The notes beneath the pieces are model-generated. The model was given only the letters and a program-made list of their open reading frames with translations. It searched no databases and was not told the DNA's origin. From NCBI GenBank assembly GCA_017480095.1, contig JAFVBG010000005.1:1-33117 (forward strand): a stretch of 33,117 bases of DNA, in the 5' to 3' direction. Source of the stretch: Candidatus Saccharimonadota bacterium (lineage in GTDB: Bacteria; Patescibacteriota; Saccharimonadia; Saccharimonadales; Saccharimonadaceae). Both the position numbers and the translations under genes were made by a program. The number at the start of each line of letters is the position of its first letter. The first letter of the stretch is position 1. Of the stretch, positions 1 to 33,117 are shown piece by piece.

Positions 1-182
1 ACCTCCGTAGGAGCCGAGTCAAGCGGAAATGCTTGCATTTCCATTTGCGAGGCGACAGCGCAAGGAGGCGAGTGAAGAATAGCTTGCTAATTCTTCCGAG
101 ACTCCGCAGTGATGTCTATCTAGACGCCCGGAGGAAAAGGAATTTGCGTAGCAAATTCCGTATCCTGCAGGCCCAGCCAAGA
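1..182. other. Non-coding tract of perfect hairpins
   Basis: I see no convincing gene here. The tract holds three near-perfect palindromes: 25-42 (8-bp stem, TT loop), 74-96 (stem GAAGAAT plus AGC, TT loop) and 139-159 (9-bp stem, GTA loop). Each has GC on both sides of its short loop. The heptamer GAGSCGA (S = C or G) occurs at 11-17, 49-55 and 65-71, the first and third shortly before a hairpin. A similar arrangement recurs at 14503-14741, so this looks like a dispersed intergenic repeat family rather than random sequence. GTCTA-TC-TAGAC at 114-125 is one more small palindrome. Confidence 0.6.
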
Positions 183-219
183 CCGAACAGAAAAGCCCTA
201 TGAGGGCGTTTTTGTTCGG
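183..219 (-). terminator. Intrinsic terminator of rarA
   Basis: Read on the minus strand, a GCCC-TCATA-GGGC hairpin is followed by TTTTC. It is nested inside a longer CCGAACA/TGTTCGG pairing. It starts a few bases after the rarA stop codon, as expected for a rho-independent terminator. The outer stem also gives a short T run on the plus strand, so it may act in both directions. Confidence 0.8.
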
Positions 220-222
220 TTT

Positions 223-1407
223 CTATCCTACCGGAAAGATTTTTTGGTCGGCAATCTCGTCTGGCAAATAGCTCCCCTCAGTCTTGAAGCCGGTTTCCCA
301 TTTATATCCCTCTCCGTAGCCCAAATCTTTCATTAACTTGGTTGGAGCATTGCGAATTTTGAGCGGAATTGGCAGATTCATCGACTTGTGTGCCAAATCT
401 TGTGCTTTATACCAGGCGTCCGTGGTAAGGCGAGATTTCTTTGACTTCGCAAGAACAGTCACTACGTGCGCCAAAATCAACCCCGATTCTGGCATACCAA
501 CACGCTCCACCGCCTGAAAAGCATTCAACGCCAACCCTAATGCCCCATTTCCCGCTAGGCCAATGTCCTCACTGGCAAAAATCACCATCCGCCGGGCGAT
601 GAACTTCGGATCTTCTCCAGCCTCCACCATCCGCGCTAGATAATAGAGCGAAGCATCAGCATCTGAAGCTCGCATTGATTTGATGAAAGCGGAGATGTTA
701 TCATAATGATTATCGCCCTTTTTGTCGTAGCCGGGCACTTTGCGCCCCGCCGCTTCAATCACGACTTTTTTCGTCACTTTTTTCGCCAAGCTAAGAGCAA
801 GCTCTAAGTCCCCCAACGCCGAACGTGCATCACCGCCAGATAATTCCGCCAGATAGTCAACAGCTTCGTCCGTCACCCGCCCTTCAGCTTTTTCGGCCTT
901 AATTGCTCTCTCCAGCACCTCGCGAATCGCTTTTTTTGAGAGTCCAGAGACCACCACCACGCGTGAACGTGAGAGGAGTGGAGAAATCACCTCAAAACTA
1001 GGGTTTTCGGTTGTTGCGCCAATTAAGATAATCAAGCCAGACTCAACATGTGGCAAAAACGCATCTTGCTGCGCCTTATTGAAACGGTGAATTTCGTCCA
1101 CAAAAAGCACTGTGCGGACTTTCAGATTCCAGTTTTGTTTTGCTCGCTCCACCACCACTTCAATGTCCTTTTTCCCCGCCGTGACGGCAGAAAGTTCAAC
1201 AAAATCTGCTTTATACTCACGCGCTAAGATTCGCGCCAGGGTGGTCTTGCCCGTACCAGGCGGCCCCCAAAAAATCAGGTTCACTGGGTCACCTTTGCGG
1301 ACGATTTCGGTCAAAATCTTACCCTTACCAATAATCTCGTCTTGCCCAATTACCTCATCAAGAGTCTGCGGACGCATCCGTTCCGCGAGTGGCACTCTAT
1401 TATCCAT
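223..1407 (-). CDS. rarA: Replication-associated recombination protein A (AAA+ ATPase)
   Basis: RarA/MgsA is a clamp-loader-like AAA+ ATPase acting at stalled replication forks. The N-terminus carries the typical family opening ([14 protein letters not shown]), then Walker A GPPGTGKT near residue 48, Walker [11 protein letters not shown] near residue 100, the sensor region [11 protein letters not shown], and the C-terminal tetramerisation domain including DDNISAF-like and SEDIGLA segments. At 394 aa it is slightly shorter than the usual 410-450 aa. The ATG at 1405-1407 has TATAAT only 6 nt upstream, so the transcript probably begins at the start codon. The stop is TAG, followed directly by a terminator. 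The gene lies downstream of a metal-binding protein gene on the same strand but has its own -10 box. Confidence 0.95.
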
Positions 1408-1413
1408 GCTTAT

Positions 1414-1419
1414 ATTATA
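1414..1419 (-). promoter_or_regulatory. -10 box of rarA, leaderless arrangement
   Basis: TATAAT on the minus strand ends 6 nt before the rarA ATG. No good -35 hexamer is visible at 16-18 nt. There is no Shine-Dalgarno sequence, and no room for one. Confidence 0.6.
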
Positions 1420-1422
1420 ACA

Positions 1423-2433
1423 TTATTTCAAGGCTTCCGCCAGTACTTCGGTATTTTCCGTCATAATATCGACATAAGTCACCCCCCTTTCAAAATCTTC
1501 AGCCGAAACATTGTGCGCAGAGTTCAATTCCATCACCTTGGCACCAGTTTCCTCGGCAATCGTTTTTGCCAAGTTGCCAGCGGTGAGTTCGATTTTTAAT
1601 ACAACCTGAATATCATCTTGCTTGATTTTGTCAATCAAAAATGCCACAGTGTTACTGCTAGCCTCAGCCTGCTCTGCACAGCCTGGGAAAGCAGCATAAT
1701 ATTTTAGCTCATATTCATCAACAAAATAGCGAAACGGAAAACGGTCGCCAAAAATCAACTCTTTTTTAGGGCTACTTGCCACAATCTCACGAAATTTAGC
1801 ATCTAACTCGCTGATTTTTGCGGTGTATCTCGCAGTATTTTCGGTATATTTATCGGATTCTGTAGGCTTTCTTTGAATCATCTTCACCTGAATCGCCTCA
1901 ACTAGCTTAATTGCATTTTTTGGACTAGTCCAGATATGCTCGTCATATTCAGTTTCTTCTTCGTGTTCGCCAGAATGTTCACCCTCCTCGTGCTCGGTTT
2001 CTTCCTTGTGCTCGTGCTCATGCGATGTTTCCTCCATCCCCTCGACGGTTTCCTCCTCTTTTAGCTCCACTAGATCCATCAGTCGCAGAGTCTTGGATTT
2101 GTCGATATTATTATCATGTAAGATTTTTTCTACCCAGGCCTCCGACTCGCCACCGACATAGATAAATAAATCGGCCTTTTCAATATCAATAATATCTTGT
2201 GGTGAAGGCTCATAATCATGCGACTCAGCACCTGGTTTCAAAAGCATTTTTATGCCATTATTATCACCATTGACTGCACGCGCAAAATCATAGCCGACAA
2301 AAGAGGTCGAGATGATTGACGCACGTGCTTGATTATTACGACGCTCATTGATTTTTATCACCATAAAAACCGTTGCCGCTAGAATCAGTATAAAAAAGAT
2401 AATTAAAGCGATGAACTTCTTAATGTTTTTCAT
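1423..2433 (-). CDS. Zinc/manganese ABC transporter substrate-binding protein (ZnuA/AdcA type)
   Basis: This protein binds metal outside the membrane for import by an ABC transporter. It starts with a hydrophobic N-terminal segment (MKNIKKFIALIIFFILIL) that has no lipobox Cys, so it is probably a membrane-anchored or signal-peptide protein. Family marks are GAESHDYEPSPQDI, a His/Glu-rich loop around residues 138-168, DEHIWTSPKNA, and DRFPFRYFVDEYELKYYAAFPGC, which is typical of Firmicutes-like members. I chose the ATG at 2433 (336 aa). A longer reading from 2469 would place its start inside the -35 box. No permease or ATPase gene is adjacent, so its transporter partner must lie elsewhere. rarA follows 15 nt downstream on the same strand. 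Confidence 0.88.
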   Translation of the reverse strand: MKNIKKFIALIIFFILILAATVFMVIKINERRNNQARASIISTSFVGYDFARAVNGDNNGIKMLLKPGAESHDYEPSPQDIIDIEKADLFIYVGGESEAWVEKILHDNNIDKSKTLRLMDLVELKEEETVEGMEETSHEHEHKEETEHEEGEHSGEHEEETEYDEHIWTSPKNAIKLVEAIQVKMIQRKPTESDKYTENTARYTAKISELDAKFREIVASSPKKELIFGDRFPFRYFVDEYELKYYAAFPGCAEQAEASSNTVAFLIDKIKQDDIQVVLKIELTAGNLAKTIAEETGAKVMELNSAHNVSAEDFERGVTYVDIMTENTEVLAEALK

Positions 2434-2440
2434 GAGGCTA

Positions 2441-2469
2441 ATTGTAACAGAAATAAAGCCCACATGCAA
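2441..2469 (-). promoter_or_regulatory. Promoter of the metal-binding protein gene
   Basis: TTGCAT (2464-2469), a 17-nt spacer and TACAAT (2441-2446) lie on the minus strand, 7 nt from the ATG at 2433. This is a leaderless arrangement. The same TTGCAT -35 hexamer precedes the DUF1524 and rnhB genes. Confidence 0.65.
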
Positions 2470-2497
2470 GATAAAAACTAACTAACGCGGCGAGAAA

Positions 2498-3361
2498 TTA
2501 TTCTTGGAAGAATATAAAGTAAATCATCGCACCCACAAAGCCACCCGCTATCACTGTTGCCAGAATAGCCATCAAAAGACCGAGCGTACCGCTACCCTTC
2601 TTTGGGGCGGCATCAATCACCGTAGTCGGGGTCTCTCTTTTAGCTGGAGTATCTTCAACCAGTGGATTGCTACCTTCGGTCGGTGCCGCTGTAAACTGAG
2701 CAATAGTCGTCCTGCTAGCCTGATAGGCTCCGCCAGAAAGTGGGCGTTTCTCAACTTTAACCGCCGTCAAGAATGGCGAATTTGGCTGACGTGATGGTGG
2801 GGCAGGGGTTTTTACTACTTCGGCTGGCGCACCCGCAAAGTCGTCCAAGAGTCCCTGCTCGGCGGTTTCTTCAATCTGATCGAGCTCTAATGGTTCTGGC
2901 TCGGCAATGAAGTTTTCCTGCTGAATATCCAATGGATTTTCAAAATCATCGAAGAGATTTTGATTGACTGCGGCATTTTGCTCCGCCTCAAGCTCGTCAA
3001 AAACCTCTTCCAAATCTAAATCTGCCGATGCCTCTGGCTCTGGAGCCAAATCTGGCTCCGCCACTAAATCTTCTGGATGTTCGATTGGAATCTCGCGAGT
3101 TTCCTCGAAAGTTTCGACTTTTGGTGGCACATCTGGTGTTTCTACCACCGAAATTGTCTTGCGCTTGACTGTAGCCTTTTTCGGCCCAAAATTGACCTTA
3201 ATTGTGGTCGCAGAGGAGGTTTTGACGGTCGATTTTGCCGTTTTTGGGGCTTTAGAGGCCGTTTTAGCGGTTTTCACTGCTTTTCGCGGTGGGACGGCTC
3301 TCTTGGCAGAAGTCTTCTTAGAAGGGGTCTTACGAGGTTTGAAATCAATCTGTTTCGGCAT
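2498..3361 (-). CDS. Hypothetical C-terminally anchored protein, basic N-terminus and acidic middle
   Basis: I do not recognise a family. The first ~75 of 287 residues are rich in Lys, Ala, Thr and Pro, like the tails of nucleic-acid-binding proteins. Residues ~80-180 are rich in Glu, Asp and Pro. A single transmembrane helix (GLLMAILATVIAGGFVGAMI) lies near the C-terminus and leaves only a few residues beyond it, so most of the protein should face the cytoplasm. It begins 7 nt after the tpiA stop, with a GAGGAG ribosome-binding sequence at the end of tpiA, so the two genes are co-transcribed. The charged low-complexity make-up suggests an unstructured scaffold or DNA-proximal role, but this is speculation. 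Confidence 0.75.
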   Translation of the reverse strand: MPKQIDFKPRKTPSKKTSAKRAVPPRKAVKTAKTASKAPKTAKSTVKTSSATTIKVNFGPKKATVKRKTISVVETPDVPPKVETFEETREIPIEHPEDLVAEPDLAPEPEASADLDLEEVFDELEAEQNAAVNQNLFDDFENPLDIQQENFIAEPEPLELDQIEETAEQGLLDDFAGAPAEVVKTPAPPSRQPNSPFLTAVKVEKRPLSGGAYQASRTTIAQFTAAPTEGSNPLVEDTPAKRETPTTVIDAAPKKGSGTLGLLMAILATVIAGGFVGAMIYFIFFQE

Positions 3362-3368
3362 CTTTAGC

Positions 3369-4139
3369 TTAACTCCTCAGGCGTTTTGCTAGGTCTATTA
3401 TATCAACAAAATGGTCCGCAATCAAGGATGAACCCCCGATTAGTAAGCCATTTACGCCTGGGATAGTTAAATAAGCACCTGCGTTGGACGGATTTACACT
3501 GCCACCATAGAGGACTGGAATCTGCTCTTCCACCTCTTTACCAAAGCGAGCCTTGAGCTGCTTATGAATCAAATCAACACTAGTAGCAATATCATCTGGA
3601 GAGGCTAATCTCGCCCCTTTGACGCTGGAAATCGCCCAAACTGGCTCGTAGGCGATAATTACCTTCTTCAAATCTTCCGCCGAAACGTCTGATAGACCGC
3701 CAAAAAGCTGATCTCTAAGGACATCCTTAGTCTCACCAAAATCGCGTTCTGAAGCCGTCTCGCCGATGCAGAGAATCGGGGTTACACCATTGCGAATCGC
3801 CGCAGCCACCTTAGCACGAATATCTTTGTCGGTCTCTTTAAAGATATAACGACGTTCAGAATGTCCGACGATGGCATAATCTACCAGAGTACGCAGTTGC
3901 GAAATCGACACTTCCCCCGTATAAGCACCATAATCCTGATGATAGAAGTTCTGCGCAGCTAGTTTTATCTTATGGCGATCTACTTGTAAAGAAAGCGATT
4001 GAATTGCAATCAGAGATGGCGCAACTACTACTTCCAGCCCCCGCGCCTGCTTCAAGCGTTTTAAGAGTTTATGAAGATAGATTGAAGATTCCCCCACGGT
4101 TAGATTCATCTTCCAGTTGCCCACGATATAAGTCTTCAT
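3369..4139 (-). CDS. tpiA: Triosephosphate isomerase
   Basis: This enzyme interconverts dihydroxyacetone phosphate and glyceraldehyde 3-phosphate in glycolysis. All expected marks are present: GNWKMN at the N-terminus with the catalytic Lys, the GHSERR loop with the catalytic His, the AYEPVWAI segment with the catalytic Glu, and LYGGSVNPSN and GLLIGGSSL for phosphate binding. The length of 256 aa is normal. The ATG is set by a -10 box 7 nt upstream, so the gene is probably leaderless. It is the first gene of a short operon with the charged membrane protein downstream. Its promoter is divergent from that of the PRC-barrel gene. Confidence 0.97.
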   Translation of the reverse strand: MKTYIVGNWKMNLTVGESSIYLHKLLKRLKQARGLEVVVAPSLIAIQSLSLQVDRHKIKLAAQNFYHQDYGAYTGEVSISQLRTLVDYAIVGHSERRYIFKETDKDIRAKVAAAIRNGVTPILCIGETASERDFGETKDVLRDQLFGGLSDVSAEDLKKVIIAYEPVWAISSVKGARLASPDDIATSVDLIHKQLKARFGKEVEEQIPVLYGGSVNPSNAGAYLTIPGVNGLLIGGSSLIADHFVDIIDLAKRLRS

Positions 4140-4146
4140 GGTAACA

Positions 4147-4191
4147 ATTATAGCATAACAACTTTAATTTTTGAAGACTGCGTGATATACT
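4147..4191. promoter_or_regulatory. Divergent leaderless promoters of tpiA and the PRC-barrel gene
   Basis: Minus strand: TTCAAA (4170-4175), 17-nt spacer, TATAAT (4147-4152), then 7 nt to the tpiA ATG; the -10 is preceded by TATGC. Plus strand: TATACT (4186-4191), 6 nt before the ATG at 4198, with a weak -35. The two promoters share a 58-nt intergenic region. Confidence 0.65.
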
Positions 4192-4197
4192 AAAAGT

Positions 4198-4800
4198 ATG
4201 TTACTTAGTTATTCTTCACTACTTAACTATCCAGTCTTAAGTATGCACGTAGGTGGCGAAATTGCCCGCCTAGTCGCGCCCGTAATCGACCCTAACGACC
4301 TAAAAGTAATTGCCTACACGGTTTCTGGACCGCTGATTGGCCACGAAGTCGGCAACATTCTTGAAGTGCGCGATATTCGAGAGGCCGCCGAGATTGGTTT
4401 TATCATCGATTCAGCTGATAAATTAGTCAACCAGACCGATGTTATCCGTCTCGATAAAATTATGCGGCTCAATTTTCATTTGATTGGCCATAAAGTCGTG
4501 ACAAAGAGGGGTACAAAGCTGGGCAAAGTGATTGATTTTACTCTCAATCCAGATACTTTCATGATCCAGCAGCTAGTTGTCAAGAGACCGTTCACCAAGG
4601 CTTTCTTTGATCCAGAACTGCTAATCGGGCGGAGCGAAATCGTGGAGGTTGACGACGATAAGGTCGTGGTGAAAGATGAAGAAGCAAAAATCCGCGAGAA
4701 CGCTCGCAAGGATTTTACTCAGGATTTTGTGAATCCATTTCGGCAACAGCGTCTTGCGCGAGCTGATAGCCGAATCCATGACGAACTAGATAAGCAATAA
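4198..4800 (+). CDS. PRC-barrel domain protein
   Basis: The 200-residue protein appears to hold two PRC-barrel-like beta domains. The first spans about residues 15-80 (GGEIARLVAPVIDPNDLKVI). The second spans about residues 90-165 (GHKVVTKRGTKLGKVIDF then VVKRPF). A charged C-terminal tail follows. PRC barrels occur in the ribosome maturation factor RimM and in photosystem and division proteins; here the role is unknown. There is no signal peptide or TM helix, so it is cytoplasmic. The start at 4198 follows TATACT by 6 nt. Its last 86 nt overlap the 3' end of recX on the other strand. Confidence 0.8.
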   Translation: MLLSYSSLLNYPVLSMHVGGEIARLVAPVIDPNDLKVIAYTVSGPLIGHEVGNILEVRDIREAAEIGFIIDSADKLVNQTDVIRLDKIMRLNFHLIGHKVVTKRGTKLGKVIDFTLNPDTFMIQQLVVKRPFTKAFFDPELLIGRSEIVEVDDDKVVVKDEEAKIRENARKDFTQDFVNPFRQQRLARADSRIHDELDKQ

Positions 4801-5620
4801 GCTGACTCTTGTTATATTTCTTGGCTTTTTTTGCAATGATTTTTTTGATTTCCTCGTTATCCGAGCGGATGTCTTCTGTCATTAGCTGGTCGATTAGCTT
4901 CTTGTCGATACCTTTTCTAGTCAAATCGAGACGGAGCTTCATCAGACTTGCCCCCTTGACCGCGTTGCGGTTCTCCAGAAAATAGCGGGCAAAACGCTCA
5001 TCATCAAGATATTTTCGCTCTTTCAGCCTAGTAATTACCGCTTCCATATCTTCTTCGGTAAAAAGTGGCAATTCCTTGGTTGGTAGTTTCTGTCGTTTAT
5101 ATCTTGGCGCGTTCGAGAAGAATCCATTATCGTCGTCATAGATATTTTTATCGTTTTGTTGAAAAACCTGCATTGGACGGTCGTAATATTCGGCATCTCG
5201 CGTTTTCTCGCGCTCTGCCACGATGCGTTTATTAGTAATCTCGCGCTTCTTCAGCTTATTTTTCAGATGTTGGCGAGTCTCATGGATAGAACGCGGACGC
5301 ATTAGTACCCATTCAAGAGTATTCTGATATAACTTGCCAAATTCTGAAGCCTTACGGTATTCTTTGAGTTGCTTGGCTGTAACACGTTTGCCGATTTTGA
5401 TGCCCAAATCTACTACTTGAGCAACATTGAGCGAAAAATCGAAACGTCCGTCCACGAAGATATTGACGCGACTGGGGTCATGCACACCTGGCGTGAGCTT
5501 AGTGATGACGGAAGTGCCTGGAGCAGGTTTATCTTCTTTTGTGTAAGAAACCGCCTCGAAACCAGACGTCGGGTCGTCGTCGCGGTCTTCTGAGATACTA
5601 TTTAGCTGTTCGATTTTCAT
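4715..5620 (-). CDS. recX: RecX family regulatory protein
   Basis: RecX binds RecA filaments and modulates recombination. The C-terminal half shows the repeated three-helix RecX pattern (RLKERKYLDDERFARYFLENR, GASLMKLRLDLTRKGIDKKLID, KKAKKYNKSQLIAYLVRHGFGYQLAQDAV). An earlier repeat is at residues ~95-125 (ALEWVL-like, RPRSIHETRQHLKNKLKK). Between them lies a ~55-residue polar insertion, and the first ~45 residues are an acidic extension. At 301 aa it is longer than typical RecX (150-270). It overlaps the NUDIX gene by 23 nt and belongs to the recA operon, which supports the assignment. No strong ribosome-binding sequence is visible. Its 3' end overlaps the PRC-barrel gene by 86 nt. Confidence 0.88.
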   Translation of the reverse strand: MKIEQLNSISEDRDDDPTSGFEAVSYTKEDKPAPGTSVITKLTPGVHDPSRVNIFVDGRFDFSLNVAQVVDLGIKIGKRVTAKQLKEYRKASEFGKLYQNTLEWVLMRPRSIHETRQHLKNKLKKREITNKRIVAEREKTRDAEYYDRPMQVFQQNDKNIYDDDNGFFSNAPRYKRQKLPTKELPLFTEEDMEAVITRLKERKYLDDERFARYFLENRNAVKGASLMKLRLDLTRKGIDKKLIDQLMTEDIRSDNEEIKKIIAKKAKKYNKSQLIAYLVRHGFGYQLAQDAVAEMDSQNPE

Positions 5621-6164
5621 GACTTTTCAGGAATCTTTTGATTATTTCGCGGATAAGGTGGTCTTCTTTGAGCGGGAGCTTAGCATTTTCGTCGATAAAC
5701 TCGTCGAATTTGGTAAAAGGAACCCACCTTATCTCTGAAACTTCCTGATCGTCAAAATGAAAACTGTCTGGTTGCTCACCCCAGTCGTAGCAGTAGATAA
5801 AACGGAGACGATTAGTTCTGCTAGTTGCCATATCTGACGCGACTAGTTCTAATTTATCTGCATCAACCACGGCGCCGATTTCTTCGTAAGTTTCACGGAT
5901 TGCCGCTGAGCGCTCATCTTCGCCATAATTAATATGCCCGCCAGCTGAAATATCCCATTTCTCAGGATTACGGTCCACAAATTTAGAGCGTTTTTGGAAC
6001 AAAACCTCTAGCCCCTGCTCGGTCTGGCGATAAAGCAGGACACAACAAACTCCGATGATTTTATCCGTACCAAAAAGCGGGTTGTCCAGACTAGCTGGAT
6101 AGCCACCGTCAGCTATCGGCTGGCCATTCTTGGCATAATTCTGCCAGAGTTCGTCGCGGTGCAT
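5598..6164 (-). CDS. NUDIX hydrolase
   Basis: NUDIX enzymes cleave nucleoside diphosphates linked to another moiety. The Nudix box is complete (GHINYGEDERSAAIRETYEEIGA), matching GX5EX7REUXEEXGU. The N-terminal region (MHRDELWQNYAKNGQPI, then VLLYRQTEQGLEVLFQKRS) resembles the isopentenyl-diphosphate-isomerase-like Nudix subgroup often annotated without a substrate. I chose the ATG at 6164 (188 aa), 7 nt after the recA stop. An upstream in-frame start would overlap recA by 92 nt and adds a Lys/Arg-rich stretch without family similarity. The gene sits between recA and recX; a nucleotide-sanitising role is a guess. Confidence 0.9.
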   Translation of the reverse strand: MHRDELWQNYAKNGQPIADGGYPASLDNPLFGTDKIIGVCCVLLYRQTEQGLEVLFQKRSKFVDRNPEKWDISAGGHINYGEDERSAAIRETYEEIGAVVDADKLELVASDMATSRTNRLRFIYCYDWGEQPDSFHFDDQEVSEIRWVPFTKFDEFIDENAKLPLKEDHLIREIIKRFLKSHENRTAK

Positions 6165-6171
6165 CCTAAAA

Positions 6172-7248
6172 TTATTCCTCTGACTCAGACTGAGCTGTTT
6201 TCTTTGGGACGATTTCCTCCTCATCTGCGCGTGGCAGGGCTTGAGCGCGGACTTTTTTATCAATTTCCGCCATCAGCTCTGGATTTTCACGCAAAGCGCG
6301 TTTAGCTGCTTCGCGCCCCTGACCGATAGTCTCACCGTTATATTTGAGGAAAGCACCCGATTTTTCAATCACGTTATATTGCACGGCGAGGTCGAGCAAA
6401 TCACCAATCTTGCTAATACCTTCATTATACATGATGTCAAATTCAGCCGTGCGGAACGGTGCGGCAATCTTATTTTTCACAATCTTCACCTTAGTGCGGT
6501 TGCCAGAGACATTGTCACCGTCTTTAATCTGACCGATACGACGAATATCAATCCGAACCGAAGCATAGAATTTAAGGGCGTTACCACCAGTCGTGGTCTC
6601 TGGGTTACCAAAGAGTACGCCAATCTTCATACGAATCTGGTTGATAAAGATGACCGTAGCCTTAGTTTTACTAATGATACCGGTAAGCTTACGCATGGCT
6701 TGAGACATCAAACGTGCCTGAAGACCCATCTGCGCGTCCCCCATATCGCCATCAATCTCAGCCTGCGGCACAAGAGCAGCGACGGAATCTACCACAATCA
6801 AATCAACAGCACCAGAACGAACAAGGGTCTCGCAGATTTCGAGGGCCTGTTCGCCATTGTCCGGCTGAGAAATTAACAGATTACTGGTATCGACACCAAT
6901 CTTCTTAGCATAAGCTGGATCTAGAGCGTGCTCAGCATCAATAAAGGCCGCCTGACCACCCTGTTTTTGGATTTCGGCAATCGCATGAAGCGCAAGAGTG
7001 GTTTTACCAGAAGATTCTGGACCATAAATCTCGATAATACGACCTTTTGGGTAACCACCACCAAGTGCCAAATCAAGACTGAGTGAACCTGAAGGTAACA
7101 ACTCTACATCAATTTTTCTCGTATCCCCCAGTTTCATGATCGAGCCGTCGCCGTATTGTTTGGTGATTTGTGAAATCGCCAGACTTAAGGCTTGACTCCT
7201 ACCAGCACCCTGATTATCCCCTGCAGCATCTGCGGTTTTCTTTGCCAT
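6172..7248 (-). CDS. recA: Recombinase RecA
   Basis: RecA forms ATP-dependent filaments on single-stranded DNA for homologous recombination. Clear marks are Walker [10 protein letters not shown] near residue 75, Walker [13 protein letters not shown], loop L1 ([21 protein letters not shown]), loop L2 region ([19 protein letters not shown]), and a C-terminal acidic tail ending in SESEE. The length of 358 aa is normal. Unlike many neighbours it has a real leader: TATAAT at 7269-7274 and an AAAGGAGT ribosome-binding sequence at 7254-7260. The operon continues with the NUDIX gene and recX. I see no obvious LexA box. Confidence 0.98.
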
Positions 7249-7253
7249 AGTTA

Positions 7254-7274
7254 CTCCTTTACATACCTATTATA
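7254..7274 (-). promoter_or_regulatory. recA -10 box and ribosome-binding site
   Basis: TATAAT lies at 7269-7274 and AAAGGAGT at 7254-7260 on the minus strand, with the ATG 5 nt further. The ~100 bp upstream (7275-7377) contain no gene that I can support. Confidence 0.65.
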
Positions 7275-7377
7275 AACTATTTTCTTAGAATTTGTCGCAC
7301 GAAATTGGGAGTTCCATGCAGGATTTAAGGCTGAATACTCTTAATGTATCAGAAGAATAGGCGAAAGTCAAGAGAGG

Positions 7378-8148
7378 CTATATGCCTATTGCCTTTTCTT
7401 CTGGGCAGGCATTAAGGATATTCGCCATGGTATCATGCTCGGCTTGCGTCACCCAGAGAGAATACTTGTACTTGACCGAGATTTGGCGAGCGACGTATTG
7501 ACAACGGAAAGCCTTATTGCTCGGTAACCAAGTAGCGGCGTCGCCATCGGACTTCTGCTGATTAGCCGAGCTATCTACGGCAATAAGATTGAGTGGATCT
7601 GTGGCAAGCTGATAACGTTCATCACTAGTCATGTTTTGCGCCCCTTTTTGCCAAGCGTCCGAGAGTGCTACTACATGGTCAATTTGCACCCCAGAAGAAA
7701 TCTGAGATTTTTCGGTGAACTTTTTATACTGCCCCGTATAAGGCTCGACAAAAGAGCCTGCAACCACATTGCAACCATCTAGCACCGCCGAATCGCCAAA
7801 TTCTCGCTTAATAATCAGCTGGCGCAAGCTACATCCGTTCACTGTTGGCCAATTTTTATAAAATTCGGTGCGGACATAATTATTTTTCGGTGCACGCCCC
7901 TTAATTTCCAGCTTTTCTAGCACTCTTACTGCTAGAGTGCTAGTTTCCTCATCAGGGGTGCCGTCAGTGGCTACGCCTAGAGGTTCAATCGTCGTATCAG
8001 AGGTGGCGGGCGTTTCACTAGCATTTTCCTGCACAAAAACCGTCTCGTAGCTAGCAGGATTAAAAATCACCCAAGCACCAACAGCCGCCAGAGCCGTCAA
8101 TTCCGCAATTAGCCGGCGGAGGCGGAGATTAGAATTGCGTGTTCCCAT
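7378..8148 (-). CDS. Secreted/membrane-anchored DUF1524 (HNH-type) nuclease
   Basis: The C-terminal ~150 residues match the DUF1524/HNH-like nuclease family seen in secreted actinobacterial proteins. Key segments are GVQIDHVVALSDAW with the Asp-His pair, NQQKSDGDAATWLPSNKAF with the Asn, and CQYVARQISVKYKYSLWVTQAEH. Residues ~12-32 form one hydrophobic helix, with a Thr/Glu-rich linker after it, so the nuclease should act outside the cell. Paired Cys residues (NGCSLR, DGCNVV, FRCQY, NACPEE) fit disulfides. The start at 8148 is 6 nt from TATTAT. In an organism that may depend on a host for nucleotides, an external nuclease for scavenging or DNA uptake is plausible but unproven. Confidence 0.87.
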   Translation of the reverse strand: MGTRNSNLRLRRLIAELTALAAVGAWVIFNPASYETVFVQENASETPATSDTTIEPLGVATDGTPDEETSTLAVRVLEKLEIKGRAPKNNYVRTEFYKNWPTVNGCSLRQLIIKREFGDSAVLDGCNVVAGSFVEPYTGQYKKFTEKSQISSGVQIDHVVALSDAWQKGAQNMTSDERYQLATDPLNLIAVDSSANQQKSDGDAATWLPSNKAFRCQYVARQISVKYKYSLWVTQAEHDTMANILNACPEEKAIGI

Positions 8149-8154
8149 GCCTCG

Positions 8155-8216
8155 ATAATAGCATACATTTTACAAAAAATGCAAGACTTGTGGAAAACTT
8201 TAAACTGTGTTATAGT
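8155..8216. promoter_or_regulatory. Overlapping divergent promoters of the DUF1524 nuclease and folC
   Basis: Minus strand: TTGCAT (8179-8184), 18-nt spacer, TATTAT (8155-8160), 6 nt to the nuclease ATG. Plus strand: TTGTGG (8188-8193), 17-nt spacer, TATAGT (8211-8216), 6 nt to an ATG at 8223. The -35 boxes lie 3 bp apart, so polymerase binding may be mutually exclusive. The plus-strand promoter points to 8223, not to 8271, as the original folC start. Confidence 0.6.
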
Positions 8217-8222
8217 GAAAAA

Positions 8223-8270
8223 ATGTTCGACCCTGATTGACCAGCAATTCAAGCACGACTCAACCGCTAC
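8223..8270 (+). other. Probable 5' end of folC interrupted by in-frame TGA
   Basis: An ATG at 8223, correctly placed 6 nt after a -10 box, opens a frame that continues in phase into folC. It reads MFDPD, TGA (8238-8240), PAIQARLNRY, then the ATG at 8271. Replacing TGA by TGG would give a normal FolC N-terminal helix. FolC proteins usually have ~15-20 more residues before the region where this gene starts. It could be a point nonsense mutation with restart at 8271, a sequencing error, or recoding. Confidence 0.55.
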
Positions 8271-9638
8271 ATGAGTACTGATTCCTTTTCCGAACCAGAG
8301 CAAAAGTTTGCCGAGATGGAGCGTCTCTGTGAGAAGTTTAAGCATCCAGAGCTAGCCTGTCCGACTTTTCACATCACTGGCTCTAAGGGCAAGGGCTCGA
8401 CTTCGACTTACCTTGCTAGTATTCTAGACGAAGCAGGCTACAAGGTAGGGCGGCTCTTTTCCCCTTATGTAATTCATTTTGGCGAGCGTTTTCAGTTGGG
8501 TGATAATAGCTTTTTTGCAGAAACTGAATATCTTGCCGCGATGGACGAGCTAGAAAAAGGCTTGAGGCGTTTGCACATAGAAAAACTACCACATTCGATT
8601 TTGATGACATTATACGCTTTTCTGCTTTTCCGCGTGGCGAAGTGTGATTTTGCAGTAATAGAGGTAGGCATGGGCGGTCGGCTTGACCCTTCTAACGTAG
8701 TCCAGCCCGAAGTTAGCATTATCACGACGATTGAACTTGAGCATCAAGCCATACTGGGCAACACAATTTCCAAAATCGCCCTTGAGAAAGCTGGCATTAT
8801 CAAACCAAAACGTCCAGTAGCAATTGCTAGTCAATCAGCCGATGCTGAACGCGTTTTAACTAAGGTAGCGAAGAGCCAGGGTTCCGAACTTCTGCAGATT
8901 CGGCCAGAGCAGGTGCAGAATCTAGAATATTATTTTTCAGATAGTTATGATGAATCTACAGGACGGTTGATGCTACGCGCAGAGGTAATGAGCAAGTATT
9001 TTGGCAGGTTGGACTTAAACTTGAAGATGTTAGGTAGTTTTCAGGCAGAAAATGCTTTGCTCGCGATTGAGGCGGCAGGCTTGGCAAATTTAGGTATAAA
9101 ATCAGGGGAGATTATAAAGGCGCTGGCAAGAGTTGAACTGCCTGGTCGGTTCGATATGCGTCGCAATATCCTCGGTTTTGATCAGATTCCTTATCTCATT
9201 ATTGATGGGGCACATACTGTAAGCTCGATTCGCGGCGGAATGCAAATTTTTAAAGAGTTGCGACGTTTAGAGAGTGTCAAAAATGCACAGGATTCCTGTC
9301 TGACCGACTTCACGCCTGGCGCAGAGCCACTTTTGCTCTTTTCTACCGCCAGCGACAAAGCGGTCGAGGCTATGGCAAGAGAGCTTACTGGCAATTTCTC
9401 CGAGGCCATTCTTACTACTCTAGAGTATAAGAAGACTAACCCAGAGCAACTCCTAGAGGCGTTTGCAGATTTTAAGACCACCTTCGTTGAAGACCCAACT
9501 GAGGCTACCAAAACTGCCCTTGAAAAAGCCAATCACGAACACCGTCCGTTAGTCGTGCTGGGTTCAATGTATCTGGCGGGCACGGTTTATCATGAGCTAG
9601 AAAATACCGTCAAAAGTATGCACTTGCCAGAGTTTTAA
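8271..9638 (+). CDS. folC: Folylpolyglutamate synthase / dihydrofolate synthase
   Basis: FolC is a Mur-ligase-like enzyme that adds glutamate to folates using ATP. Marks are the P-loop HITGSKGKGST near residue 34 (family GTNGKGS), AVIEVGMGGRLDPSNVV, ITTIELEHQAILGNTISKIALEKAGIIKP, LPGRFDMR and LIIDGAHT, and the C-terminal VVLGSMYLAGTV. The coding length from 8271 is 455 aa, near the family norm but missing part of the first helix. The in-frame region from 8223 would restore that part if its TGA were a sense codon. The ATG at 8271 has no Shine-Dalgarno sequence. The 3' end overlaps the rnhB-yraN gene by 4 nt, convergently. Confidence 0.9.
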   Translation: MSTDSFSEPEQKFAEMERLCEKFKHPELACPTFHITGSKGKGSTSTYLASILDEAGYKVGRLFSPYVIHFGERFQLGDNSFFAETEYLAAMDELEKGLRRLHIEKLPHSILMTLYAFLLFRVAKCDFAVIEVGMGGRLDPSNVVQPEVSIITTIELEHQAILGNTISKIALEKAGIIKPKRPVAIASQSADAERVLTKVAKSQGSELLQIRPEQVQNLEYYFSDSYDESTGRLMLRAEVMSKYFGRLDLNLKMLGSFQAENALLAIEAAGLANLGIKSGEIIKALARVELPGRFDMRRNILGFDQIPYLIIDGAHTVSSIRGGMQIFKELRRLESVKNAQDSCLTDFTPGAEPLLLFSTASDKAVEAMARELTGNFSEAILTTLEYKKTNPEQLLEAFADFKTTFVEDPTEATKTALEKANHEHRPLVVLGSMYLAGTVYHELENTVKSMHLPEF

Positions 9639-10726
9639 TCTTCCAAAAGTTCAAACCAGTCCAACTGCTCGTCGCCGTCAATCGTGCCGACTGCCAAAAT
9701 TGGTGACGGTAAATCTTCAATGGGACGCTGTAACTTTTTTGATAATTCACGCAGATAGACTTCCACGGCAAAATGCATTTGATTCAGCTTTGCCTGGTCA
9801 ATCGTTTCGAGCGGATTAGTTCCCTCACTTGAGCGATATTTTACCTCGGTAAAATAGATGTGTTCCTCGGTAGCCGAAACAATATCAATTTCACAGTTTT
9901 TGCGCTTAAAATTACGCGAAAGAATCTTGTGACCCTTTTCTCGTTCGAGAAAGTCTGCCACAATCCCCTCTGCTGCTTGTCCGATTTTTGTTGTATTTTT
10001 TACAACATTTGCCTGACCAAATTCACGTTTGGCGGCAGCACGTTGTTCATCCGTGACATACAATTCTGCAGCTCTAGTCGTAACTCCTGCCGGTCGCGGA
10101 GCATATTCTTTACTGATGCGCCGGATACACCAGCGGTGTTCTGGGCAAGGCCCATACGCGTCTAGACATTCCCAATGCAGCTTAGTGCCGTATCCCTTAT
10201 GTCTGGCAAACTCGTAGCGGGTCAATTCTTTCCCCGGTAAACTACACATATATTTATCTCGTGCCACCTTAGCGATAATGGAAGCCGCAGAAACTTCTTT
10301 AACATCTAGATCGGCTTTGATGACGGTTGTAACTAAATCTTCATATTCGGTGCCTTCTAGAAAATTTGTAATACCATCAATAATAATCTCGTCAAAATGC
10401 ACATCAGGACGTCTTTCTCGGAGGTTGGCCACGGCTCGACGCGCGGCAACTTTCAGACCATTTGTAATTCCTAGTTCATCTAGTTCTTCTGCTGGCACCC
10501 AGCCGAGACCGCACGCTAGGCACTTTTGCCGGATTCTGGGCGAAAGATAGCCACGCATTTTTTCACTGAGACGCTTGGAGTCGGTCAAGTCCTCTTGCCA
10601 TCTCTCAGAGTTAATTACTTCCCCATCTTCGTCATAGCGTGGCGGTAGGATGCAAGCCCCAATCACTAGTGGCCCAGCAATCGGTCCGCGTCCAACTTCG
10701 TCAATTCCCATGATTAAATGCGACAT
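9635..10726 (-). CDS. rnhB: Fusion of ribonuclease HII and a YraN/UPF0102 nuclease-like domain
   Basis: Residues ~1-205 are RNase HII, which nicks RNA in RNA-DNA hybrids. Carboxylates D9 and E10 (GIDEVGRGP), D117 (IIIDGIT) and D139 (VIKADLDVKEVSAASIIAKVARDKY) are in place, as is HKGYGTKLHWECL. Residues ~238-363 are a YraN/UPF0102 domain, a predicted restriction-like fold (GQAAEGIVADFLEREKG, CEIDIVSA, FTEVKYRSS). The two are commonly neighbouring separate genes; here they form one 363-aa protein. TATTAT 6 nt before the ATG suggests a leaderless transcript, driven from a -35 inside the rplS terminator. Confidence 0.93.
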   Translation of the reverse strand: MSHLIMGIDEVGRGPIAGPLVIGACILPPRYDEDGEVINSERWQEDLTDSKRLSEKMRGYLSPRIRQKCLACGLGWVPAEELDELGITNGLKVAARRAVANLRERRPDVHFDEIIIDGITNFLEGTEYEDLVTTVIKADLDVKEVSAASIIAKVARDKYMCSLPGKELTRYEFARHKGYGTKLHWECLDAYGPCPEHRWCIRRISKEYAPRPAGVTTRAAELYVTDEQRAAAKREFGQANVVKNTTKIGQAAEGIVADFLEREKGHKILSRNFKRKNCEIDIVSATEEHIYFTEVKYRSSEGTNPLETIDQAKLNQMHFAVEVYLRELSKKLQRPIEDLPSPILAVGTIDGDEQLDWFELLED

Positions 10727-10732
10727 AGACCG

Positions 10733-10783
10733 ATAATAACTTAAAAAACAAAAAAATGCAACCCCCTAGACGACGGAGGTTGC
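10733..10783 (-). promoter_or_regulatory. rplS terminator overlapping the rnhB promoter
   Basis: On the minus strand a hairpin with arms GCAACC/GGTTGC (10758-10783) is followed by ATTTTTTTGTTTTTT, a good terminator for rplS. The 3' arm also supplies TTGCAT (10756-10761), which sits 17 nt before TATTAT (10733-10738), 6 nt from the rnhB ATG. One sequence thus seems to end rplS and to start rnhB. Confidence 0.7.
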
Positions 10784-10803
10784 TATGAGTTTTTCTGAAA
10801 ATA

Positions 10804-11283
10804 CTATGCTTCGGCTGGAGCTTCAGTGGTTGCTTCGGCTTTTGAAGCTTCTTCAGCTGGAACTTCGGCGGCAGTCTCCTCGGTAGCAACTGGCTCTTCA
10901 GCAACAGTAGTATCATTGACAGCGGCGCGATCAAAATCCTTAGCGGCGAGACGAGCAGACTTACCACTGCGCTCACGGAGATAAGAAAGATTATTGCGGC
11001 GAACCTTAGAACGCTTAACAATTTCAATCTTCTCAACTAGTGGGCTGTGAATCAAGAAAGATTTCTCTACACCAACACCAGAGGCAATCTTGCGCACCGT
11101 AATGCGAGCGGTATGAGAATCTTTGCGGTCGGTGCGGATAACCACACCTTCAAAGACCTGAAGGCGAAACTTCTCACCTTCTTTAATTTTCTGAGTGACT
11201 TTAACGGTATCACCAGAACGGACATCAACAACAGCTTTCTTTTTCTGTTCGTCACCGATTTTCTTTAGAATAGAAAAACTCAT
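10804..11283 (-). CDS. rplS: 50S ribosomal protein L19 with extended C-terminal tail
   Basis: L19 sits at the 30S-50S interface. The core (residues ~15-112) carries GDTVKVTQKIKEGEKFRLQVFEGVVI, RKIASGVGVEKSFLIHSPLVEKIEIVKRSKVRRNNLSYLRERSGKSAR. Residues ~113-159 form a low-complexity tail rich in Ala, Glu and Thr, unusual beside the ~115-aa family norm. The gene has a ~30-nt leader: TATAAT at 11315-11320, and an AAAAGG ribosome-binding sequence 8 nt before the ATG. It ends at a clear terminator. The neighbours are not the usual rpsP-rimM-trmD set. Confidence 0.95.
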   Translation of the reverse strand: MSFSILKKIGDEQKKKAVVDVRSGDTVKVTQKIKEGEKFRLQVFEGVVIRTDRKDSHTARITVRKIASGVGVEKSFLIHSPLVEKIEIVKRSKVRRNNLSYLRERSGKSARLAAKDFDRAAVNDTTVAEEPVATEETAAEVPAEEASKAEATTEAPAEA

Positions 11284-11314
11284 ATTTAACCTTTTATATT
11301 AACACTTGCACCCC

Positions 11315-11320
11315 ATTATA
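11315..11320 (-). promoter_or_regulatory. -10 box of rplS
   Basis: TATAAT on the minus strand lies 31 nt before the rplS ATG. No convincing -35 is visible. The leader between them contains AAAAGG as the likely ribosome-binding sequence. Confidence 0.5.
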
Positions 11321-11356
11321 CCATACTTTTCCCAAAAAGAAAAGGGGTAAGGAGGG

Positions 11357-11482
11357 TAATTTAACTAAAATTTTTCACAACCCCCTTAAAATCGAAAATG
11401 TCATACACTGGCTCGCGTCAGGAATATACACTTTCGATTTTAAAGGCCATGGTTTAGGTCGTGAAGAAATTTAGTTAAATTA
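11357..11482 (-). ncRNA. 126-nt long-hairpin element between pilB and rplS
   Basis: Arms 11357-11382 and 11457-11482 pair over 26 positions with at most two mismatches. Inner arms 11386-11401 and 11428-11443 pair over 15 of 16. On the minus strand the apex reads CUGAC-GCGA-GCCAG, a short stem with a GNRA tetraloop; this favours a structured RNA on the strand of pilB and rplS. The asymmetric inner loop contains AACCATGG. The left end supplies the pilB stop codon. It may be a small RNA, a processing site, the 5' leader of rplS, or a MITE-like insertion (the ends could be ATTTAACTAAA inverted repeats flanked by TA). I do not recognise a named family. Confidence 0.6.
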
Positions 11483-13109
11483 CTCTTGCGATTTCCTCCA
11501 GGGTAGTATCACCCCGCAAAGCAGCCAAAACGCCTTTCTGTTCCAAAGTCAGCATTCCGAGTCCCTTAGCAGTTTTTTCAATCGCATCGGTATTTACATC
11601 TTCTATGTCGCCTCGGATGTATTTCTGGATTTCATCGGTCACATTGAGCTGCTCCATAATCACCGTGCGTCCCTTATAGCCAAACGGATCTGCTTCACCA
11701 GTCGGGACAGGCTTATAGAGCGTATAATTTCCTCGCTGGACACCGTGACGCGCCAAAACTTCATCTGAGATACCGTCAATTACCCGCTCGATATATTTTA
11801 CCGTAGCTTCATCTGGAGTGTAAGCTTGCTTAGAATCGGAAAGTTGACGCACGAGGCGCTGGGCAATCACCAGGCGAATGGAACTAGAGAAAATCGGATT
11901 AGTGCCAATCAGGTCAATCATACGCGAAAAGGCGGCCGAAGTGGAGTTAGCGTGGAAAGAGCTCAGCACGAGGTGACCGGTAATGGAGGCCTGAATCGCC
12001 GTCTTAGCCGTATCACCATCACGAATCTCACCCACCATCACAACGTCAGGGTCAAGACGGAGCACGGAGCGCAAACCGTCGGCAAAGTTTTGCCCCTTCG
12101 TAGTGTCAATCGGGATTTGCGAAATACCCGTGATGCCATATTCGATTGGATCCTCAAGAGTAATAATCTTACGTTCGGTATTATTAAGCGCGTTCAAAAT
12201 TGAATAGAGCGTAGTCGATTTACCAGAGCCAGTCGGGCCGACCATCAAGACCAGTCCACGCGGATGCGAAATAACCTCGTTGATTTGAGTTAGTTCTTCA
12301 TCGGTCAGACCCAGTAGGTTAAGATTGAGCAGACTCTCGTCAAAGTTGAAGAGACGGAGCACAGCATCTTGTCCATACATGGTTGGAATAGTTTCGACGC
12401 GGATATTCAAGAGATGCGATGAGCCATCACGATAGATGTCTTTCTGCATGTGGCCGGATTGTGGGGTGTTTGCTGCGGTAGAGACATTGGCACGGCTAGA
12501 GAGTTCCCCCATGAAGATGCGATAACGATCACGCGAGATATTAGCGACAGGGTGAAGAATACCATCTACGCGCATACGGATGCGGATTGTGTCACGCAAG
12601 TTCTCAATATGAATGTCGGAAGCGCCGAGCTTATCCGCCTGATCGAGCAAGAAGTCGAAGACCTTTTCGGTCGAGACGGTGTTGAGGGTTTCGGATACAG
12701 ACTCAATCGTCTCCGAGTCGCCTTCCGAGGCGATTTTAATGTCGTCATAGACTGTTTCTTTTGGTGGATCATGACGAAGCATAAATACTTCATAGGCAGA
12801 CTTAGAAATCAAGAAGAAGTCAACACGGTTGCCACCAGTCTCCAGCTCGCGTTTAATCTGATCGATTAAGCTGCGCGGAGTCTGCGCTGTAATCATAAAC
12901 TGGTAATGTTGGTCGTCATTATTGCCGTGCTGGAGTGGAATGATGAAGTCTCGGTGCATCCGGTCTATATCTAGCAGGTCGCGCACCAGTGGAATCTCGC
13001 CCTCAAATGAGCGCGTATCAAGATATGGGAAGCCTAGTAGCCTCGCTCGTTGCCTAGTTGATTCCTCTTCGTGGTCTCGTCGCTTGCGCTGTATCTCCGC
13101 CTCGTCCAT
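11475..13109 (-). CDS. Type IV pilus / type II secretion assembly ATPase (PilB/GspE)
   Basis: This hexameric ATPase powers pilus extension or pseudopilus assembly on the inner face of the membrane. Residues ~1-130 form the N-terminal domain. The ATPase core shows Walker A GPTGSGKSTT near residue 289, the Asp box ITLEDPIEYGI, Walker B LRLDPDVVMVGEIRDGDTAKTA and the His box TGHLVLSSFHANS. The two CxxC pairs that usually bind zinc before the GYKGR segment are absent; only FGYKGRTVIMEQL remains. At 544 aa it is near normal. It lies 13 nt after a membrane-protein gene and has AAGGAG, so both form an operon. pilC, pilT and pilins are not in the window. Confidence 0.92.
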   Translation of the reverse strand: MDEAEIQRKRRDHEEESTRQRARLLGFPYLDTRSFEGEIPLVRDLLDIDRMHRDFIIPLQHGNNDDQHYQFMITAQTPRSLIDQIKRELETGGNRVDFFLISKSAYEVFMLRHDPPKETVYDDIKIASEGDSETIESVSETLNTVSTEKVFDFLLDQADKLGASDIHIENLRDTIRIRMRVDGILHPVANISRDRYRIFMGELSSRANVSTAANTPQSGHMQKDIYRDGSSHLLNIRVETIPTMYGQDAVLRLFNFDESLLNLNLLGLTDEELTQINEVISHPRGLVLMVGPTGSGKSTTLYSILNALNNTERKIITLEDPIEYGITGISQIPIDTTKGQNFADGLRSVLRLDPDVVMVGEIRDGDTAKTAIQASITGHLVLSSFHANSTSAAFSRMIDLIGTNPIFSSSIRLVIAQRLVRQLSDSKQAYTPDEATVKYIERVIDGISDEVLARHGVQRGNYTLYKPVPTGEADPFGYKGRTVIMEQLNVTDEIQKYIRGDIEDVNTDAIEKTAKGLGMLTLEQKGVLAALRGDTTLEEIARVI

Positions 13110-13122
13110 TGGTTAGTTCTCC

Positions 13123-14430
13123 TTAATCTCGGCAGAGCGCGTAAGGGTTGTTGCGCGGGCAATCTGGAGCGTCTGGATCAGTCTTGTAACTAATGTCTTC
13201 CGTCTCATCAGTGGAAGATTGTTCGGCTGGCTGAGGTTCTGGTGCATCAGCTGGCTTTTCGCCGTCGGCTGGAGGCTCTGGTGCATCAGCTGGCTTTTCG
13301 CCGTCGGCTGGAGGCTCTGGTGCATCAGCAGGAGTATCAGCCGGCTTGGTGTTTTCAGCTGGGGCAGCACCGACGAAGTAGAAGCCACCGTTACCATCTT
13401 CGGCAAATCTTAGACTATAACGAGTAAAACCATCAGCGGTATCTGCGGTAATCATGAAGTTATTAAACTCTTCAAGCGAGGCAAAATCAGCGATAGTCTT
13501 ATAGACTGTCTTAGCGGTGGAAGTGTAATAATCATTGTAAATGGTGTTTTTTGAAGTATCTTCGTTGCTAGCGGCAAAAGCCGAACCAACTGCAATATCA
13601 ACATAAGCATAACCACTCTTGAAATAATAGCTTTGCTTATATAGTAGGTCGATATTATCGTTCGTACCACCACAGCCAGAGCCAATTTTGTAGGTTTGTT
13701 TATCCTCGCTCAAAGTATAGCCTGGACAATAAGCAGACTCGACAAAAGCTAAATCTTCGCCAAAGAGTTCCTTATAACGAGCTTCTACACGAGTCGCAGA
13801 AATAGTTTGTTCAGTGTTATCACCGCTTAAATATTCACTACGCAACGAGTAAACGGTAATTTCGAGCTTATCAGCGTTAGTAAGGGTGTTGTTGACTACG
13901 CTTGGAAGTAAACGATAGTAGCCCATACCAAAAGATTCTACGCCGCTATCAGCCATCATCAGGTAGGAAACTTCGTCGGAAAGGGTTTTAATCTCGGCAG
14001 CCGAAAGATTGCGATCGTTGGCTTTTGGCGTCTCGACTGGAGTTTCTTCGGTCTTCTTGAAGATTTTATCCCAGTTTTGCCCAACTAGGATGCCACAGCC
14101 AAACATTGCCATTGCAACAATAATAGCTATAATAACCCCAGCAATCTTACCGCCAGAACTTTTTGGCTTATTTGTTTCTGGTGTAATTGGCTGAAAATCT
14201 TCTACTGGGTCAATAGTCGGAGTAATCTCACGGGCGGGAGCAGTATAGGCTGGTTGCTCCGTAGCGGCGGGCTGAGCTGGTCTCGGCGCAGCTGAACTCG
14301 TGGCCATTCCCGTGGCCGAACGATTAGCATAAGCCGCACTGCGCGCTTGCGCACTACGATAAGTTTGTCCTCGCACTCCAGCGGTTGGTCGAGGTCGCTG
14401 GACACCTTGATTCCTGGTTAGTGGATCCAT
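13123..14430 (-). CDS. Hypothetical single-TM surface protein with proline-rich C-terminal repeats
   Basis: I do not recognise the family. Residues ~1-75 are Arg/Ala/Pro-rich and cytoplasmic. A TM helix follows (GVIIAIIVAMAMFGCGILVG). A ~250-residue extracytoplasmic domain has two Cys (SAYCPGY, GSGCGG). Near the C-terminus the 13-residue unit PADAPEPPADGEK is repeated, then PAEQSSTDETED. The start at 14430 (435 aa) is preferred: a longer reading would start upstream of the TATAAT at 14462-14467. It shares an operon with pilB, so a role in the pilus machine or surface display is plausible but unproven. Confidence 0.78.
   Translation of the reverse strand: MDPLTRNQGVQRPRPTAGVRGQTYRSAQARSAAYANRSATGMATSSAAPRPAQPAATEQPAYTAPAREITPTIDPVEDFQPITPETNKPKSSGGKIAGVIIAIIVAMAMFGCGILVGQNWDKIFKKTEETPVETPKANDRNLSAAEIKTLSDEVSYLMMADSGVESFGMGYYRLLPSVVNNTLTNADKLEITVYSLRSEYLSGDNTEQTISATRVEARYKELFGEDLAFVESAYCPGYTLSEDKQTYKIGSGCGGTNDNIDLLYKQSYYFKSGYAYVDIAVGSAFAASNEDTSKNTIYNDYYTSTAKTVYKTIADFASLEEFNNFMITADTADGFTRYSLRFAEDGNGGFYFVGAAPAENTKPADTPADAPEPPADGEKPADAPEPPADGEKPADAPEPQPAEQSSTDETEDISYKTDPDAPDCPRNNPYALCRD
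13238..13329 (-). repeat. 39-bp tandem repeat coding for PADAPEPPADGEK
   Basis: Copies at 13238-13276 and 13277-13315 are nearly identical, and a partial third copy follows to 13329. The period of 39 bp is 13 codons, so unit number can change without a frameshift. This is a likely length-variable stretch of a surface protein. Confidence 0.8.
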
Positions 14431-14461
14431 TTGTTTATTACACCCTTTCTTACTGTATATT

Positions 14462-14467
14462 ATTATA
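14462..14467 (-). promoter_or_regulatory. -10 box of the repeat-tailed membrane protein / pilB operon
   Basis: TATAAT, preceded by TTATGC as in several other promoters here, lies 31 nt before the ATG at 14430. A GAAAGGG sequence about 12 nt before the ATG could be the ribosome-binding site. Confidence 0.55.
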
Positions 14468-14502
14468 GCATAAGCCATATATTTTTAGCAAGAATTTAAT
14501 TA

Positions 14503-14624
14503 GGTAGATGGTAGCCGCGCTTCGCGCGTCTTCCATCTAAAGTTCGCCTCGAAAAAACAAGTGTCTTTTTGTTGCTGGGTAGATGGTAGCCGCGCTTCGC
14601 GCGTCTTCCATCTGCGTTCGCCTC
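14503..14624. repeat. Two copies of a 36-bp hairpin repeat
   Basis: Copies at 14503-14538 and 14578-14613 are identical, 75 bp apart. Each is followed by GTTCGCCTC (GAGGCGAAC on the minus strand). Each folds with outer arms AGATGG/CCATCT and inner arms CGCGC/GCGCG around a TTC loop. The spacer between copies is AT-rich. Together with the GAGSCGA sequence at 14735-14741 and the tract at 1-182 they seem to form one repeat family. Confidence 0.75.
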
Positions 14625-14647
14625 CAGAGAAGCACTACGTGCTCTCT

Positions 14648-14706
14648 AAAAAAGGCTAAATAAAAAATATGAGAGCAAGCTCTCAATTTTTCACTTAGCC
14701 TTTTTT
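14648..14706. terminator. Bidirectional terminator with nested hairpin
   Basis: AAAAAAGGCTAA (14648-14659) pairs with TTAGCCTTTTTT (14695-14706), giving a T run after the stem in either direction. Inside it lies GAGAGC-AA-GCTCTC (14671-14684). It follows the tRNA-Glu/tRNA-Pro unit on the minus strand and probably ends that transcript. AGAGAAGCAC-TA-CGTGCTCTCT just to the left (14626-14647) is another hairpin. Confidence 0.65.
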
Positions 14707-14731
14707 AGAAGAAAAGCTACGCTTTTCTTCT
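14707..14731. repeat. Perfect 11-bp hairpin with TAC loop
   Basis: AGAAGAAAAGC and GCTTTTCTTCT flank TAC. On the minus strand it is preceded by GAGCCGA (14735-14741). It directly follows the T run of the neighbouring terminator and belongs to the same hairpin family. Confidence 0.65.
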
Positions 14732-14747
14732 CTGTCGGCTCACTTGA

Positions 14748-14823
14748 TGGTCGGGGCGACAAGACTCGAACTTGCGACCTCACGGTCCCAAACCGCGTGC
14801 GCTACCAACTGCGCTACGCCCCG
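14748..14823 (-). tRNA. tRNA-Pro(TGG)
   Basis: The cloverleaf is complete. The acceptor stem is CGGGGCG/CGCCCCG, the D arm uses GCGC/GCGC, the anticodon stem CGCGG/CCGTG surrounds loop TTTGGGA with anticodon TGG, and the T arm holds TTCGAGT. CCA is encoded. It lies about 30 nt downstream of tRNA-Glu, probably in one transcript. Confidence 0.95.
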
Positions 14824-14854
14824 TCCACTAGGTATTCAACCATTTATATTGTAA

Positions 14855-14929
14855 TGGTGATCTCTGCGGGAGTCGAACCCGCGTTGACGGGATGAAAACC
14901 CGTTGTACTAACCGTTATACTAAGAGACC
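14855..14929 (-). tRNA. tRNA-Glu(TTC)
   Basis: The acceptor stem is GGTCTCT/AGAGATC with one G-T pair. The anticodon stem ACGGG/CCCGT surrounds a loop with anticodon TTC, and the T arm is CGGG-TTCGACT-CCCG. CCA is encoded. A good promoter lies 11 nt upstream. Confidence 0.95.
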
Positions 14930-14940
14930 AGAATGCTTAT

Positions 14941-14969
14941 ATTATACCAAACAACGGCGGAAAAATCAA
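14941..14969 (-). promoter_or_regulatory. Promoter of the tRNA-Glu/tRNA-Pro unit
   Basis: TTGATT (14964-14969), 17-nt spacer, TATAAT (14941-14946), 11 nt before the tRNA-Glu 5' end. Confidence 0.75.
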
Positions 14970-14975
14970 CCTTTT

Positions 14976-15416
14976 TTAAGGCTTTCCACAGCGCATTTCA
15001 ATCTTCATCGTATAATTATCCTCCGAGAAGGGTGGATATGGGTAAAATACGACATGAGTCGAGTTTGTATCGCAGGTATAATCTGGAGAGTTAAAATATT
15101 TGGCTGAACCTTGGTGTTTGCCGTCATCATAATTCAAGAGTTGTCGCAAATAGGTTGGCGAAAAGCCTTTAGAAGTGTATTTTTCAAACTCGGTAGTGCG
15201 TTCGTCGCCAGCCAGGTTGGCGAAAAACTCATTATAGAAGTAGTTTTCATAATAATCCCTAGCAATCCGTTCAATCTCCCGTCGTGCGACTTTATCTGGT
15301 GAAAAATACCAGGTCGCTACTGCGCTGCCGATTACGGCTAGAAGGCAGACAATTATCAGTCCGAATATAATTCGTTTGGCATGTGGGGCGAAGAGTTTAG
15401 GATTTTGAAACTTCAT
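14976..15416 (-). CDS. Hypothetical single-TM protein
   Basis: I do not recognise the family. The 146-aa protein has a short basic N-terminus, a TM helix (IIFGLIIVCLLAVIGSAVATW) at residues ~16-36 and an external domain with tyrosine-rich stretches (ARDYYENYFYNEFF). Two Cys (YTCDTN, MRCGKP) could pair. The ATG at 15416 is 6 nt from TATAAT, a leaderless arrangement. It stands alone between the tRNA genes and another surface protein. Confidence 0.72.
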   Translation of the reverse strand: MKFQNPKLFAPHAKRIIFGLIIVCLLAVIGSAVATWYFSPDKVARREIERIARDYYENYFYNEFFANLAGDERTTEFEKYTSKGFSPTYLRQLLNYDDGKHQGSAKYFNSPDYTCDTNSTHVVFYPYPPFSEDNYTMKIEMRCGKP

Positions 15417-15422
15417 AATTTT

Positions 15423-15428
15423 ATTATA
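15423..15428 (-). promoter_or_regulatory. -10 box, leaderless, preceded by TTATGC
   Basis: TTATGC-TATAAT on the minus strand ends 6 nt before the ATG at 15416. The same extended -10 sequence (TGC before TATAAT) occurs before tpiA and the genes at 14430 and 30708. Confidence 0.6.
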
Positions 15429-15447
15429 GCATAAGCTAGTTTATAAA

Positions 15448-16371
15448 CTAAACCTTTACAACGACAATGTAGCCGATGAAAGCAATCGCAAAGACGGCGA
15501 GAATAGCCAGCAAAATCATACTGGCGGTAGAAGTAAAGGAATCATCAACTTCAGTATTGGAAGTGGCGACATTAGCAATAGTCTTAAGGTCGGTTACTTC
15601 AGAGAATGCACCGAGTGGCTGGGTAAAAGCGGATTCGCCAGTCCCATCTTCATTAACAGCAACAGTAGCAGCACCATCACTAGATGAATCAGCCTCGCCG
15701 AAGAGCTTATCAAAGATAGCGTGCGGGTTAGCGTTTGGTGTGTCGGCGGCCACTACGTACGGATCGGCTTCGACGATATTAGTCGCGACGGAAGTCGAGG
15801 CTGTAGCACTACTTCTATAACCATAGCCGTCATCTACCACGACGGCAACTTTATTGCTGACTACATCTTGGTCGGCAGTAGGCGCAATCTGGAAGCGGAT
15901 GTAAATCGTATCTGTATTTGAGCCAGCAGGACCAATCGCCAATGAGTTATCGAGGCGAAAACCATCCATGCCGTTCTTTGGGGCGGAGATATTGAGCGTC
16001 TGCCAAGAATTAGTATCGGTCGGATTATAACTATATTCAGCTGTTTCATTATTCAGCGGCAAGAAGCCATCGTGATTACCGTGTGCTTCATCCAAATAGC
16101 TGGCAAAATTCGTGAGATACAGCGAGCCGTCTTCCTTTGTATTGGTAATCGAAGCAGTGTATAAAACCACGGAATTATCCGTGGCCACGTCTAAGCTCGT
16201 CTTTGCATCGCTACTAGTTGGAATATTAGACCAAGATTCTGGCGTCTGAATTTTAGATGTGATTACCGTGGAATCGATACCTTTACGAGTATTGATAACG
16301 GTGATTGCTGAAAACCCCGCAAAAGCGACAAACGCTGCCACCATGATAACTTGAAATATTTTTTTGCTCAT
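15448..16371 (-). CDS. Hypothetical secreted surface protein with N- and C-terminal hydrophobic segments
   Basis: I do not recognise the family. Residues ~5-25 are a signal-peptide-like helix (IFQVIMVAAFVAFAGFSAITV) and residues ~280-303 a C-terminal TM helix (MILLAILAVFAIAFIGYIVV). Between them lies a Thr/Ser/Asp/Asn-rich, probably beta-sheet domain of ~250 residues without Cys. Most of it should face the outside. The C-terminal tail after the TM is only a few residues and there is no LPxTG. TATAAT at 16393-16398 and AAAGGA at 16381-16386 give it a short leader with a ribosome-binding site. Confidence 0.72.
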   Translation of the reverse strand: MSKKIFQVIMVAAFVAFAGFSAITVINTRKGIDSTVITSKIQTPESWSNIPTSSDAKTSLDVATDNSVVLYTASITNTKEDGSLYLTNFASYLDEAHGNHDGFLPLNNETAEYSYNPTDTNSWQTLNISAPKNGMDGFRLDNSLAIGPAGSNTDTIYIRFQIAPTADQDVVSNKVAVVVDDGYGYRSSATASTSVATNIVEADPYVVAADTPNANPHAIFDKLFGEADSSSDGAATVAVNEDGTGESAFTQPLGAFSEVTDLKTIANVATSNTEVDDSFTSTASMILLAILAVFAIAFIGYIVVVKV

Positions 16372-16380
16372 GATATATAA

Positions 16381-16398
16381 TCCTTTTGTTTAATTATA
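16381..16398 (-). promoter_or_regulatory. -10 box and ribosome-binding site of the surface protein gene
   Basis: TATAAT at 16393-16398 and AAAGGA at 16381-16386, about 9 nt before the ATG at 16371. Unlike the leaderless genes around it, this gene has a conventional short leader. Confidence 0.55.
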
Positions 16399-16417
16399 CG
16401 TCAGGAGATTATCAGCG

Positions 16418-17230
16418 TCAAGATTTTCGCTTGGTTTTAGGCTTTTTCTGATCGATAGAGTCATTAATTACCCCATCGTCCATCACGTCGCGAATATTGT
16501 GCTCAAGATTGTCGATGACTTTCTCGTGTTTAGCAGCAAAGCCAAGCAAATTGATGATTTTTTCTTGTTTTAAATAGATAATTGCAATCAGGATGGCGAT
16601 AATGACCGAAAATACGACCACGGCGATATAATTCCCTTCGCCAAGCCCCGATCCGATTAGATTATTTGCGACTAGCGCTGGCAAACGCCCGACCAAGACC
16701 ATCACCATCAGACTACTGATCGGAATCTCAGTCAGTCCTGCAATATAGCAGACTACATCATCTGGCAAGCCTGGAATTAGGAAGATTAAAAACAGGATAA
16801 ACGGACCACGCTTGCTAAAAACGAAGTCAAATTTCTTCAGCATTTCTTTGCTGACGACTTTCTCTACCAGTGGGCGACCGAGTTTGCGCGACAGCCAGAA
16901 TACCATGAGAAAACCAGCCGCCGAGCCGATTAAGCTCCAAAGCATCCCCCAAATGCCAAAGAGATAGCCCCCAAGTATCCCGACTACGTTGCCTGGAATT
17001 GGTGCTACTACGGTCTGAGCGAATTGCAACAGTATAAAGGCTAGCGGGCCGAGCGGACCCTGTTTTTCAATCCAGGTGCGCATCCCTTCAGGGTTTGAGA
17101 AAAACTGCGTAATTGGTCCGCCTTTGGTGACATCCCACAAGACATAACCGCCCACGATTATCACGACTAGAACCGCCGCCGCAATCTGGATTTTGGTCTG
17201 TTTACTCAGTTTTTGCTTGAATATTGGCAT
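16418..17230 (-). CDS. DedA/VTT-domain membrane protein
   Basis: DedA/VTT proteins act in membrane lipid handling (undecaprenyl phosphate or phospholipid flipping in characterised members). The 270-aa protein has an N-terminal TM helix (AAVLVVIIVGGYVLW), the conserved VVAPIPGNVVGILGGYLFGIWGMLWSLIGSAAGF segment (shown here in parts: PIPGNVVGILGGYLFG and GSAAGFLMVFWLSRK), FLIFLIPGLPDDVVCYIAGLT, and a last helix before a charged cytoplasmic tail ending KKPKTKRKS. TGA is the stop, with another in-frame TGA and TAA just after. A near-consensus promoter lies upstream. Confidence 0.88.
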   Translation of the reverse strand: MPIFKQKLSKQTKIQIAAAVLVVIIVGGYVLWDVTKGGPITQFFSNPEGMRTWIEKQGPLGPLAFILLQFAQTVVAPIPGNVVGILGGYLFGIWGMLWSLIGSAAGFLMVFWLSRKLGRPLVEKVVSKEMLKKFDFVFSKRGPFILFLIFLIPGLPDDVVCYIAGLTEIPISSLMVMVLVGRLPALVANNLIGSGLGEGNYIAVVVFSVIIAILIAIIYLKQEKIINLLGFAAKHEKVIDNLEHNIRDVMDDGVINDSIDQKKPKTKRKS

Positions 17231-17249
17231 TTTTGAGGGTAATCTTCCT

Positions 17250-17278
17250 ATTATATCACACTTATGCTAAAAAGTCAA
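17250..17278 (-). promoter_or_regulatory. Strong promoter of the DedA gene
   Basis: TTGACT (17273-17278), 17-nt spacer, TATAAT (17250-17255). The ATG is 19 nt further, with AGGAAG in between as a possible ribosome-binding site. The promoter lies in the 57-bp gap after rny. Confidence 0.75.
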
Positions 17279-17287
17279 TAGGCTCAT

Positions 17288-18805
17288 TTACTTAGCATAC
17301 TCTACAGCACGAGTTTCACGGATGACATTTACTTTGATGATGCCTGGATAACTCATGGTAGCTTCAATCTTGGTAGCAATATCGCGCGCGAGCTTCAGAG
17401 CAGAGAGGTCGTCAATCTGCTTTGGCTCGACAATCACACGGACTTCACGGCCAGCAGAGATAGCGTAGGCCTTATCAATACCAGGGAAGCTAGTGGCGAT
17501 ATTTTCGAGGTCGCGCATGCGCTCAGCGAAGTTCTCGGCTGAAATATTGCGTGCGCCTGGACGTGCCGCCGAAAGTGCATCGCAAATCTTCACGATTAAT
17601 GCTTCTGGCGTAGTCGGCTCGATGTCATCATGATGGGCGGCAATCGCATGAACAATGTCGTCTGGCATACCATATTTCTTAGCCAGTTCAGCACCAATCT
17701 CAGCGTGTTTACCTTCGATTTTATGCGTGACTGCTTTGCCCATGTCGTGCATGAGGGCGGCAGTTTTGGCAATGCGTTTGTCTGCGCCGATTTCTTCTGC
17801 AATCATACCCGCTACGTGCGCCATTTCTACGGAATGTAGCAAGACGTTCTGGCCATAGCTAGTGCGAAACTTTAGTTCGCCGAGCAGGTGTACTAGTTCG
17901 CGCGGAATGCCGACAAGCCCAACTTCGCGCACGGCATCTTCACCAGCACGGACGACTTCCTTTTCAATCTCACGCTCCGCCTTAGCAACGGCGTCTTCAA
18001 TCGAGGACGGGTTAATGCGACCGTCTTTCATCAAGCGTTCGAGAGCATAGCGCGCGACTTGGCGACGAATCGGATCAAAGCTAGAAAGCACGACCATGCC
18101 CGGAGTGTCATCCACCAGAATATCTACACCCGTGGCGCGCTGGAGGGCTTGAATATTGCGTCCTTCCTTACCGATAATGCGCCCTTTCATCTCGTCATCT
18201 GGCAATTTTAGAGCAGTAATCGTGCGATCGGCGGTCACCTCAGAACTCATGCGTTCCATGGCGGTCAAGAGAATGGCTTGAGCCGACTCGTCAATATCAT
18301 GCTTGATTTCTTTCTGCTCCTTCGCAACGAGGTTGGCCAGGTCTTGTTTGATGTCGTTTTCGGTCATCTTCATCAGCTTTTCTTTGGCTTCTGCTTTGGA
18401 GAGACCAGCGATTTTTTCAAGTTTCTCGTGCTGTTTAGTGCGGATGTCTTTAATCTCACCCTTCAGGGCTTCGATTTCTTTCTCCTCGCGCGCTAATTTC
18501 TCGGTCTTTTTCTCAAGCGTATCTAGCTTGCCATCAAGCGTTTTTTCACGCTCGGCTAGGCGGTTCTCAGTCCGAGTCCACTCTTTACGACGCTCGTTTT
18601 CTTCGGATTTATTACGGTCACTGATTTCATCGGCTTGCTTACGAGCATTGGAAACGATGTCTTGTGCTTCACGCTTAGCCTTGCGCACAATGTCATCAGC
18701 CCTACTGCGTCCACCGTTTTCGTTTTTCTTATTATATAGTACCACGCCGCCAGTACCAACAACAATGCCGACTACGGCAGAAATTATAACTGGAAGTAAC
18801 TCCAC
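17288..18805 (-). CDS. rny: Ribonuclease Y
   Basis: RNase Y is a membrane-bound endoribonuclease that starts mRNA decay. The 505-aa protein has the standard order: an N-terminal TM helix (PVIISAVVGIVVGTGGVVLY), a long coiled coil (~residues 30-185), a KH domain with GRIIGKEGRNIQAL, and an HD domain with ALMHDMGKAVTH and the earlier LLHSVEMAHVAG. The start is GTG at 18803-18805, with AAAGGA 6-7 nt upstream. The C-terminal segment (IVEPKQIDDLSALKLARDIATKIE, YPGIIKVNVIRETRAVEYAK) matches the family end. Confidence 0.97.
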   Translation of the reverse strand: MELLPVIISAVVGIVVGTGGVVLYNKKNENGGRSRADDIVRKAKREAQDIVSNARKQADEISDRNKSEENERRKEWTRTENRLAEREKTLDGKLDTLEKKTEKLAREEKEIEALKGEIKDIRTKQHEKLEKIAGLSKAEAKEKLMKMTENDIKQDLANLVAKEQKEIKHDIDESAQAILLTAMERMSSEVTADRTITALKLPDDEMKGRIIGKEGRNIQALQRATGVDILVDDTPGMVVLSSFDPIRRQVARYALERLMKDGRINPSSIEDAVAKAEREIEKEVVRAGEDAVREVGLVGIPRELVHLLGELKFRTSYGQNVLLHSVEMAHVAGMIAEEIGADKRIAKTAALMHDMGKAVTHKIEGKHAEIGAELAKKYGMPDDIVHAIAAHHDDIEPTTPEALIVKICDALSAARPGARNISAENFAERMRDLENIATSFPGIDKAYAISAGREVRVIVEPKQIDDLSALKLARDIATKIEATMSYPGIIKVNVIRETRAVEYAK

Positions 18806-18928
18806 AAAATTCCTTTCTTTTCGTATGCCTGTAGTTTCCTGCTACAAGCGGATATACAAAATTATCAAAAGATTATTTATTATTCTTAATGGGTATATTT
18901 ACCCTTCTATAATTGTATCATACAATTA
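18806..18928 (-). other. Leader region of rny with stem-loops
   Basis: This gap of about 120 bp holds no gene. TAATTGTA-TGA-TACAATTA at its upstream end forms an 8-bp stem overlapping the stop of the preceding gene. GGGTAAATATACCC forms a second small hairpin. No T run follows them, so they are weak terminators at best. Just before the GTG of rny lies AAAGGA. Confidence 0.5.
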
Positions 18929-19783
18929 CTTGTAGGTCGAGAGATTTTCGCTACTAAGCATGGTTTTTATCAGCGCTACGGCGTGAGTTTCAAGCTGAAT
19001 CTCGGAATTATCTTTCGAGAAAATGCCATTTGGCGTCTGATAGAAATAGTTGTAACCGTTATCGGAGTAAACTTTTTCGCCAAAACTGAGACCGTCCGTA
19101 CCACGTTCACCTTCTTCAGCGGAAACACGGACTAGGCAGCCCATGCCACCTGGATTCTGAACGACATCCGTGAAGGCTGGGAGCGGATTAGTGATGGCGG
19201 TTTCTACCCCGTTGAAACAGATAGTTGGGTGGTAGAGTCGATTGTTCAAAATGTAAGAAATCTGATGCAACTCGCTCGGAATCTGAATCTTGATGCCCCA
19301 CTCACTGAGATAGATATAGCCCGTAGTAGCCTTGAAAGTCGGCACGTCTTTAGCGGTTTTAATCTGGACGCCAGTCTGTTTTGACACTTCTTCGACAATG
19401 GCATTTTTAGTAGTTAGCTCGGCGCGGGTTTCTTCAAGCTTGGTGTTCGTGGCAGCAGAATCAATCAGACCAAAAATCCCCAGCGCGAGACCAGCGATGG
19501 CAAAAATACCGAGTACAATACTAAGTAAGGTCAAGCTCGTGCTGTTTACCACTGGCGTCTTCGCTGCTGCTGGCTGAGCAAGCTGAGGCTGGCGATAATT
19601 GCGCAGATTCTCTGCCGTTTGAGTTGGCGAGAGGATTGGCGTTTCTAACTGGACTCCCGTGACTGGGCGACCATCTGGGCCAAAAGTCATATTGATCTGA
19701 GGGTTTGGTTGACCAGGCTGAGAGTTCTGCGGATTGTTTTGATTTTGGTTATATTGATTATTAGGAGCAAAAGAATTATCCAT
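18926..19783 (-). CDS. Hypothetical single-TM protein with Asn/Gln/Pro-rich N-terminus
   Basis: I do not recognise the family. Residues ~1-80 are rich in Asn, Gln and Pro. A TM helix follows (SIVLGIFAIAGLALGIFGLI), then a short coiled segment (KLEETRAELTTKNAIVEEV) and a ~140-residue external domain with two Cys (TICFNGV, MGCLVRV) and aromatic-rich C-terminus. The pattern of disordered cytoplasmic N-terminus, TM and outer domain matches the gene at 13123-14430, though sequences differ. TAAAAT lies 6 nt before the ATG. It is followed by rny after 120 nt. Confidence 0.75.
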   Translation of the reverse strand: MDNSFAPNNQYNQNQNNPQNSQPGQPNPQINMTFGPDGRPVTGVQLETPILSPTQTAENLRNYRQPQLAQPAAAKTPVVNSTSLTLLSIVLGIFAIAGLALGIFGLIDSAATNTKLEETRAELTTKNAIVEEVSKQTGVQIKTAKDVPTFKATTGYIYLSEWGIKIQIPSELHQISYILNNRLYHPTICFNGVETAITNPLPAFTDVVQNPGGMGCLVRVSAEEGERGTDGLSFGEKVYSDNGYNYFYQTPNGIFSKDNSEIQLETHAVALIKTMLSSENLSTYK

Positions 19784-19789
19784 GCTTCA

Positions 19790-19795
19790 ATTTTA
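19790..19795 (-). promoter_or_regulatory. -10 box, leaderless, preceded by TTATGC
   Basis: TTATGC-TAAAAT on the minus strand ends 6 nt before the ATG at 19783, in the same arrangement as at 15423 and 4147. Confidence 0.5.
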
Positions 19796-19824
19796 GCATA
19801 AAACTAATCCGATTTCAACAACGT

Positions 19825-22596
19825 TTAGAGTTCGTCGGAAGCCTCGAAACCGTTTGCATCTTTAACGGTGACGCGGACTTTGGTTGAAACTGCTGGCTTC
19901 GTTGAGGAGCTACTAGAACTATCATCATCAGATGAAGCTGGCGTGGCGATACCTTTTTTGATGGTCTCTTCGGAGATGTTGATAGTCGTTGCAGACACAC
20001 CACCAGACTGGACTACCGTACCATTGACCGAGACGGAATATTCCGTGAGATTGGCTGAACCTTTTGTAATTACCACACGGACGCCACCGGAAGCATTAGC
20101 CCCAGCCGCCGGATAGACATTGACTGTAGGCGGGATGTAGGAACAGTCGTCTTCAACTTCGCGCTGATATGGGTCTGGTACATACCAGACTTCTTGCTTA
20201 CTAATCGGGTCAAGGCTCTTAGTTGCGTCAATAGTAATCTTGTACTCAGCTTTAGTACACTCAGAAGCAAGCGTATGAGTGTATTTATTGAAGACGAGTT
20301 TAACCGTGCTAACGCCAGAGTTCTTAGAAGAATACCAGCTTGGCCAAATGTCGGTCTTGCCGTTAATCGTCAAGCTCTGGATGCCAGCTGGGCGGACTGG
20401 CTCTTGGTTACGAGTCCAGCGACCTTCTTGCTCATAGAGTTTCAGATGGACATCGCTCATGTAGTTATGGACAACACGACGGACAAGGTTGTTGGTTGAA
20501 TTAGACAGGGCGGCACCATCATGGTTACCGTTCCAGACTACGGTCGAGACGGCTGGGGAATAAGAAGCAATTAGTGAGTCTTTAGTCTGAGCGGAGTTAC
20601 TAGTAGTTGTAGTACCAGTCTTAGTGCCAGTCCAGACGTTTGGGATCTTGAAACCAAAGGCGGTAGCTTGAGAACCAAAGACGAGGCTACGAGCAGAAGC
20701 ATCGCCCATGATACTCTGAATCATGTAGGCAACCTGTTCATCGTAAACACGTTCACCCTCGCTATCTTCCCATTTTTCAATAATCTCGCCCGTAGAGTTT
20801 TTCATCTCTAGTACATAAGCAAGCTCTTTATAAACGCCGCCGCGTGCAATCGAGGCATAGGCATTAGCGTGTTCAACGATGCGGACGTTACAACCAGAGC
20901 CAATTGCGATGGAAAGACCGCCAGCCGAGTTTTCGTCACAATAACTCCAATCTCCAAGCTTATGCGCGACTTCAAGCGAATTTTCGATGCCGTTGATATA
21001 GAGAGCTTTCACCGCTGGAATGTTTAGAGAGTTAGCAAGAGCCTGGCGGATGGTGATATTGCCATAGAACCGGCCAGTATAGTTGCGGAGCATGCAAGTG
21101 CCCTGATAGCCATTACAATAGATGCGGTCGATGTTTTCGTCTTTCAGAATCGAGCCTGGGCCATAGTTTACACCCGTGCGTTGCATGAAGAGTGGGCCAT
21201 AGTCGAGAATCGGCTTGATGGTTGAGCCTGGCTCCACGAGCGCAGTTGCAGCATTGACTTGTCCATAGACTGGGGTATTCCAGTCGCTAGAACCGACCAT
21301 GGCAATCACTTGACCAGTCTCCACGTCGATAGAGGCAAGGGCAATATCATCTGAACGGTTTTGCGAGCGCATTTCGTTACCAGCGGCTACGGCTGCCTCG
21401 GCAAACTCTTGTGCCCGAATATCTAGAGAAGTTGTAATCGTGAAACCACCAGAACGCATGGTCTTCATGCCATATTTCTCTTCTAGTAGTGATTTGACTT
21501 CTAGCACAAAGTGTGGGGCACGGATATTTTCATATTGATCACCACTGTCTGGCTTGATTTCTGCTAGAATATCTACCTCTTTAGCCTGGGCAGCTTCTTC
21601 GGCAGAAATATACCCCAACTCTGCCATCACGTCGAGCGTATAGCGTTGGCGCCAGAGTAGTTGTTCATGGCCGTATTCATTGTATGGGTTCAAAACAGCT
21701 GGATTGTTTGGAATAGCGGCGAGGAGTGCGGCTTCAGCCAAAGTCAAATCTTTCGAAGATTTGCCAAAATAAGTCTGGGAAGCGGATTCTACACCGTTGC
21801 GGCGACCGCCATAAGGCGACTCGTTGAGATACATGGTGATAATCTGCTCTTTATCATACATCTTCTCGACTTCGACGGCGAGAATAGCCTCCTTAATCTT
21901 GCGTGGAATACCCGAAAGACCACGATCTTTCGCCTCATCTGAGAAATAGACCTGTTTAATCAACTGTTGGGTAAGTGTAGAACCACCCTGGACACCTTTA
22001 CCGGTAACAGTAGAAATCGCCGCACGAATCAAACCCCATGGGTCGATACCGATATGATTATAGAAGTTGCGATCCTCAATTGCCACGGTAGCCTGGCGCA
22101 TATAAGTTGAAATATCACTACCCTCTACTACTAGGCGATAATCACCATCACCCTTATCTTCCCAAAGCAACTCTCCATTACGGTCGAGGTAAGTATTAAC
22201 CGTCTCCGCTACTTTAAGTTCATCAAGGCGAATAGCCTCCAAATCTTTCTTGTAATACAAGAAAAGACCGCCAACGGCGATGATACCAAGCAAAATACAA
22301 GCCGCACAGAACTTCAGAAAGGCCTTCACGCCGCGCCAAGAGAAAATAAACTTGGCTACGCGTTTCGGATGAAGCCTAGCGAAGAAGCGCTTGACTGGCT
22401 CTTTTGGCAACTCAGCCAGCTCCTCGGCACGCTTACGAGATTTTTTATCCGCCCGCACACGGGACTTGTAAACCAAACTGGAATAAGTATTCATGGACTT
22501 ATTCTTTTTTGCTAGATGACTTCTCTTCGGAGCTTTTTTCTTAGAGCTCTTGTCTTTATCAGAAGTATCTAAAGTGTTCTTCGCAGTTTTTTCCAT
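19825..22596 (-). CDS. Class A penicillin-binding protein (PBP1A type)
   Basis: This bifunctional enzyme polymerises and cross-links peptidoglycan. A basic cytoplasmic N-terminus is followed by a TM helix at ~95-116. The GT51 transglycosylase domain has VAIEDRNFYNHIGID with catalytic E174, GGSTLTQQLIKQ, RKIKEAILAVEVEK and YLNESPYGGRRNGVESASQTYFGK. The transpeptidase domain has S458-TIK (EPGSTIKP), S523LN and K659TG. A ~200-residue C-terminal extension contains a fibronectin-like segment and a Ser-rich stretch (SSDDDSSSSSSTKP). At 923 aa it is at the long end of the family. A TATAAT and AAAGGA lie just upstream of the ATG. Confidence 0.96.
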   Translation of the reverse strand: MEKTAKNTLDTSDKDKSSKKKAPKRSHLAKKNKSMNTYSSLVYKSRVRADKKSRKRAEELAELPKEPVKRFFARLHPKRVAKFIFSWRGVKAFLKFCAACILLGIIAVGGLFLYYKKDLEAIRLDELKVAETVNTYLDRNGELLWEDKGDGDYRLVVEGSDISTYMRQATVAIEDRNFYNHIGIDPWGLIRAAISTVTGKGVQGGSTLTQQLIKQVYFSDEAKDRGLSGIPRKIKEAILAVEVEKMYDKEQIITMYLNESPYGGRRNGVESASQTYFGKSSKDLTLAEAALLAAIPNNPAVLNPYNEYGHEQLLWRQRYTLDVMAELGYISAEEAAQAKEVDILAEIKPDSGDQYENIRAPHFVLEVKSLLEEKYGMKTMRSGGFTITTSLDIRAQEFAEAAVAAGNEMRSQNRSDDIALASIDVETGQVIAMVGSSDWNTPVYGQVNAATALVEPGSTIKPILDYGPLFMQRTGVNYGPGSILKDENIDRIYCNGYQGTCMLRNYTGRFYGNITIRQALANSLNIPAVKALYINGIENSLEVAHKLGDWSYCDENSAGGLSIAIGSGCNVRIVEHANAYASIARGGVYKELAYVLEMKNSTGEIIEKWEDSEGERVYDEQVAYMIQSIMGDASARSLVFGSQATAFGFKIPNVWTGTKTGTTTTSNSAQTKDSLIASYSPAVSTVVWNGNHDGAALSNSTNNLVRRVVHNYMSDVHLKLYEQEGRWTRNQEPVRPAGIQSLTINGKTDIWPSWYSSKNSGVSTVKLVFNKYTHTLASECTKAEYKITIDATKSLDPISKQEVWYVPDPYQREVEDDCSYIPPTVNVYPAAGANASGGVRVVITKGSANLTEYSVSVNGTVVQSGGVSATTINISEETIKKGIATPASSDDDSSSSSSTKPAVSTKVRVTVKDANGFEASDEL

Positions 22597-22600
22597 AAGC

Positions 22601-22613
22601 TTCCTTTATTATA
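22601..22613 (-). promoter_or_regulatory. -10 box and ribosome-binding site of the PBP gene
   Basis: TATAAT (22608-22613) is followed directly by AAAGGA and the ATG at 22596, giving a minimal leader with a Shine-Dalgarno sequence inside it. This is intermediate between leaderless and conventional genes here. Confidence 0.55.
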
Positions 22614-22626
22614 GCACGAACTGTGA

Positions 22627-23403
22627 TTATTTAGTAGATTTTTGTGCTTTTGTTTTTCTGCTCGGTGCGCGGCCTCTCGCGGTATAAGATTGAGGTCTTA
22701 TCTCTTGATTTTTGGTAGGTTTAACAATGTCAGCGAAGACGATACGTCCAGATTCGGTAGTATTGGAACGGCGCGCCACTACACGAACGGTCTGCCCCAC
22801 AAGGTTATCGGCGTGCGAGACCACCACCATAATACCGTTATCTAAGTGCCCCACACCCTGCCCCATCTTAGCACCAGTCCCCGTAATACGGATGTCAAAA
22901 ATTGTCCCGTCTTGGACTTCGTTGCCTAGTGCCACAGATAGAGTGTTTGGATTCAGGGTCTCGACGTGTTCCGTAGCCGCTACTTGACAAAGATTGTAAT
23001 CGGTAGTTAAAATCACCCCATGATTTTCTTTAGCCAGAGCTAACAAACGTTCATCTACGGGCGTACGGTCGAGAGCGTCCTGCAAGATCTCAACTTCACA
23101 ATACTCTACTCGCTCCAAATCGCGCACCACTTGCATGCCATCACGTGCAAGTTTGCGTTTTTCATGTTCTTTACCATCAGCCAACGTCTGTAACTCACGC
23201 ACGACCGAGCGCGGAATAATCAACTGATCATTCATAAAACCGCTACGGGCAATTTTCAAAATCCGACCATCGATCAGAGCCGAAGTATCTACATAAATTT
23301 TACGCTTCTGACTAGTATTACGCTTAGTCACGCCAGTTTTGACCATCAAAAAAGTAGTCTCAAGCAAAATTAGGGTTAACAAAATAATGATTGCAATTTC
23401 CAT
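22627..23403 (-). CDS. PIN-TRAM domain protein (YacL-like)
   Basis: PIN-TRAM proteins are predicted membrane-attached ribonucleases. The 258-aa protein starts with one TM helix (MEIAIIILLTLILLETTFLM). The PIN domain (~residues 35-145) has DTSALIDGRI with the first acidic residues, RSVVRELQ, and LTTDYNLCQVA with later Asp. A TRAM-like beta barrel follows (~150-235: VGHLDNGIMVVVSHADNLVGQTVRVVARR), then a basic tail. Full-length YacL has more N-terminal TM helices, so this is a short version. The ATG follows TATAAT by 7 nt, and that -10 overlaps the stop of the upstream gene. Confidence 0.88.
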   Translation of the reverse strand: MEIAIIILLTLILLETTFLMVKTGVTKRNTSQKRKIYVDTSALIDGRILKIARSGFMNDQLIIPRSVVRELQTLADGKEHEKRKLARDGMQVVRDLERVEYCEVEILQDALDRTPVDERLLALAKENHGVILTTDYNLCQVAATEHVETLNPNTLSVALGNEVQDGTIFDIRITGTGAKMGQGVGHLDNGIMVVVSHADNLVGQTVRVVARRSNTTESGRIVFADIVKPTKNQEIRPQSYTARGRAPSRKTKAQKSTK

Positions 23404-23410
23404 CTTAAGT

Positions 23411-23416
23411 ATTATA
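23411..23416 (-). promoter_or_regulatory. -10 box of the PIN-TRAM gene overlapping an upstream stop codon
   Basis: TATAAT (minus strand) ends 7 nt before the ATG at 23403. Its last bases also form the TAA stop of the phosphoketolase C-terminal gene (23412-23414). Confidence 0.5.
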
Positions 23417-24668
23417 TCATATCTATACCATTTTGCAATGCAAAGGCGTGATTATCGCGTATCATCTGACGGTATTTTTCTGCTAAATCCGGACGGCCAA
23501 GCACGTCTGCCGCCTCGGCCGCCAAGTCAAAACGCGAAGCGTGGTTCAGTGTCAACATCTCTAGTGGTGTAGTAGTGCTACCCTGTTCGGAAAAACCATG
23601 CGCCAAAACCCGTCGCCCATCGGTATAGTTACTCAGAATTGTCTTTAGAGTATGCGCATAGCCATGGAAATTCGCAATAATTGGACAATTTTGTCCAAAA
23701 TAGCGGTCAAAAGTTGCTTGCGAGAAATGATGATCTGCCGTGCCGATAGCGCCGTGAGTAAGTGCGGTGATGCCGATAAAACGAATCCGAGCGGAAGGAA
23801 TATCGGTCTTAATCATTTCTGCAGCCATGATTGCCTCGCGCGAGACGATATCACCCGCAGCCGTCAAGACTAAATCTGGTGTTTCATCTTCGGAGATATT
23901 AGAAACAAAGCCAAAAATACTAGCTCCACCGTTCTGATATTGAAAATCAGCGTGATTTTTGTCGATAAATCTCGGTTCATCGGTCTTATTAAATGTTGTA
24001 AGATTTGCAACATTTTCTGAACTGAGCATGAAGTCAAAGGCGGCAGTAGCGGCGACATCATCAACTGGGAAGAGGCAGTTGACTTTATTGGTCGGCACAT
24101 CGAGCAAGGTCGAAATTAGGGCTGGAGATTGGTGCGAGAAGCCGTTGTGATCTTGTCGCCAGCAGGTAGAAGTACTGAGTAAGTTGATGGCAGGAAAGGC
24201 GTCCGTCCGCCACTCCGTTTCATCAATCTGTTTCAAGAACTTCAAGTGTTGAATGAGCTGCGAGGCGATGATTTCAAAGAAGGATTCGTAGGATGTCATG
24301 AAGGCTGGTTCGCGAGAGCCGAGGACGTGGCCGACCATGGCGGCGAAGAGTGTGTTCTCAGAAAGCAGCTCGACAATTCGTCCATTGGCAGATTCTGGCA
24401 AATCCCAAGCCCGTGTCGGCAAGACCCAAGCGCGTGATTGCTCAGCATAAGCCGCGTCGAGTTTGTTGCTCGTGGTTTCATCTGGCGAGAAGAGGTAGAG
24501 GTGTGGGTTGCGCAACATTTCCGCACGCAAGCAATCACCAATCCGCTTAGCTGGCGAAAAGTACTCGCCGCCTGGATTCTCAATCACCTCTGGCATTTCG
24601 TCCAGATACCGCCGTTTTGGAGAGTTTTCCACAGGTTTTTCCACAGGTTGAACAGGGGTAGTGGTCAT
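23412..24668 (-). CDS. Phosphoketolase, C-terminal half
   Basis: Phosphoketolase cleaves xylulose 5-phosphate or fructose 6-phosphate with phosphate to acetyl phosphate. This 418-aa protein holds the pyrimidine-binding and C-terminal domains. Matching segments are LYLFSPDETTSNKL, SYESFFEIIASQLIQHLKFLK, LSTSTCWRQDHNGFSHQSP, VVLTAAGDIV-like DLVLTAAGDIVSREA, NFHGYAHTLKTIL and GSTTTPLEMLTLNHASRFDLA. The usual SEHQC motif reads SENTL, keeping the Glu but not the His, so activity may differ. Its ATG overlaps the TGA of the N-terminal gene (ATGA). The first ~35 residues are a new N-terminus with a Pro/Val-rich stretch. Confidence 0.85.
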   Translation of the reverse strand: MTTTPVQPVEKPVENSPKRRYLDEMPEVIENPGGEYFSPAKRIGDCLRAEMLRNPHLYLFSPDETTSNKLDAAYAEQSRAWVLPTRAWDLPESANGRIVELLSENTLFAAMVGHVLGSREPAFMTSYESFFEIIASQLIQHLKFLKQIDETEWRTDAFPAINLLSTSTCWRQDHNGFSHQSPALISTLLDVPTNKVNCLFPVDDVAATAAFDFMLSSENVANLTTFNKTDEPRFIDKNHADFQYQNGGASIFGFVSNISEDETPDLVLTAAGDIVSREAIMAAEMIKTDIPSARIRFIGITALTHGAIGTADHHFSQATFDRYFGQNCPIIANFHGYAHTLKTILSNYTDGRRVLAHGFSEQGSTTTPLEMLTLNHASRFDLAAEAADVLGRPDLAEKYRQMIRDNHAFALQNGIDMI

Positions 24669-25693
24669 TTCGTGATAAATCCTTTCTCGGCGTCAAAAAC
24701 TTCGTCAAAATGATACGATTTTAGCCAACGCTCCAGTAATTTTAGCTCTTCTAGATCCGTCTTCGGATTCTTAATCGGGATTTGATGGGCAAGGAAATTG
24801 CCAGCAATCTTCTGACCACGCACCATAGTCGGGCCGGTCGCACCTTTTTCGGACTTAAAAATGAAAAACGGATTACGGATATGGCTATCTGGACGAAACT
24901 CATGCTTATAAATCGCCGTAGAATTGTCTTCGACCGGAGCGAGCGCTGGCGCGAGGGCGTTTTGAAAGATTTCGGGGTCGTCACCGTCGATAAAAATCGG
25001 CGTAAAGCCAAAGCCGCGAATCAACTCCGACAACTCCCGCGTAGATTTACGAGCGGCGATAGTTGGCGCAGAAATTTTGTAACCATTGAGATGCAAAAAC
25101 GGCAGAACTCGACCATTTGGACTCTTGCCCGTCTCCGGCTCGCCAAAGAGCTTGACTAGATTCATCGAGGCTAATGCTGTTGCCGTCTCAAACTCTCCGT
25201 CACCGATCAAAACAGCGACGGTCTTCTCTGGGTGCCCCAGTGCCGCGCCATAGGCCGTGCCGAGTGCATACCCTAATTCCCCACCTTCGCAAATCACATC
25301 TGGCGTCATTGGCGAAGCATGGGACGGAAAACCACCAGGCCAAGAGAAATTGCGACAGATATAAGCTAGGCCGTCCAAATCATGCGTGGCGCGTTCATCT
25401 ACTTCAGCCAATCTACCGTCGAGATAAAGGTTGGCCTGAAGAGCTGGAAAACCATGCCCAGGACCGAGCACGAAGGTAAAATCATTATCAAGTATCGCGC
25501 GAAGATTAGAATAGACCACATTAATTCCGTGGCAAGTTCCCCAGTGGCCGAGCAGGCGCGGCTTGATGTCTTTCGGGTCGAGTGGACGTTCTAGTAAGAA
25601 GTTATCTTGCAAGAAAAGCTGGGCGACGACAAGGTAATCGAGCGTCTGATAACGACGTCGTATCTGCTCAAAATCAATGCCCACGTGATACAT
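24665..25693 (-). CDS. Phosphoketolase, N-terminal half
   Basis: This 342-aa protein corresponds to the thiamine-diphosphate-binding N-terminal domain of phosphoketolase. It carries FLLERPLDPKDIKPRLLGHW with GHWGT, GPGHGFPALQANLYLDG, FSWPGGFPSHASPMTPDV, GGELGYALGTAYGAALGHP, LIGDGEFETATALASMN with the ThDP GDGE motif, FLHLNGYKISAPTIAARKS and IDGDDPEIF. It stops at TGA after GFITK, exactly at the border between the two domains, and overlaps the next gene by 4 nt (ATGA). Standard enzymes are one chain of ~790-825 aa; here the halves sum to 760. A promoter and two CIRCE operators precede it. Confidence 0.87.
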   Translation of the reverse strand: MYHVGIDFEQIRRRYQTLDYLVVAQLFLQDNFLLERPLDPKDIKPRLLGHWGTCHGINVVYSNLRAILDNDFTFVLGPGHGFPALQANLYLDGRLAEVDERATHDLDGLAYICRNFSWPGGFPSHASPMTPDVICEGGELGYALGTAYGAALGHPEKTVAVLIGDGEFETATALASMNLVKLFGEPETGKSPNGRVLPFLHLNGYKISAPTIAARKSTRELSELIRGFGFTPIFIDGDDPEIFQNALAPALAPVEDNSTAIYKHEFRPDSHIRNPFFIFKSEKGATGPTMVRGQKIAGNFLAHQIPIKNPKTDLEELKLLERWLKSYHFDEVFDAEKGFITK

Positions 25694-25701
25694 ATACTAT
25701 T

Positions 25702-25730
25702 ATTATATGCTATTTTCAACCAGTTTTCAA
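25702..25730 (-). promoter_or_regulatory. Promoter of the phosphoketolase genes
   Basis: TTGAAA (25725-25730), 17-nt spacer, TATAAT (25702-25707), 8 nt to the ATG at 25693. The CIRCE copies lie immediately upstream, at 25742-25768 and 25807-25833. Confidence 0.65.
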
Positions 25731-25741
25731 GCGGCTAAGCA

Positions 25742-25768
25742 TTAGCACTTTCACATATAGGGTGCCAA
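25742..25768. promoter_or_regulatory. CIRCE-like operator, degenerate copy
   Basis: TTAGCACTT, 9-nt spacer, GGGTGCCAA. It matches the HrcA operator consensus TTAGCACTC-N9-GAGTGCTAA at 8 of 9 and 7 of 9 positions, with the exact 9-nt spacing. It lies 11 bp upstream of the phosphoketolase -35 box. Confidence 0.7.
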
Positions 25769-25806
25769 CACCTTCAGCTATTTAGTATCAATACACTAGA
25801 TAAGCA

Positions 25807-25833
25807 TTAGCACTCTAGTGTGCCGAGTGCTAA
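25807..25833. promoter_or_regulatory. CIRCE operator (HrcA binding site), perfect copy
   Basis: TTAGCACTC, spacer TAGTGTGCC, GAGTGCTAA: a perfect match to the CIRCE consensus. It lies 65 bp from the degenerate copy and directly after the stop codon of the MMPL gene. HrcA normally represses chaperone genes (groESL, dnaK) through this site. No chaperone gene is nearby. Confidence 0.9.
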
Positions 25834-28800
25834 CTACTTACGCTTGACGATAAACTTGTCCATCGTTGCAAGCAGCGCTGGCAGGAGTAATAAGATAATA
25901 ATCGAGGCGACCAGTGTACCACCAGAGATAGACTGGCAGATTTTCGAGGCAATAGCGGTGGCAAAATTACCCACGATTGCCGTCACGATAATCAAAATCG
26001 AGGCCGAAGTGAGAATCGCATGGATTGATTTATTATAAGATTCAATCAAAGCGCGCTTGATGTCATATTTGAAATGTTGACGATTCTCAAGGTAGTAAGA
26101 AGTGAAGAGAATAGCATAATCGATAGTTGCACCCATCAAAATTGCCTGAACAATAATCAGTGCGATGAAGTAAATACTCTGCCCCGTGAGCGAGAGATAG
26201 GCCATATTGAGATAGACTGCACTCTGAATTACAAGTACCAGGACGGCTGGAATCAGAATCGACTTGAAGGTCAGCGCCACTACGATGAAAATCGAAATCA
26301 TGGTGAGAATAGTAATGAAGTCCATCTCGCCGCCAAAAGATTGCGACATCTCATAGGCCATCGCCGAATCACCAATCACAAAATACTTAGTTTTGTTACC
26401 CTCGCCGAGGTCATTTTTAATCCCCTGGAGGAAGCCGAACGTCTCTTTCCCTTCGGCCGGGAGATAAGTCTCAATTAGTGCACGCGAGTGTTCAGGGCCA
26501 ACTAGCAACTCTTTCGCATCACGGACAGTTTCCTTGCCGTCGCTGATTTTCTCGCGCATTTCCGCATCAATCCGCCCAGCGAAGCGTGAATCTGGCAAAA
26601 CTTTATCGTTCAAGAAGTTGATAAACTGCTCAATCGTTAGCGCCCAGCGCTCATCATAGTGATAGAGCGAACCGTAGTAGAGGTAAATCAAGAAGAGCTG
26701 ATTCTGATCTATCTCATCAGAAAGCGGCAAAAGTGTGCGGTAGAGCGCACTATAATTATATTGTGTACCTGCTTCAGCGGCGTGCATCAAGTCAGAGACT
26801 TGATAGATTTTTGCCCGCTGGTCTTCAGCAAGCCGGCTAGCATAGGTTTGGTCTGGCAATACCGTATCGACAATGAAGTTGATCAGGGTTTTGACCGAGA
26901 GCATCGGGTCGCCACTGGCGTGGCGGTACTCGTAGAGTGCATAGACCAGCTTCAAAGTTTCCAGGTCTAGGTTGAACGTTTTGGCCAAATCTGAGGCGGA
27001 ATAGAGCGTCCGCTGATTATCCACCACTTTCTTAGCAAGCCTCAAGAGTTCAAGTTTATCTGCGGTCAAGGCATCTTTCAATACCTCGTCGTCTTTATGC
27101 GCAAGTAAGAAATCGATAAACTCGGCTGGGGTTAGCTTGGTCGCGGTGGCTTTTTGCTCTGCTTCGTAGAGTTTATAAACTTCGGCCAGCTTTGCGAGGT
27201 ATTTATCAGCGTCGATTTTCGGCAAGCCCGATACCTCCACCGTGATACCATACTCCTCAGCAATTGCCTCAGCACGAGTCTTAACATTGGCGACCACGTC
27301 TTCAACGCGATCAACTAAATCGACGTAATCTTGATAAGTATATTCACTAGCAACGATGTTTTTGACTCGCATCGCCAGTTCGGTTTGCAAATCCTGCACT
27401 GCAGTGCGGATTTCCGCCTGACTCTCTTCTGGTAGCTCGGCGAGTCTAGCCTCAAAGCGACTTTCCAGCTCTTGATTAAGCTCATCCGCAAGCCCCTCTG
27501 CTTCGCTGGCCAGAGTGCGCAGCTCGGCAACTTCGCTTGAGGTGAGATTTAGCTCCTTCAAAATTTGTTCATTAGAGAGCGCGAAGTCGATTAAGTCTTT
27601 CGGCTTAATCGCCACTTCCGACTTGGCGGTCGAGGTGTAGTTATAATATACCAGCAGTTGTTCGACCTGTTCCTTTGAGAGGCTAAAGAGGTGAGCTAGC
27701 TCTACAGCAGATTTTTTAGTGCCCGTAACCTTCGGATTGCTAAACTGCAAGAGCTTAGCCAGCTGTTCACGTTGTTTGCCTGAAACCAGTTTAGCATACT
27801 CTGGATTAGTCAAAATCTCGTTTGTCACGAAACTGGCAAAATTATACAGGGTAAGCTTAGTCGCACGCGGATTTTTTGCATAGTAAAGCGTGTAGAGGTC
27901 GTCAAGTTTCGCCTCGTCAATCTCTAGGAGTTTTGCTAGCTCTGCCTTCGTGCGCGGGCGATTAGCTTTTTCTGGCAAGACAAAGTTCGACAGACGCTCA
28001 ATATTGGCGGCAGTATTACTCGAAACATCATCCGCAAAACGCGGGCTAGGCACAACTTCACTCTGCACAAAACGGACAAACTCTGGGAGCGATAAAGTTT
28101 CAGAGTTGTTTGGATTATAGTAAAAATAATAAATCAGTTTGACCAGGTAATCTTCCGCAGAAATCGTGTCGGTATGAGCTGAACCAGCACCAGAAACACT
28201 AATATTACCCAGTTCATTAGCCTTCGCGATAATCTCATGGTATTTTTCTGGCTCGCCAATCGTGTTGCTATAGCAGAGAACACGGTCAACCTCGGTCTTG
28301 TCTTCATAATTCTGGCAAAGCTCGGCCACGCGCTCCTCTTCAGAATTACTATAGACCACGGCCGTCTGATTCAATTCTGGAAAAACGTCTTTAATACGGT
28401 TGTTTTCTGACCCAGTATAGAGAATACTAGTGTTTCCCTTGAGTAGGAACGCACCGCCGAAGATAATCAGGAAAACTGGTAAGGCAAACTTGCGCAGCTG
28501 ATATTCCTTATTGCCTAGCCAATCCATCTTGAGGTGGAGGGTCTTTTTCTTGGTCTTTTCGATTAACTTATCCGAAAGTAGCAACAATGCTGGCAAAGTA
28601 GTGAAAATCGAGAAGAGTGAAAGAACCACGCCTTTACTGAGGACTAGCCCCATATCACGCCCAATCGTGAAGCTCATAAAGACTAGGACGATTAGCCCCA
28701 CCACGGTTGTGACGGAACTAGAGGAAATCGCACCGAAGGAATAGCGCAAAGCGCGATTCATAGCAGTGCGCTTATCGGGGTGGTCAGCGGCATTCTTCTC

Positions 28801-29535
28801 TTGACGATAGCGGCTAGAAAGCATGATGGCATAGTCCATCGAGAGTGCCATCTGCAGAATCATAGAGATACTGTCGGTGATATGCGAAACGTTTGGAAAG
28901 ATAATGTTTGTGCCCTTGTTCAAAAGCACGGCGACCATGATAGCGAAAAGATACAGCCACGGCTCGATATGCGATTCGCTCATGATAATTAAGATGAGCA
29001 TAGCACAGCCAATCGCCATGGCAGTGATGAGTGGTTGGATGACGGAGCCATTATACATAAAGACTTGACCCGATTCATAGAAAGTATAGTCTTCTCTGAA
29101 ATGATCGTAGATTTCGTGGTAAGTATTGTTAGCCTCTGCTGAATCGGCGGGAATATCGAGGTTGATGTCGTAGAGTGTATAATCGTGTGTGGTGCCATCT
29201 TCGCTCGTGATGGTGCGATTATGCTTTTCGGAATCGTCATAGGTGACGGATTTGACGTGCTCAACTTGCTCGATATAGGCTTGGACCTCGGCTTTCTGTT
29301 CCGGCTTCAGGTCTTCAAACATCATTTTATAGCTACTAGTATCGCTATAATGAAACTCATCGTCCATAATTTTCAAACCCTGAGAAGTCTCAGAATCTTC
29401 GGGCATATAAGAGTAGATGTCGTGGTTGATTTTTACCCTGGTCGAGAGAAGTGCACAGCCACCAGCTAGGGCTAAGACTACTAAAAAGACAATATAACAA
29501 TATTTAGTGATAAAATCGGTGATTTTTCGTAACAT
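25834..29535 (-). CDS. MMPL/RND-superfamily membrane protein with large repeat-containing insertion
   Basis: The 1233-aa protein is a two-module MMPL-type exporter or lipid-transport-like protein. Module 1 has an N-terminal TM, an outer loop and ~5 TM helices with LSMDYAIMLSSRYRQE. Module 2 has GATIDYAILFTSYYLENR and the final TM set. Both show the Asp-Tyr pair of MMPL helices. Between the modules lies a ~640-residue extracytoplasmic insertion with ~75-85-residue helical repeats (~462-680 and ~781-1010) and a coiled-coil-like stretch (~675-775). The ATG at 29535 is favoured over a GTG at 29583, which is upstream of the -10 box. The substrate is unknown; the topology may suit interaction with another cell's surface. 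Confidence 0.85.
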   Translation of the reverse strand: MLRKITDFITKYCYIVFLVVLALAGGCALLSTRVKINHDIYSYMPEDSETSQGLKIMDDEFHYSDTSSYKMMFEDLKPEQKAEVQAYIEQVEHVKSVTYDDSEKHNRTITSEDGTTHDYTLYDINLDIPADSAEANNTYHEIYDHFREDYTFYESGQVFMYNGSVIQPLITAMAIGCAMLILIIMSESHIEPWLYLFAIMVAVLLNKGTNIIFPNVSHITDSISMILQMALSMDYAIMLSSRYRQEKNAADHPDKRTAMNRALRYSFGAISSSSVTTVVGLIVLVFMSFTIGRDMGLVLSKGVVLSLFSIFTTLPALLLLSDKLIEKTKKKTLHLKMDWLGNKEYQLRKFALPVFLIIFGGAFLLKGNTSILYTGSENNRIKDVFPELNQTAVVYSNSEEERVAELCQNYEDKTEVDRVLCYSNTIGEPEKYHEIIAKANELGNISVSGAGSAHTDTISAEDYLVKLIYYFYYNPNNSETLSLPEFVRFVQSEVVPSPRFADDVSSNTAANIERLSNFVLPEKANRPRTKAELAKLLEIDEAKLDDLYTLYYAKNPRATKLTLYNFASFVTNEILTNPEYAKLVSGKQREQLAKLLQFSNPKVTGTKKSAVELAHLFSLSKEQVEQLLVYYNYTSTAKSEVAIKPKDLIDFALSNEQILKELNLTSSEVAELRTLASEAEGLADELNQELESRFEARLAELPEESQAEIRTAVQDLQTELAMRVKNIVASEYTYQDYVDLVDRVEDVVANVKTRAEAIAEEYGITVEVSGLPKIDADKYLAKLAEVYKLYEAEQKATATKLTPAEFIDFLLAHKDDEVLKDALTADKLELLRLAKKVVDNQRTLYSASDLAKTFNLDLETLKLVYALYEYRHASGDPMLSVKTLINFIVDTVLPDQTYASRLAEDQRAKIYQVSDLMHAAEAGTQYNYSALYRTLLPLSDEIDQNQLFLIYLYYGSLYHYDERWALTIEQFINFLNDKVLPDSRFAGRIDAEMREKISDGKETVRDAKELLVGPEHSRALIETYLPAEGKETFGFLQGIKNDLGEGNKTKYFVIGDSAMAYEMSQSFGGEMDFITILTMISIFIVVALTFKSILIPAVLVLVIQSAVYLNMAYLSLTGQSIYFIALIIVQAILMGATIDYAILFTSYYLENRQHFKYDIKRALIESYNKSIHAILTSASILIIVTAIVGNFATAIASKICQSISGGTLVASIIILLLLPALLATMDKFIVKRK

Positions 29536-29571
29536 TTTGACCTTCAACCTAAGATGTGATGTGATTTGTGT

Positions 29572-29577
29572 ATTATA
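29572..29577 (-). promoter_or_regulatory. -10 box of the MMPL gene
   Basis: TATAAT lies 36 nt before the ATG at 29535. A GAAGGT sequence about 6 nt before the ATG may be the ribosome-binding site, so this gene has a conventional leader. Confidence 0.5.
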
Positions 29578-29591
29578 CCACACTTTCCCTA

Positions 29592-29612
29592 AAAAAGAAA
29601 GCCCCTAGGGCC
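29592..29612 (-). terminator. Terminator after tRNA-Leu
   Basis: On the minus strand GCCC-TAG-GGGC is followed by TTTCTTTTTT. It ends the tRNA-Leu transcript just before the MMPL promoter. Confidence 0.6.
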
Positions 29613-29627
29613 CTGTCCATAAGATGG

Positions 29628-29714
29628 TGGTGCCCGAGGCAGGACTTGAACCTGTACGTCATTGCTGACACTAGCACCTGAAGCTAGCGCGTCTGCCAAT
29701 TCCGCCACTCGGGC
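29628..29714 (-). tRNA. tRNA-Leu(CAG)
   Basis: A class II tRNA: acceptor stem GCCCGAG/CTCGGGC, D arm GCGGAATTGGCAGAC, anticodon stem CTAGC/GCTAG around TTCAGGT (anticodon CAG), a long variable arm (TGTCAGCAATGACG) and T arm CAGG-TTCAAGT-CCTG. CCA is encoded. TATAAT at 29723-29728 lies 8 nt upstream. Confidence 0.95.
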
Positions 29715-29786
29715 ATGGGAGTATTATATCACATTTCAGGAAGATTTGCCACCCCTCCTTGTATTTTTTGTTTTGATAGCAGCATG

Positions 29787-29813
29787 AAAAGCCCCAGCTT
29801 TTTGAGCGGGGGC
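29787..29813 (-). terminator. Intrinsic terminator of the secreted-protein gene
   Basis: On the minus strand a GCCCC...GGGGC hairpin (29791-29813), with inner GCT/AGC around CAAAA, is followed by TTTTC. It lies 11 nt after the stop codon at 29824. Confidence 0.75.
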
Positions 29814-29823
29814 GAGGAGGTGC

Positions 29824-30576
29824 TTAGTCCGGAATAGTTCCGGGAGTGACATTGCCATAATAACCGTTGTAGTCGTTGTAGGTATTATAGCCACCATTGC
29901 GGCGAATCAGCATACTGACAAACTCAGCCGTCGCCACATCCTTACTCTGGGACAGAGACGTAATCAACTGAGAAGAATCATAATCCTTCAGCTTGACATT
30001 GTTCTGATGCGACCAGGTAAAGACGAACTGGCGCGTGCCATCGTCGCTATCGAGCGATTTCGTCGCGTAGGCATTCATCACACAGTACAGACTTTCGTTG
30101 GTCTGGTAGTTTTTCAGCCAGAGTTCCGTCCAGCCGTTCGCAGTTTTCTCGTGAATGGCATATTTCTCCAGAGTCCAATACTGAGTCTGAGGAAGAATAT
30201 CTGCTAGGCGGAGGATTCCCCGCCGCGCCCAGTCACCACTGACCAGCATGGCATTGAGCTGCTGGAGCGTGTAGCTCTGGTTATCTCCGATGATGAGGTT
30301 CCAGAGCCGCTGGTGGATGCAATCGCTTTCGTGATGGTCATCACTGCAATTCGGATTGGCAAATTCGCCATGGTTCTGATGCCAACCCGACCCGAAAAAA
30401 GCGTAGTAGGTGTTGACAGATTCCGCCAGCTTATTGTAGTCAGTGATAGTGCTGAGATCGGCTGGCGACGCCAGCAGGTTTGCCGGGTCCGCGTAGTTTC
30501 CATCCGCAAAAGCGGGGACGGAAAACAGGGTGAGACAGAGAGTTGCCAGGACGATGAGTGACAGAAACTTTTTCAT
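29824..30576 (-). CDS. Hypothetical secreted protein with strong expression signals
   Basis: I do not recognise the family. The 250-aa protein has a textbook signal peptide, MKKFLSLIVLATLCLTLFSVPAFA, with cleavage likely after AFA. The mature part has paired Cys (PNCSDDHHESDCIHQ), a later Cys (YCVMNAY), several aromatic-rich stretches, and a Tyr/Asn/Gly-rich tail (GGYNTYNDYNGYYGN). It carries an ideal AAGGAGGT ribosome-binding sequence and a consensus TTGACA-17-TATAAT promoter, unlike most neighbours. Taken with the different style, recent transfer from a Firmicutes-like donor or very high expression are both possible. Confidence 0.8.
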   Translation of the reverse strand: MKKFLSLIVLATLCLTLFSVPAFADGNYADPANLLASPADLSTITDYNKLAESVNTYYAFFGSGWHQNHGEFANPNCSDDHHESDCIHQRLWNLIIGDNQSYTLQQLNAMLVSGDWARRGILRLADILPQTQYWTLEKYAIHEKTANGWTELWLKNYQTNESLYCVMNAYATKSLDSDDGTRQFVFTWSHQNNVKLKDYDSSQLITSLSQSKDVATAEFVSMLIRRNGGYNTYNDYNGYYGNVTPGTIPD

Positions 30577-30587
30577 AATAGACCTCC

Positions 30588-30635
30588 TTAAAGTACTTTT
30601 TGGCGCACAAAACTGGGAGAAATGCCCATTTTCAT
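30588..30635 (-). CDS. Possible 15-codon leader peptide
   Basis: An ATG at 30633-30635 opens MKMGISPSFVRQKVL, stopping at TAA (30588-30590). The stop is embedded in the AAGGAGG ribosome-binding sequence of the secreted-protein gene. AGAGG lies about 10 nt before the ATG. TGGG-CATTTCT-CCCA within it may form a small hairpin. It could couple or attenuate translation of the downstream gene, or be chance. Confidence 0.35.
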   Translation of the reverse strand: MKMGISPSFVRQKVL

Positions 30636-30649
30636 GAGCCTATACCTCT

Positions 30650-30701
30650 ATTATATCACACTTAAGCTTTTTTGTCAACCTTTTAATCTTTATGCTATAA
30701 T
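30650..30701. promoter_or_regulatory. Overlapping divergent promoters
   Basis: Minus strand: TTGACA (30673-30678), 17-nt spacer, TATAAT (30650-30655), for the secreted-protein gene; full consensus. Plus strand: TTGTCA (30672-30677), 18-nt spacer, TATAAT (30696-30701), 6 nt before the ATG at 30708. The two -35 boxes occupy nearly the same bases, so only one polymerase should bind at a time. Confidence 0.8.
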
Positions 30702-30707
30702 TAAGAC

Positions 30708-30932
30708 ATGAGGCAACGAGAAATAATCGCCGAAGACCCTGATTTAGCTGCAGAGCCAGTCGAAACTACGGAAGATGAAGAGTTTGAAATTGTGAATAGT
30801 CGCAGCATAGTTGAATGCTTTTGCGATGATAAGTTAGACCAGTTTGATTTAGAAGAAAGGTTGCTGGGCGACGAGGTGGAGAAGATGCCGTTTGATGATT
30901 CGGATGAGGATTATTTCAAGAGTTGGCGGTAA
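30708..30932 (+). CDS. Small acidic protein
   Basis: I do not recognise the family. The 74-aa protein is highly acidic throughout (PVETTEDEEFEIVNSR, LEERLLGDEVEKMPFDDSDEDY), with no TM or signal peptide and two adjacent Cys region residues (ECFCDD). The promoter and start are clear: TATAAT 6 nt before the ATG, in the leaderless arrangement. It is not followed by another gene on its strand before tRNA-Lys. Confidence 0.65.
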   Translation: MRQREIIAEDPDLAAEPVETTEDEEFEIVNSRSIVECFCDDKLDQFDLEERLLGDEVEKMPFDDSDEDYFKSWR

Positions 30933-30961
30933 AAAGTCTTCCATTTTTTGAAAAAGTGTGG

Positions 30962-31096
30962 TATAATATGGGAGTTGGTCCGGTAAGCTCTACGAGTTTG
31001 CTTGGGCTGGCGCCCTGGTCCGGTAAGCCTTCGGCTTTCCGTTCCCTCACTCGGACTAAGAACGCGAAAGCAAGCTTTCGGTTCTTGTCCTCGTTC
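30962..31096 (+). other. Leader of tRNA-Lys with hairpins and two GGTCCGGTA copies
   Basis: TATAAT at 30962-30967 may start a transcript toward tRNA-Lys. The ~120-nt leader holds GGTCCGGTA at 30977-30985 and 31017-31025; the same nine bases open tRNA-Lys at 31097. It also folds: AAGCC-TTC-GGCTT (31025-31037) and a larger hairpin at 31053-31090 (GGAC, AAGAAC and GAAAGC arms). GCnnGC loops resemble the hairpin family at 1-182. No gene is supported here. Confidence 0.55.
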
Positions 31097-31173
31097 GGTC
31101 CGGTAGCTCATCTGGTTAGAGCACGAGCCTCTTAAGCTTGGTGTCGTGGGTTCGAGTCCCACCCGGATCACCA
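31097..31173 (+). tRNA. tRNA-Lys(CTT), partner of an integrated element
   Basis: Acceptor stem GGTCCGG/CCGGATC (one G-T pair), D arm GCTC/GAGC, anticodon stem CGAGC/GCTTG around CTCTTAA (anticodon CTT), T arm GTGGG-TTCGAGT-CCCAC, and encoded CCA. The 3' 58 nt lie inside the frame of the convergent serine recombinase gene, which reads through the tRNA in antisense. Confidence 0.93.
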
Positions 31174-31185
31174 ACAGGGGAACCT
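31116..31185. mobile_element. Putative left attachment junction of an integrated element in tRNA-Lys
   Basis: The recombinase gene abuts and enters the 3' part of tRNA-Lys, and the following sequence up to the window end belongs to no recognised chromosomal operon. This is the typical position of an integrase next to its attachment site. The other junction is not in the window: I see no second copy of the tRNA 3' end to 33117. The exact crossover point cannot be read from this sequence. Confidence 0.5.
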
Positions 31186-32774
31186 GTGGAAAACTCAGGT
31201 TCGAAGATGAAATTAAATGGTGATTTATATCTGTAAATCACCCTTTTTTGTGCATCAATTTCGAGGTTCTTTAGCCTATTTCTGACCAAAATGTCCTTTT
31301 CGACGAGATCTCCTTTTTCTAATCTGTTAATTAGCGAATTTAGCGAGTTCGAAAACTTTTCGATGGTCATGCGCAATTTTTCAGGATTCTTGATTTTGGC
31401 TTCAATTTGCTTGATTCTTTCGTCGATATTTACAACATCATTTTGCAAATCCGCCATGTCCTTTTTGAGCTTGTCCTTGACGGCTTTTGGCGACTCTTTG
31501 TCGAGTTCGGCATACTTTTCCGCTAAGTCGTCAATTTTTCTTTGTTTCTGTGTTTTCTGGCCGAGTAGCTCGTGTTTCTCGACGGTAAACTCCTGCATCT
31601 TTTTATTCGCGTATTCGCTCATATCGTCGACAAAGCTTGTAAAATCGTATTTCTGGCTGATACGGCCGAATTCCTCGTAGAGTTGGTCCATGATGACATG
31701 CATGCGTATATTGTTATTTGGACGCGTGCAGGCCTTGTTATGGCATCGATAGTTGAGGTAATACGTGCCAGAGTGTCCGCGGTTTCTAGCCGGAATCATA
31801 TAATGGCCACATACCGAGCATTTGATAAGGTGGCGGAATGGTAAGAAGTATTTGCCATGTGTGGCTTTCTGGTTTTCATAGCAGGAGGATTGGATTGAAC
31901 CACGGTCTTTTCTAAACATCTTCTGGACCTGGTCGAATTCTTCTTCGGTTACCATTGGTTTGAAGTTTGGCGTTACTACGCGTAAATCTACGTAGTTGCG
32001 GCCTTGTTCCAAAATTCCGTAGTAGAACGGATCGTGGAAGATGCGGTTTGCGGTACTTTCGCAGACGCCGTAGCTTCTGACGTGCTTGTTTCGGCGCGAT
32101 AGTTTCGTAGAGCGTTCTACGTTGTTCATCTTCCAGTAGCGGTAGACTTCCATTTGTGACGCGCCATTAAGAATCATTTGCCAACCTTTCTGGATCATCT
32201 TGAAGTTCTTGTCTGGCTTGTAATAACCGGATACGTCGTCTCTAATATAGCCCCACTTTGGCATGCCGCCGGATTTACCTTGTTCGAGGTTAGAATCGAC
32301 ACCGCGTTGCACACTTTCTGACAAATGCTCTGAGTATTGCTTTGAAAGCGCAAAGAGCATATTTAGCGTCAGCTTGCCGCTTGAATCGTTATGGAATTCA
32401 AAGGTTGGGAAACGTAGGTCTTTGATAACTCCGTTATCGACCATATCGACAACCATTCCGGCTTCGAGCGAATTACGCGATAAACGGTCTGGGTGCCAGG
32501 CGAGAATGGCATCGTATTTGCCTTTCTCGATATCTTTTAGCATTTGTGAGAAAAGCGGGCGGTTGCCGGATTTCTTTGCCGACTTAGATTCCTGGATCGG
32601 TTCGCCAACTAGAAGCAAACCATGATTATTCGCATATTCTTTGCAATCTGCGATTTGGTCTGGTAATGATTTGGCTTGAGCTTCGGCATCTTCGGAAGAT
32701 TTACGCACGTAGAGTACGTAGCGTAATGGTTTCTGAACTATACCGCTACTCGCATTAATTAACGCTCTATTCAT
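31116..32774 (-). CDS. Large serine recombinase (integrase)
   Basis: Large serine recombinases integrate and excise mobile DNA through a Ser-linked intermediate. The resolvase domain (residues ~15-150) has YVLYVRKSSED with the probable nucleophilic Ser, SLPDQIADCKEYA and AWHPDRLSRNSLEAGMVVDM. A recombinase domain follows (GGMPKWGYIRDD, STANRIFHDPFYYGIL), then a zinc ribbon (CSVCGHYM and CHNKAC) and a coiled coil (~residues 385-480). The last ~25 residues (VGDPGGTRTHDTKLKRLVL) are the antisense translation of tRNA-Lys. I chose ATG at 32774 (552 aa); a TTG at 32792 would add six residues. Confidence 0.9.
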   Translation of the reverse strand: MNRALINASSGIVQKPLRYVLYVRKSSEDAEAQAKSLPDQIADCKEYANNHGLLLVGEPIQESKSAKKSGNRPLFSQMLKDIEKGKYDAILAWHPDRLSRNSLEAGMVVDMVDNGVIKDLRFPTFEFHNDSSGKLTLNMLFALSKQYSEHLSESVQRGVDSNLEQGKSGGMPKWGYIRDDVSGYYKPDKNFKMIQKGWQMILNGASQMEVYRYWKMNNVERSTKLSRRNKHVRSYGVCESTANRIFHDPFYYGILEQGRNYVDLRVVTPNFKPMVTEEEFDQVQKMFRKDRGSIQSSCYENQKATHGKYFLPFRHLIKCSVCGHYMIPARNRGHSGTYYLNYRCHNKACTRPNNNIRMHVIMDQLYEEFGRISQKYDFTSFVDDMSEYANKKMQEFTVEKHELLGQKTQKQRKIDDLAEKYAELDKESPKAVKDKLKKDMADLQNDVVNIDERIKQIEAKIKNPEKLRMTIEKFSNSLNSLINRLEKGDLVEKDILVRNRLKNLEIDAQKRVIYRYKSPFNFIFEPEFSTGSPVGDPGGTRTHDTKLKRLVL

Positions 32775-32792
32775 AGTTTTAGAACACGACAA

Positions 32793-33117
32793 CTATTCCG
32801 TCGTCGCACACTCCTTTCTCTTTGTTGGACTCGCGCTCTGGCGAATCGTCTATGTCGTCTAATGCGCAAAGTAATTGCTACTCAGTTTTTGACGGCTTCT
32901 TTTCGGTCTTCTACGACCGGCTGTTCCTTTTGCATTTAAGGTACATACTTTTCTTTCTCCACCCGAAGTGTTGCCGTTCGGCAAGTATCACTTGTAGTGC
33001 AGAATCTGCGCATAAAATATGAGGGGCTACCCCCTCTCACTGGAGAAAGGCGCAGAACTCTGCACCGCAATTAACATAAGTATATTACATAAGTTCGAAA
33101 ACACCAAGCATAAGCGT
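32793..33117. other. Non-coding upstream region of the recombinase, right window end
   Basis: I see no supportable gene here. It holds AAAGGAG at 32811-32817 on the minus strand, small hairpins such as TTGCCG-TT-CGGCAA, and the symmetrical array at 32997-33065. It probably contains the recombinase promoter and the start of the element's cargo, which runs out of the window. Confidence 0.5.
32997..33065. promoter_or_regulatory. Paired palindromes, possible repressor operators
   Basis: GTGCAGA-A-TCTGCGC (32997-33011) and GCGCAGA-AC-TCTGCAC (33050-33065) are each palindromic and are also inverted copies of each other. Between them lies GAGGGG-CTAC-CCCCTC (33021-33036). Two identical half-site sets upstream of a recombinase gene suggest binding of a dimeric regulator; a folded RNA is an alternative. 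Confidence 0.5.

Follow-up and report, generated by a model that had tools for sequence, protein, structure and literature searches.

The window analyzed here, a stretch of 33,117 nucleotides from a Candidatus Saccharimonadota assembly, carries on its minus strand two overlapping genes that together encode the domains of a phosphoketolase. The alpha gene (24665–25693, minus strand) encodes 342 amino acids with the XFP_N, or PP, domain (Pfam E 7e-91), and the beta gene (23412–24668, minus strand) encodes 418 amino acids with the XFP (PYR) and XFP_C domains (E 1e-43 and 3e-39); both assignments draw on Pfam, AlphaFold, and Foldseek. The phosphoketolase domain order XFP_N, XFP, XFP_C is present, far above cut-off, but it is spread over two genes rather than held in the usual single polypeptide of ~780–845 residues. 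The genes share an ATGA stop/start overlap (24665–24668, minus strand), and a Shine–Dalgarno-like site for beta, AAAGGA (24680–24685, minus strand), lies within the last alpha codons. The initial annotation had described this pair of frames with its shared ATGA, and both sets of coordinates proved exact; it had also placed the break at a domain border after the thiamine diphosphate (ThDP) part, and Pfam and alignment to solved phosphoketolases agree in locating it between the PP (ThDP pyrophosphate) and PYR domains. In the alignment, alpha matches residues 16–350 of 9cd3 and beta residues 383–786; against the 799-position NCBIfam model the matched positions are 19–348 and 392–771, and neither half reaches the curated NCBIfam cut-offs for phosphoketolase. 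Split-gene transketolase likewise has its PP and PYR parts on neighboring genes, but in the window pair XFP domains dominate and the transketolase domains themselves (PF00456, PF02779, PF02780) were not recovered, Transket_pyr scoring only 21.2 bits where the cut-off is 27. The ~35 extra N-terminal residues noted for beta are real, but they do not amount to a separate domain: roughly the last 10 can be aligned with relatives, most of which begin at that point, and the first ~17–20 residues of the tail are unaligned, modeled with low confidence, and predicted to be disordered, so that the candidate domain was rejected.

The catalytic and cofactor residues considered (H64, H97, H142, H320, GDGE, E479, H548, N549, H553, and K605, in Bifidobacterium longum numbering) are all carried by the window proteins. 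Alpha holds H50, H80, H125, and H303, the equivalents of the first four, together with the GDGE Mg-ThDP motif; beta holds the remainder as E104, H174, N175, H179, and K228. H64, H142, H320, and H553, which the titles of PDB mutant entries identify as residues mutated in Bifidobacterium structures, correspond to alpha H50, H125, and H303 and to beta H179, and the cofactor glutamate is E104. The statement that both halves keep family motifs extends to nearly all of the 115–116 split loci compared: GDGE, HQ, SPDET, and RQDHNG..HQ are kept in every one, LSEN in 115 of 116, GHWG in 112 of 115, and FPSH, the H142 motif, in 109 of 115, leaving six alpha chains in which it is unmatched. Estimates of dN/dS were 0.04–0.14 in the few unsaturated pairs, most species pairs being saturated, and function is, on this comparison of sequences, under constraint. 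The initial annotation had also remarked on the change of SEHQC to SENTL in the second half. That change is real, but it is not peculiar to the window, since it occurs throughout the clade, in single-chain sisters, and in 9cd3. The presence of SEN in sister lineages with an intact gene, and in 9cd3, dates the replacement of SEH to before the split; and with the cofactor-binding glutamate (E104, the E479 equivalent) intact beside it, SENTL was rejected as a sign of inactivity.

The initial annotation had proposed looking for the same split in related genomes, where it is found genus-wide and in sister genera. The second half is present in 95 of the 100 genomes sampled from the window's genus, as a frame of ~380–450 amino acids (one contig-end fragment excepted), and of the five that lack it, four are less than 80% complete. 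Every locus examined in the genus is split save one apparently re-fused copy. Junctions were read in 117 loci, of which 108 are split and 9 intact, all 9 lying outside the window's genus. The exact ATGA recurs in 76 of the 108 split loci and GTGA in 2 more; the remaining overlaps are mostly of 7, 8, 11, 16, or 23 nucleotides, with apparently no overlap in three loci (L036, L044, and L096). Across species these overlaps place beta in both alternative frames, and alpha and beta are adjacent wherever the contig permits reading. Most of the genomes compared are metagenome assemblies. A scan of genome contigs with a single sequence returned no matches, but an alignment-based scan of GTDB contigs did find relatives; those with names belong to Candidatus Saccharibacteria and come from rumen, sheep ileum, goat duodenum, buffalo gut, and horse feces, and a further one is probably from termite gut, going by its isolate name.

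Outside this clade the single chain prevails. Sampling 151 genomes of the family, 294 of the order, and 380 of the phylum returned otherwise only single frames of ~770–930 amino acids, bar a handful that are shorter, lying at contig edges, or otherwise irregular, and in the other Saccharibacteria, Patescibacteria, and other phyla sampled the gene is mostly a single one of ~790 amino acids. A further 67 loci, most of them in other phyla, include 64 with an intact gene and 2 that lack the first half in the stretch retrieved; the last, a Paraburkholderia record (L143), looks split or frameshifted with a long overlap.

A gene tree of 72 phosphoketolases, built by a quick method, places every split locus within a single clade (support 100) and requires four changes of state in all. 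The single-chain relatives share a conserved linker of ~40 residues, GFG...LP....RMG.N.HA.GG...L.LP, recognized in 24 loci by pattern match and in 3 more (L054–L056) by eye. Among 116 split loci this pattern is unmatched in 115, with a lone pattern match in L068. The distance separating the PP domain from FSPDE, counted from the domain's end, has a median of 87 residues in single chains versus 49 in split ones; in the window it is 74, the beta N-terminus being longer. Because the linker is gone and the spacing is shorter in split loci, the fission reads as a cut plus the loss of a conserved segment. Nested within the split clade are four single-frame loci, one in the window's genus (genome G426, locus L199) and three (L049, L052, and L214) in genus g9. 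None of the four retains the ancestral linker; their own linkers are unlike it and, for the most part, unlike one another. The simplest reading of this history is that the gene split once and was then re-fused at least twice, with unrelated linkers; the copy in G426, in particular, is best read as a re-fusion because the ancestral linker is missing. Since the lost segment is conserved in single-chain relatives, its removal may have altered the enzyme in some respect.

Both halves are modeled with confidence (AlphaFold pLDDT 81 for alpha and 89 for beta), and their top Foldseek matches are all phosphoketolases. The closest solved relative is the single-chain phosphoketolase of a Candidatus Saccharibacterium (9cd3/9cd4), which has the same domains and the same SEN motif, with structural-alignment identities of ~48% to alpha and ~38% to beta; it differs in being one chain of 799 residues, with 32 residues between the regions matched by the two window proteins. 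The Bifidobacterium, Lactococcus, and cyanobacterial enzymes (3ahc, 3ai7, 6gua, and 8io8) likewise share the domain order and catalytic residues, but they are single chains of ~790–845 residues, and copies of one chain associate as homodimers or in larger complexes. In known phosphoketolases, which are dimeric, the active site sits at the interface between subunits (PMC5315409), and in the cyanobacterial enzyme TPP lies at that interface (PMC10365998). The best non-phosphoketolase match of alpha is 6yak, titled in the PDB "Split gene transketolase, active alpha2beta2 heterotetramer"; it belongs to the same superfamily and has two kinds of subunit divided at the same PP/PYR border, but it is a transketolase catalyzing another reaction, with ~18% identity and no XFP domains. 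The interface active site of known enzymes, the confident models, and the match to 6yak are the grounds on which an alpha2beta2 assembly is proposed; for the window pair this state is predicted by analogy with 6yak. The least certain stretches of the models include alpha 117–138, which holds the H125 loop, and beta 174–177, the H174/N175 loop, as would be expected if these active-site loops become ordered on assembly.

The reading we favor, with a probability of roughly 0.85, is that one fission with loss of the linker produced a pair of coupled genes for a putative alpha2beta2 phosphoketolase. An ancestral single-chain Saccharibacterial gene would have split once between the PP and PYR domains, losing the ~40-residue linker. 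Two alpha chains (PP) and two beta chains (PYR and C-terminal) would then assemble into a unit that mimics the usual homodimer and binds Mg-ThDP wherever alpha meets beta. Going by its family, the enzyme would cleave xylulose-5-P and/or fructose-6-P with phosphate to acetyl-phosphate and an aldose phosphate, and acetate kinase would make ATP from the acetyl-phosphate. The fuller claim, that the assembly is obligate, arose by one fission with linker deletion, has been re-fused at least twice, and is the lineage's only enzyme of the transketolase superfamily, also seems likely.

The metabolic setting bears on that last element. No transketolase was found in the window's genome, and because of this the phosphoketolase appears to be its sole transketolase-like enzyme. 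Transketolase is common in the family and is itself split there, at the same domain border as phosphoketolase: all six transketolase loci read (L229–L234) consist of two adjacent genes, of 276–288 and 310–332 amino acids, two of the pairs overlapping by 4 nucleotides. None was found in the split-phosphoketolase lineages or in single-chain sister genera such as g10, g25, g30, and g40, the weak transketolase matches in split genera being the phosphoketolase itself. Because the single-chain sister genera also lack it, transketolase was probably lost before the phosphoketolase was split. The absence of transketolase from the split lineages and those closest to them, together with the lost linker and the change of SEH to SEN, could be taken to mean that the halves no longer make up a phosphoketolase, one or both having acquired a different role, or that they act mainly in transketolase-type C2 transfer in place of the missing enzyme. 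We consider this unlikely, given that the four residues probed by mutation (H64, H142, H320, and H553) are kept in nearly all members, that two re-fusions restore the same domain order, and that acetate kinase occurs in 54 of 60 genus members, the copy of the window's genome lying on another contig (G000:C3:41115–42248). As a separate observation, acetate kinase scores in genus g1 form two groups, at ~490–506 and 240–295 bits, which suggests two sources or lineages within one genus.

How beta is translated may be read from the junctions. A Shine–Dalgarno-like match of at least 4 bases precedes beta in 97% of 96 loci, versus 18% at random alpha positions. Glycine codons at the 3' end of alpha are GGA or GGG in 91 of 107 cases versus 1041 of 2826 elsewhere in the gene (p = 1e-23, a value that treats species as independent, which they are not). 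From this enrichment and codon bias we infer that translation of beta is coupled to that of alpha, and coupled re-initiation would keep the two chains at about the same level. A rival reading is that programmed -1 frameshifting by the ribosome at the ATGA makes a full-length fusion, the separate beta being a minor product. The ATGA overlaps would suit it: beta lies there in the -1 frame, where slippage ahead of the stop codon would fuse alpha to beta. As a conserved mechanism such frameshifting is rejected because the overlaps among species use both frames (those of 8, 11, and 23 nucleotides put beta in the other one); the conserved linker is gone, moreover, and beta has its own start and Shine–Dalgarno site in nearly all loci, which leaves the frameshift very improbable. 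A sequencing or assembly frameshift, or recent pseudogenization of a single gene, might be suspected from the single frame of G426 and from the reliance on metagenome assemblies, but it has next to no probability given the same break in ~100 independent genomes with conserved overlap, Shine–Dalgarno site, and catalytic residues, and given that G426 lacks the ancestral linker and is best taken as a re-fusion. Judged by the loci compared, the split is neither sequencing error nor decay, and the view that this is a stable form has held up.

Two further known systems resemble the window pair in part. In Thermoproteus tenax, tktA and tktB (PMC3189178) carry the N- and C-terminal parts of transketolase on two genes, as here, but that enzyme is an archaeal transketolase encoded in an aromatic amino acid cluster. 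T. rhizospherense, also of the Saccharibacteria, has a phosphoketolase with a neighboring acetate kinase and the same inferred route to acetyl-phosphate, acetate, and ATP (PMC6031116); its phosphoketolase is described as one enzyme, and its acetate kinase is adjacent, whereas that of the window's genome is on another contig. The phosphoketolases in the papers and structures found are all single chains, and no report of a split or two-subunit form was found in the literature searched, most subscription journals being outside its scope; the two-gene phosphoketolase is likely new to the literature. About a hundred sampled species with the two-gene form, a fixed overlap, and re-fusions amount to a natural experiment on the separation and rejoining of the domains of a ThDP enzyme, and the smaller subunits could serve enzyme engineering. 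There is also a gap in annotation: because neither half reaches the NCBIfam phosphoketolase cut-offs, a main energy-yielding step in these gut symbionts may go unrecognized.

Upstream of the operon lie a perfect CIRCE, the HrcA operator (25807–25833, no strand assigned, 0 mismatches), and a second, imperfect CIRCE-like site (25742–25768, no strand assigned, 3 mismatches). The window contains 3 CIRCE-like sites versus 0.01 expected, and an HrcA gene is present in the genome. Heat-shock control of the operon would be specific to this species, because CIRCE occurs upstream of phosphoketolase in only 2 of 147 related loci and is not conserved in the clade. The third site (7917–7943, 2 mismatches) falls inside an open reading frame with a GmrSD_C domain (7378–8148, minus strand), which suggests that the start of that frame may be further downstream. 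Near the contig end, at 31116–32792, a large serine recombinase with Resolvase, Recombinase, and zinc ribbon domains is possibly part of a mobile element.
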